Assembly: GCF_001411495.1 (NCBI RefSeq)
Contig: NZ_CP012981.1
Coordinates: forward strand, 2,852,001-2,916,000
Length of the DNA stretch: 64,000 bases
DNA from: Burkholderia cepacia ATCC 25416
Lineage (GTDB): Bacteria; Pseudomonadota; Gammaproteobacteria; Burkholderiales; Burkholderiaceae
Direction of reading: 5' to 3'
Under the pieces are notes generated by a model that worked only from the letters and a program-made list of their open reading frames with translations, ran no database searches and was not told the DNA's origin. Position numbers and translations under genes: made by a program. Positions 1 to 64,000 of this stretch are shown here, piece by piece. Within the stretch, counting starts at the first letter, position 1. Each line of letters starts with the position of its first letter.

Positions 1-629
1 CGCAACGCCGCGTCGTGGCGCGCAAGGTACGCCGTGCATGCGGCATCCGTGTCGTCGAGCCCGTTGTAGCCGTGCTCGCGCATGTGCTGTTCGAGGATCG
101 ACTGGCCGAAACCGCGCGACCCGCTGTGCACGAGCAGCAGCAGGCGGTCGTGATCGAGGCCGAGCGCCTGGACGGCATCGGCGTCGTACACCGCGTCGAT
201 CCGCTGCGCTTCCGCGAAATGATTGCCGCTGCCGATCGTGCCGAGCGATGCCGCGAACGCGTGATCCGCGAACCCGGCGGCCGCGATGAGCGGCTGCCAG
301 CTTGCGTCGGGTGTGGTGTCGATCGAGCCGAGCCGGCTCGCGAGCTTCGACGCGCTGACGCGCCGCGCATCGAGCGCGGTTTGCCAAAGCGCCATTCCGC
401 AGCCGATATCGCCGCCGATCAGCGCCGGGTACAGCCGGCCCGTCGAAAAGAACGCGGCGCCGACCGGGTAGCCGCGTCCGGGGTGAAGATCGGGCATGCC
501 GGCGACACGCCGCATGCCGGGGAGGGTGGCAGCGTGTTCGAGCTGCCGGATGGCCTCACCTTCGATCCAGGTGGTGGCGCAAGCGCACAAGGTGACGCGC
601 TCGCCCAGGTATTGCATGGAATTGCCCAT
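1..629 (-). CDS. rtcB: RtcB-family RNA ligase (RtcB2-like), 3' end outside window
   Basis: RtcB joins RNA 2',3'-cyclic phosphate or 3'-phosphate ends to 5'-OH ends using GTP and Mn2+. The 209 visible codons contain the family motifs in order: DIGCGM (about residues 74-79, the Mn-binding Asp and Cys), GTIGSGNHFAE (His137) and HSGSRGFG (His168). The start ATG at 629 follows a GGAAACCTCC leader. The compact N-terminus resembles the RtcB2 group that usually precedes a release-factor-like prfH gene; prfH would lie left of the window, so this is inference. The 3' end, with the remaining metal-binding His and the guanylylated His, is cut off by the window edge. It is transcribed away from the RNA ligase/HD-Pnk pair, behind a long structured leader. 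Confidence 0.9.
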   Translation of the reverse strand, partial: MGNSMQYLGERVTLCACATTWIEGEAIRQLEHAATLPGMRRVAGMPDLHPGRGYPVGAAFFSTGRLYPALIGGDIGCGMALWQTALDARRVSASKLASRLGSIDTTPDASWQPLIAAAGFADHAFAASLGTIGSGNHFAEAQRIDAVYDADAVQALGLDHDRLLLLVHSGSRGFGQSILEQHMREHGYNGLDDTDAACTAYLARHDAAL

Positions 630-673
630 GGAGGTTTCCGTTCGATGAAAAGGTAGAACGGCGGGCCATGGCA

Positions 674-767
674 CAGGCAGCGCCCGAATGCGCTGCCTGA
701 CATCGGAAGTCGGGAAGAGGGCGGCACGACCGGATCGGAACGACCCGGCTCATCGCCGTGACGGCGA
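674..767 (-). ncRNA. three consecutive stem-loops in the rtcB leader
   Basis: Read on the minus strand, the 5' leader of rtcB contains three neighbouring hairpins. One is a 6-bp stem with loop TCA at 767-753. The second is an 8-bp stem (one G-U pair) with loop TTC at 748-730. The third is a perfect 10-bp stem CAGGCAGCGC with loop ATTCGG at 699-674. None is followed by a T-run, so they do not look like a simple terminator. They may be a cis-regulatory element or a small structured RNA. Function is not known. Confidence 0.45.
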
Positions 768-824
768 TACGGTGTGCTGCTGCGTGGCGTGAACGATGAA
801 ACGGACGGACGCGAAAAACCCGGA

Positions 825-863
825 CTACGACCCGCGACGGGAGGAGCGTTGGCGTGACGTCAT
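825..863 (-). CDS. possible 12-residue Arg-rich leader peptide
   Basis: An ATG at 863 lies 7 nt behind a strong ribosome-binding site (AAGGAG) and opens a 12-codon frame, MTSRQRSSRRGS, ending in TAG. Four of the twelve residues are Arg. It sits about 200 nt upstream of rtcB on the same strand and ahead of the three stem-loops. The position and composition resemble an attenuator leader peptide, but a chance ORF behind a chance Shine-Dalgarno cannot be excluded. Translation is not shown. Confidence 0.35.
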   Translation of the reverse strand: MTSRQRSSRRGS

Positions 864-1006
864 GATGTTCTTCTCCTTGCGAGTGAGGGGTTGATCGGAA
901 TGGCGGCGACTCTAGCATGCACGCAGCGGGCGCAGCAAGCGGGTAGCGCGGCGGCGCCTACCGAATCGTCGCCCGATGTGGCGAAAAACACACATATAGA
1001 CATCCT

Positions 1007-1022
1007 GACAATGTTCGTGCCG
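1007..1022 (-). promoter_or_regulatory. sigma-54-like promoter candidate for rtcB
   Basis: On the minus strand the sequence CGGCACGAACATTGTC matches the sigma-54 pattern GGCAC-N5-TTGC with correct -24/-12 spacing. The -24 GG is present, but the -12 dinucleotide is GT rather than GC. Many rtcB operons are driven by the sigma-54 activator RtcR. No RtcR gene is in the window. Confidence 0.3.
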
Positions 1023-1094
1023 ATGGCGCGTGCGGCACGCCACAGCAGGCACTCAACGCATGCAGGCGGCCGCATCAGCGGGCTCCGGCAGCGC

Positions 1095-1123
1095 TTGACA
1101 GTGCAAAAGCCGTTTCGTAGCAT
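1095..1123 (+). promoter_or_regulatory. sigma-70 promoter candidate for the RNA ligase operon
   Basis: A perfect -35 box TTGACA at 1095-1100, a 17-nt spacer and TAGCAT (4/6) at 1118-1123 lie about 245 nt upstream of the RNA ligase start. The resulting untranslated leader is long. The site would fire divergently from the rtcB leader. Confidence 0.5.
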
Positions 1124-1366
1124 CCGCCTGCTTCATCCCTGAACCCTCATCGAACCGGTGATCCAAGTGCCCGCAAACATTCGTCCCTTCGCCTGATACG
1201 CCGACGACTGCCGTCCCGGCCGCGTGTCGTCCTGCCCGTTTCCGCCCGCCTCGCGGCGCCGGAACGTCGACTGCAGGAACGCGCCCGGACAAGCACTGAC
1301 ACCGCAACGCACACCAGACCGTTCGTTCACGTCGTCGGCTTTTTCCCCTGTTTCCGGAGAAAGACC

Positions 1367-2236
1367 ATGACGCTGGATTTTCGCGCATACGCGCAATCGC
1401 TCGACCTCGCCCGCTACCCGCGCACGCCGCATCTCGAAGGCTCGCGCCTGCAGGACGGCGACGAAGGTCGCGAACACGTTCCCTATCGCACCCTCGCGGG
1501 CGCACACATCGTCGTCGAGGAAAAGCTCGACGGCGCGAACACGGGCATCAGCTTCGGCCCGGCGGGCGAACTGCTGCTGCAGTCGCGCGGCCACTATCTG
1601 GCCGGCGGCGGCCGCGAGCGGCAGTTCGGTTTCGTGAAGACGTGGGCCGCCGCCCATGCAGGCTGGCTGCTCGACCGCCTCGGCGATCGCTACGTGATGT
1701 ACGGCGAGACGATGAGCAAGAAGCACGCGGTGTTCTACGACGCGCTGCCGCATCACTTCTTCGAATTCGACGTGTTCGACCGCACGACGGGCCGTTTCCT
1801 GTCGACGTGCGCGCGTCGCGCGCTGCTTGCCGACGGGCCCGTGCTGTCGGTGCCCGTGCTGTACGAAGGCATCGCGCCGGCGCGGCTCGCCGACCTGAAG
1901 GCACTGCTCGGCCCGTCGCTCGCGAAGACGCCGGACTGGCGTCGCGCGTTCGAGGAAACGGTGCGGCGGCAGGGGCTCGACCTCGCACGCGCATGGCAGC
2001 AGTGCGACAAGTCGGCCCGCGCGGAAGGGCTCTACGTGAAGGTCGAGACGGACGACACGACGACCGCGCGCCTGAAGTGGGTCCGCCACGATTTCGTGCA
2101 GGCGATTCTCGAATCGGCGCGCCATCACTCGGAGCAACCGTTCATCCCGAACCTGCTCGCGCCGGATGTCGACCTGTATGCGCCGCGGCCGACGGTCACG
2201 TGGCGATCGATCGCCGCGACGCGCGCGCACCCATGA
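1367..2236 (+). CDS. T4 Rnl-like ATP-dependent RNA ligase
   Basis: This protein is predicted to seal 5'-phosphate and 3'-OH RNA ends through a ligase-AMP intermediate. It shows the nucleotidyltransferase motifs in order: KLDG (Lys53, AMP acceptor), YGE in YVMYGETM (motif IIIa region), EGLYVK (motif IV) and LKWVR (motif V). At 289 residues it is about the size of a minimal RNA ligase, with no obvious extra domain. The ATG at 1367 has a good RBS (GGAGAAAG). It precedes the HD-Pnk gene by 41 nt on the same strand, so the two should form one end-healing and sealing unit like the two-gene operon described in Runella. Substrate is unknown. Confidence 0.85.
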   Translation: MTLDFRAYAQSLDLARYPRTPHLEGSRLQDGDEGREHVPYRTLAGAHIVVEEKLDGANTGISFGPAGELLLQSRGHYLAGGGRERQFGFVKTWAAAHAGWLLDRLGDRYVMYGETMSKKHAVFYDALPHHFFEFDVFDRTTGRFLSTCARRALLADGPVLSVPVLYEGIAPARLADLKALLGPSLAKTPDWRRAFEETVRRQGLDLARAWQQCDKSARAEGLYVKVETDDTTTARLKWVRHDFVQAILESARHHSEQPFIPNLLAPDVDLYAPRPTVTWRSIAATRAHP

Positions 2237-2277
2237 ATGCGGAACGGCCGTGCGCCGTTTCGAGAGGAGTCTTGATC

Positions 2278-3411
2278 ATGAAGTACGAACAACTGCAGGC
2301 ACTCGTGCCCGCGCCCGGACGGCAGCCGGACTACCGCGCATGCATCGCGGCGTTTCCCGCGCTCGAACAGGCGAAAACGACACCGCAGGAGCCGGCATAC
2401 CACGGCGAAGGCCACGTGTGGACGCATACGACGATGGTGATCGATGCGCTGCTCGCGTTGCCCGGTTATCAGGCCGCGTCGCGCGCCGACCAGGAAATCG
2501 TGTTCCTGGCCGCGCTGCTGCACGACATCGCGAAGTACCGCACGACGGTCGTCGATCCCGTCACCGGCGCGATCGGTCATCCCGGCCACTCGCGCAAGGG
2601 GGCGATCGATGCGCGTATCGCGCTGTGGGATGCCGGCGTGCCGTTCGCGGTGCGCGAGGCGATCTGCCGGATGATCGCCGTGCACCAGGTGCCGTTCTTC
2701 GCGATGAGCGGGTCGCGCCGCGGCACGCCCGAGTTCATCGCGCGCGAACTGTCGTGGCAGGTGAGCCTGCCGCTGCTGTGCCTGCTCGCCGAAGCCGATA
2801 TGCGCGGGCGCATCTGCAGCGATACGCAGCGCGTGCTCGACAACATCGAACTGTTGCGCGAACTGGCGCGGGAGGAAGGGTGTTATGGCCAGCCGCGCGC
2901 GTTCGCCGACGCGCACACCGCGCTCAGCTACTTTCGCGGCGCAGACGTGCATCCCGACTATCCGCTGTTCCGCACGCCGGGCTCGCAGGTTGTCATGATG
3001 TCGGGCCTGCCCGCGTCGGGCAAGAACACGTGGGTCGCGCGGCATCATCCGGACCTGCCCGTCGTGTCGTTCGACGATGCACGCGATGCATTGGGGCTGC
3101 GCCATGGCCAAAACGAGGGCGCCGTCGCGCACCATGCAGTCGACGCCGCGAAGGCACTGTTGCGGGAGAAGCGGCCGTTCGTGTGGAACGCGACGAACCT
3201 GTCGCCGCTGATGCGCAAGAAGACGCTCGACCTGCTGTTCGCGTACGGCGCCGACGTGACGCTCGTCTATCTCGAGAAGCCGCGCGCGGAGCTGTTGCGC
3301 CGCAACGCGCAGCGCGACACGTCGCTGACGAACCGCGCGCTCGAGGCGATGCTGCCGCGCTGGGATCCGCCGCTGCCCACCGAGGCGCACGCGGTGCGGT
3401 ACGAAGTCTGA
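2278..3411 (+). CDS. HD-Pnk: HD phosphoesterase fused to 5'-OH polynucleotide kinase
   Basis: A two-domain end-healing enzyme of 377 residues. The N-terminal half is an HD phosphohydrolase (His46 and His50 region, then LHDIAKY with His82-Asp83, later conserved His) expected to remove 2',3'-cyclic phosphate. The C-terminal half is a P-loop kinase with GLPASGKNT near 243-251, where Asn replaces the usual Ser/Thr after Lys. It also has FDDAR (Asp266/267, likely general base) and an Arg-rich lid near RRNAQRDTS. The domain order matches Runella HD-Pnk. The ATG at 2278 follows GAGAGGAG and gives a methionine at the start of conserved sequence; upstream in-frame codons belong to the shadow of the ligase gene. 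It would prepare broken RNA ends for the adjacent ligase. Confidence 0.88.
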   Translation: MKYEQLQALVPAPGRQPDYRACIAAFPALEQAKTTPQEPAYHGEGHVWTHTTMVIDALLALPGYQAASRADQEIVFLAALLHDIAKYRTTVVDPVTGAIGHPGHSRKGAIDARIALWDAGVPFAVREAICRMIAVHQVPFFAMSGSRRGTPEFIARELSWQVSLPLLCLLAEADMRGRICSDTQRVLDNIELLRELAREEGCYGQPRAFADAHTALSYFRGADVHPDYPLFRTPGSQVVMMSGLPASGKNTWVARHHPDLPVVSFDDARDALGLRHGQNEGAVAHHAVDAAKALLREKRPFVWNATNLSPLMRKKTLDLLFAYGADVTLVYLEKPRAELLRRNAQRDTSLTNRALEAMLPRWDPPLPTEAHAVRYEV

Positions 3412-3443
3412 TGCGGCGGCGTCACGGCAAATGTCACCGCACA

Positions 3444-3479
3444 AGCCGGTACACCGCCCGTCATTGCGGCATACCGGCT
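3444..3479. terminator. hairpin between convergent genes
   Basis: An 8-bp inverted repeat, AGCCGGTA at 3444-3451 and TACCGGCT at 3472-3479, encloses an inner CCGC/GCGG stem. It lies between the HD-Pnk gene and the convergent gene ending at 3484. There is no T-run on either strand, so termination is inferred from position only. Confidence 0.35.
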
Positions 3480-3483
3480 CGCA

Positions 3484-4167
3484 TCATTTCAGCGCAGGAT
3501 TCTGCTGCGTCGCACACGCGCGCAACGCGGTGACGAGATCGGGCTGGCCGAGCTTCTCGAACAGGTCGGCCATTTCCATCTGCGCGACCGGATCGCCTTC
3601 GCGCGCCGCGCGCCAGCGCAGCGACGCGATCATCCCGCTCATGCCCTCGCCGGGCGTTTCGCCGTCGTAGCCCGACATCGCCTGCAAGACGTCCGCGAGC
3701 TTGTTGTAGCCGGCCGGCACGTAATGAACGAGCAGCCACGCAATCGCCGGCTGCGCGCCTTCCCAATCCTCGTCGTCGAGCGAACTGCTCGCGAGGCGCG
3801 CGGCCGCACGCCACGAACCGAGCGATGCGGCCTTCGCGTAGGCCTTGTCGGCGTCGCGGCCGCGCGACGACGGCGCCGCGTCGAACGCGGCCTGCGCTTC
3901 GGCCGACGGCGGCGGCAGCGCGAGCTTCGTGCAGCTGAACGCACCGGCATCCGGTGCGTTGCCGGGCAGGCCGGCCCAGCGCGCCTGGTCCTTCAGCGCG
4001 CGATCGAGCGTGGGCCGCACGTCGCTTTCCTTCATCGACGCGAACACCCAGTCGGTACGGACATGGCGCGCAGCGTCCCAATCGCTTTCGGCAGCGGCAT
4101 GCTGCGCGAACGCGAGGCAGGCCGCCACGCAGCCGATGCGGAACAGGTTTCGGACAGGAGATTTCAT
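3484..4167 (-). CDS. exported protein of unknown function, helical-repeat-like
   Basis: Starting at the ATG at 4167 gives a 227-residue protein with a typical signal peptide: MKSPVRN, a hydrophobic stretch, then AQHAAAES with a likely signal peptidase I site after AAA. The mature part is rich in Ala and short helices. Segments around ADKAYAKAASLGSWRAAARLA and REGDPVAQMEMADLFEKLG resemble Sel1/TPR-type repeats, but no repeat is clean. It starts 13 nt after the upstream lipoprotein gene and is probably cotranscribed with it. The in-frame upstream extension to 4254 runs into that gene and was rejected. No specific function is recognised. Confidence 0.75.
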   Translation of the reverse strand: MKSPVRNLFRIGCVAACLAFAQHAAAESDWDAARHVRTDWVFASMKESDVRPTLDRALKDQARWAGLPGNAPDAGAFSCTKLALPPPSAEAQAAFDAAPSSRGRDADKAYAKAASLGSWRAAARLASSSLDDEDWEGAQPAIAWLLVHYVPAGYNKLADVLQAMSGYDGETPGEGMSGMIASLRWRAAREGDPVAQMEMADLFEKLGQPDLVTALRACATQQNPALK

Positions 4168-4180
4168 CGCCGATCGCACC

Positions 4181-4813
4181 TCAACTCGCCACGATGATGA
4201 AGGTGGTGAGCGCGATCGGAAACAGCGCGAGGCCGAGCAGGCCCAACGCGCCATCGGCCGCCATCGCGATCGGCGACAAGGCCAGCTTCGCGCCGCGGCC
4301 GACAGCCGTCAGCTTGTCCGTCACCGTGACCTCGTACGGCCGATTGAACGCCTGCGGGACTGACGAAGACGTGACATCGTTCGGCAGATAGCGCTTGCCG
4401 CTGATCCTGCCTTCCGACTCCAGGTAGGCACCGTCCTTCTTGAAACCGTCCGCGAGCGCACGCTCGCGCACGTCGGAGCCGGTCGGCGCATCCGCGTAGT
4501 CCAGCCTCATCGTGTATTGACCGGTAATCGCGTCGCCGTGCGCCTCGAAATCGCTGAACGCCGTGTGAATCTTGGGGCGATAGGGGGCGTTGAGCACCGT
4601 CGCAAGGCTCGGCGGCATCTCGAAGATGTAGTGATACTTCTTGCCGAGCACGACGAGCTGTTTGCCGTCCGCGGTAATCAGGAACGTCGACAGGGTTTCG
4701 TCGTATTTCGAATCGCTCATCCACGCCTTGGTGACGGGGCCGAAATTGGAGCAGCCGGCAAGCATGCCGGACGCGGCCACGGCGGGCAGCGCGAGAAATG
4801 TTCTTCTTTTCAT
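4181..4813 (-). CDS. lipoprotein of unknown function with C-terminal membrane segment
   Basis: A 210-residue predicted lipoprotein: MKRRTFLALPAVAASG followed by the lipobox LAGC, Cys21 being the lipidation site. The C-terminus (about 190-210, LGLLGLALFPIALTTFIIVAS) is a strong hydrophobic segment, unusual for an outer-membrane lipoprotein. The middle is polar with no recognised enzymatic motif. It is the first gene of a likely two-gene operon with the exported protein that begins 13 nt downstream. Both products are envelope proteins, so a shared periplasmic role is plausible. The family was not recognised. Confidence 0.75.
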   Translation of the reverse strand: MKRRTFLALPAVAASGMLAGCSNFGPVTKAWMSDSKYDETLSTFLITADGKQLVVLGKKYHYIFEMPPSLATVLNAPYRPKIHTAFSDFEAHGDAITGQYTMRLDYADAPTGSDVRERALADGFKKDGAYLESEGRISGKRYLPNDVTSSSVPQAFNRPYEVTVTDKLTAVGRGAKLALSPIAMAADGALGLLGLALFPIALTTFIIVAS

Positions 4814-5049
4814 GAGTGCGGGTTGGTTGTGGTTCGTTATTCAGCGGAACCGCTTGAATGTCGGACGCTGCGTTCGATGAACGCGGCGCCCTGACGGCCT
4901 TTCGTGCGGTTTTTTCGCCTGCGCATTGTAGGGCCAAAGCGGCAAGCGCAGCATCCCCCGGGCCGGGCATCGCACCGGTGTGCGGTAGACTGCTCGCTCG
5001 CTTGCCTGCCGCCCATCACACGGCCGTTCGCACCCGGCCCGCTCAAACC

Positions 5050-5976
5050 ATGGATCGAATCGACGCGATGAAGGTGTTCGTCGCCACGCTGGACGAAGGC
5101 AGCCTCGCGGGCGCGGGCCGCAAGCTCGGCCGGTCGCCGGCGGCGGTCAGCCGCGCGATCGCGTTTCTCGAAGCGCACACGGGCACCGCGCTGCTGTACC
5201 GCACGACCCGGACGATCCGGCTCAGCGAAGCCGGCGAACGCTACGCCGCCGCGTGCCGCCGCATCCTGTCCGATCTCGAGGAAGCCGACATGCTGGTCGC
5301 CGACGAACGCTCGGCGCCGCGCGGCATGCTTACCGTCACCGCGCCGGTCGCCGCGGGCGAGGACGTGCTGCGCGCGCTGCTCGACGAATTCATCGAACGC
5401 CATCCCGCCGTGTCGATCCGCCTGCAGTTGCTCGACCGTCCCGTCAGCCTGATCGACGAAGGCATGGACGTCGCGCTGCGGATCGCGCACCTGAGCGATT
5501 CGACGCTGGTCGCGATTCCGGTCGGCGCGGTGCGGCGGGTCGTCGTGGCGTCGCCCGATTACCTGGCCAGGCATCCGGCCATCGAGACGCCGGCCGATCT
5601 CGCCCGGCACCGGATCATCTCGATGACGCATTTCGGCCTCGATTCGTGGAGCTTCCCGCCGTCCGCGCCGGCGGCGCTGCCGCAGGTCGTCCAGTTCGCG
5701 CCGCGCTTCATCATCAACACGATCCGCGGCGCGGTCGCGTCGGCCGTCGCCGGCCACGGCGTCACGCGGCTCTTTTCCTATCACGTCGCTGAACCGGTGC
5801 GGGACGGCACGCTGCGGATCGTGCTGCGCGACAGCGAACACGCGCCGTTGCCGATCCATCTCGTCATGCCTTACGGGCGCCTTTCAGTACCGAAGGTGCG
5901 CGCGTTCGTCGATTTCGCGGCGCCGCGCCTGCGCGAGCACTTCGCGCGGCTGGCGGCCATCACCGACGGCGATTGA
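5050..5976 (+). CDS. LysR-family transcriptional regulator
   Basis: A 308-residue regulator of normal LysR length. The N-terminal winged helix-turn-helix covers about residues 1-60 (MDRIDAMKVFVATLDEGSL, then AAVSRAIAFLEAHTG). It is followed by a substrate-binding domain of the subgroup with the RGMLTVTAPVAAGE junction. The ATG at 5050 starts the conserved domain; an upstream in-frame ATG at 4858 would add non-conserved residues. It lies divergent to the lipoprotein gene. Downstream on the same strand are an MFS-gene stub and an MFS exporter gene, which may be targets. Ligand unknown. Confidence 0.85.
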   Translation: MDRIDAMKVFVATLDEGSLAGAGRKLGRSPAAVSRAIAFLEAHTGTALLYRTTRTIRLSEAGERYAAACRRILSDLEEADMLVADERSAPRGMLTVTAPVAAGEDVLRALLDEFIERHPAVSIRLQLLDRPVSLIDEGMDVALRIAHLSDSTLVAIPVGAVRRVVVASPDYLARHPAIETPADLARHRIISMTHFGLDSWSFPPSAPAALPQVVQFAPRFIINTIRGAVASAVAGHGVTRLFSYHVAEPVRDGTLRIVLRDSEHAPLPIHLVMPYGRLSVPKVRAFVDFAAPRLREHFARLAAITDGD

Positions 5977-6093
5977 ACCGGGATACGGAAGAATGGCTTT
6001 CGAGTGACGGCGATTCACTCGGCAATCGGCTCAATCTAGACTTCCTTCAACCAACGGACGCGCATGGCGCCCGTTCAGCGAATGGAGGTCAAC

Positions 6094-6255
6094 ATGGATC
6101 GAGCGCTTCCTGGCCGGCCCCGCGCCCGTGCGTTCAGCGCGCGCCGCACCGGGTCAGGCATCGGCGTTGCGCGTTTCGCCTTGGTGCCGTTGCCGGCGAA
6201 CTTCGTCGCGCAAGGGTTCGCCGCACCGACGACCGCGACGACGAGGGCGCAATGA
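6094..6255 (+). pseudogene. N-terminal remnant of a YbfB/YjiJ-like MFS transporter
   Basis: A 53-codon frame from ATG 6094 contains SGIGVARFALVPLPANFVAQGF. This resembles the first transmembrane helix of YbfB/YjiJ-type MFS transporters (GxGxARFAxxPLxPxxV). The frame ends at a TGA that overlaps the ATG of the next gene (ATGA at 6252-6255). The rest of such a transporter (about 340 residues) is absent. I read it as the stub of a deleted gene now joined to the following MFS gene; a translated coupling peptide is the alternative. Confidence 0.4.
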
Positions 6256-7508
6256 GCACGATCTCGCAAGCCCCCGCCGCGGCACGGGCCGAACGGCCCG
6301 CCGCCGGCTACGCCGAACGCAACGCGCGCTACTGGCGGCGCAATCTCGCCGTCTGCGTGTTCGGGTCGTTCACGACGCTCGTCAGCCTGAGCATGCTGCT
6401 GCCGTTCCTGCCGCTGTACGTGCGGCAACTCGGCGTCGAAGCGCAATCGGCCGTGATCCAGTGGTCGGGCGTCGCGTTCGGCGCGACGTTTCTCGGCACG
6501 GCCGTCACCGCGCCGCTGTGGGGCCGGCTCGCGGACCGCTTCGGCCGCAAGCCGATGCTCGTGCGCGCGGCGATCGGCATGGCGATCGTGATGTCGCTGA
6601 TCGGCGTCGCGCACAACGTGGTCGAACTCGTCGTGCTGCGGCTGCTCGCGGGGCTCGTCGGCGGTTACGCGTCGGCCTCGACCGTGATGGTCGGCACGCA
6701 GGCGCCGCGCGAACGCGCGGGCTGGGCGCTCGGCATCCTGTCGACCGGCGCGCTCGCGGGCAACCTGGTCGGGCCGCTCGTCGGCGGGCTGCTGCCGGGC
6801 TGGCTCGGCATTCGCGGCACGTTCTTCGCCGGTGGCGCGATGATCGCCGTCGCCGCGCTGCTGACGATCTTCGTCGTGAAGGAGGATTTCCACGCGGGCA
6901 CCGACGCGAAACCGCGCACCTCGAGCGCGACGGCCGGCACGTCGCGCGGCACGAATCGTGCGGCGGTGGCCGCGCTGCTGGTGACGGCGATGATGGTGCT
7001 GCTCGCGAACATGTCGATCGAGCCGATCATCACCGTCTATATCGGCGGCCTCGGTGTCGGTGGCGATCATCTTGCGCGTATCGCCGGCGTCGTGATGGCG
7101 TGCTCGGCGCTCGGCAGCATGCTGACCGCCGCCCGGCTCGGCGCGCTGGCCGACCGGATCGGCAGCTGGAACGTGATCATCGGCTGCCTGTTGCTGACCG
7201 CGCTCGCGATGGTGCCGCAGGCGTTCGTCACGCACTGGTGGCAGCTCGCCGCGCTGCGCGCGCTGATGGGCATGACCCTCGCGGGGTTGCTGCCGTCGAT
7301 CGGCAAGCTCGTGCGGCAATCGGTCGACGAGCGCGCGACCGGGCAGATGCTCGGCTACCTTCAGTCCGCCCAGTTCAGCGGGCAGGTGATCGGCCCGGTG
7401 ATCGGCGGGCAGATCGGCGTCGCGCTCGGGCTGCATTCGGTGTTCTTCGTGACGGGTGCGCTGCTGGCGGCTTGCGCGGGGCTCGCGCATTGGGCGCGCG
7501 GCCGATAG
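6252..7508 (+). CDS. MFS drug exporter, MdtG-like
   Basis: A 418-residue major facilitator with about twelve hydrophobic helices. Motif A is clear between helices 2 and 3 (WGRLADRFGRKPML) and motif C-type glycines follow in helix 5 (GALAGNLVGPLVGGLLPG), which is typical of proton-coupled drug exporters. The N-terminus is cytoplasmic and polar. The start at 6252 overlaps the stop of the stub ORF upstream and begins MSTISQ; longer in-frame extensions are not MFS-like. It resembles the MdtG/SmvA-type 12-helix group by length. A LysR gene lies upstream on the same strand. Substrate cannot be told from sequence. Confidence 0.8.
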   Translation: MSTISQAPAAARAERPAAGYAERNARYWRRNLAVCVFGSFTTLVSLSMLLPFLPLYVRQLGVEAQSAVIQWSGVAFGATFLGTAVTAPLWGRLADRFGRKPMLVRAAIGMAIVMSLIGVAHNVVELVVLRLLAGLVGGYASASTVMVGTQAPRERAGWALGILSTGALAGNLVGPLVGGLLPGWLGIRGTFFAGGAMIAVAALLTIFVVKEDFHAGTDAKPRTSSATAGTSRGTNRAAVAALLVTAMMVLLANMSIEPIITVYIGGLGVGGDHLARIAGVVMACSALGSMLTAARLGALADRIGSWNVIIGCLLLTALAMVPQAFVTHWWQLAALRALMGMTLAGLLPSIGKLVRQSVDERATGQMLGYLQSAQFSGQVIGPVIGGQIGVALGLHSVFFVTGALLAACAGLAHWARGR

Positions 7509-7521
7509 CCGATAGCCGATA
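7501..7521 (+). repeat. three tandem copies of a 7-bp unit at the MFS stop codon
   Basis: GCCGATA is repeated three times head to tail from 7501, followed by a partial GCCG. The TAG stop of the MFS gene lies in the first copy, so changes in copy number would not alter the protein. Confidence 0.8.
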
Positions 7522-7780
7522 GCCGCTGGCCGACGGGTCACGGGCGGGCGTAGGATGGGCGCAGCAGCAGGTGCCGCGCCGCGCAACGCGCGATGTCGTA
7601 CGCCGTCGCTGCGACGGCAAACACCGCACCGCACGGCTGCGCGCCTTTTCGACAGAACTTTCATGCGACCGGCTGCGCGCAAGGCACGACCCACGCGCAC
7701 CGATCCGAACCCGACGCACGCGCTTCGGCCCGCATCCGGTCGAGGCATTTCGATTGCGGATCTTGCAGGAGGCCAGCGAC

Positions 7781-8881
7781 ATGAATCAATCGACCGACAA
7801 CCGGACGCTGTTGCGCACGCTCGGCGTGCGCACACCGATCGTCCAGGCGCCGATGGCCGGCGTCAGCACGCCGGCGCTGGCGGCCGCCGTGTCGAATGCG
7901 GGCGGGCTCGGCTCGCTCGGCGTGGGCGCGACGAACGCCGAAGGCGCCCGCAAGATGATCCGCGACACGCGCGCGCTCACCGACCGGCCGTTCAACATCA
8001 ACGTGTTCTGCCACCGGCCGGCACGCGCCGACGCGGCCGTCGAACGCGCGTGGCTCGACTGGCTCGCGCCGGCGTTCCGCGAATACGGCGCGACGCCGCC
8101 CGCGTCGCTGTCGGAGATCTATACGAGCTTCGTCGCGGACGACGCGATGCAGGCACTGCTCGTCGAAGAGAAGCCGGCCGTCGTCAGCTTCCATTTCGGG
8201 CTGCCGTCCGCGGACGTGATCGACGCGCTGAAGCGCGCGGGCGTCACGCTGTTCGCGACCGCGACGAATCTCGACGAGGCGCACCGGATCGCCGCCGCCG
8301 GCATCGACGCGATCGTCGCGCAGGGCATCGAAGCGGGCGGCCACCGCGGCGTGTTCGATTCGACCGCCCATGACGACCGCCTCGGCACGTTCGCGCTCAC
8401 GCGCCTGATCGTGCGCGAATGCGCGCTGCCGGTGATCGCCGCCGGCGGCATCATGGACGGCGAGGGCATCGCCGCCGCGCTCGCGCTCGGCGCGCAGGCC
8501 GCGCAACTCGGCACCGCGTTCGTCGCGTGCCCGGAGACAGCGATCGACGACGGTTATCGCCGCGCGCTGCTAAGCGACGCCGCACGGCGCACGACGTTCA
8601 CGGCCGCGATCTCCGGCCGGACCGCGCGCGGGATCGCGAACCGGCTGACCGCGCTCGGCGACGACCCGCAGGCGCCGGCCACGCCCGCGTACCCGATCGC
8701 CTACGACGCCGGCAAGGCGCTGCATGCAGCCGCGAAGGCAAAGGGCGAATTCGGCTACGGCGCGCAGTGGGCCGGGCAGGCGGCGCCGCTCGTGCGGCAG
8801 CTGCCGGCGGCCGAGCTGTTCGCCGCACTCGAACGCGAGACGCGGGCGGCGATCGAGCGGATGCAGCACGTGCTGGATTGA
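7781..8881 (+). CDS. nitronate monooxygenase (2-nitropropane dioxygenase family)
   Basis: This is an FMN-dependent TIM-barrel oxidoreductase that oxidises alkyl nitronates. Diagnostic sequence: [27 protein letters not shown] at the N-terminus, [22 protein letters not shown] (phosphate and FMN binding) and [31 protein letters not shown]. The length, 366 residues, fits class I enzymes. ATG 7781 follows an excellent RBS (GCAGGAGG). It stands alone, with about 270 nt upstream containing no other gene. Its role is probably detoxification of nitronates such as propionate 3-nitronate. Confidence 0.85.
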
Positions 8882-9064
8882 TCGCGCGATCCGCGCTCCA
8901 CACGCGGCGGGCCGCATGCGCATGCCGGCGATCGGAAAACACAACGCGATTGCCCGCCGCCGATTTGAAACGTCCTGTATCTGCGCGAACCGCGGATACA
9001 TCGCGATACATCGCAGGTTCGGGCGTCCGCTATAAAGCAGGCATGACCTCTTCTGGAGCGCACG

Positions 9065-9436
9065 ATGTCTGCAACCTGGCTCAAAGGGTCCTGCCATTGC
9101 GGGGCCGTCAGATTCGAAGTCCGAGCCGCCGTGACGCCGGCGGTTCGCTGCAACTGCAGCCTGTGCCGCCGGCGCGGCGCGCTGATGAGCCAGATGTTCG
9201 CCGCGAGCGAACTGAAGATCGTCGAAGGCGAGGGCGCGCTGACGTGCTACCGCTTCAACACACACACGGCACGCCACTATTTCTGCAGCCATTGTGGCGT
9301 CTATCCGTTCCATCAGACCCGCAAGGACCCGGCCTGCTGGCGCGTCAATCTCGGCTGCCTCGACGGTATCGACCCGTATGCGCTCGACGCGACGGTCGCC
9401 GACGGCGCGAGCCTTTCGGTCGTGGAGGACGCATGA
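9065..9436 (+). CDS. GFA/CENP-V-fold zinc protein
   Basis: A 123-residue protein of the glutathione-dependent formaldehyde-activating (GFA) fold. It has the expected zinc cysteines: CHCGAVRFE near residue 11, CNCSLCRRRG near 31, and FCSHCGVYPFHQ near 74. Many members have no shown activity on formaldehyde, so only the fold is assigned. The RBS (TGGAGCGC) precedes ATG 9065. Its stop overlaps the ATG of a 42-codon ORF (ATGA at 9433), suggesting coupling. Confidence 0.82.
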   Translation: MSATWLKGSCHCGAVRFEVRAAVTPAVRCNCSLCRRRGALMSQMFAASELKIVEGEGALTCYRFNTHTARHYFCSHCGVYPFHQTRKDPACWRVNLGCLDGIDPYALDATVADGASLSVVEDA

Positions 9437-9561
9437 AACGCTGGCTGATGATCCTGCTGTTTGCGGCAGGCGGAGTCGCGACCGAAATCGCGCATCCAGT
9501 GCAATGCACGCTGCTGTCGGCCAGCCGCGTGCAGACCGGCAAGCGCCGCACGCCGCATTGA
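9433..9561 (+). CDS. possible small membrane protein coupled to GFA gene
   Basis: A 42-codon frame whose ATG overlaps the stop of the GFA gene. The first 15 residues (KRWLMILLFAAGGVA) form one hydrophobic segment behind two basic residues, so it could be a single-pass membrane or exported peptide. The C-terminus is basic. GGAGGACGC just upstream acts as RBS. No family recognised; a spurious ORF is possible. Confidence 0.4.
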   Translation: MKRWLMILLFAAGGVATEIAHPVQCTLLSASRVQTGKRRTPH

Positions 9562-9596
9562 CGGCGCGCGGCGCCCGTTGGTTCATCGAGACCGAT

Positions 9597-9634
9597 TTAT
9601 CATGCTTCCGATAAGATCGCACGCGATATATAAT
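9597..9634 (+). promoter_or_regulatory. promoter and operator of the MarR/OhrR-like gene
   Basis: A perfect -10 box TATAAT at 9629-9634 lies 40 nt before the regulator ATG. An inverted repeat, TTATC at 9597-9601 and GATAA at 9610-9614, overlaps the -35 region. This placement suits autorepression by a MarR-family dimer. Confidence 0.5.
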
Positions 9635-9673
9635 CCGTCCATCTGCGGCCGTTCGCGTCGCTGGAGGACGTTC

Positions 9674-10129
9674 ATGAAACCGACCGAAGCACCATCCACC
9701 GCCGCGCCGAAGCTGTCCGAGTTCCTGTGCTTCGCGATCTACTCGACGAACCTCGCGTTCGGCAAGGCCTACAAGCCGATCCTCGAAGAGCTGGGCCTCA
9801 CGTACACGCAATACATCACGATCATTGCGCTGTGGGAGCAGGACAACCAGACGGTCGGCCAGCTCGGGGAGAAGCTGTTCCTCGAATCCAATACGCTGAC
9901 GCCGATCCTGAAGAAGCTCGAGGCAATGGGCTACCTGGAGCGGCATCGCGATCCGTCGGACGAACGCCAGGTGCTCGTCAGCCTGACGAAGAGCGGGCGC
10001 CGCGTGCGCGAGAAGGGGCTCGACATGAACCTCGTCGAGGCCACCGGGCTGAAGCCGGACGAATTCGCGAAGATGCAGAAGGCGATCGTCACGCTGCGCG
10101 GCAACCTGATCCAGTCGACCGACGAATAA
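9674..10129 (+). CDS. ohrR: MarR-family regulator, OhrR-like peroxide sensor
   Basis: A 151-residue winged-helix repressor. The N-terminus LSEFLCFAIYSTNLAFGKAYKPILEELGLTYTQYI matches OhrR, including the reactive Cys (about residue 18 here) that organic hydroperoxides oxidise. The recognition helix and wing follow (ESNTLTPILKKLEAMGYLERHRDPSDERQVLVSLT). No second resolving Cys is seen, as in one-Cys OhrR proteins. ATG 9674 follows GGAGGACGTTC. The likely target, ohr, lies 3 kb downstream rather than adjacent. Operator-like palindromes occur in both promoters. Assignment to OhrR rather than a generic MarR is an inference from the Cys context. Confidence 0.75.
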   Translation: MKPTEAPSTAAPKLSEFLCFAIYSTNLAFGKAYKPILEELGLTYTQYITIIALWEQDNQTVGQLGEKLFLESNTLTPILKKLEAMGYLERHRDPSDERQVLVSLTKSGRRVREKGLDMNLVEATGLKPDEFAKMQKAIVTLRGNLIQSTDE

Positions 10130-10144
10130 CCCCACGGGCTACCA

Positions 10145-10173
10145 GCGGCCGGCACGTGCATCGTGCCGGCCGC
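10145..10173. terminator. perfect 12-bp hairpin between convergent genes
   Basis: The inverted repeat GCGGCCGGCACG / CGTGCCGGCCGC with a 5-nt loop lies between the ohrR-like gene (ends 10129) and the convergent GNAT gene (ends 10178). There is no T-run, but its strength and position suggest a bidirectional transcript end. Confidence 0.55.
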
Positions 10174-10177
10174 GTCG

Positions 10178-10903
10178 TCATGCGTGCCCGTCGCCCAGCA
10201 CCAGCAGGTGCATCTCGCGGCGCACGACAAAACCCAGTGCGAGATAACGCTCGATCGCGACCCGGTTGGACGTGAGGACGTGCAGGAAAGGCGTTTCCGC
10301 GCGCGCATCGATGGCCGCGATCAACGACCGGATCAGACGTGCCGCCAGCCCTTGCCGCCGGAACGCGGCATCCACGCACACGGCGCTGATCTCGGTATAC
10401 CCGTCGACCTGCATCCGCTCGCCGGCCATCGCGGCCAGCCTGCCTTCGTTGCGGATGCCGATATAGCGGCCAAGCTCGAACGTGCGCGGGCCGAACGGGC
10501 CGGGCTGCGCGGCCGTGGTCAGCGCGAGCATGTCCGGCACGTCGGCTTCGGTGAGCGTGACGTGGCCCGCTTCAGGTGCCGGGGCGAGCGTCCCTTGCCA
10601 GACCATTTGCAACAGGGTCGCGCGCCGGATCGCCGACAAGCCCGCCGGCAATTCGATCTCGTCGGGCATGACGAGTGCCGCCGGCCCGTGTGCGGCGACC
10701 AGTGCGCGCAACGCGTCGAACGATGCCGCGCCGGTATCCTCGATCGCGGCAAACGGCGCGATGGCGGCCGGAAACCGCCATGCACGGCCATCGCCGAGCG
10801 CAAAGCGGCGCTGCCTGCCGGTCAGCGCGTTCCACACCACATGGTCGAGCGGGTGCGTACTGCCTGTTGCGCCTGTCGCGTTTCCGGTCGTTGCATCGGA
10901 CAT
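10178..10903 (-). CDS. GNAT-family N-acetyltransferase
   Basis: A 241-residue protein whose C-terminal half is a FR47-type GNAT domain. It has an acceptor-strand region with EISAVCVDAAFRRQGLAARLIRSLIAAI (the Q/RxxGxG/A acetyl-CoA loop, about 180-207) and FLHVLTSNRVAIERYLALGFVVRREMHLLVL (the C-terminal strand and Tyr). The N-terminal half carries an additional, poorly conserved domain. ATG 10903 follows GAGGAGCAGCCG; earlier in-frame sequence is not protein-like. Substrate unknown. It is convergent with the OhrR-like gene, with a strong hairpin between. Confidence 0.8.
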   Translation of the reverse strand: MSDATTGNATGATGSTHPLDHVVWNALTGRQRRFALGDGRAWRFPAAIAPFAAIEDTGAASFDALRALVAAHGPAALVMPDEIELPAGLSAIRRATLLQMVWQGTLAPAPEAGHVTLTEADVPDMLALTTAAQPGPFGPRTFELGRYIGIRNEGRLAAMAGERMQVDGYTEISAVCVDAAFRRQGLAARLIRSLIAAIDARAETPFLHVLTSNRVAIERYLALGFVVRREMHLLVLGDGHA

Positions 10904-11125
10904 CGGCTGCTCCTCGATTGAAGGTTTCGGTTGCACAGCATAGACCGGGACCGGAGAGGCAGGGCGCGGCGCAACATCGATCGTGTCACCGGTACGGTGC
11001 GGGGTGCGCGGCACGTGTTGCCGAAGCCCGGGCCAGCGTTGCCGGCGCGCCGGCTCCGCCCTGACCGGAAACGACAGGATCACCGCCAGCCCGTGCCCTC
11101 CGGTACCGGCAGTCACCTCGACGAG

Positions 11126-11506
11126 ATGCCGCTTGTCGCGATGCCGGTCGAACAGGCCGTCGCGATCGTTCACTGCGCGTTCGTGCGCCACCTGGCCGCG
11201 GATGGCGTGTTCTACCCGTTCACCTACGTGCCGCGCTGCCCGATCCCGGCGCGCTACCTGGAGGCGATGCACATTCGCGCCATCCGGATCGGCATCGCGT
11301 GGATGAACTTTCCGCCCGCCGTCGTGTACCGCTTCGAACGCCGGGTCGATGCAATCGGCCGTCAATGGACTGATGCACCGCCGCAGCGGGATGCGGTTGC
11401 GGAAGCAACGATCCTGCACGGCGTCGATATCATCCGGTTGCGCCATACGCCGTCACTCGATTCGAGCGGCGCCGGGCCATCGGCAGACGTGCGTTCATCA
11501 TCGTGA
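11126..11506 (+). CDS. uncharacterised ORF, possibly a decayed gene
   Basis: The 126-codon frame from ATG 11126 has the strong G/C third-position pattern of real genes over its first ~75 codons (MPLVAMPVEQAVAIVHCAFV, then YVPRCPIPARYLEAMHIRAI and IGIAWMNFPPAVVYRFERR). The last part is low-complexity and less gene-like. There is no clear RBS and no recognisable family. It may be a C-terminal fragment of a larger gene whose upstream part has been lost or frame-shifted; codons upstream in other frames are not convincing. The stretch 11507-11766 holds nothing else that I can support. Confidence 0.35.
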   Translation: MPLVAMPVEQAVAIVHCAFVRHLAADGVFYPFTYVPRCPIPARYLEAMHIRAIRIGIAWMNFPPAVVYRFERRVDAIGRQWTDAPPQRDAVAEATILHGVDIIRLRHTPSLDSSGAGPSADVRSSS

Positions 11507-11766
11507 ACGCGCTTGGGAATGGAGTGTTGTTCGGCCTGCCACGAATGCTGTCTCTTCTTGCATGCGCGCGGGTCGCGAGAACCGGCGGCCGCATCGGTGC
11601 CGCGCGCGATCGAATCCCGGGCCGACGCAAGTAACGGATGTACATCAACCTGCATCGCTGCTTGCCGCCGAAGGCCGACGAGGAGCGCGTCGTGCTCGCG
11701 CGCCCCCGTTCCCCGCACGTCGTACCGCGCCGCCCGGACGGGCGTAACGATTCCGGCGACGCATGC

Positions 11767-12093
11767 TCAATGGCCGAAGTAGATCGAGCGTTCCGCCATG
11801 CGAATCGCGCTGCGGTTTCCCGACTGCGTCGCCCCGACGGCATCGTCGCCGTAACCGGACGCTTGCGACCCGACCGCGACCGCATCGTTGTCGTGAACCC
11901 GGCGCAGCGCGGCCTGCAGATTGTCCGGATAGTTCGGGTCGTTGGGGCGGTTCGGCAGGTAGCCGGCCTTTTGCAGTGCGGCCAGTTCCGCACGCACCTG
12001 CGCACGCGTCACGGTGCTTTCGCCAGCGTACGTCGGCGCGGCAACGGCGGCCGACACGGCAACAAGAAGGGCGGCGATCAGTGGGGTCTTCAT
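11767..12093 (-). CDS. DUF4148 secreted small protein, copy 1
   Basis: A 108-residue exported protein of the DUF4148 family common in Burkholderia. It has a signal peptide (MKTPLIAALLVAVSAAVAAPTYA), then the family core VTRAQVRAELAALQKAGYLPNRPND, and ends in RMAERSIYFGH. Two ATGs are adjacent; the second (12093) is better spaced from the GAGGT ribosome-binding site. It is the downstream member of three tandem paralogues with about 400-bp periodicity. Function of the family is unknown; members are small periplasmic proteins often induced by stress. Confidence 0.8.
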   Translation of the reverse strand: MKTPLIAALLVAVSAAVAAPTYAGESTVTRAQVRAELAALQKAGYLPNRPNDPNYPDNLQAALRRVHDNDAVAVGSQASGYGDDAVGATQSGNRSAIRMAERSIYFGH

Positions 12094-12168
12094 CATTCAC
12101 CTCGACAAAAAAATGGATTCAGCGGTTGCGCATCGTGCGCCGGCAGCCGGCGCCGTTCGCGGTTTCGT

Positions 12169-12495
12169 TCAATGACCGAAGTAGATCGAGCGTTCGGCGA
12201 CGCGTGTCGCGGGCCGCCGGCCCGACTGCGTCGCGGCGACGGTTTCGCTGCCGTAGCCGGATGTCGCCGCATCGGCCACCACGGCGTCGTTCGCGTGAAT
12301 GCGCGTCAGCGCGGCCTGCAGGTCGACCGGATAGTGCGGATCGTTCGCGCGGCCCGGCTGATAACCGGCCTGTTCCAGCTGGACGAGCTCGGCACGCACC
12401 TGCGCGCGGGACACGACGGCTTCATCGGCGAACGCCGGTACGGAGGCGGAGGCAGACACGGCGACGAGAAGGGCGGCGATCAATTGGGTTTTCAT
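12169..12495 (-). CDS. DUF4148 secreted small protein, copy 2
   Basis: The middle paralogue of the tandem triplet, 108 residues. It has signal peptide MKTQLIAALLVAVSASASVPAFA, core VSRAQVRAELVQLEQAGYQPG and C-terminus RVAERSIYFGH. It shares the closing YFGH tail and the spacing of all features with its neighbours, so duplication is recent enough to keep length exactly. The second of two adjacent ATGs fits the AGGTAA ribosome-binding site. The 72-nt gap before copy 1 contains a GCGCCGG/CCGGCGC stem-loop followed, about 20 nt later, by a run of T on the transcript. Confidence 0.8.
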   Translation of the reverse strand: MKTQLIAALLVAVSASASVPAFADEAVVSRAQVRAELVQLEQAGYQPGRANDPHYPVDLQAALTRIHANDAVVADAATSGYGSETVAATQSGRRPATRVAERSIYFGH

Positions 12496-12564
12496 CATTT
12501 ACCTCGACAGAACAGGGATGGAAGGAATTCAGGGTTCGCGTTTCGACGGACGGCGCAAGCACGC

Positions 12565-12891
12565 TCAATGTCCGAAATACACCGAGCGGTCGGCCACGCT
12601 GACTGCATGCCGGCGGCCCGATTGCGTGGCCGCATCGCCGTTGCCGCCGTAGCCGGACGCCTGGTCGTTGCCGGCGACCGCATCGGCCGCCTGGATCCGC
12701 GTGAGTGCGGCCTGGAGATCGTCCGGATAGGTTGCGTCGGTCGCGCGATTCAGCGGGTAACCGGCGTGTTGCAGCTGGGCGAGCTCGGCGCGCACCTGCG
12801 CACGCGTCACGGTGGTTTCGCTGGAGAACGCCGGTGCGGCAGCAGAGGCCGAAACAGCGACGAGAAGGGCGGCGATCAGTCGGGTATTCAT
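12565..12891 (-). CDS. DUF4148 secreted small protein, copy 3
   Basis: The first-transcribed paralogue, 108 residues. It has signal peptide MNTRLIAALLVAVSASAAAPAFS, core VTRAQVRAELAQLQHAGYPLN and a tail VADRSVYFGH that varies slightly from the other copies. It lies 66 nt upstream of copy 2 and downstream of ohr on the same strand, 70 nt from the ohr stop. No shared role with ohr is apparent beyond possible stress regulation. Confidence 0.8.
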   Translation of the reverse strand: MNTRLIAALLVAVSASAAAPAFSSETTVTRAQVRAELAQLQHAGYPLNRATDATYPDDLQAALTRIQAADAVAGNDQASGYGGNGDAATQSGRRHAVSVADRSVYFGH

Positions 12892-12961
12892 CATTCACCT
12901 CTAAAAGAAAGAATTAGAACCGGGCATTCGGTCAGGCGGCGCCAGGCCGCCCGACGTGCGT

Positions 12962-13381
12962 TCAAGCGATACGGATGTCGACGTCGATGTTGCCGCGCGT
13001 CGCCTTCGAATACGGGCAGGTCTGGTGCGCGGCATCGACGATGCGCTGCGCGACGTCGCGATCGAGCCCCGGCACGCTCACGTTCAGCCGGGCCTGCAGG
13101 AAGTACGCGTTGCCGGCGGTGCCGAGATCCACTTCGGCGTCGACGGCGAGATCGGCCGGCAACGTCACCTTCGCGGCACGCGCCGCGAGCTGCATCGCGC
13201 CGATGAAGCAGGCCGACCAGCCTGCCGCGAACAGTTGCTCGGGATTGGTGCCGGTGCCGGCGCTGCCCGGCGACGACAACTGGATGTCGAGGCGGCCGTC
13301 GGAACTGCGTGCCGCACCGTCGCGGCCGCCGGAAGTCGTATGCGTCTTGCCCGTGTACAGCACTTGTTCGATCTTGCTCAT
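12962..13381 (-). CDS. ohr: organic hydroperoxide resistance peroxidase Ohr
   Basis: A thiol peroxidase of the OsmC/Ohr family that reduces organic hydroperoxides and peroxynitrite. It is 139 residues long. Both catalytic cysteines are visible: in GWSACFIGAM (about 59) and in QTCPYSKATRGN (about 123). The substrate-site Arg lies in GGRDGAARSSDG. Adjacent ATGs occur at 13384 and 13381; the second is better spaced from GGAG. The promoter region carries two palindromes that suit OhrR. The OhrR-like gene at 9674-10129 is the likely regulator, though the two genes are not adjacent. Confidence 0.9.
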   Translation of the reverse strand: MSKIEQVLYTGKTHTTSGGRDGAARSSDGRLDIQLSSPGSAGTGTNPEQLFAAGWSACFIGAMQLAARAAKVTLPADLAVDAEVDLGTAGNAYFLQARLNVSVPGLDRDVAQRIVDAAHQTCPYSKATRGNIDVDIRIA

Positions 13382-13413
13382 CATTTGCTCCGTCAGTTGA
13401 GGTTTGTCTCAGA

Positions 13414-13488
13414 TGCGATTCGATCGCATGCGACGCAGTTTGGTCTTGTCGCCCGCCCACGTCAAGCGCATTCGATTAAATCGCATGC
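13414..13488 (-). promoter_or_regulatory. two palindromes upstream of ohr, likely OhrR operators
   Basis: TGCGAT-TCG-ATCGCA at 13414-13428 is a perfect inverted repeat. At 13468-13488 a near-palindrome has the core CGATTAAATCG, close to the AATTAAATT core of known OhrR operators. Both precede the ohr start by 30-110 nt. Confidence 0.55.
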
Positions 13489-13655
13489 GATATTTTGTAT
13501 TTCAATGTATCCGGAACGCGTAGCGCCTTCCAGGACAAGCCTTTCCGGCGATCGATCCCTGATAACCGGGGAACACGGAACGACGCCGAAACAGACACGG
13601 AAGCGGGGAGCTGCCGGTCTGACTTTCCAGAAAGCGAACAGGCTCCTTGTCATTA

Positions 13656-13678
13656 TTTCGCTTTCTACAATGCATTGT
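13656..13678 (+). promoter_or_regulatory. LysR-site candidate upstream of the MHS transporter
   Basis: TTTCGCTTT at 13656-13664 is followed by a perfect 12-bp palindrome ACAATGCATTGT at 13667-13678, about 90 nt before the transporter start. A related TTTCGCTTT plus CATTG arrangement occurs at 16039-16063 between the LysR and oxidase genes. Confidence 0.4.
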
Positions 13679-13769
13679 CTCTTCTAACCTTGCCACACCC
13701 GATCGCAAGCGGCCCGCCCACGGCCGGCACTTGCACGGATCACGAGCACAATCGAAACGGAGACATTAC

Positions 13770-15089
13770 GTGTCGCGCGTCAGCCCTCTTGCAACGGCCA
13801 CGGATTCCCGGCCGACCGGAACCCTCGCGAACCTCCGATCCATCTTCAGCGGATCGGTAGGCAACCTCATCGAGTATTACGACTGGTACGTGTATTCCGC
13901 GTTTTCGCTGTATTTCGCGAAGGCGTTCTTTCCCAACGGCAACCTGACCGTGCAGTTGCTGAACACGGCGGCCATCTTCGCCGTCGGTTTCGTCATGCGC
14001 CCGATCGGCGGCTGGCTCGTCGGCCTGTACGCGGATCGCAACGGACGCAAGGCCGCGCTGCTCGTCTCGGTGCTGGCGATGTGCGTCGGCTCGCTGATCA
14101 TCGGCCTGACCCCCGGTTACGACACGATCGGCCTTGCCGCGCCGGTGCTCCTGGTCTTCGCGCGACTGCTGCAAGGGCTGAGCCTCGGCGGCGAATACGC
14201 GAGTTCGGCAACCTACCTGAGCGAGATGGCCGACAAGTCCCGGCGCGGCTTCTATTCGAGCTTCCTGTTCGCGACCCTGTCGCTCGGCCAGTTGCTCGCG
14301 ATGGGCGTGCTGGTCGTGCTGCAGCAGTTTTTCCTGACCACCGCGCAACTCGAAAGCTGGGGATGGCGCATCCCGTTCCTGCTCGGATCGCTGCTGGCCT
14401 GCAGCGCGATCTTCCTGCGCAGCAACATGCAGGAAACGGCATCGTTCGAGCAGCACCGCCGCAGCAAGCGCCGCCACGCGTCGATCGCCGACCTGTTCCA
14501 CCACAAACGCGAGTGCCTGATCGTGGCCGGCCTGACGCTCGGCGGCACGGTCGCGTTTTATGCCTATACGACGTACATGCAGAAATTCCTCGTCAACAGC
14601 GCGGGGATGAGCAAGGCCGACGCATCGATGGTCTCCGTGATCAGCCTGCTGGCATTCGTCGCGATGCAGCCGATCTTCGGCAGCCTGTCCGATCGCGTCG
14701 GGCGTCGCCCGCTGCTGATCGCGTTCGGCGTACTCGGCACGCTCTGCACCGTGCCGATCTTCCAGGCGCTCCGCGGCGTTCAGACAACCGGCGCCGCGCT
14801 GGCGCTGATCGTCGCCGCGCTGCTGATCGTCAGCCTGTATTCGTCGGTCAGCGCCGTGGCCAAGGCCGAACTGTTTCCGGTCGGCGTGCGCGCACTGGGC
14901 GTCGGGTTGCCGTACGCAATCACGGTGTCGCTGTTCGGCGGAACGGCCGAATACGTCGCGCTGTGGATGAAGAGCATCGGACACGAAGCGTGGTTCTTCT
15001 ACTACGTGTCGGCGTGCGTGCTCGTGTCGCTGCTGTGCTACCTGTGGATGCCCGATCCCAAGCAGGTCTCGCGCATCGACGAAGCGTGA
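13770..15089 (+). CDS. MHS-family MFS metabolite:H+ symporter
   Basis: A 439-residue twelve-helix transporter of the metabolite:H+ symporter group (KgtP, ShiA, ProP relatives). Signature sequence: SGSVGNLIEYYDWYVYSAFS at the N-terminus, MRPIGGWLVGLYADRNGRKAAL (motif A), LQGLSLGGEYASSATYLSEM, and FGSLSDRVGRRPLL in the second half. GTG at 13770, 7 nt after GGAG, is the best start; upstream in-frame sequence is not protein-like. It probably imports a carboxylate. The LysR and alpha-hydroxy-acid oxidase genes next to it suggest a 2-hydroxy acid, an inference from context. Confidence 0.82.
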   Translation: MSRVSPLATATDSRPTGTLANLRSIFSGSVGNLIEYYDWYVYSAFSLYFAKAFFPNGNLTVQLLNTAAIFAVGFVMRPIGGWLVGLYADRNGRKAALLVSVLAMCVGSLIIGLTPGYDTIGLAAPVLLVFARLLQGLSLGGEYASSATYLSEMADKSRRGFYSSFLFATLSLGQLLAMGVLVVLQQFFLTTAQLESWGWRIPFLLGSLLACSAIFLRSNMQETASFEQHRRSKRRHASIADLFHHKRECLIVAGLTLGGTVAFYAYTTYMQKFLVNSAGMSKADASMVSVISLLAFVAMQPIFGSLSDRVGRRPLLIAFGVLGTLCTVPIFQALRGVQTTGAALALIVAALLIVSLYSSVSAVAKAELFPVGVRALGVGLPYAITVSLFGGTAEYVALWMKSIGHEAWFFYYVSACVLVSLLCYLWMPDPKQVSRIDEA

Positions 15090-15146
15090 CGACGGCACGC
15101 TTCTTCGCGATCGCCCGGGCCTGACGCCGGGCGGCAAGTCACGGGT

Positions 15147-16034
15147 TCAGCGGAAGTCCGCGTAATGCCGCACCAGCGACAGCATCGACGGAATCAGCCC
15201 GCGCACGTCGCCGCGGCGCCACTGGAACGCATATTGAAGCGGCGCCAGCGGCGGCTCGCTCGTCAGCTGCACGAGATGGCCGCCCGGCCGCGCGCGAGCC
15301 CAGTCGACCGGCAGGAAGCCGATGCCGACGCCTTCGCCCAGCATGCCGGCCACCGCACTCCAGTTGTTGCACTCGATCCTGCGCGCGTGATTGACGCCGC
15401 ACGCGAGCAGCCAGTCGTCGAGAATACGTGTCACGCCCGAACCGGACGGCAGCAGCACCAGCGCGTGGCTGGCGAGCAGCGCCGGCGTCAGGACGCGCTC
15501 GCGGCCGACCAGCGCCTCGGCCGCCATCCACGCGAACCGCGCTTCCGCCACCGGCTGCGACAGCACACTGCTGCGCGACGACCGGCCGGCGATCACCGCG
15601 AAATCCAGTTCACCGGCATCGACTTTCTCCTCCAGTGCCGCGCCCACGTCGACATACGGCTCCAGCGCCAGCTTCGGGTGCTGCTTCTGGACCGCCGCCA
15701 CGAAGCGCGGCAGCCACGTCAGCGCCGACAGTTCGCCGACGCCGAAGCGCAGCCGGCCGCTCAACCCTTCGTCCCTGGCAACCGATTCCTGCAGCGCGGC
15801 GACGGACTCGAGCACCCGCACCACGGCCGGCAGCAGCGCCTCGCCGTCGTCGGTCAGCACGGCCCGGTGGCCGCTCCGGTCGAACAGCGTGCGTTCGACG
15901 ACCTGTTCCAGTTCGTTGATGCGCTTGGACAGCGACGACACCGACAGGTGCAGCCGTTGCGCAGCGGTCGAGAAGTTTGCGCAGGTCGCCGCCCAGTAGA
16001 ACGCGTCGAGCTGCTTGAGAGTCGGAGTCGCCAT
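15147..16034 (-). CDS. LysR-family regulator of transporter/oxidase pair
   Basis: A 295-residue LysR regulator: DNA-binding domain at about residues 5-62 (LKQLDAFYWAATCANFSTAAQRLHLSVSSLSKRINELE), then an effector domain (RLRFGVGELSALTWLPRFVAAVQ...). It lies between a hydroxy-acid-type transporter gene and the divergently transcribed FMN oxidase gene, so it most likely controls both. TTTCGCTTT elements occur in both flanking promoter regions. Start ATG 16034; the 103-nt gap to the oxidase holds the divergent promoters. Confidence 0.85.
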   Translation of the reverse strand: MATPTLKQLDAFYWAATCANFSTAAQRLHLSVSSLSKRINELEQVVERTLFDRSGHRAVLTDDGEALLPAVVRVLESVAALQESVARDEGLSGRLRFGVGELSALTWLPRFVAAVQKQHPKLALEPYVDVGAALEEKVDAGELDFAVIAGRSSRSSVLSQPVAEARFAWMAAEALVGRERVLTPALLASHALVLLPSGSGVTRILDDWLLACGVNHARRIECNNWSAVAGMLGEGVGIGFLPVDWARARPGGHLVQLTSEPPLAPLQYAFQWRRGDVRGLIPSMLSLVRHYADFR

Positions 16035-16038
16035 TGTC

Positions 16039-16083
16039 TTTCGCTTTTATCGAACAAATTCATTGGAAGATTATCGCTTTTTA
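16039..16083. promoter_or_regulatory. direct repeats in the LysR/oxidase divergent promoter
   Basis: TCGCTTTTAT at 16041-16050 and TCGCTTTTTA at 16074-16083 are direct repeats 33 bp apart, three helical turns, with CATTG between them. They suit binding by the LysR protein encoded at 15147-16034. Confidence 0.4.
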
Positions 16084-16137
16084 AGCAAGCCGCGCGTACC
16101 TAAAATTCCGCCATCGATTCGAAAACAGGCTTCAGAC

Positions 16138-17391
16138 ATGACTCCTTCCGCCTCATCCGTTCCCGGAACAAGCCGCCCCCTGGCCGATACGCGCACGCCG
16201 CACATGCCGCGCGTGCTGCGAAAGATGCTGTGTCTCCACGATTTCGAAGCCGCGGCACGCCGCGCGCTGCCGCGCCCGATCTTCGGCTACGTCAGCGGCG
16301 CCGCGGAAGACAACCGCACGCGCGACGACAATCGTGCCGTGTTCGACGAGTACGGGTTTGCGACGCGCGTGCTGCGCAACGTTTCACAGCGGGAGCAGGG
16401 CGTCGAGCTGTTCGGACGACGCTACGCGTCGCCTTTCGGCATCGCGCCGATGGGGATCCATGCGCTGTCGGCCTATCGCGGCGATATCGTGCTGGCGCGT
16501 GCCGCACAGCGCGCGGGCATCGCGTCGATCATGAGCGGCTCATCGCTCATTCCACTGGAGGAGGTCGCCGCCGCCGCGCCGGAAACCTGGTTCCAGGCAT
16601 ACCTGCCCGGCGACGCAGGCCGCATCGGCGCGCTGCTCGAACGCGTGGCGCGTGCCGGCTACCGGACGCTCGTGATTACGGTCGACATCCCCGTGTCCGC
16701 CAATCGCGAAAACAACGTGCGGACCGGCTTCACCACGCCGCTGCGCCCCGGGCCGCGCCTGTTCTGGGACGGCATCGTGCGCCCGCGCTGGCTCGCCGGC
16801 ACCTTCGCCCGGACGTTGCTCGCGCACGGCATGCCGCATTTCGAGAACTCCTTTGCCACACGCGGCGCGCCGATCCTGTCGTCCACGGTGCAGCGGGATT
16901 TCTCGGCCCGCGACCATCTCGACTGGGGCCACCTGGAACGGATCCGGCAGGAATGGAAGGGCGAGCTGGTGATCAAGGGCATCCTCAGCGTGGACGATGC
17001 CGTCATCGCCCGCGACGCCGGCGCCGACGGCATCATCCTGTCGAACCACGGCGGCCGCCAGCTTGACGGCGCGGTCTCGCCGATGCGGATCCTGCCCGAC
17101 GTGGTTCGGGCGCTGGGCGCGGACTATCCGGTGATGATCGACAGCGGCTTTCGGCGCGGGTCGGACGTGCTGAAGGCGGTCGCGATGGGCGCGCGCATGG
17201 TGTTCGTCGGGCGGCCGTTCAATTACGCGGCGGCCGTGGCCGGTGAAGCCGGCGTCATGCACGCGATCGGGCTGCTGCGCGACGAAGTGGACCGGAACAT
17301 GGCCATGCTGGGCGTCGAACGGTGCAGCGGCCTGACGCCCGACGCGCTGATTCGGAAAGGCGGCGTGCCGGCGTCGCTGACGGCCGTGTAG
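16138..17391 (+). CDS. FMN-dependent alpha-hydroxy-acid oxidase/dehydrogenase (LldD-like)
   Basis: This flavoenzyme oxidises an L-2-hydroxy acid to the 2-keto acid. The 417-residue sequence has the FMN-binding and catalytic signatures in order: FGYVSGAAEDNRT (active-site Tyr), PMGIHALSAYRGD, WFQAYLPGD (Tyr), TVDIPVSANRENN, VIKGIL (Lys), LSNHGGRQLDGA (catalytic His and Arg), and MIDSGFRRGSDVLKAVAMGARMVFVGRPF. Residues 1-25 are an unconserved tail. ATG 16138 is the first Met of the frame that leaves the divergent promoter free. Substrate could be lactate, mandelate or a related acid; the adjacent MHS transporter probably supplies it. Confidence 0.85.
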   Translation: MTPSASSVPGTSRPLADTRTPHMPRVLRKMLCLHDFEAAARRALPRPIFGYVSGAAEDNRTRDDNRAVFDEYGFATRVLRNVSQREQGVELFGRRYASPFGIAPMGIHALSAYRGDIVLARAAQRAGIASIMSGSSLIPLEEVAAAAPETWFQAYLPGDAGRIGALLERVARAGYRTLVITVDIPVSANRENNVRTGFTTPLRPGPRLFWDGIVRPRWLAGTFARTLLAHGMPHFENSFATRGAPILSSTVQRDFSARDHLDWGHLERIRQEWKGELVIKGILSVDDAVIARDAGADGIILSNHGGRQLDGAVSPMRILPDVVRALGADYPVMIDSGFRRGSDVLKAVAMGARMVFVGRPFNYAAAVAGEAGVMHAIGLLRDEVDRNMAMLGVERCSGLTPDALIRKGGVPASLTAV

Positions 17392-17433
17392 CGCGGGGGA
17401 GGCCGTTTGCGGCCCTGCGGGGCGGCCGAACCG

Positions 17434-17898
17434 TCACGCAGGATCGATCGCGGCGATCACGACGAGAATCACGGCCGCGTCGGCCGGCAACTGGCGCTGG
17501 GAGAACGCCGAGCGCGCGTGTCCCGCCTTGTCGCCCAGCACGGCGGCGAACAGGTCCGACGCGCCGTCGATCACGGCCGGCTGCCCGAAAAAGCCGTCGG
17601 CCGAACTGACGTGTCCCTCGACGCGCACGATCTTGCTCAGGCGCTCGAAGCCGCCCAGATGCCGGCGGATCTGCGCGAGCACGTTCAGCGCCGCGAGCCG
17701 GGCGGCATGCTTGCCGTCGTCGACGCTCAACTGTTCGCCGACGCGGCCGGTATACGCGACCTTGCCGTCGACGAGCGGCAGTTGTCCCGACACGAACAAC
17801 AGATTGCCCGCTTCGCTGACGGCCGTATAGCTGCCGAGCGGGTTCGGCGGTTCGGGTAGCGCGAGGCCGAGGTCGGCCAGCTTCTGTTCGACGGTCAT
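17434..17898 (-). CDS. RidA/YjgF-YER057c family protein
   Basis: A 154-residue RidA-fold protein of the YjgH-like subgroup. It has PPNPLGSYTAVSEAGNLLFVSGQLPLVDGKV, then AARLAALNVLAQIRRHLGGFERLSKIVRVEGHV, and GHARSAFSQRQLPADAAVILVVIAAI at the C-terminus. Archetypal RidA hydrolyses 2-aminoacrylate-type imines using a conserved Arg near the C-terminus. Here ARSAF supplies an Arg in that region, but the subgroup often lacks tested deaminase activity. ATG 17898 follows GCAAGGAGCATG. It is divergent from a LysR gene, a common arrangement for such enzymes. Confidence 0.8.
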   Translation of the reverse strand: MTVEQKLADLGLALPEPPNPLGSYTAVSEAGNLLFVSGQLPLVDGKVAYTGRVGEQLSVDDGKHAARLAALNVLAQIRRHLGGFERLSKIVRVEGHVSSADGFFGQPAVIDGASDLFAAVLGDKAGHARSAFSQRQLPADAAVILVVIAAIDPA

Positions 17899-18112
17899 GT
17901 CATGCTCCTTGCGGGAAAAGGGTCGGGCGGTCGGTACTGCCAGCGAGTCACTGCACTGTAGTCACGCGGCCGAAGCCGGTAAATGTCGGTCGCGCAATTG
18001 ATTCACGACGCGGTGTAACGAATCGCGCCATGCGCGCCCGCTGGTTTCCCGCACGAGATTCATGCACACTCGTCGCTCCATCGCGCGCCATCCGCCGGAG
18101 ACCGCAGGAACC

Positions 18113-19078
18113 ATGCAACGACAATTCGACGATCTGCTGCTGGGCAGCATCGAGCTGTTCTGTCTTGCCGCCGAACTCGGCAGCTTCACGCTCGCGGCAA
18201 ACGCGGCGAGCGTCACGCCGGCCGCGGTCAGCCGGTCGGTGGCGCGGCTCGAGGAGCGTCTCGGCGTGCGGCTGTTCGTGCGCACGACACGTCAGATCCG
18301 CCTGACCGATCCCGGCCGCCGCTACTTCGAGCAATGCCGCGACGCGCTGGCGCAACTCGTCGACGCGGAGCGCGAGGCAACCGGCCAGCAGGCCACGCCC
18401 GCCGGCCTGCTGCGGATCAGCATGCCGACGCCGTACGGACACTATCGCGTGCTGCCGCTGCTGCCGGCATTTCGCGAGCGGTACCCGGACGTGCGCGTCG
18501 AAACCCACCTGAGCAACCGCAACATCGATTTCGCGGAGGAAGGCTACGATCTCGCGATTCGCGGGCGCGCGCCGGCCGATTCGAACCTGGTCGCGCGCAA
18601 GCTGGAGGACGCCGAACTCGTGGTCGTCGCGACGCCCGGCTACCTGAAGCGCGCGGGCATGCCGGCCGCCATCGACGACCTGCATGCGCACGAATGCATC
18701 CAGTTCGAGCTGCCGAGCAGCGGGCGGCCGATTCCCTGGCTGTTCAACGATGGATCGGAGGAAGTCGACGTCGCGACGACCGGCAGCTACGGTACGTCGG
18801 GCGACGTCCTCGCCGGTGTGACGCTCGCGCGCGGCGGTGCGGGCCTGTTCCAGACCTACCGCTTCATCGTCGAGCAGGATCTGCGCGCCGGCACGCTCGT
18901 GGAAGTGCTGCCCGGCCTCGGCGGCCGGTCGCGGCCCTTCATGCTGCTGTATCCGCATGCGCGCTTCCTGTCGTCGCGCGTGCGCGTGTTCGTCGATTTT
19001 CTCGTCGAGCAGCTGGCGCGCGAGCCGGCCAGGCGGCCGGCCGGGACACGCGCCAGGCGGCCCGGCGCATCGCGATAG
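18113..19078 (+). CDS. LysR-family transcriptional regulator
   Basis: A 321-residue LysR regulator of the CrgA-like group: HTH about residues 9-66 (GSIELFCLAAELGSFTLAANAASVTPAAVSRSVARLEERLGV), then PAGLLRISMPTPYGHYRVLPLLPAF at the effector-domain junction. ATG 18113 has an AGGAA element and starts 7 residues before the domain; an upstream Met at 18062 is less likely. The C-terminal tail is Arg-rich and unconserved. Neighbours are the divergent RidA gene and the convergent SDR gene. Confidence 0.84.
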   Translation: MQRQFDDLLLGSIELFCLAAELGSFTLAANAASVTPAAVSRSVARLEERLGVRLFVRTTRQIRLTDPGRRYFEQCRDALAQLVDAEREATGQQATPAGLLRISMPTPYGHYRVLPLLPAFRERYPDVRVETHLSNRNIDFAEEGYDLAIRGRAPADSNLVARKLEDAELVVVATPGYLKRAGMPAAIDDLHAHECIQFELPSSGRPIPWLFNDGSEEVDVATTGSYGTSGDVLAGVTLARGGAGLFQTYRFIVEQDLRAGTLVEVLPGLGGRSRPFMLLYPHARFLSSRVRVFVDFLVEQLAREPARRPAGTRARRPGASR

Positions 19079-19109
19079 ACGCGCCGGCTCGCGGTTTCGA
19101 CGCCGCGAC

Positions 19110-19817
19110 TCAATGCCCGGCGCTCTGGCCGCCGTCGACGTGCAGGATCTCGCCCGTGACGAACGGTGCCGAGTCCAGGTACAGGATCGCGTCGACGATG
19201 TCGCTCATCTCGCCCATGCGGCCGACCGGATGCAGCGACGCAAGCGTCGCATGCGTGTCGGGCGCATGCATCGGCGACTTGATGATGCCGGGCGACACCG
19301 CATTCACGCGAATGCCGGCCTTCGCATACTCGATCGCGAGCGACTTCGTCGCCGCATTCAATCCGCCCTTCGTCAGCGATGCGAGCACCGACGGCACGTT
19401 GCTGTTCGCATGATCGACCAGGCTCGTCGTGATGCTGACAACGTGGCCGCCGCCATGTTTCTGCATCGCGGCGATCGCATGCTGCGTGACGTGGAAGAAA
19501 CCGCTCAGGTTGACGCTCGTGATCTGCGCATAGTCGTCCGCGGTGTACTGCGTGAACGGCTTCGCGATGAACACGCCTGCGTTGTTGACGAGCGTGTCGA
19601 CGCGGCCGAAGTGCTCGATGGCCGCGTTGACCACGCGCCGCGCGACGGCCGGATCGCCGATGTCACCCGCGACGGTAACGAGATCCGGATCGTTTGACGG
19701 GCCGATCGAACGTGACGTCGCGACGACGCGATGGCCGCGAGCCCGGAATGCGTTGACCGTTTCCGCGCCGATGCCTTGCGATGCGCCGGTGACGATGACG
19801 ACCTTGGATGCGCTCAT
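19110..19817 (-). CDS. SDR-fold oxidoreductase lacking the catalytic Tyr
   Basis: A 235-residue short-chain dehydrogenase/reductase with Rossmann motif TGASQGIG (10-17), NNAG (78-81), the catalytic-loop Ser (about 132, SITTSLVD) and Lys150. The YxxxK Tyr position is Ala146 (VLASLTKGGL). Several Burkholderia SDRs carry this ASLTK form, so it is a subgroup feature rather than a sequencing error. C-terminal PGIIKSPMHAP and GEILHVDGGQSAGH are typical. Activity without the Tyr is uncertain. ATG 19817 follows GAGGCAAATC. The 589 bases upstream (19818-20406) contain no gene I can support. Confidence 0.8.
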   Translation of the reverse strand: MSASKVVIVTGASQGIGAETVNAFRARGHRVVATSRSIGPSNDPDLVTVAGDIGDPAVARRVVNAAIEHFGRVDTLVNNAGVFIAKPFTQYTADDYAQITSVNLSGFFHVTQHAIAAMQKHGGGHVVSITTSLVDHANSNVPSVLASLTKGGLNAATKSLAIEYAKAGIRVNAVSPGIIKSPMHAPDTHATLASLHPVGRMGEMSDIVDAILYLDSAPFVTGEILHVDGGQSAGH

Positions 19818-20406
19818 GATTTGCCTCGATAGGTGATGGGTTCCCGGCTTCAGTGCCGAACGGATCGATGAATCCGATGGGCTCACTGTAGACACGCCGG
19901 TCACGATCTCGAACACCCACCGTGGCGCAACAGTCTTGCGTCTCGGGAACAAATGCGGCGGAGGGTAGTTGTCGCCCGTTGGCGCGAGGCGCAGTCGTCG
20001 ACGAACTCCGCACGCGCAGCGGGACCCGCGAAGCTCGCCGGAGACGATGCGCCAATTCGTGAAGGCAGGCGGCCGCCATTCATTCCCGAGGTACTCCGGA
20101 AAGCGGACGAAACGACGCGTATCGGCGGCATGCCGACGCACATCCGGCCGTGCCGCGGAAATTGCGTTCCGATCGAAGCGCCGGCCAGGAAATCCGGCAT
20201 GAAACAGCCCACGTTCCAGCGCCGCCTTCCTAGCGCTTTTCCGTTCCCTCCCACATCATCGAGATAACTTTTCTTATCACAACAACACGATTGAAAATCC
20301 AAACTCGCCGTTTCGAAAACGCGTCGGATACTCAAAGCTCGCGCCACGCCCATGCGTCCCGCCATCGCTTCGGGGGCAGGGAAGCGAACGTCCGCCGCAC
20401 GCACCG

Positions 20407-20970
20407 TCAATCCGGCGCATCGATCCGCGCCAGCAGCACCGTCAACACGTCGGCCGTCGCGCACGCGACGTCCTGCGCCGTCGTATCGACGAGCGCGTGT
20501 GCGCATTCGCGATACAGCGGGTCGCGCATCCGGTACAGCGCGGCGAGGGTTTGCCGCGGGTCGGCCACCTGCAGCAGCGGCCGCCGCGTGTCATCGCGCG
20601 TGCGGCGCCACAGCGCATCGGGGTCCGCATGCAGGTAGATCACGCAGCCGCGCTCGCTCAGGCGCGCGCGGCTGCGCGGATTCAGCACCGCGCCCCCGCC
20701 GGTCGCCACGACGACGTTCGGGCGCTGCGTCAGTTCGTCGACGATTTGCGTTTCGAGCAGACGAAAGCCGCCTTCGCCGACCCTGTCGAACAGCTCGGCG
20801 ACCGAGCGGCCGGTGCGCCGCGCGATCTCGTCATCGCTGTCGGCGAACGTCCAGCCGAGCGATGCCGCGAGCGCGCGGCCGAGCGTCGATTTGCCCGCAC
20901 CCATCATGCCGACCAGGAACGCGCGGTCGGGCAGGGCACGCGCGTCGACCGCCGTGGCGACGGCGCTCAT
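20407..20970 (-). CDS. aroK: shikimate kinase
   Basis: ATP-dependent phosphorylation of shikimate, the fifth shikimate-pathway step. The 187-residue protein has P-loop GMMGAGKSTLGRALA (about 21-35), FADSDDEI (substrate Asp), RRTGRSVAELF (substrate Arg), ATGGGAVL (GGG loop) and the lid Arg in RRPLLQ. The N-terminus has a 16-residue extension. Its ATG overlaps the stop of the preceding unknown gene by 4 nt (20967-20970), so the genes are coupled. This is probably a second, pathway-dedicated copy rather than the housekeeping aroK, which normally sits with aroB; that is an inference from context. Confidence 0.87.
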   Translation of the reverse strand: MSAVATAVDARALPDRAFLVGMMGAGKSTLGRALAASLGWTFADSDDEIARRTGRSVAELFDRVGEGGFRLLETQIVDELTQRPNVVVATGGGAVLNPRSRARLSERGCVIYLHADPDALWRRTRDDTRRPLLQVADPRQTLAALYRMRDPLYRECAHALVDTTAQDVACATADVLTVLLARIDAPD

Positions 20971-21614
20971 AACCGTCGCGCAAGCGGCCAGCCGGCCCGC
21001 GTCGCCGCGCAGATCCGCCGCGCGCGTACCGCGTCCGACAACGTGTCCAGCGCCGCGTCGGTGGCTGCGTCGTCGGCGTCGAGCAGCGCGCCGAGCACTT
21101 GCCCGTCCGGATCGCCGGCCGCGATGTGCTCGGCCGCATCCGCCGCGATCGTTTGCGGCGTGCGTTCGGGCGCGTCGTCGCGTTCCGGCCGCCGCCACCC
21201 GTTGCGCAAGTCGCGCCGTCGCACGACCAGGCCGCAGAACAGCCCACCGCCCGGCACGGCTGCATCGTCGCGCGGCTGCGCCGTGTCGCCGGGCGTCGCG
21301 CACTGCGTGACCCAGCTCGCGAACTCGAGCAGCGACGCGTCGTGAGCGAGCGTCGCCGCGTCGAGCGCGACGGTCACGCCGGCATCCCGCAACCGCCCGA
21401 GCAGCGGGCGCACGCCGTCGTGCGCGCCACCGCACGGCTGCAGCAGCACCTCGAGTTCGTCCTCGTGACGGCTGACGAGCGAACGATGCCGCTCGAGCGC
21501 GGCCGGCTCGAGCAACGCCTGCGCCGCATGCCGGACGATGACGATCGCACGGTCGTCGCGGCGCTCGACGATCGCACCGATCCGGCGCCGGGCGCGCGCC
21601 ACCGCGGCGCTCAC
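20967..21614 (-). CDS. unrecognised 215-residue protein in the aromatic cluster
   Basis: A GTG start at 21614 with RBS GGGAG gives a soluble, Arg/Asp/Ala-rich protein with no signal peptide or membrane segment. Visible sequence includes VIVRHAAQALLEPAALERHRSLV, RLRDAGVTVALDAATLA and a C-terminal RICAATRAGWPLARRL. I do not recognise a family. It lies 28 nt after a hotdog thioesterase gene and overlaps the shikimate kinase start, so it should act in the same pathway. GC-rich codon use equals its neighbours, which supports it being a real gene. Confidence 0.7.
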   Translation of the reverse strand: MSAAVARARRRIGAIVERRDDRAIVIVRHAAQALLEPAALERHRSLVSRHEDELEVLLQPCGGAHDGVRPLLGRLRDAGVTVALDAATLAHDASLLEFASWVTQCATPGDTAQPRDDAAVPGGGLFCGLVVRRRDLRNGWRRPERDDAPERTPQTIAADAAEHIAAGDPDGQVLGALLDADDAATDAALDTLSDAVRARRICAATRAGWPLARRL

Positions 21615-21642
21615 GTGTCGCTCCCGAAATGGCGCGCGCGCA

Positions 21643-22053
21643 TCACAGCGAACCCTGGAATTCGAGCACGCGCGCCTTGAACTCGTCGGGCACGGCCTGC
21701 GTCGTGTTGTTCGCGTAATCGAACATCACGTGCGTCGACATGCCGCGCGCGACGATGGTCTGGTCGTCGCGTTCCATCAGGTGTTCGAGATCGAAGCTCT
21801 TGCTGCCGAAACGCACGATGCTCGACCGGATCGTCAGGTTGTCGCCGAATTGCGCCGGTGCGAGGTACTCGCACTGCGTCTTCACCATGATGTGCGGCAG
21901 CTTCTCGCTCCGCGGCAGGCCGAGGAGATCGAACATGTAGCAGAGGTAGGAATGCTGCAGATAGTCGTAATAGACGGGACTGCTCACATGCCCCATCGAA
22001 TCGGTATCGCGATACTTGACGTGAATCGGCGTTTCGTAATGACGTTTCGACAT
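21643..22053 (-). CDS. 4HBT-type hotdog acyl-CoA thioesterase
   Basis: A 136-residue hotdog-fold thioesterase of the YbgC/4-hydroxybenzoyl-CoA type. The active-site segment is KYRDTDSMGHVSSPVYYDYLQ (catalytic Asp near residue 16, then GHV), followed by the long helix and MVKTQCEYLAPAQFGDNLTIRSSIV. It is predicted to hydrolyse an acyl- or aroyl-CoA. ATG 22053 has RBS GGAG seven nt upstream; a TTG at 22068 is less likely. It is the first gene of the thioesterase, unknown protein and shikimate kinase operon, divergent from DAHP synthase. Confidence 0.83.
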   Translation of the reverse strand: MSKRHYETPIHVKYRDTDSMGHVSSPVYYDYLQHSYLCYMFDLLGLPRSEKLPHIMVKTQCEYLAPAQFGDNLTIRSSIVRFGSKSFDLEHLMERDDQTIVARGMSTHVMFDYANNTTQAVPDEFKARVLEFQGSL

Positions 22054-22342
22054 GGTGATTCTCCGCAATAACTGGGTTGATTTATATATATGAACCTGAT
22101 TGGCCTGTCAGGAATCTGAAAATTAATTGAACGCCTATCGCGACGCCACTATCAGAACGAATAGCAACCCGCTTCGAAAGGCTGAACAATCGGCAGCCGT
22201 GCGTCATAAAATGCTCCAGAATCCAGAATAAAAAATCGCATTCCCGGCCCGGAGCGCGTCTCGAAATCAGGCAAACCCAATGCCTCAATTTCCGGTCGCC
22301 TTGCTTATTTCTGTCATTCATAAGGTTATGAATTAGAAACTG

Positions 22343-22359
22343 GCAACTATGTTAGTTGC
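22343..22359. promoter_or_regulatory. 17-bp palindrome in the aromatic-cluster divergent promoter
   Basis: GCAACTA-TGT-TAGTTGC is a perfect inverted repeat of MarR-operator type, 76 nt before the DAHP synthase start. The intergenic region (22054-22434) is markedly AT-richer than the genes. A second inverted repeat, TACAG-N5-CTGTA, lies at 22380-22394, and CCTGA-N8-TCAGG at 22095-22112. Confidence 0.45.
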
Positions 22360-22434
22360 GCACCAAAAGCGCCATTCAATACAGTCGCGCTGTAGTAAAA
22401 AATCCCCCGAATTATCGACAGGAGGGCAGTCCCC

Positions 22435-23547
22435 ATGCATGCGAATACCTGGACGACGAACCGTGACGCCGAGCTGCACCTGCCGTCCCCCGCGGATCTG
22501 GCCGGCGCGCTGCAGCCTGCGTTGCGCGCGTCGCGCACGGTTCATCTGGCTCGCCACGCGATCGTCGACGTGTTGAACGGCGCGGACGACCGTCTCGTGG
22601 TCATCGCCGGCCCGTGCTCGGTGCACGACCCGGCCGCGGCGCGCGACTATGCGGCACGGCTCGCGCTGCAACGCGCGCGCTTCGCGGACGAGCTGGAAAT
22701 CGTGATGCGCGTGTACTTCGAGAAGCCGCGCACGACGGTCGGCTGGAAGGGGCTCATCAACGACCCGCTGCTGGACGGCAGCGAACGGATCGACACGGGG
22801 CTGCATACGGCCCGCGCGCTGCTGTGCGACATCAACGGCGCGGAGATGCCGGCGGCGACCGAGTTTCTCGATCCGCTGTCGCCGCGCTACCTGGCCGACC
22901 TGGTCGCATGGGGGGCGATCGGCGCCCGCACCGTGGAATCGCAGGTGCATCGCGAGCTGGCGTCGTCGCTGCCGATCCCGATCGGTTTCAAGAACGGCAC
23001 CGACGGCAATGTCCAGGTGGCCGTCGATGCGATGTGCGCGGCCGCGCGCGCGCATCGCTTCCTGTCGGTCGACACGGGCGGCCGGCTATGCGCGGCGGCC
23101 TCGCCCGGCAATCCGCATACGCACGTCGTGCTGCGCGGCGGGCGCGAGCCGAATTTCGATGCAGCCGCGGTGAATGCCGCATGCGAACGCATGGCGGCCG
23201 CGCGCTGCGCGCCGCGCGTGATGATCGACGTCAGCCACGGCAACAGCCGCCGCCAGTTCCGCAATCAGTTGAGCGTCGGCACGGCCGTCGCCGCGCAGGT
23301 CGCGGCCGGCGATACGCGCATCGTCGGCGTGCTGGTCGAGTCGAACCTGATCGAAGGGCGCCAGGATCTCGTGCCCGGCGTGCCGCTGCGCTACGGGCAG
23401 AGCATCACCGACGCGTGCCTCTCGTTCGCCGATACCACGCAGCTCCTCGAAACGCTCGCGCACGCGGTTCGTGCGCGCCGGCGCGGCCATGCGCCGGCGC
23501 CGGACGTCGAGTTCGCGCACGAGCCGCTCCTCGCGTGCTGCGCATGA
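22435..23547 (+). CDS. aroG: class I DAHP synthase (AroF/G/H type)
   Basis: This enzyme condenses phosphoenolpyruvate and erythrose 4-phosphate to DAHP, the first step of the shikimate pathway. The 370-residue protein has VIAGPCSVHDP (metal-binding Cys), RVYFEKPRTTVGWKGLINDP, ESQVHRELASSLPIPIGFKNGTDG, HTHVVLRGG and MIDVSHGNSRR (metal-binding His; many relatives have SHANS). ATG 22435 follows GGAGGGCAGTCCCC. It is divergent from the thioesterase/shikimate kinase genes and probably feeds a dedicated aromatic product. Which amino acid, if any, inhibits it cannot be told from the sequence. Confidence 0.88.
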   Translation: MHANTWTTNRDAELHLPSPADLAGALQPALRASRTVHLARHAIVDVLNGADDRLVVIAGPCSVHDPAAARDYAARLALQRARFADELEIVMRVYFEKPRTTVGWKGLINDPLLDGSERIDTGLHTARALLCDINGAEMPAATEFLDPLSPRYLADLVAWGAIGARTVESQVHRELASSLPIPIGFKNGTDGNVQVAVDAMCAAARAHRFLSVDTGGRLCAAASPGNPHTHVVLRGGREPNFDAAAVNAACERMAAARCAPRVMIDVSHGNSRRQFRNQLSVGTAVAAQVAAGDTRIVGVLVESNLIEGRQDLVPGVPLRYGQSITDACLSFADTTQLLETLAHAVRARRRGHAPAPDVEFAHEPLLACCA

Positions 23548-23566
23548 GCGGCCCCGCGCGACGCGG

Positions 23567-24934
23567 TCAGATTTCGGCTTCGTCGTAGATCCGCGTCGCG
23601 TCGCCGGCCCACGCGTCGCGATAGCGGGCAAGCCAGTGCTCGGCCTGGGTCGGCGCACCGGCGACGATCTCGTCGAGCGGCGCGAGATACACGGATTCGT
23701 CGCGGCCGGCTGCATCCCTGCGCGCCCGCGCGCGCAGGCCGCGATGCGCGATCGCGAGTGCATCGGCGGCAAACGCGCGCAACGGCCGGCCGTCGACCGA
23801 CGCGCCGAGCCCGAAACGCGGTACGTCGCGCCGCAGGGTCAGCAGCGTGCCGCGGTCGATCGCGGCGGCCAGCGTCTCGGCCTCCGACAGCGCGGTCGGA
23901 TCGTACAGCAGGCCGGTCCAGAATGCCGACAGCGCGACCATCATGGCGGGCGAACCCGCATCGGCGCCGCGCATCTCGAGGTAGCGCTTGAGCCGCACTT
24001 CGGTGAAGACCGTCGTCAGGTGGTCGGCGAAGTCGCCGAGGGTCGGCGTCTCGCCCTCGAGATGCGGAATGCGGCGTCGCATGAAATCGCGGAACGTCCA
24101 TCCGGTCGCGTCCGCGTAGCGGTCGCCGCGCCGCACGAAATACATCGGCACGTTGTCGAGCAGCCAGCTCACGTAGCGCTCGAAACCGAAGCTGCGCGAC
24201 AGGAACAGCGCCGGCGCCCCGCAGCGATCCTCGTCGGTGTCGAGCCACGTGTGCGCGCGCGTCGACAGCAGGCCGGTCGGCCTGCCTTCGGCGAACGGCG
24301 AGTTCGCGAACAGCGCGGTCGCAACGGGCTGCAACGCCAGCGACACGCGCATCTTGCGCGCCATGTCGCTTTCCGATGCGAAATCGAGGTTGACCTGCAC
24401 GGTGCAGGTGCGCTGCATCATGTCGAGCCCGCGCGTTCCGACGCGCGGCATGTAGCGCTGCATGATCCCGTAACGCTGCTTCGGCATCCACGGCAGTGCC
24501 GCGCGCGCAAGGTGAGGGTGAAACCCCAGCGGCGCGCAGCGCAGGCCGAGCGGTTCGCACGCGCCGCGCACCGCGGCGAGATGCGCATGCAGCTCGGCAT
24601 GCGTATCGTGCAGCGTTTCGAGCGGCGCCCCCGACAGTTCGAGCTGGCCGGCAGGCTCGAGCGAGATCGCGGCGCCGTCGCGCTGGATCACGCCGACGAT
24701 CCGCCCGGCATCGACGATCGGCGCGCCGTCGCCTTGCAGCCCCGCGAGCACCGCGGCGATGCCCGACGGCCCGTCGTAAGGCGCGGCTGCGTGCGTCGCA
24801 CGCGCGACGACGAACTTCTCGTGCTCGGTCCCGATCCGGAACTGCACGGCCGGCTTGCAGCCGGCGGCCAGATGATCGGCGAGCTGCTGCTCGGAGACGA
24901 TCGGCGTGTGGTCCGACCCAACGGCATTCGACAT
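23567..24934 (-). CDS. gshA: glutamate-cysteine ligase, plant/proteobacterial type
   Basis: ATP-dependent ligation of glutamate to cysteine, the first step of glutathione synthesis. The 455-residue protein belongs to the plant-like GCS2 group: FRIGTEHEKFVV (residues ~30-41), QRDGAAISLEPAGQLELSGAPL, PKQRYGIMQRYMP, QRTCTVQVNLDFASESDMARKMRVSLALQPVATALFANSPF and GVG-type C-terminal helices. ATG 24934 is 7 nt from GGAGGG. It is convergent with DAHP synthase (19 nt apart). A housekeeping role is possible, but many Burkholderia also carry a different gshA elsewhere, so a specialised gamma-glutamyl ligase cannot be excluded. Confidence 0.85.
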   Translation of the reverse strand: MSNAVGSDHTPIVSEQQLADHLAAGCKPAVQFRIGTEHEKFVVARATHAAAPYDGPSGIAAVLAGLQGDGAPIVDAGRIVGVIQRDGAAISLEPAGQLELSGAPLETLHDTHAELHAHLAAVRGACEPLGLRCAPLGFHPHLARAALPWMPKQRYGIMQRYMPRVGTRGLDMMQRTCTVQVNLDFASESDMARKMRVSLALQPVATALFANSPFAEGRPTGLLSTRAHTWLDTDEDRCGAPALFLSRSFGFERYVSWLLDNVPMYFVRRGDRYADATGWTFRDFMRRRIPHLEGETPTLGDFADHLTTVFTEVRLKRYLEMRGADAGSPAMMVALSAFWTGLLYDPTALSEAETLAAAIDRGTLLTLRRDVPRFGLGASVDGRPLRAFAADALAIAHRGLRARARRDAAGRDESVYLAPLDEIVAGAPTQAEHWLARYRDAWAGDATRIYDEAEI

Positions 24935-25048
24935 CGACACCCTCCACAAGTCACATTGAGCGACCGACCGGCCGGTCGCACGGCGACTATAGCGACGTCG
25001 ATGCGGGTGCTGTACTGGCAGGGGTGATAGGGGCAGGGCCGTATCGCG

Positions 25049-25885
25049 CTACGGCTGCCTGCGCTTCGCGAAGTAATGGGCGGGCGAATCGCCGAACGCG
25101 CGGCGGAACATCGCGATGAAGTTGCTCGGCGTCGCATAGCCCAGCGCGTCGGCAATGTTGGCGACGCTGTCGCCGCTCGCGAGACGTTCGAGCGCATGCG
25201 TGAGGCGCGCCTGCTGGCGCCATTGCGCGAAGCTCGTGCCGGTTTCGGCGACGAACAGCCGGCTCAGCGTGCGGGCGGACAGCCCGGCCCATTCGGCCCA
25301 CGCTTCGAGCGTGCGGCTGTCGTGCGGCTGCCCGAGGATCGCGTTGGCGATGCGCAGCAGCCGCCGGTCGCGCGGCATCGGCAGGTGCAGCGGCTCGTGC
25401 GGCGCGCGGCGCATCTCGTCGAGCAGCACGACGCTGATGCGTGCCTGCTCGACGTCGAGCCTGTCCTGGTCCGCCCACGACACCGCGCGCCGCACGAGCG
25501 CGCGCATCAACTCGGTGATCGCGATCACGCATGGCTGCCCCGGCATCCGCCGGCTTGCGGCCGGTGCGATCACGACGCTCCAGCCGCTCAACGCGCCGCT
25601 GATGCTGACCTTGTGCTGCTCGCCGGGCGGAATCCAGCCCGCGCGATGCGGCGGCAACAGCCATGAACCGTGCGGCGTGCGCACGTGCGCGAAACCGCTT
25701 TCCACGCAGAACACCTGCCCGCGCAGATGGCTGTGCCAGTCGACCTCGCGGGTGCCGAGCCGGTACGTGTTGCTGCCGTCGTCCTCCCCCCAGACGGCGA
25801 TCAGTGACGGGCCGTCCTCGCGTTCGCTCGGATCGGAATTGGCGCGCTGCACGGTGCGCGGTGGAGAAGTGTCTCGGATGGGCAT
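25049..25885 (-). CDS. AraC-family regulator next to the efflux operon
   Basis: A 278-residue AraC/XylS regulator of the NimR-like cupin type. It has an N-terminal cupin (VDWHSHLRGQVFCVESG with metal-like His, then PPHRAGWIPPGEQHKVSISG) and a C-terminal double HTH from about residue 175 (LSRLFVAETGTSFAQWRQQARLTHALERLASGDSVANIADALGYATPSNFIAMFRRAFGDSPAHYF). It is divergent from the tripartite efflux operon across 103 nt, so it probably controls pump expression in response to a small molecule. Start ATG 25885. Ligand unknown. Confidence 0.86.
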   Translation of the reverse strand: MPIRDTSPPRTVQRANSDPSEREDGPSLIAVWGEDDGSNTYRLGTREVDWHSHLRGQVFCVESGFAHVRTPHGSWLLPPHRAGWIPPGEQHKVSISGALSGWSVVIAPAASRRMPGQPCVIAITELMRALVRRAVSWADQDRLDVEQARISVVLLDEMRRAPHEPLHLPMPRDRRLLRIANAILGQPHDSRTLEAWAEWAGLSARTLSRLFVAETGTSFAQWRQQARLTHALERLASGDSVANIADALGYATPSNFIAMFRRAFGDSPAHYFAKRRQP

Positions 25886-25988
25886 GGCCGGAATTCATTA
25901 TTTTTTGTCTAAACGACATTATCAGCTTTGCCCGGGGGCGTCCAACAATGCGTGTCGTGTTCAAACCGATACGAAGCAGAGGAATGCG

Positions 25989-27488
25989 ATGCATGCAGCA
26001 CTTGCTCCCTGGACACGCGATGCCGGCGCACTGCGCGTCATGTCGCGAATCGCCGCCGCCGCCGCGCTCGTCGTGCTCGGTGCGTGCGCGAGCCGCGACG
26101 GGCTCGCACCCGCAGGCACGCTGCGCGGCGCCGATACGCTCGCCGCATCGCGCAGCCTCGCGCATGTGCCCGCCGCCGACTGGCCGGCCGCCGACTGGTG
26201 GCGCGCGCTGAACGATGCGCAACTGAGCGCGCTGATCGACGAGGCGCTCGCCGGCAACCCCGATCTCGCGACCGCCGATGCGCGCGCACGCGAAGCGCAG
26301 GCGCTGGTGATCGAAGCGCGGGCCGCGCGGCTGCCGCATCTCGACGGCCGCGCGAGCGCAAAGGCCGAGCGGCTGTCCGGTACCCAGTTTTCGTCGGGCG
26401 AGGGCGGCGGCTTCTTCAGCCACACGCGCGAGGTCAATCTCGGCCTGAGCTGGGATCTCGATCTGTGGGGCGGGCGCCGTGCCGCGTGGGAAGCCGCGCT
26501 CGGCGAAGCGCGCGCCGCGCAAATCGATGCGCAGGCCGCACGCGTGCTGCTGTCGGTCAACGTTGCGCGTGCCTACGTGAATCTCGCGTATGCGTTCGAT
26601 CAGCAGGACGTCGCGCGGGCCGAATACGCGCGCGCCGACGAAGCGCTCACGCTCACGCGCCAGCGCGTCACGAAAGGCATCGACAACGTCGCGCAACAGC
26701 GCCAGGCGGAAAGCGAAGTCGCGGCCGCGACGCGCGAGCAGGCACGCACGGCCCAGGCGATCGACAGTGCGCGCATCGCGCTCGCGATCCTGCTCGGTGC
26801 CGGCCCCGACCGCGGCCTCGCGCTCGTGCGGCCCGCGCCGCTGCCGACCGCCGCGCTCGCGGTGCCGGCCGACCTCCCGGCCGCGCTGCTCGGCCGGCGC
26901 GCCGACCTCGTCGCCGCGCGCTGGCGGGTCGAGGCGGCCAGCCACAACGTCGCGGCCGCCCGTGCGGATTTCCTGCCCAACGTCAGTCTCACCGCGCTGA
27001 TCGGGCTCGCGACGCGCGGGGGCGCATCGCTGTTCCAGGCCGCGTCGCGCACCTATAACGCCAGCCCGGCCGTGAGCCTGCCGATCTTCGACGGCGGCGA
27101 GCGGCGCGGCGTGCTGCGCAGGCGTGACGCGCAATACGACCTCGCGGTCGCCGGTTACAACAAGACGCTGATCGGTGCGATCGGCGAGGTGGCCGACGAT
27201 CTGCACCGGCTGGATTCGCTCGCCGTGCAGACCGATGCGCAGCAGCGTGCGTTCGACTCCGCCACCGATGCGTGGCGGCTCGCGGACGCGCGCTACCGGG
27301 CCGGCGTCGGCAGCTACCTCGACGCGCTCGTCGTGCGCCAGCAACTGCTGGTCGCGAGCCGCGAGGTCGCCGCGCTGCGCGCGCAGCGCGCGGACCAGTC
27401 GCTGCAGCTCGTCGCCGCGCTCGGCGGCGGCTTTCGCGCCGAGCCGGACGACGTCGCGCTCGCCGCCACTCCTTCCCAACGTCCTTGA
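25989..27488 (+). CDS. NodT-type outer-membrane efflux lipoprotein
   Basis: A TolC-like outer-membrane channel of 499 residues. A signal peptide ends in a lipobox (ALVVLGAC, Cys about 33), and the mature protein shows two OEP repeats with typical NPDLATADARAREAQALVIEARAARLPHLDG and DLWGGRRAAWEAALGEARAAQID. The C-terminal repeat has LPNVSLTALIGLATRGG. ATG 25989 follows AGAGGAATGCG; the shorter start at 26040 lacks an RBS. It is the first gene of the operon with the HlyD-type adaptor (9 nt gap) and the MFS pump. Confidence 0.87.
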   Translation: MHAALAPWTRDAGALRVMSRIAAAAALVVLGACASRDGLAPAGTLRGADTLAASRSLAHVPAADWPAADWWRALNDAQLSALIDEALAGNPDLATADARAREAQALVIEARAARLPHLDGRASAKAERLSGTQFSSGEGGGFFSHTREVNLGLSWDLDLWGGRRAAWEAALGEARAAQIDAQAARVLLSVNVARAYVNLAYAFDQQDVARAEYARADEALTLTRQRVTKGIDNVAQQRQAESEVAAATREQARTAQAIDSARIALAILLGAGPDRGLALVRPAPLPTAALAVPADLPAALLGRRADLVAARWRVEAASHNVAAARADFLPNVSLTALIGLATRGGASLFQAASRTYNASPAVSLPIFDGGERRGVLRRRDAQYDLAVAGYNKTLIGAIGEVADDLHRLDSLAVQTDAQQRAFDSATDAWRLADARYRAGVGSYLDALVVRQQLLVASREVAALRAQRADQSLQLVAALGGGFRAEPDDVALAATPSQRP

Positions 27489-27497
27489 TATCGAACC

Positions 27498-28868
27498 ATG
27501 AGCAGCGACAACTCCCTGCAGACTCCCGCGCGGCCGGCCGCCGCCGATTCCGCCAGCGCCCGCCAGCAGCCGGCGGCCGACCACACCGGCGCACCCCGCG
27601 CGCCGGGCGGGCCGGACACCCGCACGCCACCGGCACCCGGCGGTGCCGCACCCGCGACGCCGCCGGCACCGCCGGCACGGCGCAAGCATCTGGTGCGCGC
27701 GCTCGTCGCCGTGTTCGCGCTGGGCATCCTCGGCTGGGGCATCTGGTACGTGATCGTCGGACGCTGGTACGAATCCACCGACAACGCATACGCGCAAGGC
27801 AACGTCGTCGAGCTGACGCCGCAGGTGACGGGCACCGTCGTGTCGATCGACGCGGACGACGGCAACCTCGTCCGCGCCGGCACGCCGCTCGTACGCCTCG
27901 ACCCGAGCGACGCGCAGATCGCGCTCGCGACCGCGCAGGCCGATCTCGCGGCAACGGTGCGCAAGGTGCGCGGCCTGTACAGCAACGAACGCGGGCTGGC
28001 GAACAGCATCGACGGCGCACGCGCCGAACTCGACTCGCGACGCACCGCGCTCGACAAGGCGAAGGCCGACTACAGCCGTCGCGAGGATCTCGGCCGCTCC
28101 GGCGCGATTTCACGCGAGGAACTCGCGCATGCACGCGACACGCTGACCTCCGCGCAAAGCGCGTACGCGGCCGCGCAAAGCGCGCTCGCCACGTTGAGCG
28201 AGCAGCACCAGACGAGCAAGGCGTTGATCGACGACACCGCGGTCGCGTCGCACCCCGACGTGCAGGCCGCGGCCGAACGGCTGCGCGCCGCGTACCTCGC
28301 GCATGCACGCACCGACATCGTCACGCCCGTCACCGGTTATGTCGCGAAGCGCACGGTGCAGGTCGGGCAGCGCGTGTCGCCCGGCGTGCCGCTGCTGGCG
28401 GTGGTGCCGCTGCGCGAGCTGTGGGTCGATGCGAACTTCACCGAGAAGCAGCTCGAGCACATGCGCATCGGGCAGCCGGTCGAACTGACCGCCGACCTGT
28501 ACGGCGACGCGGTGCGTTATACCGGCCGCGTGCAAAGCCTCGGCGTCGGCACCGGCAGCGCGTTTTCGCTGCTGCCGGCGCAGAACGCGACCGGCAACTG
28601 GATCAAGATCGTGCAGCGGCTGCCGGTGCGCATCGAGCTGACGGAACCGGCCCAGCTCGACGCGCATCCGCTGCGCATCGGCCTGTCGATGCACGCACGC
28701 GTCGACCAGCACGACCGCAGCGGCGCGATGCTGTCGCGTCGCGAGCAGCGCGCACCGGTCTTCCGCACCGACGTGTACCGCGACGAGCTGGCCCGCGCCG
28801 ACAGCCTGATCGCCGACGTCATCCATGCGAACCTGCCGTCGGCAGCGCGCGCGGAGACGGTGCGATGA
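27498..28868 (+). CDS. EmrA/HlyD-type periplasmic adaptor
   Basis: A membrane-fusion protein of 456 residues. The first 60 residues are Pro/Ala-rich and cytoplasmic. Next comes one membrane helix (ALVAVFALGILGWGIWYVIVG), then the biotinyl-lipoyl half-motifs (STDNAYAQGNVVELTPQVTGTVVSIDADDGNLVRAGTPLVRLD), a coiled-coil hairpin rich in Ala and Gln, and the beta-barrel (WVDANFTEKQLEHMRIGQPVELTADLYG). This is the EmrA layout. It couples the MFS pump to the outer-membrane lipoprotein. Its stop overlaps the next ATG (ATGA at 28865). Confidence 0.88.
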   Translation: MSSDNSLQTPARPAAADSASARQQPAADHTGAPRAPGGPDTRTPPAPGGAAPATPPAPPARRKHLVRALVAVFALGILGWGIWYVIVGRWYESTDNAYAQGNVVELTPQVTGTVVSIDADDGNLVRAGTPLVRLDPSDAQIALATAQADLAATVRKVRGLYSNERGLANSIDGARAELDSRRTALDKAKADYSRREDLGRSGAISREELAHARDTLTSAQSAYAAAQSALATLSEQHQTSKALIDDTAVASHPDVQAAAERLRAAYLAHARTDIVTPVTGYVAKRTVQVGQRVSPGVPLLAVVPLRELWVDANFTEKQLEHMRIGQPVELTADLYGDAVRYTGRVQSLGVGTGSAFSLLPAQNATGNWIKIVQRLPVRIELTEPAQLDAHPLRIGLSMHARVDQHDRSGAMLSRREQRAPVFRTDVYRDELARADSLIADVIHANLPSAARAETVR

Positions 28869-30403
28869 GCGGCCCGATGGCGGCCGCCGACAGCGGTTTT
28901 CGACCGTCGAGCGTCGGGCTCACGACCTTCGGCCTCGCGCTCGCGGTCTTCATGCAGGTGCTGGACGGCACCGTCGCCAACGTGTCGCTGCCGACGATCG
29001 CCGGCAACTTCGGCGTGAGCACGACGCAGAGCGCGTGGGTCGTCACGACGTTCTCGGTCAGCAACGCGATCGCGCTGCCGCTGACCGGGTTTCTCGTCAA
29101 GCGCGTCGGGCAGGTGCGGCTGTTCGTGTGGGCGACGCTCGCGTTCACGTTCGCGTCGCTCCTGTGCGGCCTCGCGCAAAACCTGCCGCAGCTCGTTGCG
29201 TTCCGCGCGCTGCAGGGCCTGGTGGCCGGGCCGATGATCCCGACCACGCAGGCGCTGATGCTGTCGATCTACCCGCCGCAGCGGCGCGGTTTCGCGCTGT
29301 CGATGATCGCGATGGTCACGGTCGTCGCGCCGATCGCGGGGCCCGTGTTCGGCGGCTGGGTCACCGAGCATTACTCGTGGCGCTGGGCGTTCCTGATCAA
29401 CCTGCCGATCGGCGTGTTCGCCGCGATGTGCGTGTTCGCGCAGATGCGCGCTCGCGTCGAGGCGACCGTTGCCGCGCGCGTCGACTATGTGGGCCTCGCC
29501 GCGCTGATCGTCGGCGTCGGCGCGCTGCAGATCGTGCTCGACAAGGGCAACGAAGCCGACTGGTTCAACTCGACGTTCATCGTCGTGATGTCGGTGGTCG
29601 CCGCGTTCGGCATCGCGCTGTTCCTGATCTGGGAGCTCAACGAGCCGAACCCGATCGTGAACCTGCGGCTCTTCGCGCATCGCAACTTCGCGGCCGGCAC
29701 GCTGACGCTCGTGCTCGCGTATTCGGCGTTCTTCGCGGTCAACGTGATCGTGCCGCAGTGGCTGCAGCGCACGCTCGGCTACACCTCGTTCTGGGCCGGG
29801 CTCGCCGTCGCGCCGATGGGCGTGATCCCGGTGCTGATGACGCCGTTCATGGGCAAGTACGCGCCGCGCTTCAACATGCGCGTGCTCGTGTGCTGCGCGT
29901 TCGCGATCCTCGGCACGTCGTCGTTCCTGCGCGCGGGTTTCGTGCCCGACATCGACTTCACGCACATCGCGCTGATCCAGCTGCTGCAGGGCCTCGGCCT
30001 CGCACTGTTCATCATGCCGATCAACAGCATCCTGCTGTCCGACCTGAAGCCGGACGAGATCGCCGCCGGCTCCGGCCTGTCGACGTTCCTGCGCACGCTC
30101 GGCGCGAGCTTCGCGGTGTCGATCACGTCGTTCCTGTGGGACCGGCGCGCGATCCTGCACCACGCGCAGCTCAGCGAGCACGTGAGCGCGTTCGACCCCG
30201 CCGTACGCGCCGAAGTCGCGCGGCTCGGCGGCGGCGATCCGCAGCGCGCGGCGACGCTGCTGGGCAACCTGGTCGATGCGCAGGCGTACCAGATCTCGTT
30301 CAACGACGTTTCGTTCGCGCTCGGCTGCGTGTATCTCGCCGTGATCGCGGTGGTCTGGCTCGCCCGTCCGCCGTTCGGCCCCGGCGCCGCCGCGAAACGA
30401 TGA
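28865..30403 (+). CDS. EmrB/QacA-type 14-helix MFS drug exporter
   Basis: A 512-residue DHA2-family exporter with about fourteen hydrophobic helices. Helix 1 has the DHA2 signature (VFMQVLDGTVANVSLPTIAG). Motif A is relaxed (GFLVKRVGQVRLF), and the C-motif glycines lie in helix 5 (VTVVAPIAGPVFGGWV). It works with the adaptor and outer-membrane lipoprotein as a tripartite pump for hydrophobic or acidic toxicants. Drug specificity is not visible. It is translationally coupled to the adaptor gene. Confidence 0.88.
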   Translation: MSGPMAAADSGFRPSSVGLTTFGLALAVFMQVLDGTVANVSLPTIAGNFGVSTTQSAWVVTTFSVSNAIALPLTGFLVKRVGQVRLFVWATLAFTFASLLCGLAQNLPQLVAFRALQGLVAGPMIPTTQALMLSIYPPQRRGFALSMIAMVTVVAPIAGPVFGGWVTEHYSWRWAFLINLPIGVFAAMCVFAQMRARVEATVAARVDYVGLAALIVGVGALQIVLDKGNEADWFNSTFIVVMSVVAAFGIALFLIWELNEPNPIVNLRLFAHRNFAAGTLTLVLAYSAFFAVNVIVPQWLQRTLGYTSFWAGLAVAPMGVIPVLMTPFMGKYAPRFNMRVLVCCAFAILGTSSFLRAGFVPDIDFTHIALIQLLQGLGLALFIMPINSILLSDLKPDEIAAGSGLSTFLRTLGASFAVSITSFLWDRRAILHHAQLSEHVSAFDPAVRAEVARLGGGDPQRAATLLGNLVDAQAYQISFNDVSFALGCVYLAVIAVVWLARPPFGPGAAAKR

Positions 30404-30462
30404 AGCGGGCGCTGCGCGGCCCGTTCCGACCCATGCTGTTCAATTCGATGGAGGTTGACCCG

Positions 30463-30894
30463 ATGCCCACCCACCACGCTGGTGCCATGCCCCCCGACCT
30501 GGCGACGCTCGCCGTGTTCGACGTCGCGGAATTTCCGTTCGTCGTCGTGCGCAACGACGCGATCGCATCCGCCGGCTACGCACAGCGCTGGCTCGACGAC
30601 ATGCACGCGCTGATGCGGCACGGCGAGCCGTTTGTCATGATCTTTCCGCCGGCCCGCCCGGATGAAGCGCACGACGACCGCAAGGAACGCGGCATGTGGC
30701 TCAAGCAGAACCGCGCCGCGCTCGCCGCGGTCTGCCGTGCGCTCATCACGATCGAACCGGACCCGGCCGAGCGTGAAGCGGCCATCGCGAACGCATCCGG
30801 CATCGAAAAGGCGTTCGGCATTCCGTTCGACGTGACGGCGTCGCTCGACGACGCGAGGCAGGCAGGCCGGCGACGTCTGGCCGAGGCGGTCTAG
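30463..30894 (+). CDS. conserved small cytoplasmic protein of unknown function
   Basis: A 143-residue soluble protein with sequence such as VAEFPFVVVRNDAIASAGYAQRWLDDMHALMRHGEPFVMIFPP and KERGMWLKQNRAALAAVCRALITIEPDPAE. The beta-alpha pattern could suit a STAS-like fold, but I do not recognise a family. ATG 30463 follows GGAGGTTGACCC. It lies 59 nt downstream of the MFS pump gene and is probably part of the same transcript. Nothing in the sequence gives a function. Confidence 0.65.
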   Translation: MPTHHAGAMPPDLATLAVFDVAEFPFVVVRNDAIASAGYAQRWLDDMHALMRHGEPFVMIFPPARPDEAHDDRKERGMWLKQNRAALAAVCRALITIEPDPAEREAAIANASGIEKAFGIPFDVTASLDDARQAGRRRLAEAV

Positions 30895-30980
30895 CGCGGC
30901 CCGTTCGCGCGCAACGTCTCGAACCGGTTGCGCAAGTCCGCCTGGCTGCAGATTCCAACTAAACGAACGGGGTGGCTTGT

Positions 30981-31715
30981 ATGAATGGACTGGATTGTCT
31001 GAAATGGTTGGTACCCGGCGACACGGACGCGTCATGGCAGAGAATGACCGACGCGGCCGCCGGAATGGGGTTCGACAAGGTCGTGCTGATCGTGTTGCCG
31101 TTTACCGGCGCGTCGTTCGATCTCGCGCGCAAATGGAGCAGCGGCGTGCCCGGCTGGACGGCGCTGTACCGGCAGCGCCAGTTCGACCGCGTCGACCCGA
31201 TGCTGCGGCATTGCTTCCGTTCGGCACTGCCGCTCGTCTGGGACGACGCATTGTTCGCGCTGCCAGAGCAGCGCCCGTGTTACGAAGCGGCGGCCGCGTA
31301 CGGCATGCGCAGCGGCGTCGTGCTGCCGGTGCGCGGCGCGAAGGGGGAGGTCGGCATGCTGTTGTGTGCGAGCACCGACGAGCTCGCCGCCACGCGCGAG
31401 CACTGCGACCGCCATCTCGCGGCGCTGACGCTGCTGCGCGACGTCGCGTGCGAAGCGATCGCCGGCACGCGCTGCCATGCACCGCCCGACAGCGTGCCGC
31501 GGCTGAGCCGGCGGGAAGTCGAATGCCTGCGCTGGCACGCGGCCGGCAAGACGTCGTGGGAAATCGGCCACATCCTGAACGTGACCGAGTCGTGCATCAA
31601 TTTCCACTTCATGAACATCCGCCGCAAGTTCAACGTGTCACGTCGGCACGAAGCCGTGCTGCGAGCGGTCGAGTGGGGGCTGATCAGCATCTCCGACGTG
31701 ACCGTGCCGACCTGA
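30981..31715 (+). CDS. LuxR-family quorum-sensing regulator (LuxR solo)
   Basis: A 244-residue regulator with an N-terminal autoinducer-binding domain and a C-terminal LuxR HTH (LSRREVECLRWHAAGKTSWEIGHILNVTESCINFHFMNIRRKF). The acyl-homoserine-lactone contact residues are present in register with TraR shifted by two: Trp59, Tyr63, Asp72-Pro73 and Trp87. It is therefore likely to bind an AHL. No luxI synthase lies in the window, so it is an orphan receptor here. ATG 30981 with GGGGTGG upstream is preferred to GTG 30972. It follows the efflux operon on the same strand. Confidence 0.85.
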   Translation: MNGLDCLKWLVPGDTDASWQRMTDAAAGMGFDKVVLIVLPFTGASFDLARKWSSGVPGWTALYRQRQFDRVDPMLRHCFRSALPLVWDDALFALPEQRPCYEAAAAYGMRSGVVLPVRGAKGEVGMLLCASTDELAATREHCDRHLAALTLLRDVACEAIAGTRCHAPPDSVPRLSRREVECLRWHAAGKTSWEIGHILNVTESCINFHFMNIRRKFNVSRRHEAVLRAVEWGLISISDVTVPT

Positions 31716-32420
31716 TGCGGGCGCGTCGTCGAGCCAGCGGTCGAGAAACGCGCTGAGCCACGCGGCCGTCGCGCGGTCGTGCCGCCGGCCTTCGCGTGCC
31801 TGCGTCGCGAGGTCCTGCGCACCGGGCGCCGACAGCTTGTGCGCGGCGGCCGTGCTCCAGCGCCGCATCATCGGATAGCTCACTTCCGGATGAAACTGCA
31901 CGCCGTATGCGCGCGGCCCGTAGCGCACGGCCTGGTTCTCGAAGTGCTCGCCGGTCGCGAGGATCTCGAGCCCGGCGACGCGTTCGAAGCCCTCGCGATG
32001 CCACTGGTAGACGTGCGACGGCCACGACCCGAGGCGCCGGCCGGCGGGCGTCGCGGCGATCGGCCAATAGCCGATTTCCGCGCGCCCGTCGCGATGCGCG
32101 CTCACGCGGCCGCCCAGGTGGCGGATCATCATCTGCGCCCCCAGGCAGACACCGAGAAAGGGCGCCGCCTCGCGCAGCGGCACGCCGATCCAGTCGATTT
32201 CATCCTGAATCCAGCGATCGCCGTCGTTGGCGCTCATCGGGCCGCCGAACACCACGGCGCCCGCATGGTCGGCAAGCGTCGCCGGCAGCGGATCGCCGAG
32301 CGGCGGGCGTCGAATGTCGAGCGGATGGCCGCGGGCGGCAAGCAGCCGGCCGATCCGGCCGGGGCTCGACTGTTCGCGGTGCAGGACGATCAGGATCGGA
32401 CGAAGGGCGGAGTGCGTCAT
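31638..32420 (-). CDS. class I glutamine amidotransferase-like protein
   Basis: A 260-residue GATase1 protein. The nucleophile elbow GVCLGAQ (Cys about 92) and the FHPEVS segment carry the Cys-His-Glu triad. Close relatives are stand-alone amidotransferases annotated as GMP-synthase-like. The last 26 residues (31638-31715) overlap the 3' end of the convergent luxR gene and are low-complexity, suggesting a lost stop and read-out into the neighbour. It starts at ATG 32420, 63 nt downstream of a GST gene, and may be the last gene of the leftward operon. Confidence 0.82.
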   Translation of the reverse strand: MTHSALRPILIVLHREQSSPGRIGRLLAARGHPLDIRRPPLGDPLPATLADHAGAVVFGGPMSANDGDRWIQDEIDWIGVPLREAAPFLGVCLGAQMMIRHLGGRVSAHRDGRAEIGYWPIAATPAGRRLGSWPSHVYQWHREGFERVAGLEILATGEHFENQAVRYGPRAYGVQFHPEVSYPMMRRWSTAAAHKLSAPGAQDLATQAREGRRHDRATAAWLSAFLDRWLDDAPASGRHGHVGDADQPPLDRSQHGFVPT

Positions 32421-32483
32421 GTCGTGTCGAGAGGGTCGTGAGTTCGTGAAACCGCGAGGCCGTGTGAGTCGTCACGCGCAGAG

Positions 32484-33128
32484 TCAGCCCGGCTGACCGC
32501 GCAACGCGTCGAACGACACCATGACCTGTTCGCGATAGGCGGGGCGTCGGCTCAGGCGGGCATACCAGGCCTCGACGTGCGGCAACGGCGGCCGCTCGAC
32601 GTCGAGCGAGAAATAGCGGAACAGCGTCGCGCCGGCCGGAATGTCGGCCAGGCCCGGCGTCGCACCGCCCAGGAAGGGCTGGGTCGACAGCAGCCGGTCG
32701 AGCAGCTGGAAATGCGTCGCGCTGCGTGCGGCCTTGTCGCGCACGAGCGCATCGTCGCGCCGCTCCGGCGGCGTTCGCACGAGCGCCCAGAACAGCCCGG
32801 TCATCACGTCGGGTTCGAGCGCGGTCTGCGACCAGTCCATCCAGCGCTCCGCGCGCGAACGGGCGAACGCGTCGCGGCACCAGAACGGATTGTTCGGCAC
32901 CCGCGCGGCGAGATAGCGCAGGATCGTGTGCGACTCCCACACGACGTCGCCATCCCAGTCGATCACCGGAATCCGGCAGGTCGGATTCAGCGCCGCGAAC
33001 GCGGGCGTCTGCAGCGAACCGTGTTCACCGCCTGCCGCGATGTGCCGGTACGGCACGCCCAGCTCGCCGATGAGCCACAACACCTTCTGCACGTTGAACG
33101 ACGTGCGGCGGCCCCAGACGGTCAGCAT
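32484..33128 (-). CDS. glutathione S-transferase
   Basis: A 214-residue GST. The N-terminal thioredoxin-like domain has WGRRTSFNVQKVLWLIGELGVPY (Ser at the catalytic position region) and NPTCRIPVIDWDGDVVWESHTILRYLA (cis-Pro and the ES glutathione-binding pair). The C-terminal helical domain has GGATPGLADIPAGATLFRYF. ATG 33128 overlaps the end of the upstream lyase gene by 7 nt, so translation is coupled. A detoxification or thiolysis role within the leftward operon is plausible. Confidence 0.85.
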   Translation of the reverse strand: MLTVWGRRTSFNVQKVLWLIGELGVPYRHIAAGGEHGSLQTPAFAALNPTCRIPVIDWDGDVVWESHTILRYLAARVPNNPFWCRDAFARSRAERWMDWSQTALEPDVMTGLFWALVRTPPERRDDALVRDKAARSATHFQLLDRLLSTQPFLGGATPGLADIPAGATLFRYFSLDVERPPLPHVEAWYARLSRRPAYREQVMVSFDALRGQPG

Positions 33129-34375
33129 CGCGCGGCATCCTCGCAGGCGGCGGCCTGCCGCGCGCACGCCGCATAACGATCGAGACCGGCCGCGAGATCG
33201 GCGATCAGGTCGTCCGGGTCCTCGAGCCCGACATGCACGCGCACGCCGCGGCTGCCGGCCGGCCAGCGCGCGGCAAGGCCGTGCGCGTCCAGCTCGAACG
33301 GCAGCGCGAGACTCTCGTAGCCGCCCCACGAATAACCGAGCCCGAACAGCGCGAGGTGGTCGAGAAACGCTTCGACCGCGTGCGCCGGCGCCGGCTGCAG
33401 CACGACCGAGAACAGCCCCGATGCGCCGCGGAAATCGCGGCGCCACAGCGCATGTCCGTCGTCGCCGGGGAGGGCCGGATACAGCACGCGCTGCACTTCG
33501 GGGCGCGTCGCGAGCCAGCTCGCGACCGCCAGCGCATTGCGCTGGTGCTGCCGCAGCCGCACGCCAAGCGTGCGCAACCCGCGCAGCGCGAGATAGACGT
33601 CGTCGGGGCCTGCGCACAGTCCGAGATCGCCATGCAGTTGCTTCAGTGCGGGCCACGCGCGTTCGGTGGCCGACACGGTGCCGAGCATCGCATCGGAATG
33701 CCCGACCAGGTACTTGGTGCCGGCCTGGATCGACAGGTCGATGCCGAACGCATGCGGTTGAAAGAAGAGCGGCGTGGCCCAGCTGTTGTCCGCGACGACC
33801 AGCGCGCCGTGTGCGTGCGCGAGCCGGACGAGCGCCGGGATATCGTGCATGTCGAACGTATAGGAACCCGGCACTTCGACATACAGCGCGCGCGTATTCG
33901 CACGGAATGCGGCTGAGACGGGCGTGCTGCCGTCGTACCAGGTCGTCTCGACGCCGAGCCGTGCAAGCACGCCTTCGCACGCATGGCGTACCGGGCCGTA
34001 GACCGATGCGGTCATCAGCAGGTGATCGCCGGGCTTCAGGCACGACAGCAGCGCCAGCGTGCACGCGGACAAGCCCGACGGACACAGCACCGCACCGGCA
34101 CCGCCTTCGAGGCTCGTCACAGCCCGCTCGAGCGCGTCGGTCGTCGGCGTGCCGCGGCGGCCGTAGATATACGGCTGCGTGCGATTCAGCAGATCGGACA
34201 CCGTCGGGCTGAGCACGGTCGACGCATGGTAGACAGGCGGATTGACGAAGCCGTGCCAGGCCGCGCTGTCGCGGCCCGCGTGCATGAGGCGCGTGTCTTC
34301 GTGCATCCGGTCATTCATGCCGTCGTGCAGGGTGCCGCCCGGTCGCGACGGGAGCGCGGCGGATTTCAAGGCCAT
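33122..34375 (-). CDS. metC: cystathionine beta-lyase-type PLP enzyme
   Basis: A 417-residue member of the Cys/Met metabolism PLP family. It shows YIYGRRGTPTTDALERAVTSLEGG, SGLSACTLALLSCLKPGDHLLM, ALVVADNSWATPL (PLP Asp) and GTKYLVGHSDAMLGT (PLP Lys). The overall sequence suits proteobacterial MetC, which cleaves cystathionine or cysteine conjugates to a thiol, pyruvate and ammonia. ATG 34375 overlaps the preceding gene by 10 nt. With a GST gene next to it, a cysteine-S-conjugate lyase role is worth considering. Confidence 0.83.
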   Translation of the reverse strand: MALKSAALPSRPGGTLHDGMNDRMHEDTRLMHAGRDSAAWHGFVNPPVYHASTVLSPTVSDLLNRTQPYIYGRRGTPTTDALERAVTSLEGGAGAVLCPSGLSACTLALLSCLKPGDHLLMTASVYGPVRHACEGVLARLGVETTWYDGSTPVSAAFRANTRALYVEVPGSYTFDMHDIPALVRLAHAHGALVVADNSWATPLFFQPHAFGIDLSIQAGTKYLVGHSDAMLGTVSATERAWPALKQLHGDLGLCAGPDDVYLALRGLRTLGVRLRQHQRNALAVASWLATRPEVQRVLYPALPGDDGHALWRRDFRGASGLFSVVLQPAPAHAVEAFLDHLALFGLGYSWGGYESLALPFELDAHGLAARWPAGSRGVRVHVGLEDPDDLIADLAAGLDRYAACARQAAACEDAARC

Positions 34376-35019
34376 AGCGCACACCGTTCCCAGCACTGAC
34401 CGTCACGACGGTACGCCTGCCGCGCAAAACGGCGTGCGCTGTCGGCACGCCAGAATTCGGCTTCGTCCGGCGCGAGCGTGTACAGGTGCCAGTCCTCCGA
34501 CACGAGTGCGGGGTCGGCGGCCAGCCGTGCGAGCTGCGCGTCGATCGCGCGCGTCAGGTCGGCGGGATCGTCGAGCCGTTCGCTTTGCCGGCCGGCCAGG
34601 ATGCTCGCTCGCGACCGCTCCGGGCGGCCCGCGAAATCGGCGCGGCCTTCGGCGGCCGGCAGCCGCTCGACCGGGCCGCTCAGGCGGACCTGGCTCGCGA
34701 TCACCGGCCAATAGAACGTCAGCGCGGCGAACGGCCGGTTTTCGATCTGGCGCCCCTTGGGGCTGCGCGTGCTCGCCGCGAAATGCCAGCCGCGTGCGTC
34801 GACGTTCAGCAGTACGACGGAGCGTGCGTCGGGCCGCCCGTCCGGGCGGACCGTCGACAGCGTCATCACCTGCGGTTCGACGGCGCCTGCGACAACGGCC
34901 TCGTCGAGCCAGCGTTCGAATTGCGCTTGCGGCGTGTCGGGCCAGTTCTCGGCCGGAACGTGCGGCGCCGCATGCGCGAGGGTTTTCAGCGCCTTCAGGC
35001 GCGTGGCGATCGTATCCAT
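34366..35019 (-). CDS. pyridoxamine 5'-phosphate oxidase-like flavoprotein
   Basis: A 217-residue FMN-binding split-barrel protein like PdxH: MTLSTVRPDGRPDARSVVLLNVDARGWHFAASTRSPKGRQIENRPFAALTFYWP (FMN-phosphate contacts), then RQSERLDDP and a C-terminal FWRADSARRFARQAYRR resembling the PNPOx dimerisation domain. Next to a PLP enzyme it could regenerate PLP locally, or it could be a related oxidase. ATG 35019 lies 7 nt after the previous stop; a TTG at 35034 is less likely. Confidence 0.82.
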   Translation of the reverse strand: MDTIATRLKALKTLAHAAPHVPAENWPDTPQAQFERWLDEAVVAGAVEPQVMTLSTVRPDGRPDARSVVLLNVDARGWHFAASTRSPKGRQIENRPFAALTFYWPVIASQVRLSGPVERLPAAEGRADFAGRPERSRASILAGRQSERLDDPADLTRAIDAQLARLAADPALVSEDWHLYTLAPDEAEFWRADSARRFARQAYRRDGQCWERCALWP

Positions 35020-35026
35020 GGCGGGC

Positions 35027-35929
35027 TCAGGCAATGCCGAATTGCGTCGCGCGGGCGATCAGCCGGTGCGCGGCGAGATAGTCGGGGACTTCCGCGAGGA
35101 AACCGTCGACGACGGCCGCGGCCACGCGGCGGCCGCCGGACGCGCGCCGGGCGGTGTCGAACGCGTCGATCACGCGGCGGGCGAGGGCGACTTCGTCGGC
35201 CGTCGGCGTCAGCACGCGATTGACGACCGGCACGAACTGCGCGTTGACGATCGCCTTGGCCTGGTATCCGAGGCCGCGCGACACGCGCATGTCGAGCTCC
35301 GCGCCTTCGTTGTCGGCATAGCTGTACGGGCAGTCGATCGCGGTGACGCCGACGGCCGCGCATTCGACGCGAAAGCGCGAGCGCACATAGTCGAGTTCGC
35401 GGCCCGCGCGGGTGCGCTCGGCCCCCATGTCGGCCACCATGTCCTCGGTCGCGACGAGCACGGCCGACACGCGCGGGCTCGAACGCGCGATCGCCATCGT
35501 GTTCACGAGCCCGAGCGTCGACTCGATGTTCGGCACCAGTTCCGTCGAGCCGGGCGCGATATCGTATTCGCGCTCGAAGCGCGTGACGGCTTCGTCGAGC
35601 GCGACGACCTGCTCGGGCGTCGCGACGTACGACATCATCACGATGTCCGGCCGGCCGCGCATCGCCGCGCGCAGGTCGTCGATGCCGCCCGCGTCGAGCG
35701 GGTTCACGCGCACGGACGCGAGGATGCCGGCATCGCGCCAGCCCGCGAGCACGCGCTCGCTGAGTTCGCGCGCGGCCGGACGCCGGTCCGGCGGCGTAAA
35801 GGTCTCGAGTTCCTGGATCAATACGTCCGCGCCGCTCGCGGCGCCGTCGACGAGCGCATCGTGATCGGCGCCGGCGAGGAACAGCCAGGAGCGGCGCAGG
35901 CGGGAAGGGCGTCGGTGGGTCGTTGTCAT
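35027..35929 (-). CDS. CitE-like HpcH/HpaI lyase
   Basis: A 300-residue TIM-barrel protein related to citrate lyase beta subunit and malyl/citramalyl-CoA lyases. It has RRSWLFLAGADHDAL at the N-terminus, SVRVNPLDAGG (substrate Arg), LVPNIESTLGLVN (metal Glu) and VATEDMVADMG (metal Asp). It probably cleaves a 3-hydroxyacyl-CoA-type bond. Start ATG 35929. It is 47 nt downstream of the acyl-CoA dehydrogenase-like gene, consistent with a CoA-ester degradation pathway. Confidence 0.83.
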   Translation of the reverse strand: MTTTHRRPSRLRRSWLFLAGADHDALVDGAASGADVLIQELETFTPPDRRPAARELSERVLAGWRDAGILASVRVNPLDAGGIDDLRAAMRGRPDIVMMSYVATPEQVVALDEAVTRFEREYDIAPGSTELVPNIESTLGLVNTMAIARSSPRVSAVLVATEDMVADMGAERTRAGRELDYVRSRFRVECAAVGVTAIDCPYSYADNEGAELDMRVSRGLGYQAKAIVNAQFVPVVNRVLTPTADEVALARRVIDAFDTARRASGGRRVAAAVVDGFLAEVPDYLAAHRLIARATQFGIA

Positions 35930-35976
35930 GCTTGGATTCCTGTAGGGTGCGTCGTACGCATGTCGATGGCGGGCGT

Positions 35977-37116
35977 TCAGCCGGCGCGCATCATCTGGTT
36001 GAAGATGTTCTTGCGATGCATTTCCTCGGTTCCGCCGACGCTCATGAAACCCAGCGCGTCCGACGCGAATGCGGCCACCGGCCCGGCCTGGTAGCCGAGG
36101 CTGCCGTACAGCCGCACGAGGCCAAGCGCGCCGTCGACGAGATCCTGCGCGCCGACCAGCTTCGCGATCGAGCAGGACATCAGCGCTTGGGGGTGATCCG
36201 TCAGCAACTGCGCGAGCGCGCCGCGCGCGAGCCACGTGCCGCGCTCGATGCCGATCTGCAGGTCGACCAGGCGACGCTGCACGTACTGGTGCGCGTCGAT
36301 CGTGCTGTCGAAGCTGCGCCGGTCGCGGCAATAGGCGATTGCGTCGCGCAGGTACGGCGCCGTCACCTGCGCGGCGACGAGGCCGTAGTAGAGACGGCCG
36401 AGCGAAATGATGTCGATCAGGTTGCCGAGCCCGGCGCCCGGTTCGCCCAGCAGCTGGCCACGCGCGATCGGGCAATCGTCGAAATGCAGCGCGCCGGTGG
36501 GCAGGTCGTCGAGGCCGAGCTTGCTGTCGGGCGCCGCGACGGTCATGCCCGGCTGGTCGCGGTCGACGATCACGAGCGCCGTATTGCGCCGGCCGAGCGT
36601 TTCGACACGCGTGACGACGAGGATGAAGCGCGCGAGCGGCGCGTGCGCGATGTTGAATTTGCTGCCGGTCAGCCGGTAGCCGTCGCCGTGCTCGACCAGC
36701 TTCGTCGCAATGCTGCGCACGTCGGTGCCGGTGCCCGGTTCGGCGATCGCCGTCGCGCTCAGTTCGCCGCGCAGGATCGCGCCGAAATAGCGGTCCTGCT
36801 GGGTTGCCGTGCCGTAGCGTTCGAGCGCGCGCACCATGCCGGCCTGCGCGATCACCGACAGCAGCAGCGCCGGGCGGCGGATCGTCGATGCAAGCCCCTC
36901 CAGCGCCGCGGAAAAGTGCCACCAACCGTGACCGTCGCCGCCGTAGGTCTCCGGCACGATCATGTCCCACAGTCCTTCCTGGCCGAGCCGGGTCCAGCCG
37001 GCTGCATCGAATCCGGCAGGCGCGCGAGCGTCGCGTTCCGCCGCGGCGATCTCCGTGCCGATGTCGCGAAAGCGCGCGAGCGTCGCATGCTGTTCCTGCG
37101 TCCAGTCAAATGGCAT
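35977..37116 (-). CDS. acyl-CoA dehydrogenase-fold protein without canonical catalytic Glu
   Basis: A 379-residue ACAD-fold flavoprotein: WTQEQHATLARFRDIG at the N-terminus, AIAEPGTGTDVRSIATK (FAD and substrate loop), YRLTGSKFNIAHAP, and a C-terminal helical domain. The usual base in the EGT motif is Gly361 (SVGGTEEMHR), and the alternative Glu of isovaleryl-type enzymes is also Gly (about 240, ISLGRLYY). It may use another base or catalyse a different flavin reaction. ATG 37116 is the start of conserved sequence. It is the promoter-proximal gene of the operon. The 218 nt upstream contain no gene. Confidence 0.8.
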   Translation of the reverse strand: MPFDWTQEQHATLARFRDIGTEIAAAERDARAPAGFDAAGWTRLGQEGLWDMIVPETYGGDGHGWWHFSAALEGLASTIRRPALLLSVIAQAGMVRALERYGTATQQDRYFGAILRGELSATAIAEPGTGTDVRSIATKLVEHGDGYRLTGSKFNIAHAPLARFILVVTRVETLGRRNTALVIVDRDQPGMTVAAPDSKLGLDDLPTGALHFDDCPIARGQLLGEPGAGLGNLIDIISLGRLYYGLVAAQVTAPYLRDAIAYCRDRRSFDSTIDAHQYVQRRLVDLQIGIERGTWLARGALAQLLTDHPQALMSCSIAKLVGAQDLVDGALGLVRLYGSLGYQAGPVAAFASDALGFMSVGGTEEMHRKNIFNQMMRAG

Positions 37117-37334
37117 CTGTCGTGTCTCCGGTCGAAGCGGCGCGGCCTCGGACGGCGCGCCAGCGATGCCGACAAGAGTAAGGGGGCACGGACAGCGGAG
37201 GTACTGGCAGTAGTGGTAGTTGCCGGGCGGGGTGTCGCGGCAGGAGTGGGCGGGCGTGGATCTTCGCAGGGTGCGTTCGAGTGCACGCGTCGCGGTGTGC
37301 GCGCATCTCGATCGGAGCGCGCTGGTCTGAGCCC

Positions 37335-37490
37335 GGCATCGCATTTCATCCCGCGTCGCGGGACGATATCGAATCGGAGCAGCTGTTCACGGAGCGACTC
37401 GTTCTGGCGGTCGGTCATCATCTTCTCGCGAAGAAGCGCCGATCCATGGGAAGCGCTCGACTCGATCCCGTTGGTATTGCTCACTTATTG
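37335..37490 (+). pseudogene. fragment of a LysR-family regulator gene
   Basis: About 50 codons resemble the middle of a LysR effector domain: GIAFHPASRDDIESEQLF, then TERLVLAVGHHLLAKK. The DNA-binding domain and the C-terminus are missing. Homology stops at about 37488, where sequence related to the ISNCY-type transposase begins. It lies divergent from the acyl-CoA dehydrogenase operon, the usual place for that operon's regulator. Confidence 0.55.
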
Positions 37491-37736
37491 CCGGGCTTCG
37501 CTCGGTGTCCCGATACCAAACATGCCGCGCCATGTTCCCGAAGCCGGGCGACCAGTCGGTGGACCTGTCGGGTCGTCAATATCGATCCGGCTCGCGCATC
37601 GTCATGGTGATCGTCCCAGTCGCGTTCATCGCCGGCGCTCCCAAGGGTGCAGGCGATCAACCTTTAGCGGAAACGCGGCATCTGAACTTGGGACCTACAC
37701 ACATGTCGTAGCCATTTCAAGATGTCGTGGCGCCAG
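37487..37736 (-). mobile_element. decayed ISNCY-type element fragment
   Basis: From 37487 the sequence aligns with the 5' part of the adjacent intact transposase gene (compare 39088 onward: TTGCCGGGCTTCG..TCGG and CCCGATACCAAAC..GCC). It has base changes and an internal deletion of roughly 70 bp, then a degenerate element end near 37710. No intact frame remains. It is the same orientation as the intact copy. Confidence 0.65.
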
Positions 37737-39359
37737 CTAAATAGAAATGTCCGGTTTTGAGGTTGGTTTTGCTGCGTTTCTTTCTTCGCTTTAACCGTTA
37801 CGCAGAGTCGAAGGTCGGCGCCTGAACGGGCAGGGCGCTTACCTTCGCTTCCTCAGCTTTTGCAGACCGACGGCCTGGTTTGTCTGCTGGCTTGGCGGTT
37901 TGCCGACGTTGCGCCAGATTCACGATCACATGCTCGACGTCGGCCTGCGTGATCTTGCGTTGCTTCTTCTTACCCGGTTCGGCTTCGTTTCGGTTGGTTC
38001 GCGTCGAGTCGCCACGATGCGTTCGAGATGGGGCCTTGCCGATTCGACTGTTATCGCGTTGCGCCTGAAGCGCTTGCGCGATCTGCAGCACGTGACTCAA
38101 GCGCTTGTGTTCGACGACGGCACCTTGATCGATTTCAGACAGTCGGTCGTACTGTCTGCAGTCCAACACACGGTCGTCAGCCCGGAGTTCGATCCGTCCA
38201 TCCGGGTACTCCCACACCTCGATCTGCCGGTCGATCAGCTTCCGGTTGGCCGGCGTGTCCTCCAGCAAGTACATCACTCGGTCGTACTGCACCGTCAGCG
38301 ACTTCGTTACCTTCCGCGGCTCGCGCCACGTCAGCACCAGGTCCAGGCTTTCGTCAGGCCGCAGTGGTCGGTGCGCATTAAAGTCGCTCTTCGGCGGCTT
38401 CGCGAAGCGTGCGTTGTAGGCGGCCATGAAGGAGGGCGCGTAAGCGTTGGCGTCGGCTACCGTGTTGATGCCGCGCAATCGCATCTCCTTGACCAATCGG
38501 TCCTGCAACGTCAGGTGTGCTCGCTCGACTCGCCCCTTGGCTGAACTGCTGTTCGCGCAGAACGTGTCAATGTTCAACTCGTACATCGCCCGGCCGAACG
38601 GCGTCACGCGATTGCCAGTCTTGCCTGGCTTCACGTTGCGGAACACGCTGGCCTTGTCGCTGTAGAACGCCCCAGGTTTGCCGTGCCGTTCGATGTACGC
38701 GCGTGTCGCTTCGAAGTAGCTGAAGGTCGATTCCGTCTGCGTGAAGTGCAGCATCATCAGCCGGCTCGTCGCGTCGTCCACATACACCAGCAGCGTGCAG
38801 GCTGGCGCCCGTTCCTCGAACCACCGATGGTCGCTGCCGTCGATCTGGATCAGTTCGCCCAGGCACGCCCGGCGCGCTCGAGGCTGATAAATCTTCGGCG
38901 GTCGCTGCCGGCGCGGCACCCATAAACCTGCCTCCGTCATCAGCTTCCTAACCGTCTCCTTGGCCAGCCGAATGCCGTGACATTCCCAGAGCTTCTCGCA
39001 GGCCAGCGTCGGCCCAAAATCGGCGTAGCGATCGCGGATGATCGACAGCGCCCGGTCGGCGGCTCCTGGGTCCAGCCGACGATTGCCGGGCTTCGATCGG
39101 TGTCCCGATACCAAACCCGCCGCGCCGTATTCCCGAAGCCGGGCGACCAGCCGGCGAATCTGCCGCGTCGTCAATTCCAGCCGTTCCGCTGCACGCCAAG
39201 GCTTGAGCTTGCCGTCCGCGACGTCCTGAATGACCTTGAACCTGTCCAGCTCGCGCATCGTCATCGTGATCCGCTCCGTTGCAGCCATCGCAGCCTCCGG
39301 CGCCGGACACCCGGCGGCCGAACAGCTTACGCGGCACGAAAGCGGACATTTCTATGTAG
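37737..39359. mobile_element. ISNCY-type insertion sequence
   Basis: One transposase gene lies between 23-bp imperfect terminal inverted repeats (20 of 23 identical) that share the core ATAGAAATGTCCG, at 37737-37759 and 39337-39359. A second copy of the end motif AAAGCGGACATTT lies 24 bp outside the right end (39363-39375), and a degenerate one lies outside the left end. The true boundary could thus be about 25 bp further out. No target duplication was found by eye. Confidence 0.75.
37798..39288 (-). CDS. ISNCY-family DDE transposase
   Basis: A 496-residue transposase. The N-terminal winged HTH region has KLKPWRAAERLELTTRQIRRLVARL. The catalytic core has IQIDGSDHRWFE (first Asp), FYSDKASVF (second Asp) and SSAKGRVERAHLTLQDRL (Glu). 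The C-terminus is Lys/Arg-rich. The frame is intact, so the element may be active. Start ATG 39288 (alternatives at 39261 and 39255) lies inside the right terminal repeat region. It resembles the IS1202-like branch of ISNCY rather than IS481 by its length. Confidence 0.85.
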   Translation of the reverse strand: MAATERITMTMRELDRFKVIQDVADGKLKPWRAAERLELTTRQIRRLVARLREYGAAGLVSGHRSKPGNRRLDPGAADRALSIIRDRYADFGPTLACEKLWECHGIRLAKETVRKLMTEAGLWVPRRQRPPKIYQPRARRACLGELIQIDGSDHRWFEERAPACTLLVYVDDATSRLMMLHFTQTESTFSYFEATRAYIERHGKPGAFYSDKASVFRNVKPGKTGNRVTPFGRAMYELNIDTFCANSSSAKGRVERAHLTLQDRLVKEMRLRGINTVADANAYAPSFMAAYNARFAKPPKSDFNAHRPLRPDESLDLVLTWREPRKVTKSLTVQYDRVMYLLEDTPANRKLIDRQIEVWEYPDGRIELRADDRVLDCRQYDRLSEIDQGAVVEHKRLSHVLQIAQALQAQRDNSRIGKAPSRTHRGDSTRTNRNEAEPGKKKQRKITQADVEHVIVNLAQRRQTAKPADKPGRRSAKAEEAKVSALPVQAPTFDSA

Positions 39360-39623
39360 CCAAAAGCGGACATTTCAATCTAGCCACTACAACCAGTCAT
39401 ACCGATAATGCTGATTATGTAAAATTGAGTTCTGACTAATTCTATGGGCGTTTATGTCACGTGCCTCGCCGTGATGAGCCTCGGCACCGTGATGGTACGC
39501 TACAGCGCGGCGCGATAGTCCAAGGCCGGAGTACGGAGGCCGCGTCGGTATTCGATAGAACGCCTAGGTGAGACCTATCGAGCGATACCACGCTGATCAG
39601 CGCGTGCGCGCTCGTGCGAGAAG

Positions 39624-39881
39624 CTAGGATCGCCCGGACGTCGGAAGCGACGTGATCAGCACCGCGCCGCATGACGTCTTGTGACCGTCGAACGAGGCGA
39701 AGCTACCCTCCACGTTGAAATCGGAATCGCCTTCCACAATTACGCACTCGCCGTGGATCGGACAGGTGCAGCGGTCGCCGATTCGTGCGACTGGCCGACC
39801 CATCACCTCGCTGTTCGCAGCACCGGACTCAACGCGCCCGCCGTGACTGTGTACGTCTCCAACCCGAATTACACCGCGCAT
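39624..39881 (-). CDS. PAAR-domain T6SS spike tip protein
   Basis: An 85-residue PAAR protein that caps the VgrG spike of a type VI secretion system. It shows RGVIRVGDVHSHGGRV (first zinc-region His), GRPVARIGDRCTCPIHGE (Cys and His ligands) and SFDGHKTSCGAVLITS. ATG 39881 with RBS AGAGG starts the domain; the in-frame extension upstream is not PAAR-like. It is the last gene of the vgrG-tle3-tla3 module. The stretch 39376-39623 between it and the insertion sequence holds nothing I can support. Confidence 0.85.
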   Translation of the reverse strand: MRGVIRVGDVHSHGGRVESGAANSEVMGRPVARIGDRCTCPIHGECVIVEGDSDFNVEGSFASFDGHKTSCGAVLITSLPTSGRS

Positions 39882-39981
39882 GAAAGCCTCTGATCCAGGT
39901 TCGTGTTCGTCATAGATCCCGCCGCACAATCACATCGCACTTCCATCGTTATGACAATCCACGCGCGGTGGCCAATTCGGT

Positions 39982-40230
39982 TCATTTGCGCGCTCTGAAT
40001 GCGTTGACCACGCCCACGACGAACAGGACGAGTCCGACGAATACCATTAAAACGGGCACCGAGAAGACAAACGTCAACTGTGCATCGCTTTGAATATGCC
40101 ACTGGTCGAATGCGCCAATGATCAGAAGAACAAATAAGGCAGCGGAAAGGCAAATCCCAGCGGCAACCAGCCCAACGCCCCACCCCATGAGCTGCTGACG
40201 GCGAGAGGGTCTATACGCTCCCGATTCCAT
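39982..40230 (-). CDS. small two-helix membrane protein in the Tle3 module
   Basis: An 82-residue protein with two hydrophobic segments (about 19-42, VGLVAAGICLSAALFVLLIIGAF, and 53-77, VFSVPVLMVFVGLVLFVVGVV) separated by a short polar loop, with basic residues at both ends. ATG 40230 has RBS TGGGGAA; a longer start at 40254 is less likely. It lies between tla3 and PAAR. No family was recognised. It could be an immunity protein or a chaperone-like partner for the effector. Confidence 0.65.
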   Translation of the reverse strand: MESGAYRPSRRQQLMGWGVGLVAAGICLSAALFVLLIIGAFDQWHIQSDAQLTFVFSVPVLMVFVGLVLFVVGVVNAFRARK

Positions 40231-40312
40231 AAAAATTCCCCACAACGAAAGCAAACGACGCGCGAATCAGTGGACCGCACGCCGCACCCGATCTATCGCA
40301 TCATTCGCGTGC

Positions 40313-41812
40313 TCAGAAGCTGTAGCCTTGCCCGGATCGACTGTAATCGACATCGTGGCGCTTCCCCCACCAAGGCAGATAGGCACTACCCTCTCCGGCC
40401 GCGCGGAACCACGGTTTCTTTGGATCGACGGGATTCAGCTTCGCCGGCGGCACCACGACGACCGCCGTCGGGTGTTCGAGGTCTGTCGTGCCTGCCACGA
40501 GCGTATTGCCGCCGATATGGTTTGCGCGACCGATCGCCGGTGCTACGTCCGTCAACGCGGTACCTGCGCCCATCTCACCGAGGAGCGCCGGCGTGTTGAA
40601 CGTCTGTTTCTTGTAGTCATATTCCGGCAGCACTTCGGTCAACGTCTGGGACAACGTACCCAGGCGAGCGGATGCGGCGTCGCTGCCCTTGCCGGCGTCG
40701 TGGACCACGTAATGAAGATCAGCCGTCGCCACCCCAGCATTGTGGGCAGCTTGCTCAATGGTCGATTTCCACGCCTGGACTGCGCGGGTCGTCCCGGACT
40801 TCTTTTCGAAGTCGTTCACGTTGCCGACTGCGGCTCGCCCGATCCACGCGAGCGGCTCTCGCCCCGTCGCAAAGTCCGGCCCGGTCAGAACGAGCAGCAC
40901 CATGTTCTCGTTCATCTGGTTGTCCTTCGGTGGGAAACTCGGCGCGTCCCAGTTCATCACCCATACGCTTTTATCGGGGTGTGCTTGCAGGTACTCAAGC
41001 GCACGATTCAGCGACGTGAAGCCCGCATTTGGACCACCTGGCGTGATGTGGACATCTGGCGGAGTGTCACTGTTCCACAGACTCGGTGCGGACTTATTCC
41101 CGATCTCGTAATAGTCGACAAACTGGTCGACGAGATATTTACGTGACTCTTCCGGATCGAGTCGCTTCTCGGGGATTGCAAACTCGATATGCGTACCTGC
41201 GAGTTCTCGCCAGCCTTTTCGGTCCTTCGAATGCACGTTGTAAAAGTACGCCGGGCTCATCACATAAATCTCAGCAAACAAGCTGAGAAGTTTGTCGACA
41301 TATTTTTCGTAGAATCCGTCAAACGTCTCGCGCCCATCGTTTCCATACGCAACACCCGCGACCGGTTGAACAGTCGTGAAACTCTTCGGATCCTCCTTCA
41401 CCATGTCGTCGTGCTCATTGGGCCCGACGAGGCCCATCGTCCAAAGCAATTGCCATTCGGTCGGATAGTCACGTCGTTCTAACGGATTGAGCCACGCCAG
41501 GCCGACGACTTGAGCGCGGAACGGCTGATTGGGTGCAGGTGCTGCCATTGCAACGCTGGCAGCTGCCCCAGTCGTGGCCAAAGCGACCTTTTCACCGCTG
41601 GATTTCCGAATTCCCGCCCAGAGCGCCAGCACGGCAACCAAAACCAGGAGCGGCAACACAATCAATCGTTTCATCCATTCCTCAACCGAAAGCGGCTGCG
41701 GCGCAGCCTGCTGAGCATGATACGTCCACGTCGCCGCTACCGCGACCGACAAGACGAGAATCGCGATAGCGACGCCTACACGTCGCGGCCAAGTCGAGAG
41801 AGCGGTACTCAT
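40313..41812 (-). CDS. tla3: type VI lipase adaptor protein Tla3 (DUF2875)
   Basis: A 499-residue protein of the DUF2875 family, which in Pseudomonas aeruginosa carries the Tle3 lipase from the periplasm to VgrG. Two N-terminal membrane segments (residues ~10-27 and 50-67) precede a large soluble domain with VVGLAWLNPLERRDYPTEWQLLWTMGL and AVWVMNWDAPSFPP-like segments. ATG 41812 overlaps the tle3 stop (ATGA). The codon use is less G/C-biased than in flanking chromosomal genes, suggesting acquisition with the island. Confidence 0.83.
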   Translation of the reverse strand: MSTALSTWPRRVGVAIAILVLSVAVAATWTYHAQQAAPQPLSVEEWMKRLIVLPLLVLVAVLALWAGIRKSSGEKVALATTGAAASVAMAAPAPNQPFRAQVVGLAWLNPLERRDYPTEWQLLWTMGLVGPNEHDDMVKEDPKSFTTVQPVAGVAYGNDGRETFDGFYEKYVDKLLSLFAEIYVMSPAYFYNVHSKDRKGWRELAGTHIEFAIPEKRLDPEESRKYLVDQFVDYYEIGNKSAPSLWNSDTPPDVHITPGGPNAGFTSLNRALEYLQAHPDKSVWVMNWDAPSFPPKDNQMNENMVLLVLTGPDFATGREPLAWIGRAAVGNVNDFEKKSGTTRAVQAWKSTIEQAAHNAGVATADLHYVVHDAGKGSDAASARLGTLSQTLTEVLPEYDYKKQTFNTPALLGEMGAGTALTDVAPAIGRANHIGGNTLVAGTTDLEHPTAVVVVPPAKLNPVDPKKPWFRAAGEGSAYLPWWGKRHDVDYSRSGQGYSF

Positions 41813-44037
41813 AGGGCGTGCGTCGCACTGAGGAACCACCCACCATCTCGTTCGTCCTGGATTTTCTTCGGCATATGTGCATCTGCATCGGCCTTAACCC
41901 AGTCTGATAGAAACAGACCACTCATCTTCCCTTTCGAGAAGTACGACGCGTACTTCCGGTGTGGATTCGATTTGTCCATGCCTTCACCGAAGCGCCAGTC
42001 AGCTTCAATGCGCAAATCCTTCCAATCTTCGGGTGTCAGTTTGCACACACCGATTGCCACATCGTAGGCGAGCGCGTGCTCCGCGTGCATGGCGTTCGTC
42101 ATGATCGTCGAATGGTTCGTCGGATTGTTCTTCTCCGTCGCACCGAGATAGGTTGTCACGGTGGACGTCGAATACTCCTTCGCCTTGCCGTCAGCATTGA
42201 AGCCGGGTTGCTCGGAGGTTACGTTTCCATACGCGTCAATGAGCGAGCCATTTCCTTGCTCACGTTGGCGGACGGTCTGTCGCACGACCGCATGCAATTC
42301 GTACCGCATATCTGCTTCGCTATCCTCATTCCCAATCGGTGCCGCGCCCTTGTAGTTGTCGATCGCGTCCCCCGGCTTTTTGTTAGCAGAAGCCTTGTTT
42401 CTGTCGCGTGCGGCCGCAACCGGGTCATTACCCTCATTAAATTGGCTCGTTGCTGCGGGGCCGTCATGGACGGGTGCGATCGGACTGCCAAACTTCATTG
42501 CTACTGGGGTGAACGGGTGATCCAGCTTGGGCGCGTCGATCGGGATTGCCCACCATTCTGATGGTGTCGCATTGACCGCCGGCCGGAATATGTTTACGGC
42601 CGTTCCGATGCTTTGCATCTTCCAGATTCCCCACATGTCGTGAAGAGTCGTTCGGTTCTTTAACGACTTGATGAGCGAGAATCGTGCCTCGGGAGATGGG
42701 GGATACCAAAACCCTTTCGTCTTTCCTTTCTTGTAGCGCCAGTCATTCTTCGTGTAATCGTAAAATCCCCCGGGCTTCTGGCCGACCAGGTAGCCCGAAG
42801 CGAAGACTCGCTGCGTGAAGCAATCAGCACCGCCCGTAACCTCTATCTCGTACTCGCTCAAGCCACGCCAGCCGATCCCCTGGACCGTTGTCGCCGAGAT
42901 GACTTGATCATGCGGGCAGCAGTAGAGCGTGACGCGGCCAAATGTGCGATACGTGTTTCCGTAACCTGTCGGCCCCATGGAGGTCTTTCCCCATACCTGA
43001 AGGCCGTGCGCCTGTCGATCGTCCGCTGCCTTATACGGTTTGCCTTTTGACGACGTGGACATATTGGACATTTCCGGATCGATATCTTCTGGCGTCGGTT
43101 CTAGGCTGAACCGTGCCCGAATGATGTCGAAGAAGTTCGACAGCGTGCGGACCCGCGCTTCCCATGTCTCGCGGCCGCGTCGACCCTCTGCATCCTTTGC
43201 GCCGCGTTGAGTCCAGTTATCGGGCAAGTTGCTGTCAACCAAGCTGTACGGCGCGTTTGCCAATACATAGGCGTCGGCGACACAACGGCCAGATTTCCCC
43301 TGGCCATCCTTTACCTCCGGCAATTGGTCGCCGAGAAACGCGGCTGTGAGCCCGACTATGTTCCCTTGACTATGACAAACGACGGTGATCGGACAGTCCG
43401 CTTGCTTTTTCCTGATCGACTCGATCAGTTTCGCGAGACGCAGCGCAGCCATGACTCCGTATTGCCGGTTTGGCGTCGAGTACACCATGCGGGCATCAAC
43501 GGGGTTCAAATCCTGAACCTGTAGCCACAGGAATAGTCGATCGTTCACCCCGACGTTCCACAAATCCGGAAGAGTTGTACACCCATTTGCAAACGGGCCT
43601 CCCCCCCAGTAGTTTTGTTCGTTCAGGAAAATGTTGCCGCCAAACTCCTGCAGTTCTTCTTTGTTCGCCTTGTGTCCCCAACGGAAGTGGATGACCGGCG
43701 ACCACGACGGGTCGGGCTGCACGTAGGTTTGCGGCGTCATCTTCGGGTTGATGAAGCCGTCGTTCGTCAGGAACTTGACGTACTTGGCTGGGGTGAGTTG
43801 TCCACCTTCCGGTCCTTTGAACATCATCTGATCGTCGAGCCGCCCAAGGCGCCGGTTCAATCCCTTGCAGAGACCCTCTTCGGCCGGGCCGAACCACTCG
43901 CCCTCGGAGTTGACGCCGTGAACGAAGATCACGACGCCAGGGAGCGGCATTGGTTTGACCGCAACGAGTTCCTTCTTCTTGTTCGGCAGCATCGTACCCT
44001 TGGTAGTGGCTGCTGGAGTGCGTTGTGTTGTTGGCAT
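41809..44037 (-). CDS. tle3: T6SS phospholipase effector, Tle3 family
   Basis: A 742-residue alpha/beta-hydrolase effector with the DUF3274-type architecture of Tle3. The N-terminal hydrolase core has PGVVIFVHGVNSEGEW (oxyanion His-Gly) and the nucleophile elbow VVCHSQGNIVG with Ser223. The first Gly of the usual GxSxG is Cys here. A long C-terminal domain follows. It is expected to degrade phospholipids in target cells. ATG 44037 is preferred, but an alternative lies at 43992. The gene sits 21 nt after vgrG and overlaps tla3. Confidence 0.85.
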   Translation of the reverse strand: MPTTQRTPAATTKGTMLPNKKKELVAVKPMPLPGVVIFVHGVNSEGEWFGPAEEGLCKGLNRRLGRLDDQMMFKGPEGGQLTPAKYVKFLTNDGFINPKMTPQTYVQPDPSWSPVIHFRWGHKANKEELQEFGGNIFLNEQNYWGGGPFANGCTTLPDLWNVGVNDRLFLWLQVQDLNPVDARMVYSTPNRQYGVMAALRLAKLIESIRKKQADCPITVVCHSQGNIVGLTAAFLGDQLPEVKDGQGKSGRCVADAYVLANAPYSLVDSNLPDNWTQRGAKDAEGRRGRETWEARVRTLSNFFDIIRARFSLEPTPEDIDPEMSNMSTSSKGKPYKAADDRQAHGLQVWGKTSMGPTGYGNTYRTFGRVTLYCCPHDQVISATTVQGIGWRGLSEYEIEVTGGADCFTQRVFASGYLVGQKPGGFYDYTKNDWRYKKGKTKGFWYPPSPEARFSLIKSLKNRTTLHDMWGIWKMQSIGTAVNIFRPAVNATPSEWWAIPIDAPKLDHPFTPVAMKFGSPIAPVHDGPAATSQFNEGNDPVAAARDRNKASANKKPGDAIDNYKGAAPIGNEDSEADMRYELHAVVRQTVRQREQGNGSLIDAYGNVTSEQPGFNADGKAKEYSTSTVTTYLGATEKNNPTNHSTIMTNAMHAEHALAYDVAIGVCKLTPEDWKDLRIEADWRFGEGMDKSNPHRKYASYFSKGKMSGLFLSDWVKADADAHMPKKIQDERDGGWFLSATHAL

Positions 44038-44058
44038 GACCCGTACCCTGTCTCTCAG

Positions 44059-46845
44059 TTATGCGTCTTTCTTGAAAAACTTCACGACCACTTGTTCGAA
44101 CTGGTTGTGGTCGATCGGAGCCATCGTGCCTGCGCTGTCCGTCTGGCCGTTCACGATCTCGCCCGACGCTTTGTGGACCTCACCCACGTATCCTTCGATC
44201 GGGTTCCCGTCGGATGCCCGCACCAGCTTCGGCACGCGCCCGAGCGCCGCATGGTCGAACTTCGGCATGTCCGTGCTCATGCTGGCAGGTCCCTGCCATG
44301 AATGCCCGGCGGACTTCACGGTGAACTTTCCCGGGCACCCAAGCTCGATGTCGCTGCCGTGAAGTTTCAGGTAGGCACCACCGGATGTCGTAAAGACCAC
44401 CTGGTCGTTCGCCATGCCGGTGATCTTTCCGTCGGCCGCTGTGAACTGGATGTTCTTCGCCGAATCGATCTGCGTATCGTCGTTCTGGCTTTGCAGCGTA
44501 ACCTTGCCCTGGTTCGCGATCGCCGACACACCATCGCTGTGAGCGAACATCGCGACGCCGCGACCGCCGTGCAGGTTGATGCGCTGGCCGCTGGTCACCT
44601 GGACGTGCTGCTGAGCGACCTGATCGATGTTTTCGCCCGCGTACGTCACGTGGGTTTTCGGGGTGATAGCAACCGATCCGGCCTGCGCGCCGAAAGCCAT
44701 CAGCGCCTGTGAGCCGCTCCCGGTGCCCGCTCCAGCTCCGGTGTTAGATGCTCCGCCGGCGGGCGTCCAGCTCTTGAACGCGGCGGCGACAGCCTGCTGG
44801 CCGGCAGTGTCTGTCGCTTGCCCTCCATGTTCACCGGCATAGTCGCCCAGCGACTTGAACAACTCGGTGCACTCGCCGAGCAGTTGCAGCAGCTCGTCAC
44901 GATCAAGCTGCCCGCCGCTTGCCTGCGAGCGGGCATATGTTGTTAGCAAGATCCCTTGCGCGGCGCGCAGCGCTGCGGCCGCATCGGTGCGCAGCTCCGC
45001 ACCCTCGCCGCGGCCCTTCCCTTGCCCGTCCTGGCGCGGTTGCGTGAGGAAACCCAAATTCAGTTGGGAATGAGCGTGCTCGCTCGCAAGTTGGCTGGAA
45101 ATTTCTCCCGGCGTGTCGTCGAGCCGCAACTGGTTGTAACGCTGTCCCTTGATTTCCTTCGTCTTGATACCCGACACATATCGGTTGCCTGGCAGCGAAC
45201 CGGTGTGCGTGAACGCCGCCGGCGGGTTCGCCCCGTTGCCGAGGACAGCGATGATCACCAACCGGTCTGGATCGCCCCCGATCGCGCCGAGCAGGACCTC
45301 CATACCGATGCGAGGCAGAAACGACGCACCGAACTGCGTGCCCGCGAGGCTCGACGCCACCCGGATCGGCGCGCTGTCGCCTGCGTTATCGTTCGTGCCG
45401 GCCCCTTGCGCATGAGAATGATCGGCAGGATCCAGGCCTTGGATCCTCACGTAGACCCGCCCGAGCTCGTCGGTCACAACCTCATCGCCGTCGCGCGTGA
45501 CGATGACCCCGGTCAGCAAATGGACGGGTGGCAGGTCAATTCTGGGATCGTATGCCGGCGTAATCGGGACGCCGCGGCGCACGCACGTAAAGGTATTTTC
45601 GTAGCGCGTATCCGATTCAGCGGACGACGGGGCCAGTTGGGCCGGCGAAGGCGATACGAGGTTCTTGCTCGCAGCAAAGAGCTGCTGCACGCGTTCGGTC
45701 AGCCCCTTCGGGAGATTGTTCGAGACGTCGTGACGAATCGACGTGACGACGAACTGCCGCTTGTCGGCCGACAGCATGTCCAGGTCGGGGTCACCCGTCA
45801 GCGTGATCCAGGTGCCGACGGCGAGATCGCGGATCCCGCTCGCGCCATCGTACTGTTCAGCTTCGAATTGGTGCGCCAGCATACGCGAGCGCGTAAGGCG
45901 ATCGTGGTCGTCCCATGAGTCGCCTGCGTGCGGGACATCGATCGCCACGTCGGTCAGGAGCGTCGCCAGATCGTTACCGGCATCGCCCTGGTCGACTTCG
46001 CCCGCCACGGTCGACTCGTCAATACGCGCCTTCTTGTAGTCCCATGATGGTCGACTCGCTGCGCCCGGCACCAGGCGCGCATGCAGCGCGAACAGCGTGA
46101 CCGTATCGCGCTCTTCGGTTCCAGCGTCGCGTGGGTGTAGACGCACCGTTCCGGCCGGTGCTTCCTGCAACGAGTCAGGATTGTCGCAACAGACCAAAGT
46201 GTGAACAGGGGTGTCATCTTCGGAGGTCGAGCCGCCCTTGGCGGGCCCTGCCTTGACGAAGACCGAAATCCCTTCTCGACGCAACAAGCGCCGCACAAAC
46301 GCTGCGTCCGGCTCGTTCACCTGGCGCGTCAATTCCCGGGCCGGATAGCGATCGCGATTCAGGAATGACAGGTCGAATTCGAAGGCTCGCGCGAGTGCCG
46401 GGCTACGCTGGCGCCATTCGTTGAACATCACCGTGAGGACGTCAACGACGCTCTGCTTGCGGAAGACGCGCGAGTTCGTCCGTTTGTTCATCAGTGACAA
46501 CGCATCACAAACGGTCAGCTGGTAAACGCACAGCTCGCCATCGCTTTGTCCGACTTGCACGTTCTCAACGATCGCGTTGATCATCTGCAGCTGGCCGCGG
46601 TCGGTTACCAGTCGCAATGAGACAGGCACGCCGATAAACAGCTTGGGCGGTAGGTCGTGTCGTGTCGATACGCACGTGAGATGGCCGTGGATGCCGGTCA
46701 TCAGCCCTTCGTGAACGTTTGCGTGCTGAAGCGCAAGCAAGCGCCCCAACGTCCCTTGCAGCCGCCCGAAATTCAAAGCGACCGGACGTCGGTTCCAGTC
46801 GACCGCGCCCGACGCGAAGCTACTAAGTGTGTCGCTGATGCTCAC
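44059..46845 (-). CDS. vgrG: VgrG spike protein with C-terminal TTR-like tail
   Basis: A 928-residue type VI secretion spike. The N-terminal gp27-like base (RPVALNFGRLQGTLG, then RREGISVF) is followed by the gp5 OB/beta-helix part (DELGRVYVRIQGLDP, FLPRIGMEVLLGAIGGDPDRLVI), a DUF2345 extension (TLQSQNDDTQIDSAKNIQFTAADGKI) and a C-terminal transthyretin-like tail (about the last 60 residues, SDGNPIEGYVGEVHKASGEIV). Such tails bind Tle effectors. GTG at 46845 has a good RBS (GAGAGG); an ATG-less upstream extension to 46887 is possible. It heads the Tle3 module. Confidence 0.88.
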   Translation of the reverse strand: MSISDTLSSFASGAVDWNRRPVALNFGRLQGTLGRLLALQHANVHEGLMTGIHGHLTCVSTRHDLPPKLFIGVPVSLRLVTDRGQLQMINAIVENVQVGQSDGELCVYQLTVCDALSLMNKRTNSRVFRKQSVVDVLTVMFNEWRQRSPALARAFEFDLSFLNRDRYPARELTRQVNEPDAAFVRRLLRREGISVFVKAGPAKGGSTSEDDTPVHTLVCCDNPDSLQEAPAGTVRLHPRDAGTEERDTVTLFALHARLVPGAASRPSWDYKKARIDESTVAGEVDQGDAGNDLATLLTDVAIDVPHAGDSWDDHDRLTRSRMLAHQFEAEQYDGASGIRDLAVGTWITLTGDPDLDMLSADKRQFVVTSIRHDVSNNLPKGLTERVQQLFAASKNLVSPSPAQLAPSSAESDTRYENTFTCVRRGVPITPAYDPRIDLPPVHLLTGVIVTRDGDEVVTDELGRVYVRIQGLDPADHSHAQGAGTNDNAGDSAPIRVASSLAGTQFGASFLPRIGMEVLLGAIGGDPDRLVIIAVLGNGANPPAAFTHTGSLPGNRYVSGIKTKEIKGQRYNQLRLDDTPGEISSQLASEHAHSQLNLGFLTQPRQDGQGKGRGEGAELRTDAAAALRAAQGILLTTYARSQASGGQLDRDELLQLLGECTELFKSLGDYAGEHGGQATDTAGQQAVAAAFKSWTPAGGASNTGAGAGTGSGSQALMAFGAQAGSVAITPKTHVTYAGENIDQVAQQHVQVTSGQRINLHGGRGVAMFAHSDGVSAIANQGKVTLQSQNDDTQIDSAKNIQFTAADGKITGMANDQVVFTTSGGAYLKLHGSDIELGCPGKFTVKSAGHSWQGPASMSTDMPKFDHAALGRVPKLVRASDGNPIEGYVGEVHKASGEIVNGQTDSAGTMAPIDHNQFEQVVVKFFKKDA

Positions 46846-46910
46846 TTCGGCCCTCTCAGTTTTATGTTCATGCCCGGGCGGCCACAACGTGGCCTTCCGT
46901 CAATTTTTGT

Positions 46911-47520
46911 TCAAACGGTCTCGACTCGCGGCACGAAGTGCCAGCACCCGGCTTCCGGGTTGTACAGCGCCAACTGCTCGGCATCGCCGGGAGGTACAAC
47001 GATCACATCGACAGCGTCGAGCGATCTGCCGCGTCTCTTGCCAGGCAAAGAGGCCTGCGGACTGGTGCAGTCGATCGAGCGTCGACCACGTCGCTGCTTC
47101 AATTGCTACCGCCGTTTGGTGCTGGCGCCATCGTGCAGCCTGGTCTCGAGCAACCCTGAAGAGATGGCCATCGTGATGCACGACGAGCCGGTTCTCGTGG
47201 GCAAGCCACGCGAGAGGCACTGTGAGCGGCCACGGTCGAGACCTGCCTGAATAGAGAACGCGCCGCGGCAGGCGACTCGACAGCAAGACGCCTTCGACTA
47301 CCTTTGCATCGTGTCGCAGCAGGAACACCATCTCCAATAGCGCATCGAATGGCGACAGGAAACAGCGAACCGCTGGACCGAAATCCGACTAATCGCCCAA
47401 CAATACGGACAAGACATCCATTGGTGCCGGCGTCGTCAGGACATAAACCGGGTGCTGATGATCCAGCGTCCTCATGGCGTCGATCGGAAATTTCCCAGCG
47501 CTTTCCAAATCAATCGGAAT
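46911..47520 (-). pseudogene. broken gene upstream of vgrG (in-frame stop and frameshift)
   Basis: One reading frame continues from about 47520 (IPIDLESAGKFPIDAMRTLD, then HPVYVLTTPAP) through an amber codon at 47389-47391. It goes on as SDFGPAVRCFLSPFDALLEM, LLRHDAKVVEGVLLS and WLAHENRLVVHHDGHLF. Near 47010-47035 the coding signal shifts frame to DAVDVIVVPPGDAEQLALYN and ends at 46911 with FVPRVETV. The whole reads as one ~195-residue protein with two lesions. The family was not recognised; its place before vgrG suggests a T6SS cargo or accessory gene. Confidence 0.55.
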
Positions 47521-47781
47521 CCCGCTATTAGACTATATGCCGATTTAGCAAAGCCATTCTAGACGGACTGCGTGACTCAGATCGTCAAGCTTTGTTACGG
47601 TGCCCTCGTGGCCGACCCGAGAATGCGAACCTTACAATTTCCGTTGATCCTTGCGAGAAATTCGGGAATCGAGCCATTGTGGCGGATCGATTATTGCGGT
47701 TCGTGTAAATAATAATCTGATTATCCACGCTGGTCTGCCGAACCGTAAAGCCGTCCCGCCTCAGTATCGCGCCAATCGCGG

Positions 47782-47845
47782 TGATCAGCATCCAATGCAC
47801 GGCCATGCTTGCCGCACCGGGCGAGTAATACAGAACGTAGGACAT
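47782..47845 (-). pseudogene. 5' stub of a glutathione S-transferase gene
   Basis: From ATG 47845 the first ~22 codons read MSYVLYYSPGAASMAVHWML, a typical GST thioredoxin-domain start. After about 47782 similarity is lost and codon use changes. This marks the right edge of the inserted T6SS island. The AT-richer stretch 47521-47781 contains no other supportable gene. Confidence 0.55.
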
Positions 47846-47966
47846 GGTTTGAATCCGTCTCCTTGAATTCGAATTGAGCATCGCGCCGTCTGCGAGACGT
47901 CCGCACGACGATCGCATTCAATCAACGCAACGCACGAAAACCACCTGCCGGCACTGCGTGACTGCG

Positions 47967-50900
47967 TCACTCCCCCACCACCTCAGCCTGACGATCGTCG
48001 CGCGTCGCCACCGCCGCACGCCGGCCGCGTCGCCCGGCCGACGCCACGACACGAAACGCCACCGGCGCGAACACGAGCCCGAACACCGTCGCCGCCAGCA
48101 CACCCCCGAACGCGCCCGTGCCGATCGATCGCCGGCTTTCCGCCCCGGCGCCCGTCGCCAGCACGAGCGGCACGACACCGAGCAGGAACGCCATCGACGT
48201 CATCACGATCGGCCGGAATCGCGCAGCGGCCGCATCGACCACCGCCTGCCGCAGCGGCACGCCATGACCGGCCAGGTCGCGCGCGTACTGCACGATCAGG
48301 ATCGCGTTCTTCGCCGCCAGCCCGACCACGGTAATCATCCCGACCTTGAAGTACACGTCGTTCGGCATGCCGCGCACGAGTGCCGCGGCGATCGCGCCGA
48401 TCATGCCGAGCGGCACGATCGTCAGCACCGACAGCGGAATCGTCCAGCTTTCGTACAGCGCGGCCAGCGCCATGAAGACCGCGAGCACCGACAACCCGAC
48501 GAGCAGCGGCGTCTGCCGCGCGGCAACCTGCTCCTCGCGCGCCGCATCGACCCAGTCGAAACCGATCCCGGCCGGCAGCGCACCGGCCAGCCGCTCCATC
48601 TCCGCCATCGCCGCGCCCGAACTCGTGCCGGTCGCCGCCCGGCCGCTGATGTCGAGCGACGGATAGCCGTTGTACCGGTTCAGCATCACCGGGCCGATCG
48701 TCCAGTGCGGCGCGGCAATCGCCGAAAGCGGCACCATGTCGCCGGTGCGGTTCGGGACGGTCAGCGCCATCAGTTGCGCATCGGTCGCGCGCGCGACCGG
48801 GTCGGCCTCGATGATCACCCGCCGCATCCGGCCCGACGCCGGAAAGTCGTTGATGTAGTTCGAGCCGAACGTGCCGCCCAGGAGCCCGGCGATCCGCTCG
48901 AACGGCACGCCGAGCGCATACGCCTTCGCGCGATCGACATCGAGCTCGATACGCGGCGCGTCCGGCAGGTCTTCGAAATGCACGGCCGAGAGCAGCGGAT
49001 CCGCCTTCGCACGCTCGGCAAGCTGCGCGCGGGCCGCCTTCAGCGCGTCGAGCCCGCCCCCGCCGCGATCCTCGAGCCGGAACGTGAATCCGTCGGAATG
49101 CCCGATACCGCGCACCGAAGGCGGCAGCGCCGCCTCGACGTCGCCGTCGAGGATCGCGCCGAAACGCGCGTTGAGCCGGTCGCGCAACGCCATCGCGTCG
49201 ACGTCGCGCTGCGCCCAGTCCTTCAGTTCCACGAACGCCATCCCGACGTTCTGCCCGCTGCCCGCGAAACTCCAGCCGATCACGCTCGTCACGTTCGCTA
49301 TCGCCGGCTCCCCGCGCAGGATCGCCTCGACACGCTCGACGACCGCGAGCGTACGCGCCTGCGTGGCGCCCGCCGGCAACTGGATCATCACCTGCAGTTG
49401 CCCCTGGTCCTCGGTGGGCAGGAAGCCGCCCGGCATCATCCAGTACAGCAGCCCGCACGCGATCACGAGTGCCGCATAGACGGCCACGACCATCCCGGTG
49501 CGGCGCACGGCAAACACCGCGACGCGGCGATAGCCGGATTCGGCGCGCGCGAAGGCCACGCCGAACCGGTCGGCCAGACGCGCGCCGATGCCGCGTCGCC
49601 TCGCCCGGCCGGTTCCGCCGCCGTGTCGCGCGACCGGCTTCAGCAGGTTCGCGCACAGCGCGGGCGTGAGCGACAGCGCCATGAACGACGACACCAGCAT
49701 CGACGCGATCATCGCCACCGCGAACTGCCGGTAGATGCCGCCGACACTGCCGGGGAAAAACGCCATCGGCACGAATACGGCGGTCAGCACCGCGGTCACG
49801 CCGACGATCGCCCCGCCGATCCGCTTCATGGCCCGGCGTGTGGCGTCGCGCGGCGACACGCCCTCCTCCATCACGCGATGCACGCTCTCGACGACGACGA
49901 TCGCATCGTCGACCAGGATGCCGATCGCCAGCACGAGGCCGAACATCGTGAACACGTTGATCGACAGACCGAACGCCCACATCGCGACGAACGCGCCCAT
50001 CAGCGTGACCGGAATCACGACGGTCGGCACCAGCGTGTAGCGCAGGTCGCGCAGGAACAGCCACATCACGCAGAACACCAGCACGACGGCCTCGACGAGC
50101 GTCAGCACGACTTCGTGGATCGCGATCTTGACGAAATGCGCGCCGTCGAAAGGAATCTCGACCGCGACGCCCGGCGGCAGCGTCCGCGACAACTCGGCGA
50201 GCCGTGCGCGGATCGCATTCGACGTTTCGAGCGCGTTGCCGCGCGGGCCGAGCTGGATGCCGACCGTCGCGGCCGGCCGGCCGTTCAGCCGCGAATAAAA
50301 CGAATAGTCGTCGCGGCCGATCTCGACGCGCGCGACGTCGGCGACGCGCACGGCCGAACCGTCCTGCTTCGACTTCAGCACGATCCGGCCGAACTCCTCG
50401 GGCGACGCAAGCTGCCCCTTGACCACGACCGTCGCGGTCAGCTGCTGGCCATGCACGAACGGCGCGTCGCCGATCGCGCCGGCCGTGACCGTCGCGTTCT
50501 GCGCGCCGATCGCCGCGATCACGTCGTCGGCGCCGAGATCGTATTCGCGCAACTTCACGGGATCGAGCCAGACCCGCAGCGCCTCGTCGGCATCCCACAG
50601 CTCGGCCGCGCCGACACCCGGCGCACGCTTCAGCTCGCGCAGCACGTAGCGGTTCAGGTAATCGCCGAGCTGCGCGGAATCGCGCGTGCCGTCGGTCGAC
50701 GTCAGCGTGACGAGCATCAGGAACGTGTTCGCCGCCTTGAACACGCCGATCCCCTGCTGGACGACCTGCTGCGGCAGCCGCGGCTCGACCTGCTTCAACC
50801 GGTTGTTGACGTCGACGAGCGCGATGTCCGGATCGGTGCCGGGCGAGAACGTCACGTCGATCTCGAGGTTGCCGTGACCGTCGCTGCTCGTCTCGTAGTA

Positions 50901-51128
50901 CAGCAGCCCGTCGGCGCCGTCGAGGCTTTCCTCGATGACGCTGCCGACGTCGGCATCGACCGTCTCGGTCGACGCGCCCGGATAAGACGCGGTGACCACG
51001 ACCCGCGGCGGCGCCAGGCGCGGATACTGCGCGATCGGCAACTGCGGAATGGCCAGCACGCCCGCGACGACGATCGCGAGCGCGACGATCCACGCAAAGA
51101 CGGGACGGTCGATGAAGAATGACGGCAT
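47967..51128 (-). CDS. RND (HAE-1 type) multidrug efflux inner-membrane transporter
   Basis: A 1053-residue AcrB/MexB-like pump with twelve membrane helices and two large periplasmic loops. The proton-relay Asp pair is present in helix 4 (GLVLAIGILVDDAIVVVESV). The N-terminus MPSFFIDRPVFAWIVALAIVVAGVLAI is canonical. No membrane-fusion or outer-membrane partner gene is adjacent; instead it follows tldE by 21 nt in the peptide-uptake locus. It must borrow partners from elsewhere or export to the periplasm. It may remove a toxic processed product, which is an inference from context. Confidence 0.9.
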   Translation of the reverse strand: MPSFFIDRPVFAWIVALAIVVAGVLAIPQLPIAQYPRLAPPRVVVTASYPGASTETVDADVGSVIEESLDGADGLLYYETSSDGHGNLEIDVTFSPGTDPDIALVDVNNRLKQVEPRLPQQVVQQGIGVFKAANTFLMLVTLTSTDGTRDSAQLGDYLNRYVLRELKRAPGVGAAELWDADEALRVWLDPVKLREYDLGADDVIAAIGAQNATVTAGAIGDAPFVHGQQLTATVVVKGQLASPEEFGRIVLKSKQDGSAVRVADVARVEIGRDDYSFYSRLNGRPAATVGIQLGPRGNALETSNAIRARLAELSRTLPPGVAVEIPFDGAHFVKIAIHEVVLTLVEAVVLVFCVMWLFLRDLRYTLVPTVVIPVTLMGAFVAMWAFGLSINVFTMFGLVLAIGILVDDAIVVVESVHRVMEEGVSPRDATRRAMKRIGGAIVGVTAVLTAVFVPMAFFPGSVGGIYRQFAVAMIASMLVSSFMALSLTPALCANLLKPVARHGGGTGRARRRGIGARLADRFGVAFARAESGYRRVAVFAVRRTGMVVAVYAALVIACGLLYWMMPGGFLPTEDQGQLQVMIQLPAGATQARTLAVVERVEAILRGEPAIANVTSVIGWSFAGSGQNVGMAFVELKDWAQRDVDAMALRDRLNARFGAILDGDVEAALPPSVRGIGHSDGFTFRLEDRGGGGLDALKAARAQLAERAKADPLLSAVHFEDLPDAPRIELDVDRAKAYALGVPFERIAGLLGGTFGSNYINDFPASGRMRRVIIEADPVARATDAQLMALTVPNRTGDMVPLSAIAAPHWTIGPVMLNRYNGYPSLDISGRAATGTSSGAAMAEMERLAGALPAGIGFDWVDAAREEQVAARQTPLLVGLSVLAVFMALAALYESWTIPLSVLTIVPLGMIGAIAAALVRGMPNDVYFKVGMITVVGLAAKNAILIVQYARDLAGHGVPLRQAVVDAAAARFRPIVMTSMAFLLGVVPLVLATGAGAESRRSIGTGAFGGVLAATVFGLVFAPVAFRVVASAGRRGRRAAVATRDDRQAEVVGE

Positions 51129-51149
51129 CGGCGAGTATCGGCAGCCGCG

Positions 51150-52511
51150 CTACAGCGTGAGTTCGAACGCGCGCGCGAGCAGCCCCGGCAGTTGCGCGCC
51201 TCCGGTGGCACGCTCGCCGTACGTGTCGTCGTTCGCGAGCAGCGTGGGCGCCGCGCCGAGTTGCTCGAGCTCCGATCCGAACAGCCGGTAGAAACTGTCG
51301 TCGAACCGCATCGCGTCGACCGGCGCGACGATGCGCCCGCCTTCGACCCAGAACGTCGCGAAGCGCGTCATCCCCGTCATCCGGCAGGCGATCGGGTCCG
51401 AGAAGTTCAGGTACCAGAGGTTGCCGACGTAGAGCCCCGTGTCGAGCGCGGCCAGCACGTCGGCATCCGCGAGCGTGCCGCCCGCGATCGTCAGCGACTG
51501 CGGCGATTCGCCGTTGTCCGCCCCGTTCGGCACACGCCCGTGCTCGCGCGCGGTGCGTGCGCTCACGAGCTGCCCTTCCCCCCGCCCGCCGACGACGAGC
51601 GGCACGCTGTCGCGCCGGTAGCCGTCCGCGTTGAACGCCGGCGCGATGCCCAGCGAGAAATCCTCGGTGATCGACACGCGCGGATCGAGCGCGACCTCGC
51701 CGGCGTACAGGCGATGCAGCGGGCTGCGGGCGCTCGCCAGCGCACGCGCCGAAAAGCCGCTCCAGCCGAGCAGGCTCGTCATCTCGTGAACGGCGTCCGG
51801 CGCGAAATACGCGCGGTAGCGTCCGGGCGCAAGCGCCTTCGGCGTGCGGCCGAGCACGGGCAGCCGCGCGGCGGCCGCCTCGACGCGGGCGGCGAACGCC
51901 GCATCGCTCCAGTCGTCGCCCGCATAGGCGGTCTTGATCGCCCGTCCGCTCGGGTCGTACAGCGACCAGCTGAAGTTGAAGTTCTCGACCTCGTACCAGC
52001 CGCGGCTGCCGGTCGACGACGCAAAGCCGCGCGCCAGCGTGCCACCCGCGTAAAAGCCGACGAAGTCGAGACCGCGCGCGCATTCGGCGACGACGCGCGC
52101 GAGCCCGTCCGCATCCGGCAGGCGCCCGGTGCGGTGCGTTTCCTGCAGCCACGACGAGGTATCGAACAGCAGGTGCGGATCGTCCGGCGCATCGCGCAGG
52201 CCGTCGCGCAGCACGGCCAGCGCCGCGGCCAGTTCGGGCAGGTCGGCCGCCGGATCGCCGCAGACGGTCAGCGCCGAATGCGCCTGCCGCGCCCCGTCGA
52301 CGAGCCGCACGGACAATCGCCCCTGCGTGACGCGACCGGTCTGGCGAATCCTGCCGCCGTTGAAGCGGACGAAGTCGGACGTTTCGCTCGAGAAACCGAG
52401 CAGGACGGTTTCGGCCGGCGCCTTCAGCCGTTGCGCCTCGTCGGCGAGCCGGGTGAAATGCGCATGCCAGTCGATTCCGGCGCGGCGTGCCATCGGTTCG
52501 AATCCCGTCAT
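51150..52511 (-). CDS. pmbA: TldE/PmbA-type subunit of the TldD/E peptidase
   Basis: A 453-residue PmbA/TldE-fold protein, the non-metal partner of TldD. It has ETSDFVRFNGGRIRQTGRVTQGRLSVRLVDG at the N-terminus and LSLGIAP-type strands later, with GLYVGNLWYLNFSDPIACRMTGMTRFATFWVEGG in the C-terminal domain. TldE has no zinc motif, as expected. ATG 52511 overlaps the tldD stop. With TldD it forms a heterodimeric peptidase that cleaves unfolded or modified peptides, such as pro-microcin B17 in E. coli. Confidence 0.87.
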   Translation of the reverse strand: MTGFEPMARRAGIDWHAHFTRLADEAQRLKAPAETVLLGFSSETSDFVRFNGGRIRQTGRVTQGRLSVRLVDGARQAHSALTVCGDPAADLPELAAALAVLRDGLRDAPDDPHLLFDTSSWLQETHRTGRLPDADGLARVVAECARGLDFVGFYAGGTLARGFASSTGSRGWYEVENFNFSWSLYDPSGRAIKTAYAGDDWSDAAFAARVEAAAARLPVLGRTPKALAPGRYRAYFAPDAVHEMTSLLGWSGFSARALASARSPLHRLYAGEVALDPRVSITEDFSLGIAPAFNADGYRRDSVPLVVGGRGEGQLVSARTAREHGRVPNGADNGESPQSLTIAGGTLADADVLAALDTGLYVGNLWYLNFSDPIACRMTGMTRFATFWVEGGRIVAPVDAMRFDDSFYRLFGSELEQLGAAPTLLANDDTYGERATGGAQLPGLLARAFELTL

Positions 52512-53962
52512 CACGCGCCTCCGAATACGTCGACGCCGGCGAACACGCAGGCCGGCGCGGCGTGGCCGACCCGGATGATCTGCGCGGGCTCGCCCTTCCC
52601 GCAATAAGGCGTGCCGTAGATGCCGAACGTGCCCGCATCGCCTACCGCGCGCAGGCTGCGCCAGAACTGTGCGGAGATGCCGCGGTAGTTCGGGCGCTTG
52701 ACGACCTGCGTGAGCCGGCCGTTCTCGATCAGTTGCCCGAATTCGCAACCGAACTGGAATTTGTTGCGGTGGTCGTCGATCGACCAGGACGTGTTGGTGC
52801 GCATCAGGATCCCGTGCTCGGTGCCCGCGACCAGCGCATCGAGCGACTGGTCGCCGGGTTCGACGTTCAGGTTCGCCATCCGGTCGATCGGCGCGCGGTT
52901 CCAGCTCGACGCGCGCGAATTGGCCACACCCGGCAGGCCCGCACGCTGCTGCGACAGCGCCCCGCCGAGCAGCCGTTCGAGCACGCCGTTGCGGATCAGG
53001 TACTGCTTGCGCGCCGGCGTGCCGTCGTCGTCGAACGCGTAGGACGCGGCTTCGGCGACCGGCTCGGGATCGAACGTGACGTTCAGCAGCGGCGAGCCGT
53101 ACTGATAGTGGCCGACCATCTCCGGCCTGACGAAGCTCGATCCGGCGAAGTTGCGTTCGTCGCCGAGGATCCGGTCGAGTTCGAGCGGATGGCCGATCGA
53201 CTCGTGGATCTGCAGCATCATCTGGTCGGGCATCAGCAACAGGTCGCGCCGGCCGGTCGGGCAGTTCGGTGCGGCCAGCAGCTGCAGCGCCTCGTCGGCG
53301 ACGCGCGCGCCGGCGCCGTCGAAGCCGTAGCGCGCCAGCACGTCGAGGCCGCCCTGCGCCAGCGTGCCCGATTGACCGAGCGAGCGCGTCTGCGTGTCGC
53401 CGTCGCCGTGGGCGACGGCGTGCAGCTCGGGCATCAGGAAGCGGAACCGCTGGTCGATCCGGACGCCGTCGCTCGTCAGGTAACACTGTTCGGTGTCGAC
53501 GATCATCACGCTCGCCGCGCGCTCGACGATGCGCGCGCCGAGGTTCGCCGCCGCGCATTCGTGCGCGAGACGCTCGATCCATTCCGCGCGCGACGGCAGT
53601 GCCGCGTCGACATCGGGCGACGCATACGTGCCGCTCGTCTGCGGGCGCGCGGCCTGGCGATGATCGACCAGCGCCCACGGCGCGCTTGCCCGTGCCCGCG
53701 CGGTCGCGATGTCGAGCGCCGCCTGCAGCCCGGCCGGGGACAGGTCGGGCGTCGCCGCATAACCGGCGCCCGTGCCGGCCCGGGCCATCAGCATCGCGCC
53801 GCGCTCGCGCGTGCGCGAGAACGGCTGCGCGACGTCGTTGCGCACCGCATGTTCGTCGATCGTCTCGTCGACGATGCGCAGCGACCAGAAATCGGCGTCG
53901 CTGCGCAACGTCTGCGCCGCCTGTACGGCTCGGGCGCCCGGCGCCCGGTTCTCGTCAATCAT
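52511..53962 (-). CDS. tldD: TldD-type zinc peptidase subunit
   Basis: A 483-residue TldD protein with the HExxxH zinc motif (HESIGHPLE, about His253-Glu254-His257) and the C-terminal Cys ligand in YGTPYCGKGEP. It makes the active heterodimer with the downstream TldE. The start ATG 53962 overlaps the end of the ABC ATPase gene by 8 nt, so it is translationally coupled to a peptide importer, which suggests the peptidase works on the imported peptide. E. coli tldD and pmbA are unlinked to yej, so the arrangement is unusual. Confidence 0.9.
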   Translation of the reverse strand: MIDENRAPGARAVQAAQTLRSDADFWSLRIVDETIDEHAVRNDVAQPFSRTRERGAMLMARAGTGAGYAATPDLSPAGLQAALDIATARARASAPWALVDHRQAARPQTSGTYASPDVDAALPSRAEWIERLAHECAAANLGARIVERAASVMIVDTEQCYLTSDGVRIDQRFRFLMPELHAVAHGDGDTQTRSLGQSGTLAQGGLDVLARYGFDGAGARVADEALQLLAAPNCPTGRRDLLLMPDQMMLQIHESIGHPLELDRILGDERNFAGSSFVRPEMVGHYQYGSPLLNVTFDPEPVAEAASYAFDDDGTPARKQYLIRNGVLERLLGGALSQQRAGLPGVANSRASSWNRAPIDRMANLNVEPGDQSLDALVAGTEHGILMRTNTSWSIDDHRNKFQFGCEFGQLIENGRLTQVVKRPNYRGISAQFWRSLRAVGDAGTFGIYGTPYCGKGEPAQIIRVGHAAPACVFAGVDVFGGA

Positions 53963-55601
53963 CGGTTCTCTCTTGCCTCTGCTGCGGGCCGCGCGCCGGC
54001 GCCGGCATGGACGACGCGAGCAGCGCCCGCGTATACGGATGGGATGGCGCGTGCAGCACGTCGAGCGTCTCGCCCTCCTCGACCACGCGCCCCGCCTTCA
54101 TCACGATGACCCGGTGGGCCATCGCGCGCATCACCGCCAGATCGTGCGTGATGAACAGGTAGCTGAGTTTGTACTTCTTTTGCAGATTCGTCAGCAGATT
54201 CAGCACCTGCTTCTGGATCGACACGTCGAGCGCGCTCGTCGGCTCGTCGAGCACCAGCAGTTCCGGCTCCACCGCCAGCGCCCGCGCGATCGCGATCCGC
54301 TGCCGCTGCCCGCCGGAAAACTCGTGCGGATAGCGCAGCATCGCCTCGGCAGGCAGCCCGACCTCCTGCAGCAGCGCGGCGATCCGCGCCCGCCGCGCGT
54401 CGCCGGTCACCTGCGGCCGGTGCACGCCCAGCCCTTCGCCGACGATCTGCTCGACCGTCATGCGCGGCGACAGCGAGCCGAACGGATCCTGGAACACCAC
54501 CTGCATGCGCCCGTACAGCGTGCGCCGGCCCTGCGTCGTGCGCAGCGACGCGAGCGGCATGCCGTCGATCTCGATCCCGCCCGACGCCGGCCGCTGCAAG
54601 CCGAGCACCGCCGACGCGAGCGTCGATTTCCCCGAACCCGACTCGCCGACGATCCCGAGCGTTTCGCCGCGCTTCAGGCTCAACTGCACGTCGTGCACGG
54701 CGCGGAACGTCGTCTTGCCGAGCACCGAGCGCCAGCCCTTTGCCGCGATGCGGTAGTCGACGGCAAGTTGCCGCACGTCGAGGATCGTCTGCGCGCCGGC
54801 GGCGACCGGCTCGACCGCCCGTTGCGGCGCGCTGTCGAGCAGCCGGCGCGTGTACGGATGCTGCGGCGCCGCGAACAGCCCGGCGGTCGTGCCGGTCTCC
54901 ACCAGCACGCCCTTCTCCATCACGGCCACACGCTGCGCGAAGCGCCGCACGAGGTTCAGGTCGTGCGTGATCAGCAGCACGGCCATCCCGCGCTCGGCGG
55001 CCTCCCGCTCCTGCAACTCGATCAGCAGGTCGACGATCTGCTGGCGCACCGTCACGTCGAGCGCGGTGGTCGGCTCGTCCGCGAGCAGCAGCCGCGGCCG
55101 GCACGCCAGCGCCATCGCGATCATCGCGCGTTGCCGCTGCCCGCCCGACAGCTGGTGCGGAAAGCTGTCGATACGCCGCTCCGGCTCGGGAATCCCGGTG
55201 CGCCGAAGCAGCGCGATCCCGCGCTCGCGCGCTTCACCCGGGCGCAGCCCCTCGTGCAGCCGCAGGCTCTCGGCGATCTGCTTGCCGATCGTATACAGCG
55301 GATTGAGCGCCGTCATCGGCTCCTGGAACACCATCGCGATATCGGCGCCGCGGATCCCGCGCATCTGCTGCTCGGTCTTCGCGAGCAGGTCCTCGCCGTC
55401 GAACAGCATCCGCCCCGACAGCGTCGCCTGCTGCGCGAGCCGCAGGATCGACAGCGCGGTCACGCTCTTGCCCGACCCCGACTCGCCGACGAGCGCCACG
55501 CGCTCGCCGCGGCCGATCGACAGGCTCAGGTCCTGGACGGCCGCGTTCGCGCCGAAATGCGCGGAAAACCCGTCGATCTGCAGCAACGGTCTCGTCATCA
55601 T
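53955..55601 (-). CDS. yejF: YejF-type duplicated ABC transporter ATPase
   Basis: A 548-residue protein containing two complete oligopeptide-type ATPase domains. Both have Walker A GESGSGKS (about 42 and 320), signature LSGGQRQR or FSGGQRQR, and Walker B LLADEP or LVLDEP. This fused form is typical of YejF, the ATPase of the YejABEF peptide/microcin C importer. Two consecutive ATGs (55601, 55598) overlap the yejE stop. It energises import through YejB/YejE. Confidence 0.9.
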   Translation of the reverse strand: MMTRPLLQIDGFSAHFGANAAVQDLSLSIGRGERVALVGESGSGKSVTALSILRLAQQATLSGRMLFDGEDLLAKTEQQMRGIRGADIAMVFQEPMTALNPLYTIGKQIAESLRLHEGLRPGEARERGIALLRRTGIPEPERRIDSFPHQLSGGQRQRAMIAMALACRPRLLLADEPTTALDVTVRQQIVDLLIELQEREAAERGMAVLLITHDLNLVRRFAQRVAVMEKGVLVETGTTAGLFAAPQHPYTRRLLDSAPQRAVEPVAAGAQTILDVRQLAVDYRIAAKGWRSVLGKTTFRAVHDVQLSLKRGETLGIVGESGSGKSTLASAVLGLQRPASGGIEIDGMPLASLRTTQGRRTLYGRMQVVFQDPFGSLSPRMTVEQIVGEGLGVHRPQVTGDARRARIAALLQEVGLPAEAMLRYPHEFSGGQRQRIAIARALAVEPELLVLDEPTSALDVSIQKQVLNLLTNLQKKYKLSYLFITHDLAVMRAMAHRVIVMKAGRVVEEGETLDVLHAPSHPYTRALLASSMPAPARGPQQRQERTDD

Positions 55602-56710
55602 CGCCCTCCGCCGAATGCCGAGCCGCGCGTGCGCGTGTCGAGCGCGTTGCGCAGCGCATCGCCCATGAAGGTGAGCAGCAGCAGCGTCACCACCAGCGCC
55701 GCGAACGCCGCGATCGAGATCCACCACGCATCCAGGTTGTTCTTCCCCTCCTGCAGCAGCTCGCCGAGGCTCGGCGTCGGCGGCGGCACGCCGAGCCCGA
55801 GGAAGTCGAGGCTCGTCAGCGACAGGATCGCCGCGCTCATCCGGAACGGCAGGAACGTGATCACCGGCGTGAGGCTGTTCGGCAGCACGTGGCGCCAGAT
55901 GATCTGCGCGTTCGTCAGCCCCATCGTGCGTGCCGCTTTCACGTAGTCGAGCGCGCGGTTGCGCAGGAATTCGGCGCGGACGTAGTCGGACAGCACGAGC
56001 CAGCCGAACATCGACAACAGCACGAACAGCAGCCACAGCGACGGCGTGAAGATCGACGCGAAGATGATCAGCAGGTACAGGTCGGGCAGCGCGCTCCAGA
56101 TCTCGATCAGGCGCTGGCCGACCAGGTCGGTACGGCCGCCGTAGAAGCCTTGCAGCGCGCCGGTCAGCACGCCGACCAGCACGCCCGATACCGTCAGCGC
56201 GAACGCCATCAGCACCGACAGCCGGAACCCGTACAGCAGCCGCGCGAGCACGTCGCGCCCGAACTGGTCGGTGCCGAGCCAGTTGCTGGCCGACGGCGGC
56301 GCCGGATACGGCCGCGACGCGAAATAGTCGATCGTGTCGTAGCGATAGCGGTTTGGCGGATAAAGCGCGAAATTGCCGTGCGACTCGAGTTTCGTGCGGA
56401 TGTACGGGTCGAGATAGTTCGTCATCGCGGGAAAATCGCCGCCGAACGCGGTCTCCGGATAGTCCTTCACGATCGGGAAGTAATAGTGCCCGTCGTAGCG
56501 CACGATCAGCGGCCGGTCGTTCGACAGCAGGTTCGCGCCCAGGCTGAGCACGAACAGCACCGTGAAGATCACGAGGCTCCAGTAGCCGAGCGGCTGCGCG
56601 CGAAAACGCAACCACGTGCGCCGCCACGGCGACGGCGAGGCCGCGCACGCGGCGCATGCCTGGTCAGTGGTCCAGGCGGTTGAACTGGATACGGGGGTCG
56701 ACGAGGACAT
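55598..56710 (-). CDS. yejE: YejE-type ABC permease
   Basis: A 370-residue permease of the dipeptide/oligopeptide type with about six helices. The long N-terminal periplasmic insertion after helix 1 (about 65-135, with YDTIDYFASRPYPAPPSASNWLGTDQFGRDVLARLLYG) is typical of YejE. The EAA-like loop is YVKAARTMGLTNAQIIWRHVLPNSLTPV. Its 5' end overlaps yejB by 47 nt, as is common for this operon. It pairs with YejB in the importer. Confidence 0.88.
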   Translation of the reverse strand: MSSSTPVSSSTAWTTDQACAACAASPSPWRRTWLRFRAQPLGYWSLVIFTVLFVLSLGANLLSNDRPLIVRYDGHYYFPIVKDYPETAFGGDFPAMTNYLDPYIRTKLESHGNFALYPPNRYRYDTIDYFASRPYPAPPSASNWLGTDQFGRDVLARLLYGFRLSVLMAFALTVSGVLVGVLTGALQGFYGGRTDLVGQRLIEIWSALPDLYLLIIFASIFTPSLWLLFVLLSMFGWLVLSDYVRAEFLRNRALDYVKAARTMGLTNAQIIWRHVLPNSLTPVITFLPFRMSAAILSLTSLDFLGLGVPPPTPSLGELLQEGKNNLDAWWISIAAFAALVVTLLLLTFMGDALRNALDTRTRGSAFGGGR

Positions 56711-57716
56711 AGCAGATATCCGCGATGAGTTTGGTCAGCAGGCCGATCAGCGTGAACAGGAACAGCGAACCGAGCACGACCGGATAGTCGCGGCGGATCA
56801 CCGAGTCGTACGACAGTTGCCCCATGCCGTCGAGCGAGAACAGCGTCTCGATCAGCAGGTTGCCGTTCAGGAATGCGCCGACGAACGCGGCCGGCAGCCC
56901 GGTCAGCAGCGGGATCGCCGCGTTGCGCAGCACGTGCTTCCACAGCACGTCGCGCTCGGGCGCGCCCTTCGCGCGGGCGGTCAGCACATATTGCCGGCCG
57001 ATCTCCTCGAGGAACGTGTTCTTGGTGAGGATCGTGACGATCGCGAAGTTGCCGACGACCGACGCCGTCACCGGCATCACGATGTGCCACAGATAGTCGA
57101 GCGCCTTTCCGATCAGCGTCAGGTCGTCGAAGTTGTCGGACGTGAGCCCGCGCATCGGGAACACCTGCCAGAACGTGCCGCCGCCGAACAGCATCAGCAG
57201 CAGCACACCGAGCACGAAGCCCGGCACCGCGTAGCCGGCCAGCACCAGCACGCTCGTCACGGTGTCGAACCGCGACCCGTTGCGCACCGCCTTCGCGATG
57301 CCGAGCGGCACCGACACCAGGTACGTGAGGATCACCGTCCACATCCCGAGCGTGATCGACACCGGCAGCTTCGAGCGAATGACCGCCCACACACTGCGAT
57401 GCGCGAAATAGGACTGGCCGAGGTCGAACGTCGCATAACTCTTCAGCATCAGCACGTAGCGTTCGAGCGGCGGCCTGTCGAAGCCGAACTGCTTGCGGAT
57501 CTGTTCGATCTGCTGCGGGTCGACGCCCTGGCTGCCGTGGTAGCCGCCGCCTCCGCCGCCCGCCTCCCCGCCGCGCGCACTGCCGTGGCGCAACTGCGCG
57601 AGCACCTGTTCGACCGGCCCGCCCGGCACGAACTGCGTGACCGCGAACGTGATCGTCACCACCCCGATCAGCGTCGGGACCATCAGCAGCAACCGCCTGA
57701 GTATGTATGCGAGCAT
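56664..57716 (-). CDS. yejB: YejB-type ABC permease
   Basis: A 350-residue permease with the N-terminal helix LAYILRRLLLMVPTLIGVVTITFAVTQFVPGGPVEQ, typical of DppB/YejB. Later comes the EAA loop TARAKGAPERDVLWKHVLRNAAIPLLTGLP. A Gly-rich insert (GGEAGGGGGGYHG) follows the first helix. ATG 57716 is 13 nt after the yejA stop. It forms the transmembrane channel with YejE. Confidence 0.88.
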   Translation of the reverse strand: MLAYILRRLLLMVPTLIGVVTITFAVTQFVPGGPVEQVLAQLRHGSARGGEAGGGGGGYHGSQGVDPQQIEQIRKQFGFDRPPLERYVLMLKSYATFDLGQSYFAHRSVWAVIRSKLPVSITLGMWTVILTYLVSVPLGIAKAVRNGSRFDTVTSVLVLAGYAVPGFVLGVLLLMLFGGGTFWQVFPMRGLTSDNFDDLTLIGKALDYLWHIVMPVTASVVGNFAIVTILTKNTFLEEIGRQYVLTARAKGAPERDVLWKHVLRNAAIPLLTGLPAAFVGAFLNGNLLIETLFSLDGMGQLSYDSVIRRDYPVVLGSLFLFTLIGLLTKLIADICYVLVDPRIQFNRLDH

Positions 57717-57729
57717 CGTCGTTCCCCCG

Positions 57730-59661
57730 TCAGGCCGCCGGCGCGGGTTTCGCCGCCGGATGCTTCACGTACCAGTAGTCGATGATCCAGTCTTCGTACT
57801 GATAGGAGTCCGGCACGATCGCCGGGTGGCCGAGCGTCGCCTTGTACGCGATCCGCGCATTCGGCAGGTAATACTGCGGGATCAGCGCGTACAGGTTGAT
57901 CAGCACACGGTCGAGCGCGTGCGTGGCCGTCTCGAGATCGTCGAGCGTGTCGGCCGCGAGCGCCGCGCGGATCAGCGCGTCGACCGCCTTCGACTTCACG
58001 CCCGGATAGTTCTCGGAGCCCGGCTGCGACGCAGCCGCGCTGCCGAAGCGGCGCGTCAGCTCCGCACCCGGGATCGTCACGGGCAGGTAGATGTACGTCG
58101 TCATGTCGTACTCGAAGTTGTCGAGCCGCTTCAGGTAGACCGCGCTGTCGATCTCGCGCAGGTACGCGTGGATGCCGAGCATCGCGAGCGCCTGCGTGTA
58201 CGGCAGGATCAGGCGGTCCATGCCGGGCTGGTCGTCGATGATCTCGATCGTCATCGGCGTGCCGTTCGCGTCGCGCAGCGCGCCGTCGCGGTAACGCCAG
58301 CCCGCCTGCGCGAGCAGGTCGCGCGCCTGCTTCAGGTTCGCACGCAACGAGTCGGGCGGCAGCGTCGACGGTTGCCGAACCATCGGGCCGAACACCTCCG
58401 GTGGCAGCGTCGAGCGGAACGGTTCGAGCAACGCGCGCTCCTTCTCGCTCGGCATGCCGGTTGCCGCGAACGGGCTCGCCTCCCAGAAGCTGTTGGTACG
58501 GCGATACTGCCCGTAGAACATCATCCGGCTCATCCAGTCGAAGTCGAACGCCAGCGCGAGCGCGTGCCGCACCCGCACGTCCCGGAACATCGGCTTGCGC
58601 ATGTTGATCAGGAAGCCCTGCATCTGCGCGGGGCCGTCAGGAAACTCGCCGCGCTCGAGCATGCCGTTGCGGAAGTTCTTGCCGACGTACTTGCGCGCCC
58701 ACTGCGTCGCGCTGTATTCCATGCGCGCGTCGATGTCGCCGGCCTTGAACGCCTCGAGCGCCGTGTACTGATCCAGGTACAGCTTGAACGACACGCGCGC
58801 GAAGCGGAACATGCCGCGTCGCGACGGCAGGTTCGCCGCCCAGTAGTGCGGGTTGCGCACATAGACGATCTGCTTGTCGTTCTTGCGTTGCTCGATCAGG
58901 TACGGGCCGCTCGCGATCGGCGGCACCGTTGCGATCTGGTCGAACGGCGGCCGCGTGCCGTCCGCACGCTGCCCCCACTTCGGCGAGAACACCGGCAGGT
59001 CGCCCGCGATCAGCGCGGCGTCGCGCTCCGCGTGCTTGAACTCGAAGCGCACCGTGTGGCCGTCGACGACCACCGCACGCCTGATGATCGAGAACTGCGC
59101 GTTGTACAGCGGCGAGGCCTGCGGGCTCGTCAGCGTATCGAACGAATACCTGACGTCGGCCGCGGTGACCGGGTCGCCGTTCGAGAAGCGTGCGGCCGGA
59201 TCGAGGTGGAACGTGGCCGAGAGTCCGTCGGGCGCGACCTCGACGTCGTCGGCGATCAGCGCGTATTCGGATGCGAGCTCGTCCCAGCTGCGCTGCATCA
59301 GCGTGTCGAACATCAGGTTCTTGATGTCCGGCGCAGGCGAGCCGCGCACGAGAAACGGGTTCAGCGAATCGTAGCTTTGCGCTTCGTCGTAGTTTTCGAA
59401 ATCGAGCGTGCCGCTGTCCGGCGCGTCCGGATTCGCGTAGTCGAAATGCATGAAGCCCGGCGGATACTTCGGATGGTCGTATTGCGAGATCGCCGGCACG
59501 GCGAGCGCGGCCTGCGGCATGACGCCGCCCGACACGAACCACGCGGCGCACGCAAGCAGCGCGACGCGCGTGGCGGCACGCATCCGCGCATGCGTGCGCT
59601 TCAGGCGCTTCAGGTGCGAGTGGCGCGGCACGCGTGCCCGTCGCCCATTCAACAGTCTCAT
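57730..59661 (-). CDS. yejA: YejA-type periplasmic peptide-binding protein
   Basis: An SBP_bac_5 family protein of up to 643 residues. A long basic N-terminus leads to a hydrophobic signal segment (RVALLACAAWFVSGGVMPQAALA), followed by YPPGFMHFDYANPDAPDSGTL and FDTLMQRSWDELASEYALIADDVEVAPDGLSATFHLDPAARFSNGDPVTAADV, which is typical of YejA/oligopeptide binding. An internal ATG at 59583 gives a more ordinary signal peptide. It captures peptides for YejBEF. It follows the receptor gene across 240 nt that contain a terminator. Confidence 0.87.
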   Translation of the reverse strand: MRLLNGRRARVPRHSHLKRLKRTHARMRAATRVALLACAAWFVSGGVMPQAALAVPAISQYDHPKYPPGFMHFDYANPDAPDSGTLDFENYDEAQSYDSLNPFLVRGSPAPDIKNLMFDTLMQRSWDELASEYALIADDVEVAPDGLSATFHLDPAARFSNGDPVTAADVRYSFDTLTSPQASPLYNAQFSIIRRAVVVDGHTVRFEFKHAERDAALIAGDLPVFSPKWGQRADGTRPPFDQIATVPPIASGPYLIEQRKNDKQIVYVRNPHYWAANLPSRRGMFRFARVSFKLYLDQYTALEAFKAGDIDARMEYSATQWARKYVGKNFRNGMLERGEFPDGPAQMQGFLINMRKPMFRDVRVRHALALAFDFDWMSRMMFYGQYRRTNSFWEASPFAATGMPSEKERALLEPFRSTLPPEVFGPMVRQPSTLPPDSLRANLKQARDLLAQAGWRYRDGALRDANGTPMTIEIIDDQPGMDRLILPYTQALAMLGIHAYLREIDSAVYLKRLDNFEYDMTTYIYLPVTIPGAELTRRFGSAAASQPGSENYPGVKSKAVDALIRAALAADTLDDLETATHALDRVLINLYALIPQYYLPNARIAYKATLGHPAIVPDSYQYEDWIIDYWYVKHPAAKPAPAA

Positions 59662-59824
59662 GGTCAGTCTGTCCGGAAGCGTGCGGGCGCGCTGCCTGCG
59701 CACGGTCGATGCCTGTGCCGGACGCCGCATGCCGGCCGCGTCCCGCGTGGGGGTTCGTGCTGTACACGATCGGATCAACTGCGCCGCCGCGCGGCCCGGT
59801 TGCGGGACGTCGTGGCGCCAGGCG

Positions 59825-59869
59825 AAAAAAGGCCGCCCCGAAAAGGGGGTAGTGGACGTGGAGCGGCCT
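59825..59869 (-). terminator. rho-independent terminator after the TonB receptor gene
   Basis: On the minus strand AGGCCGC pairs with GCGGCCT around an inner CCCC/GGGG stem, followed directly by a run of T (AAAAAA on the plus strand at 59825-59830). It lies 33 nt past the receptor stop and 164 nt before yejA. Receptor transcription should mostly end here, with yejA needing read-through or its own promoter. Confidence 0.8.
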
Positions 59870-59901
59870 GTCCAAAGCCTGTCAGCGCATTGCGGTCGCC
59901 G

Positions 59902-62700
59902 TCAGAACTTGTACGTCGCGCCGACCTGCGCGAACCGGCCGATGTACGAATACACCGACGTGTCGTACCCGCTCTGGTCCAGCGTGCCGTTCGCGAAGAT
60001 CGGGTCGTACGGCGGCGTGCGGTTGAAGAGGTTGTTGATGCCGCCGTAGATCGTCCAGTTCTTGAAGCCCGTGTACGTCATCATCAGGTTGAACTGGCTG
60101 TACGAGCCGACCTTCGACGGCGCGGGCGCCGGCAGCAGGTTCTGCGCGTACGGGCCCGTGAACTGCCACGTCAGCGCCGCATCGAACTTCCGGTAGTTCC
60201 AGTCCAGCGTCGTGTTGCCGCGCCAGCGCGGGAAGCTGCCGCCGAACGGCTGCGTGATCGTGAAGTTGTTGCCCGCGCCGTTGACCGGCGTGCCGCCCGG
60301 GAAGCCGATCTTGTAGCTGTTGATGTACGCCCAGTCGCCCGACAGCGTGACCGTGCCCCAGCCCTTGAGCGGCAGGCCCTGGCGGAACGTGCCTTCGAAG
60401 CCGTTCGTGTCGAGGTAACCGAGGTTCTGGTACGGAATCATCTTGTACAGCAGCTGGCCCGTCGTCGGATCGGTCACGACCTGCGACGGCGCGCCCTGGC
60501 CGATCACGTTGTCGATGCGGATCTTGTACCAGTCGAAGCCGAGATCCGTGTAGCGGCTCGGCGACACCTGGAAGCCGATGTTGAAGTTGCGCGTGCGTTC
60601 CGGCGCGAGGTTCGGGTTGCCGACGGTGATCGACGTGTAGTTCTGGCCGGTGGCCGGATCGACCTGGATGCCGAGCGTCTGCGACTTGCTGTCCTCGACG
60701 AAGGTCGGCGCGCGGAAGCCGCGGTTGTACGACGTATACAGCGTGAGGGCCTTGATCGGCTGGTAGCGCAACGCGAAGCGCGGCGAGAAGGCACCGCCCA
60801 CGTCCGTGTAGTGGTCGTAGCGGCCGGCCTGGCTGAACGTCAGGTTCTCGAGGATCGGCACGTTGATCTGGTAATAGACGGCCGCGACGTTGCGCTGGCC
60901 GTTCACCGTCTCGAGGTCCGGGGTAACGACCGCCCCGCTCAGGTATTCGGAGCCCGGCGTCAGCACTTCGCTCTGATGCGTGAACTGCGCGCCGAAACCG
61001 ATCCCGACGTCGCCGGCCGGCAGATGGAACAGGTTCGGCGTCGACAGCGTCGCGTCGATCGTGTCGAGCTTCGAGATGCCGAGGTTGTTCGCTTCCTGGA
61101 ACAGCCCGTTGAACGCGTTCGGCGTCGCCGCCGGGTTCGCAAAGTTCAGCGTGCCGTTCTGGTAGATGTTGTTCAGCGCGTTGACGTTCAGCTGGTTCGT
61201 GAACACGTTCGACACCGTGCTCTGCGAGTGGCTGACCGACGTCGCCCAGTCCCAGTCGCCGTACGGCAGCGTGAACGACCCCTTGATGCCGGCGGCCGCA
61301 CGCCAGTAGTTCGCCCAGGTCTTCTGCGCGACCGTGTTCGGAAACGCGTAGGTGAGCGGCGTGGCCGCGCCCGTCGTGTTGTACGGGTTGCTGACCGGTA
61401 CCGTGTAGTTGAACGGCGACAGCAGCTTCGTCTGCGGATTCCAGACGAGCGCCGGGTTCTGCGGGTTGCCGATCACGTTGTTCCACAGGCCGTCGTTGGT
61501 CGTGGTCGTGTTGTAGCTCTCGAGGAAATCCGCGAACGCGGTCGTCTTGTCGTCGATCTTGAAGTCCCCATGGAGCTTCGCGTTCAGGCGCTCGGTCATC
61601 GGCAGGATCGACGTGCTTTCAGCCGTGTTGTACGCGCAGATCGTGCCCGGCGATCCGGACGACAGCGAATTCGACGCGGCCTGATGGACCGAGCCGCCGA
61701 ACGGGCAGCCCCCGCTCAGCGCCTGCGCGACGCCGCCGGGCATGTTCCAGTACGACGGCGCGAGCAGCGAGAAGCCGCCCGGCTTGCCCGTGAAGTCCTG
61801 GTTGCGCGTCGAATCGCGATCGGCCAGCGTGAAGCCGTTCGACTTGTAGTAGCTGAGCGCGGCCGTCACGTTGAAGCGGTCGGCGTTCAGGTCGCCGAAG
61901 CCGCCGAGCACGCCGAACTTCGTCGTGCCGTCGCCGTTGCCGGCATTGATCGCGCTGCCGAGGCTGCCGTCGAGCTGCAGGCCGCGGAAATTGTGTTTCG
62001 TGATGATGTTGACAACCCCGCCGATCGCGTCCGAACCATACTGCGACACGGCGCCCGTCTTCACGATTTCGATCCGCTCGATATCGTTGAGCGGGATCGT
62101 GTTGAGGTCGAAGAACGAGTCGACGCTGTTCGAGAAGAATGCGTAAGGTGCGACGCGCTGGCCGTCGACCATCACGAGCGTGTACTTCTCGGACAGGCCG
62201 CGCAGCGCGATACCGGCCGCGCCGGCCGCGAAGTTGCCCGATTGCCCTTCACCCCAGCTGTTCGCCGAGTTGGCCGCCGCATCGCGCAGGAAGTCGGTGA
62301 CGGTCACCGCGCCGCTGGCCTGGATTTCCTTCGGCGTGATCGTCTGCACCTGCTGGAAACCGGTCTTGTCGGCCTGCCGGATCAGCGAACCCGTCACTTC
62401 GAAGCGCTTGATCTGCGCGACCTTGCCCTGCCCGTTCGCGCCGGATGCGGCGGGCGTGGCCTCCGTTGCCGCGCTCGCTGCCGCGTCGGGCGCCGCGGCG
62501 CCCGTGGCAGCGGCGGCATCCGGCGTGCCGCCCGCCTGTGCAACGGTCACGGGCGCGCCGTTCGCGACCGCATCCGCGATCGCGACGGCGCCCGGCGCCG
62601 GCTGGCTCTGGGCAAACGCCGGCGGCGCCAATGCCGCCGTCAGCGCCAGCTCCGCCCAGACTATCCTCTTGATGGCCAACGCCAAAACTCTCTGCTTCAT
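59902..62700 (-). CDS. TonB-dependent outer-membrane receptor
   Basis: A 932-residue receptor. It has a signal peptide (MKQRVLALAIKRIVWAELALTAALAPPAFA), then a linker rich in Ala, the plug domain (QTITPKEIQASGAVTVTDFLRDAAANSA, then GIALRGLSEKYTLVMVDGQRVAPYAFF and ERIEIVKTGAVSQYGSDAIGGVVNIIT), and a 22-strand barrel ending in an aromatic Phe (VGATYKF). ATG 62700 with RBS GAGAGGGAAC is clear. The plug type resembles receptors for carbohydrates or peptides rather than classical siderophores, but specificity is not assigned. It is upstream of the yej genes. Confidence 0.88.
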   Translation of the reverse strand: MKQRVLALAIKRIVWAELALTAALAPPAFAQSQPAPGAVAIADAVANGAPVTVAQAGGTPDAAAATGAAAPDAAASAATEATPAASGANGQGKVAQIKRFEVTGSLIRQADKTGFQQVQTITPKEIQASGAVTVTDFLRDAAANSANSWGEGQSGNFAAGAAGIALRGLSEKYTLVMVDGQRVAPYAFFSNSVDSFFDLNTIPLNDIERIEIVKTGAVSQYGSDAIGGVVNIITKHNFRGLQLDGSLGSAINAGNGDGTTKFGVLGGFGDLNADRFNVTAALSYYKSNGFTLADRDSTRNQDFTGKPGGFSLLAPSYWNMPGGVAQALSGGCPFGGSVHQAASNSLSSGSPGTICAYNTAESTSILPMTERLNAKLHGDFKIDDKTTAFADFLESYNTTTTNDGLWNNVIGNPQNPALVWNPQTKLLSPFNYTVPVSNPYNTTGAATPLTYAFPNTVAQKTWANYWRAAAGIKGSFTLPYGDWDWATSVSHSQSTVSNVFTNQLNVNALNNIYQNGTLNFANPAATPNAFNGLFQEANNLGISKLDTIDATLSTPNLFHLPAGDVGIGFGAQFTHQSEVLTPGSEYLSGAVVTPDLETVNGQRNVAAVYYQINVPILENLTFSQAGRYDHYTDVGGAFSPRFALRYQPIKALTLYTSYNRGFRAPTFVEDSKSQTLGIQVDPATGQNYTSITVGNPNLAPERTRNFNIGFQVSPSRYTDLGFDWYKIRIDNVIGQGAPSQVVTDPTTGQLLYKMIPYQNLGYLDTNGFEGTFRQGLPLKGWGTVTLSGDWAYINSYKIGFPGGTPVNGAGNNFTITQPFGGSFPRWRGNTTLDWNYRKFDAALTWQFTGPYAQNLLPAPAPSKVGSYSQFNLMMTYTGFKNWTIYGGINNLFNRTPPYDPIFANGTLDQSGYDTSVYSYIGRFAQVGATYKF

Positions 62701-62892
62701 CTTGTTCCCTCTCGCTCGTAGTAAGACCCCACCTGCTGCGCGCCGGAACCTTGTGAATTCCTTGCGCGTCCTGGGTGCCCGTGTAACGGAACCCGCGATT
62801 GCCACGCCTTCGATTGCCACGTTTTCTACCGCCACGACTCGAACGGCACGGCTTCGGGGCACCAGCACCATTCAGCATCACCGTCGTTTTCT

Positions 62893-62912
62893 ATTTTGAT
62901 TCGCCATACTAA
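62893..62912 (-). promoter_or_regulatory. shared operator motif before the receptor gene
   Basis: TTAGTATGGCGAATCAAA (minus strand) lies about 195 nt upstream of the receptor start. A related element, TTAGTAAGCCGAATGAAA, lies upstream of the XRE regulator gene; 15 of 20 aligned bases match. Both probably bind the XRE-cupin protein. The interval 62701-63016 holds no gene. Confidence 0.5.
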
Positions 62913-63016
62913 ACACCTACATTGAGCGCATTACTTGCTTCCTGCCGATTCGACCGGCATCCGCTACCGATCGGGTACCTCTCCTTTCTGACGGCCCGCC
63001 GTACCGGCCGCCCTTG

Positions 63017-63592
63017 CTAGAACAGCCTGGGCGTGCCGACCCAGACGATCACCGCCTCTTCGTCGGCGGTGTTGCGCCACGCATGCGGCATCGTCGATTC
63101 GTAATGCGCGGTATCGCCCTCGTTCAGCGTGAACGTGCAATCCTCGAGCGTCAGCGCCACCTGCCCGCGCAACACATAGACGAACTCCTCGCCCGCGTGC
63201 GTCGTCATCTCGGACGACAACTGCCCCGCCGGCATCCTGACGAGGATCGCGTCGAGCTTGCGGCCGTCCACCAGATTCGTCAGCCGGGCGAACCGGCTGG
63301 CCGAGTTGGTGAACTGGAAATACTGCAGCGCATTGCCGCGGCATACCGAGCGCGCCTCCGTCGGCGTGTCGATGAAGTACTGCATCGTCACGCCCAGCGC
63401 CTTTGCGATCCGGACCAGCGACGTGATCGACGGCGTCGCCCGCCCACGCTCGACCTGCGACAGGAACGGCTTCGAAATGCCGGCGATCGTCGACGTTTCG
63501 TCGAGTGTGAGTTTCAGGCGCTGGCGCAGCGCCCGGATCTTGTTGCCTAGCGACACGGCGACGAGCACCGACTCATCAGGGGGCAAAACCAT
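63017..63592 (-). CDS. XRE-family regulator with C-terminal cupin domain
   Basis: A 191-residue regulator of the PuuR type. It has an N-terminal HTH_3 (LGNKIRALRQRLKLTLDETSTIAGISKPFLSQVERGRATPSITSLVRIAKALG, about 14-66) and a C-terminal cupin_2 domain (MTTHAGEEFVYVLRGQVALTLEDCTFTLNEGDTAHYESTMPHAWRN). Such proteins repress uptake or catabolic genes until the cupin binds a small ligand. ATG 63592 begins conserved sequence; longer in-frame starts are not protein-like. It is directly upstream of the receptor gene on the same strand and likely controls it. Confidence 0.86.
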   Translation of the reverse strand: MVLPPDESVLVAVSLGNKIRALRQRLKLTLDETSTIAGISKPFLSQVERGRATPSITSLVRIAKALGVTMQYFIDTPTEARSVCRGNALQYFQFTNSASRFARLTNLVDGRKLDAILVRMPAGQLSSEMTTHAGEEFVYVLRGQVALTLEDCTFTLNEGDTAHYESTMPHAWRNTADEEAVIVWVGTPRLF

Positions 63593-63757
63593 GGAAAGAC
63601 GGACCCTCGCAGTCGAAATCGGTTTGATGTCGTCAAGCCTCGACCGATGCCATGACGCGACCGGCCCGGCGCGATACCCGACTGCACGCTGTCGCGGCGT
63701 GCACGCCACGCGTGGTGCGGCACGGCACCCGCATCGCTCGGCCGTGCCGATCCCGCA

Positions 63758-63777
63758 CATTTCATTCGGCTTACTAA
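63758..63777 (-). promoter_or_regulatory. shared operator motif before the XRE regulator gene
   Basis: TTAGTAAGCCGAATGAAA on the minus strand, about 165 nt before the regulator ATG, matches the element upstream of the receptor gene at 62893-62912. It suggests autoregulation. The rest of 63593-63907 shows no gene. Confidence 0.45.
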
Positions 63778-63907
63778 TCAACAAGGCTACCCCTTTTCCC
63801 TCGGCTGACCTGCCCTCATGCATCGGTGCCGTCTGATCGGCGCACCGATTTCCGCTCACCGACCACGCCCGCTCCCGCGCCGCGGGCCGTCGTGCCCGTG
63901 CGTTGCG

Positions 63908-64000
63908 TTAGCGGGATGCCACCACGGTCCAGAGCCGTGCGAGGTCGGCGGAACCGTCGGTGCCCTTGACCGTGCGCAGCACCTGGACCGCACGCGCCTT
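63908..64000 (-). CDS. 3' end of an unidentified gene (cut by window edge)
   Basis: The last 30 codons and the TAA stop of a leftward gene enter from the right edge: AVQVLRTVKGTDGSADLARL, ending WTVVASR. G/C third-position bias supports coding. Too little is present to assign a family. It ends about 315 nt upstream of the XRE regulator. Confidence 0.6.
   Translation of the reverse strand, partial: KARAVQVLRTVKGTDGSADLARLWTVVASR

What the first reader, a model, noticed from the sequence alone, without database searches (positions are those of the whole stretch)
1..3411. Two RNA-repair pathways placed back to back
The sequence shows an RtcB ligase (3'-P to 5'-OH joining) divergent from a Rnl-like ligase plus HD-Pnk pair (end healing then 5'-P/3'-OH sealing). 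These are chemically different routes for mending the same breaks. Each module is known separately; their joint arrangement around one 737-bp structured control region is, to my knowledge, not described. It would let a cell mend breaks left by ribotoxins, RNases or tRNA-cleaving toxins by either route. If prfH lies left of the window, damaged ribosomes are a likely target of the RtcB arm.
Basis: partly seen in the sequence, partly recalled or inferred. Interest (0 to 1): 0.8.

Follow-up and report, generated by a model that had tools for sequence, protein, structure and literature searches.

The report
Twin RNA-repair operons with uORF leaders
A bacterium keeps two chemically different RNA-repair kits back to back, and each kit's message begins with a tiny decoy gene and a folding RNA that probably let it switch on when ribosomes stall.

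Summary
An ATP-dependent RNA ligase (Rnl) and an HD-Pnk run the other way. The four genes stay together in 14 of 65 Burkholderia genomes. Six Janthinobacterium loci have, apparently independently, a different RtcB without prfH in the same divergent position. So the pairing is not one strain's accident, but it is rare.

The 737-bp gap is not one structured control region. It holds two outward promoters, each with its own leader. The rnl leader carries a short upstream ORF (uORF, nearly always 8-9 codons) and, 1-3 nt after its stop in most loci, a helix strand whose partner lies just before rnl. The uORF occurs in 76 of 77 loci from beta- and gammaproteobacteria; the helix (7 bp or more) in 64 of 76, with compensatory changes. 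No Rfam family matches. The rtcB2 leader has another uORF and helix, resembling the published control of armZ-prfH in Pseudomonas aeruginosa, where stalled ribosomes switch expression on. I infer that both arms answer stalled translation through separate leaders. Induction itself is untested.

The parts
1..629 (-). 5' part of rtcB2 (RtcB of the release-factor-linked subfamily); the gene continues 519-520 nt left of the window and overlaps prfH by 7 nt
   Evidence: TIGR03073 537.8 bits, NF007153 560.3 bits; ORF in L005 10481-11629; prfH TIGR03072 284.8 bits at L005 9873-10487
661..669 (-). rtcB2 leader helix, 3' strand, 31 nt before the rtcB2 start
   Evidence: (conserved block in 14 sequences)
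825..863 (-). rtcB2 leader uORF, 12 codons
   Evidence: conserved with its Shine-Dalgarno in 19 Burkholderia loci; a 14-codon uORF at the same place in 9 loci of genus g24
827..835 (-). rtcB2 leader helix, 5' strand, inside the last codons of the uORF (9 bp with 661-669, counting G-U)
   Evidence: counterparts in E. coli, Klebsiella, Proteus, L115 and g24
873..878 (-). Shine-Dalgarno of the rtcB2 leader uORF
909..914 (-). -10 element of the rtcB2 promoter
   Evidence: invariant in the 14 aligned intergenic regions; a 2-base variant in g24
933..938 (-). -35 element of the rtcB2 promoter (18-nt spacer); only its first four bases are invariant
   Evidence: not reported by the simple scan
1095..1100 (+). 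-35 element of the rnl promoter, invariant in 14 of 14
1118..1123 (+). -10 element of the rnl promoter (17-nt spacer), invariant in 14 of 14
1167..1196 (+). rnl leader uORF, 9 codons, GTG start
   Evidence: among loci, 8 or 9 codons in 75 of 76 and 6 in one, sought between 5 and 10
1200..1208 (+). rnl leader closing helix P1, 5' strand, 3 nt after the uORF stop codon
1216..1288 (+). P2 domain enclosed by P1
   Evidence: RNAalifold on A3: six pairs with changes on both sides, cols 68-88/140-154
1331..1339 (+). P1, 3' strand, 27 nt before rnl; followed by a U-run at 1340-1344
1356..1359 (+). rnl Shine-Dalgarno
1367..2236 (+). rnl: ATP-dependent RNA ligase, 289 aa
   Evidence: PF09414 111.4 bits
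2278..3411 (+). HD-Pnk: HD phosphohydrolase plus P-loop kinase, 377 aa
   Evidence: PF13671 71.4 bits, PF01966 27.1 bits; alignment A1

Best explanation
Two complete RNA-repair operons stand back to back. The left arm is rtcB2-prfH: PrfH frees a stalled, cleaved ribosome and RtcB2 rejoins 2',3'-cyclic phosphate and 5'-OH ends (function shown for E. coli by others, inferred here). The right arm is rnl-HD-Pnk: HD-Pnk heals both ends and Rnl seals 3'-OH to 5'-P (inferred from families). I found no shared regulator. Each has its own sigma-70-type promoter and its own leader, in which a short uORF is set against a long-range helix. In the rtcB2 leader the helix's 5' strand lies inside the uORF; in the rnl leader it begins 1-3 nt after the uORF stop in 60 of 64 loci. 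A ribosome stalled on the uORF, or waiting at its stop, would cover that strand and keep the helix from forming; quick translation and release would let it form. By the armZ precedent, a stalled ribosome on the leader means the operon is on. So both arms would be induced by stalled translation, which broken tRNA, cleaved 16S rRNA or ribosome inhibitors all cause. Shown: genes, promoters by conservation, uORFs, pairing with compensatory changes. Inferred: translation of the uORFs, the direction of control, whether the helix itself is the terminator, the inducers and co-induction.
For: Genes. Conserved cluster, 14 of 65 genomes, 14 of 14 adjacent. Remnants that fit loss of the cassette as a unit: L093 keeps the 3' ends of prfH and HD-Pnk side by side; L095 keeps the 3' end of prfH with an overlapping short HD-Pnk match. 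Second pairing, with another RtcB subfamily, in Janthinobacterium. rnl leader: uORF in 76 of 77 loci with upstream sequence, 8 or 9 codons in 75 of 76; P1 of 7 bp or more, G-U allowed, in 64 of 76. A test for uORF plus helix rings in 60 of 77 rnl upstream regions and 4 of 730 random windows of the same loci. Own-locus pairing scores 15.26 on average, cross-genus 13.69 (own higher in 58 of 76), shuffled 10.31 (own at or above the 99th percentile in 51 of 76). RNAalifold finds P1 in A3 and A4. A covariance model finds the leader in the 16 of 65 Burkholderia genomes that have rnl (7 of these loci were in the model, 9 not), and in P. luteola, which was not (E = 1.3e-5). Two P. aeruginosa plasmids carry it. 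rtcB2 leader. Precedent: armZ lies next to prfH and is controlled through leader peptide PA5471.1 (PMC12057347, passages); stalling on it is reported to abolish the terminator (PMC13041342, abstract and passages).
Against: No expression, ribosome-profiling or transcript-end data. A U-run (TTTT within 14 nt) follows P1 in only 29 of 64 loci, so P1 cannot be a simple terminator everywhere. P1 is under 7 bp in 12 of 76 loci, all Comamonadaceae. Folding energies are not better than shuffles, and RNAalifold's covariation terms are small (-1.33 and -0.67 kcal/mol). The covariance model missed most other genera. Of four plasmid loci whose upstream region I printed, two (Variovorax L123; Pseudomonas sp. 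FeN3W L121, where HD-Pnk comes first) show no such leader by eye. Peptide sequences vary, so no amino-acid-specific stall is indicated for rnl. Outside Burkholderia and g24, the rtcB2 uORF plus helix is clear in 5 of 11 rtcB2 loci examined (two of the five are E. coli) and absent or unclear in 6. In the automatic search three Burkholderia loci (L016, L087, L096) gave another helix or ORF first, and Klebsiella and Proteus also ranked other helices first. The six Janthinobacterium rtcB genes have no uORF found by a like search. The review calls armZ attenuation proposed and in need of confirmation.
Confidence: 0.6

Rival explanations
1. The two operons are neighbours only by history. Each is regulated alone, the rtcB2 arm by an armZ-type attenuator and the rnl arm by an unrelated signal, with no functional coordination.
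For: The modules are separable: prfH without rnl in 5 of 65 Burkholderia genomes; rnl without prfH in G007 (and G057, whose contig ends inside rtcB). In 63 of 79 loci no RtcB was found beside rnl-HD-Pnk (several are cut by contig ends). The two leaders differ in sequence and layout.
Against: Second RtcB/rnl pairing in Janthinobacterium with another RtcB subfamily; remnants that fit unit loss in L093 and L095; both leaders share one logic, a uORF against a long-range helix.
Confidence: 0.25
2. The rnl leader is not a translation sensor but a structured RNA that the repair enzymes bind, cut or seal, so that free Rnl or HD-Pnk controls its own synthesis.
For: In 65 Burkholderia genomes strong matches to the leader model occur only directly before rnl (16 of 16; other matches are weak, E 0.003-0.1). 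The P1-enclosed domain is a closed loop whose two ends lie close together, as a ligase substrate would.
Against: The uORF is kept in 76 of 77 loci at nearly constant length, with its stop next to the helix; enzyme binding would not need that.
Confidence: 0.08
3. The leaders are ordinary Rho-dependent or translational-coupling leaders that set expression level, without damage sensing.
For: U-runs are not universal (29 of 64). GTG starts in 58 of 76 uORFs suggest weak initiation.
Against: Conserved pairing between the uORF stop region and the gene start, and the published stall response of armZ.
Confidence: 0.15

Closest known systems
RtcB2-PrfH module of E. coli ATCC25922 (PMC9223846, part of abstract and passages; Baranov 2006, PMC1586002, passages)
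   Same: Same two gene families in the same order with close or overlapping stop and start codons; TIGR03073 and TIGR03072 above cut-off. PrfH matches the solved PrfH chain 7sa4 over 200 residues.
   Different: Here it stands back to back with a second, chemically different repair operon.
armZ-prfH (PA5471-PA5470) of Pseudomonas aeruginosa with leader peptide PA5471.1 (PMC12057347, passages; PMC13041342, abstract and passages)
   Same: An RtcB-like gene next to prfH, behind a short leader ORF; ribosomes stalled there are reported to change the RNA fold and allow transcription.
   Different: ArmZ also acts as an anti-repressor of MexZ; nothing of that was tested here. The PA5471.1 sequence was not fetched, so homology of the leaders is not shown.
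HD-Pnk in an operon with a ligase-like protein in Deinococcus radiodurans (DRB0098 with DRB0100; PMC1997131, passages)
   Same: HD domain plus polynucleotide kinase beside a gene for an ATP-using nucleotidyltransferase; 5'-kinase activity shown there.
   Different: Irradiation-induced and with a third gene; 3'-phosphatase activity left open in that paper. The ligase-like protein was not compared with Rnl here.
rtcBA operon under RtcR (PMC7790460, passages)
   Same: RNA repair switched on by RNA damage (5' tRNA halves with cyclic phosphate).
   Different: Control by the activator RtcR with a CARF domain. The only RtcR found in this genome is on C2, and sigma-54-like sites are not above chance.
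Jumbo phages with RtcB, Rnl1 and Rnl2 together (PMC7824862, passages)
   Same: Chemically different RNA ligases kept in one genome.
   Different: Phage genomes; the passages seen report no back-to-back arrangement or leader control.

Membership tests
RtcB2-PrfH ribosome-repair module | RtcB of the TIGR03073 subfamily | tested here: met
   537.8 bits, cut-off 271.8
RtcB2-PrfH ribosome-repair module | prfH directly downstream, stop and start codons close together or overlapping | tested here: met
   7-nt overlap; TIGR03072 284.8 bits, GGQ present in the translation
RtcB2-PrfH ribosome-repair module | rescues colicin E3-damaged ribosomes | not testable with these tools
   needs a bench assay
Rnl/HD-Pnk heal-and-seal module | ATP-dependent RNA ligase domain with catalytic KxDG lysine | tested here: met
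   PF09414 111.4 bits; EKLDG read in the translation. Motif assignment recalled.
Rnl/HD-Pnk heal-and-seal module | HD domain fused to a P-loop kinase, adjacent to the ligase | tested here: met
   PF01966 and PF13671 in one protein, 41 nt after rnl
Rnl/HD-Pnk heal-and-seal module | 5'-kinase, 3'-phosphatase and sealing activity on RNA | not testable with these tools
   needs purified protein
armZ/PA5471.1-type attenuated operon | rtcB-like gene next to prfH behind a short leader ORF | tested here: met
   uORF 825-863 with Shine-Dalgarno and promoter, conserved in 19 Burkholderia loci; a uORF at the same place in 9 g24 loci
armZ/PA5471.1-type attenuated operon | leader pairing that uORF translation can disrupt, with covariation | tested here: inconclusive
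   helix strand inside the uORF with A:U/G:C exchanges between E. coli, Klebsiella, Proteus, g24 and Burkholderia; but own-locus scores are only modestly above cross-group scores (e.g. 14.95 against 12.73 in Burkholderia) and other helices rank first in 5 loci; PA5471.1 was not compared
armZ/PA5471.1-type attenuated operon | induced by ribosome stalling through transcription read-through | not testable with these tools
   no expression data
RtcR-controlled rtcBA operon | adjacent RtcR and a sigma-54 promoter | tested here: not met
   only RtcR found is at C2:746175-746729; pattern matches in L005 52 against 57 expected by chance
Known Rfam leader or riboswitch | match to a curated RNA family | tested here: not met
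   0 matches at E up to 1 in window 500-3600; 0 at gathering score in 9 loci

The most novel reading that the evidence does not exclude
rnl-HD-Pnk operons of beta- and gammaproteobacteria, and of some Pseudomonas plasmids, carry an undescribed translation-sensing RNA leader: a uORF of nearly fixed length (8-9 codons) whose stop abuts a long-range closing helix. In Burkholderia this sensor stands back to back with a separately evolved sensor of the armZ type on rtcB2-prfH, so one signal, stalled translation, fires both sealing chemistries at once.
Probability: 0.5. Interest if true: 0.82.

Novelty: new variant of a known kind. Interest (0 to 1): 0.7.

Why it matters
What switches bacterial RNA-repair enzymes on, and what they mend, is largely open; the RtcR/tRNA-half system is the case worked out that I know of. 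A leader kept across many genera gives a direct handle: fuse it to a reporter and see which kind of damage fires it. It also places P. aeruginosa armZ, known mainly as a regulator of an efflux pump, in the wider setting of ribosome-repair operons that sense stalled translation. If both arms answer one signal, cells meet an unknown RNA break with both sealing chemistries at once.

Tried and rejected
Rejected: (a) one global structured RNA across the 737-bp gap (z near 0 on the + strand and 0.88 on the - strand). (b) RtcR/sigma-54 control. (c) A known RNA family in the leaders or a tRNA gene in 14 loci. (d) A truncated or lone RtcB. (e) A known anti-phage defence system: no PADLOC model matches any of the four proteins. 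(f) A solved-structure relative by sequence for Rnl or HD-Pnk: none at E up to 0.001. (g) A codon-specific attenuator for the rnl arm: uORF peptides differ between genera. (h) The leader as a stand-alone RNA: in 65 genomes matches away from rnl are weak (E 0.003-0.1) and short or partial. (i) A uORF before the Janthinobacterium rtcB: none found in 6 loci.

Led nowhere: paper searches for the rnl leader, for the combined arrangement and for a prfH leader outside Pseudomonas gave nothing on point in the held library; I saw listings and the passages named in the report. A Burkholderia cenocepacia start-site paper (PMC4603805, passages) had no hit for rtcB, RNA ligase, uORF or leader peptide in its main text. 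Burroughs and Aravind 2016 is not held, so a statement that the arrangement is unpublished rests on these searches only. A search in the family of P. luteola failed on its argument, so PA5471.1 was not compared letter by letter. No structure prediction was run.


Full report
THE OBSERVATION. The window is G000:C1:2852001-2916000 of an 8.6-Mb, four-contig genome; the closest HD-Pnk relatives are Burkholderia. rtcB enters from the left edge on the - strand and starts at window 629. The whole gene lies in L005 (10481-11629) and gives 382 aa, 537.8 bits against TIGR03073 'release_rtcB' (cut-off 271.8). A second gene starts inside its end with a 7-nt overlap and scores 284.8 bits against TIGR03072 prfH (cut-off 166.65). 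On the + strand, 1367-2236 is an RNA ligase (PF09414, 111.4 bits) and 2278-3411 an HD domain fused to a P-loop kinase (27.1 and 71.4 bits). The gap is 737 bp.

HOW COMMON THE ARRANGEMENT IS. In 65 Burkholderia genomes (own included), prfH is over cut-off in 19, rnl present in 16, and HD-Pnk matched in 20, four of them only as fragments of the 3' part. Fourteen genomes have both prfH and rnl, and in all 14 they lie 1.86-1.88 kb apart. Five have prfH without rnl (G009, G021, G048, G050, G059); two have rnl without prfH (G007, and G057, whose contig ends inside rtcB). In a sample of 279 genomes of the family, prfH is in 20 and rnl in 9; outside Burkholderia only G168 has both, on different contigs. 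In 369 genomes of the class, prfH is in 6 (E up to 1e-45) and HD-Pnk in 2 (E up to 1e-60), together only in the window's genome.

LOCUS HISTORY. In the 7 cluster loci whose flanks I compared (L005, L096, L097, L099, L102, L103, L104) the left neighbour is the same transporter gene in 7 of 7, and the right neighbours of the window's genome are found in 5 of 7. L093 keeps the 3' ends of prfH and HD-Pnk side by side between the same flanks. L095 keeps the 3' end of prfH, with a 34-residue HD-Pnk match overlapping it on the other strand. Both fit loss of the interior as one piece. L098 (G007) lacks only rtcB-prfH.

A SECOND PAIRING. A scan of 84,980 species genomes with an HD-Pnk alignment found 156 relatives and kept the best 80, 79 distinct loci. 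An RtcB lies divergently upstream of rnl in 16 of the 79: 10 Burkholderia (one cut by its contig end) and 6 Janthinobacterium. The Janthinobacterium RtcB is another subfamily: 34% identical to the window's RtcB, 66% to a different RtcB on the window genome's second replicon, below the TIGR03073 cut-off, and with no prfH found. On an HD-Pnk tree Burkholderia (100/100) is sister to Achromobacter and Ralstonia, where no RtcB was found beside rnl; the main Janthinobacterium clade joins next, with modest support (83/78). The RtcB label needs 7 changes, at least 4 forced by well-supported branches. I take the pairings as independent mainly because the RtcB subfamilies differ. Among the neighbours called by a crude ORF finder, RtcB forms the largest family cluster, 15 of 79 loci.

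THE GAP HOLDS TWO LEADERS. Aligned over 14 Burkholderia genomes, the gap has two conserved blocks and a variable middle. To the right: a promoter TTGACA-17-TAGCAT, invariant in 14 of 14, its -10 box ending 243 nt before rnl. To the left: an invariant -10 box 279 nt before rtcB2. Energy-based folding does not exceed shuffles, so the case rests on comparison.

THE RNL LEADER. Upstream of rnl, 76 of 77 loci with enough sequence have a Shine-Dalgarno-like site and a tiny ORF (the exception is L077; L040 is cut and L066 has no rnl hit). ORFs of 5-10 codons were sought; where several qualified, the one with the helix-like bases after its stop was taken. Its length is 8 or 9 codons in 75 of 76 and 6 in one; GTG starts in 58. 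The bases after its stop pair with a stretch shortly before rnl: P1 of 7 bp or more (G-U allowed) in 64 of 76, beginning 1-3 nt after the stop in 60 of these and overlapping the stop in 4. The 12 others are all Comamonadaceae. Compensatory variants include GCCGACGA/TCGTCGGC, GCTGACGA/TCGTCAGC, GCCAACGA/TCGTTGGC and CCGACAACG/CGTTGTCGG. Own-locus pairing exceeds the cross-genus mean in 58 of 76 (15.26 against 13.69 on average; shuffled 10.31). A test for uORF plus helix, without that choice, rings in 60 of 77 rnl upstream regions and in 4 of 730 random windows of the same loci (the windows were not matched for lying before genes). RNAalifold finds P1 in two separate alignments and in the first a P2 helix with six pairs changed on both sides; the covariation terms are small. 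A covariance model built on 16 sequences finds the leader in the 16 rnl-bearing Burkholderia genomes, each ending at rnl; 7 of these loci were in the model. Twelve further genomes give only weak matches (E 0.003-0.1). It also finds Pseudomonas luteola, which was not used to build it (E = 1.3e-5), but misses most other genera, so the leaders differ much outside P1 and the uORF. Two P. aeruginosa plasmids carry rnl-HD-Pnk with such a uORF and P1; two further plasmid loci printed, with more distant HD-Pnk, do not. No Rfam family matches. A U-run follows P1 in only 29 of 64 loci.

THE RTCB2 LEADER. A different uORF (12 codons) lies behind a Shine-Dalgarno in all 19 Burkholderia rtcB2 loci aligned, and a 14-codon uORF at the same place in 9 loci of genus g24. 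The 5' strand of a helix lies inside its last codons; the partner ends 31-39 nt before rtcB2 in these two groups. Counterparts: E. coli GCAGAC/GTCTGC, L115 a 15-bp helix, Klebsiella GCAGGTC/GGCCTGC, Proteus GCGGACA/TGTCCGC, g24 GCAGGCC/GGCCTGC, Burkholderia GCGGGTC/GGCCCGC. The automatic ranking put other helices or ORFs first in L016, L087, L096, L125 and L126. Of 11 rtcB2 loci examined outside Burkholderia and g24, 5 show it clearly (L115, L124, L125, L126, L130; two are E. coli) and 6 do not or are unclear (L116, L117, L118, and the alphaproteobacteria L127, L128, L129).

THE PUBLISHED PRECEDENT. In P. aeruginosa, armZ (PA5471) is described as an RtcB-like RNA ligase gene next to prfH (PA5470), controlled through leader peptide PA5471.1; the review calls attenuation proposed and in need of confirmation (PMC12057347, passages). 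In the model of a later paper, complete translation of the leader lets a terminator form, and ribosomes stalled on it, for example when tRNA CCA ends are not made, prevent this; there two codons of the leader matter (PMC13041342, abstract and passages). I take this as the direction of control for the rtcB2 arm and extend it by analogy to the rnl arm.

MECHANISM. Shown: gene content, promoters by conservation, uORFs, pairing with compensatory changes. Inferred: the uORFs are translated; a ribosome on the uORF (rtcB2 arm) or at its stop (rnl arm) masks the helix; masking means expression; broken tRNA or rRNA is the natural cause. RtcB2-PrfH protects E. coli from colicin E3 (PMC9223846, part of abstract and passages). 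RtcB joins 3'-P/cyclic-P to 5'-OH, while Rnl needs 3'-OH and 5'-P, which HD-Pnk would make (established biochemistry of these families, recalled). The same genome also has an rtcB about 2 kb from an RtcR gene on C2; RtcR elsewhere senses tRNA halves (PMC7790460, passages).

VERDICT. The new element is the rnl leader. It is a new variant of a known kind (leader-ORF control), not a new kind.

Noticed in passing
L097 7662-15823 (G001; same species as L055, B. aenigmatica; also L105/L017): HD-Pnk is interrupted near residue 44 by about 7 kb that carries recombinase-like ORFs (my reading, not searched) and a second HD-Pnk copy matching residues 1-375 at about 70% identity; an element that brings its own copy of the gene it lands in.
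   Followed up: partly
L096 8011-15501 (G010): A different insertion, with large transposase-like ORFs (my reading, not searched), splits HD-Pnk near residues 26-42 in another genome: two insertions at almost the same place.
   Followed up: partly
L114 2847-3452 (G673): A prfH with no rtcB2 found in the 4 kb fetched, 2.8 kb of it upstream.
   Followed up: no
L125 1501-4155 (Klebsiella IncC plasmid): rtcB2-prfH on a plasmid typed conjugative, next to sul1, so ribosome repair travels with drug resistance.
   Followed up: no
G000:C2:746175-749821 and C2:2621803-2622990: The same genome also has an RtcR gene about 2 kb from another rtcB, and a further RtcB of the Janthinobacterium type.
   Followed up: partly
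window 1157-1165: The rnl leader has GGTGATCCA just before its uORF start, complementary to the 3' end of 16S rRNA as I recall that sequence; not tested.
   Followed up: no
L094 5731-7772 (G031): Where the cluster is lost, two ORFs of atypical base composition (third-position GC about 0.62) stand instead, beside an HD-Pnk remnant.
   Followed up: no
L066 10001-11366: An Agitococcus HD-Pnk with a duplicated first 44 residues and no rnl found in the locus.
   Followed up: no
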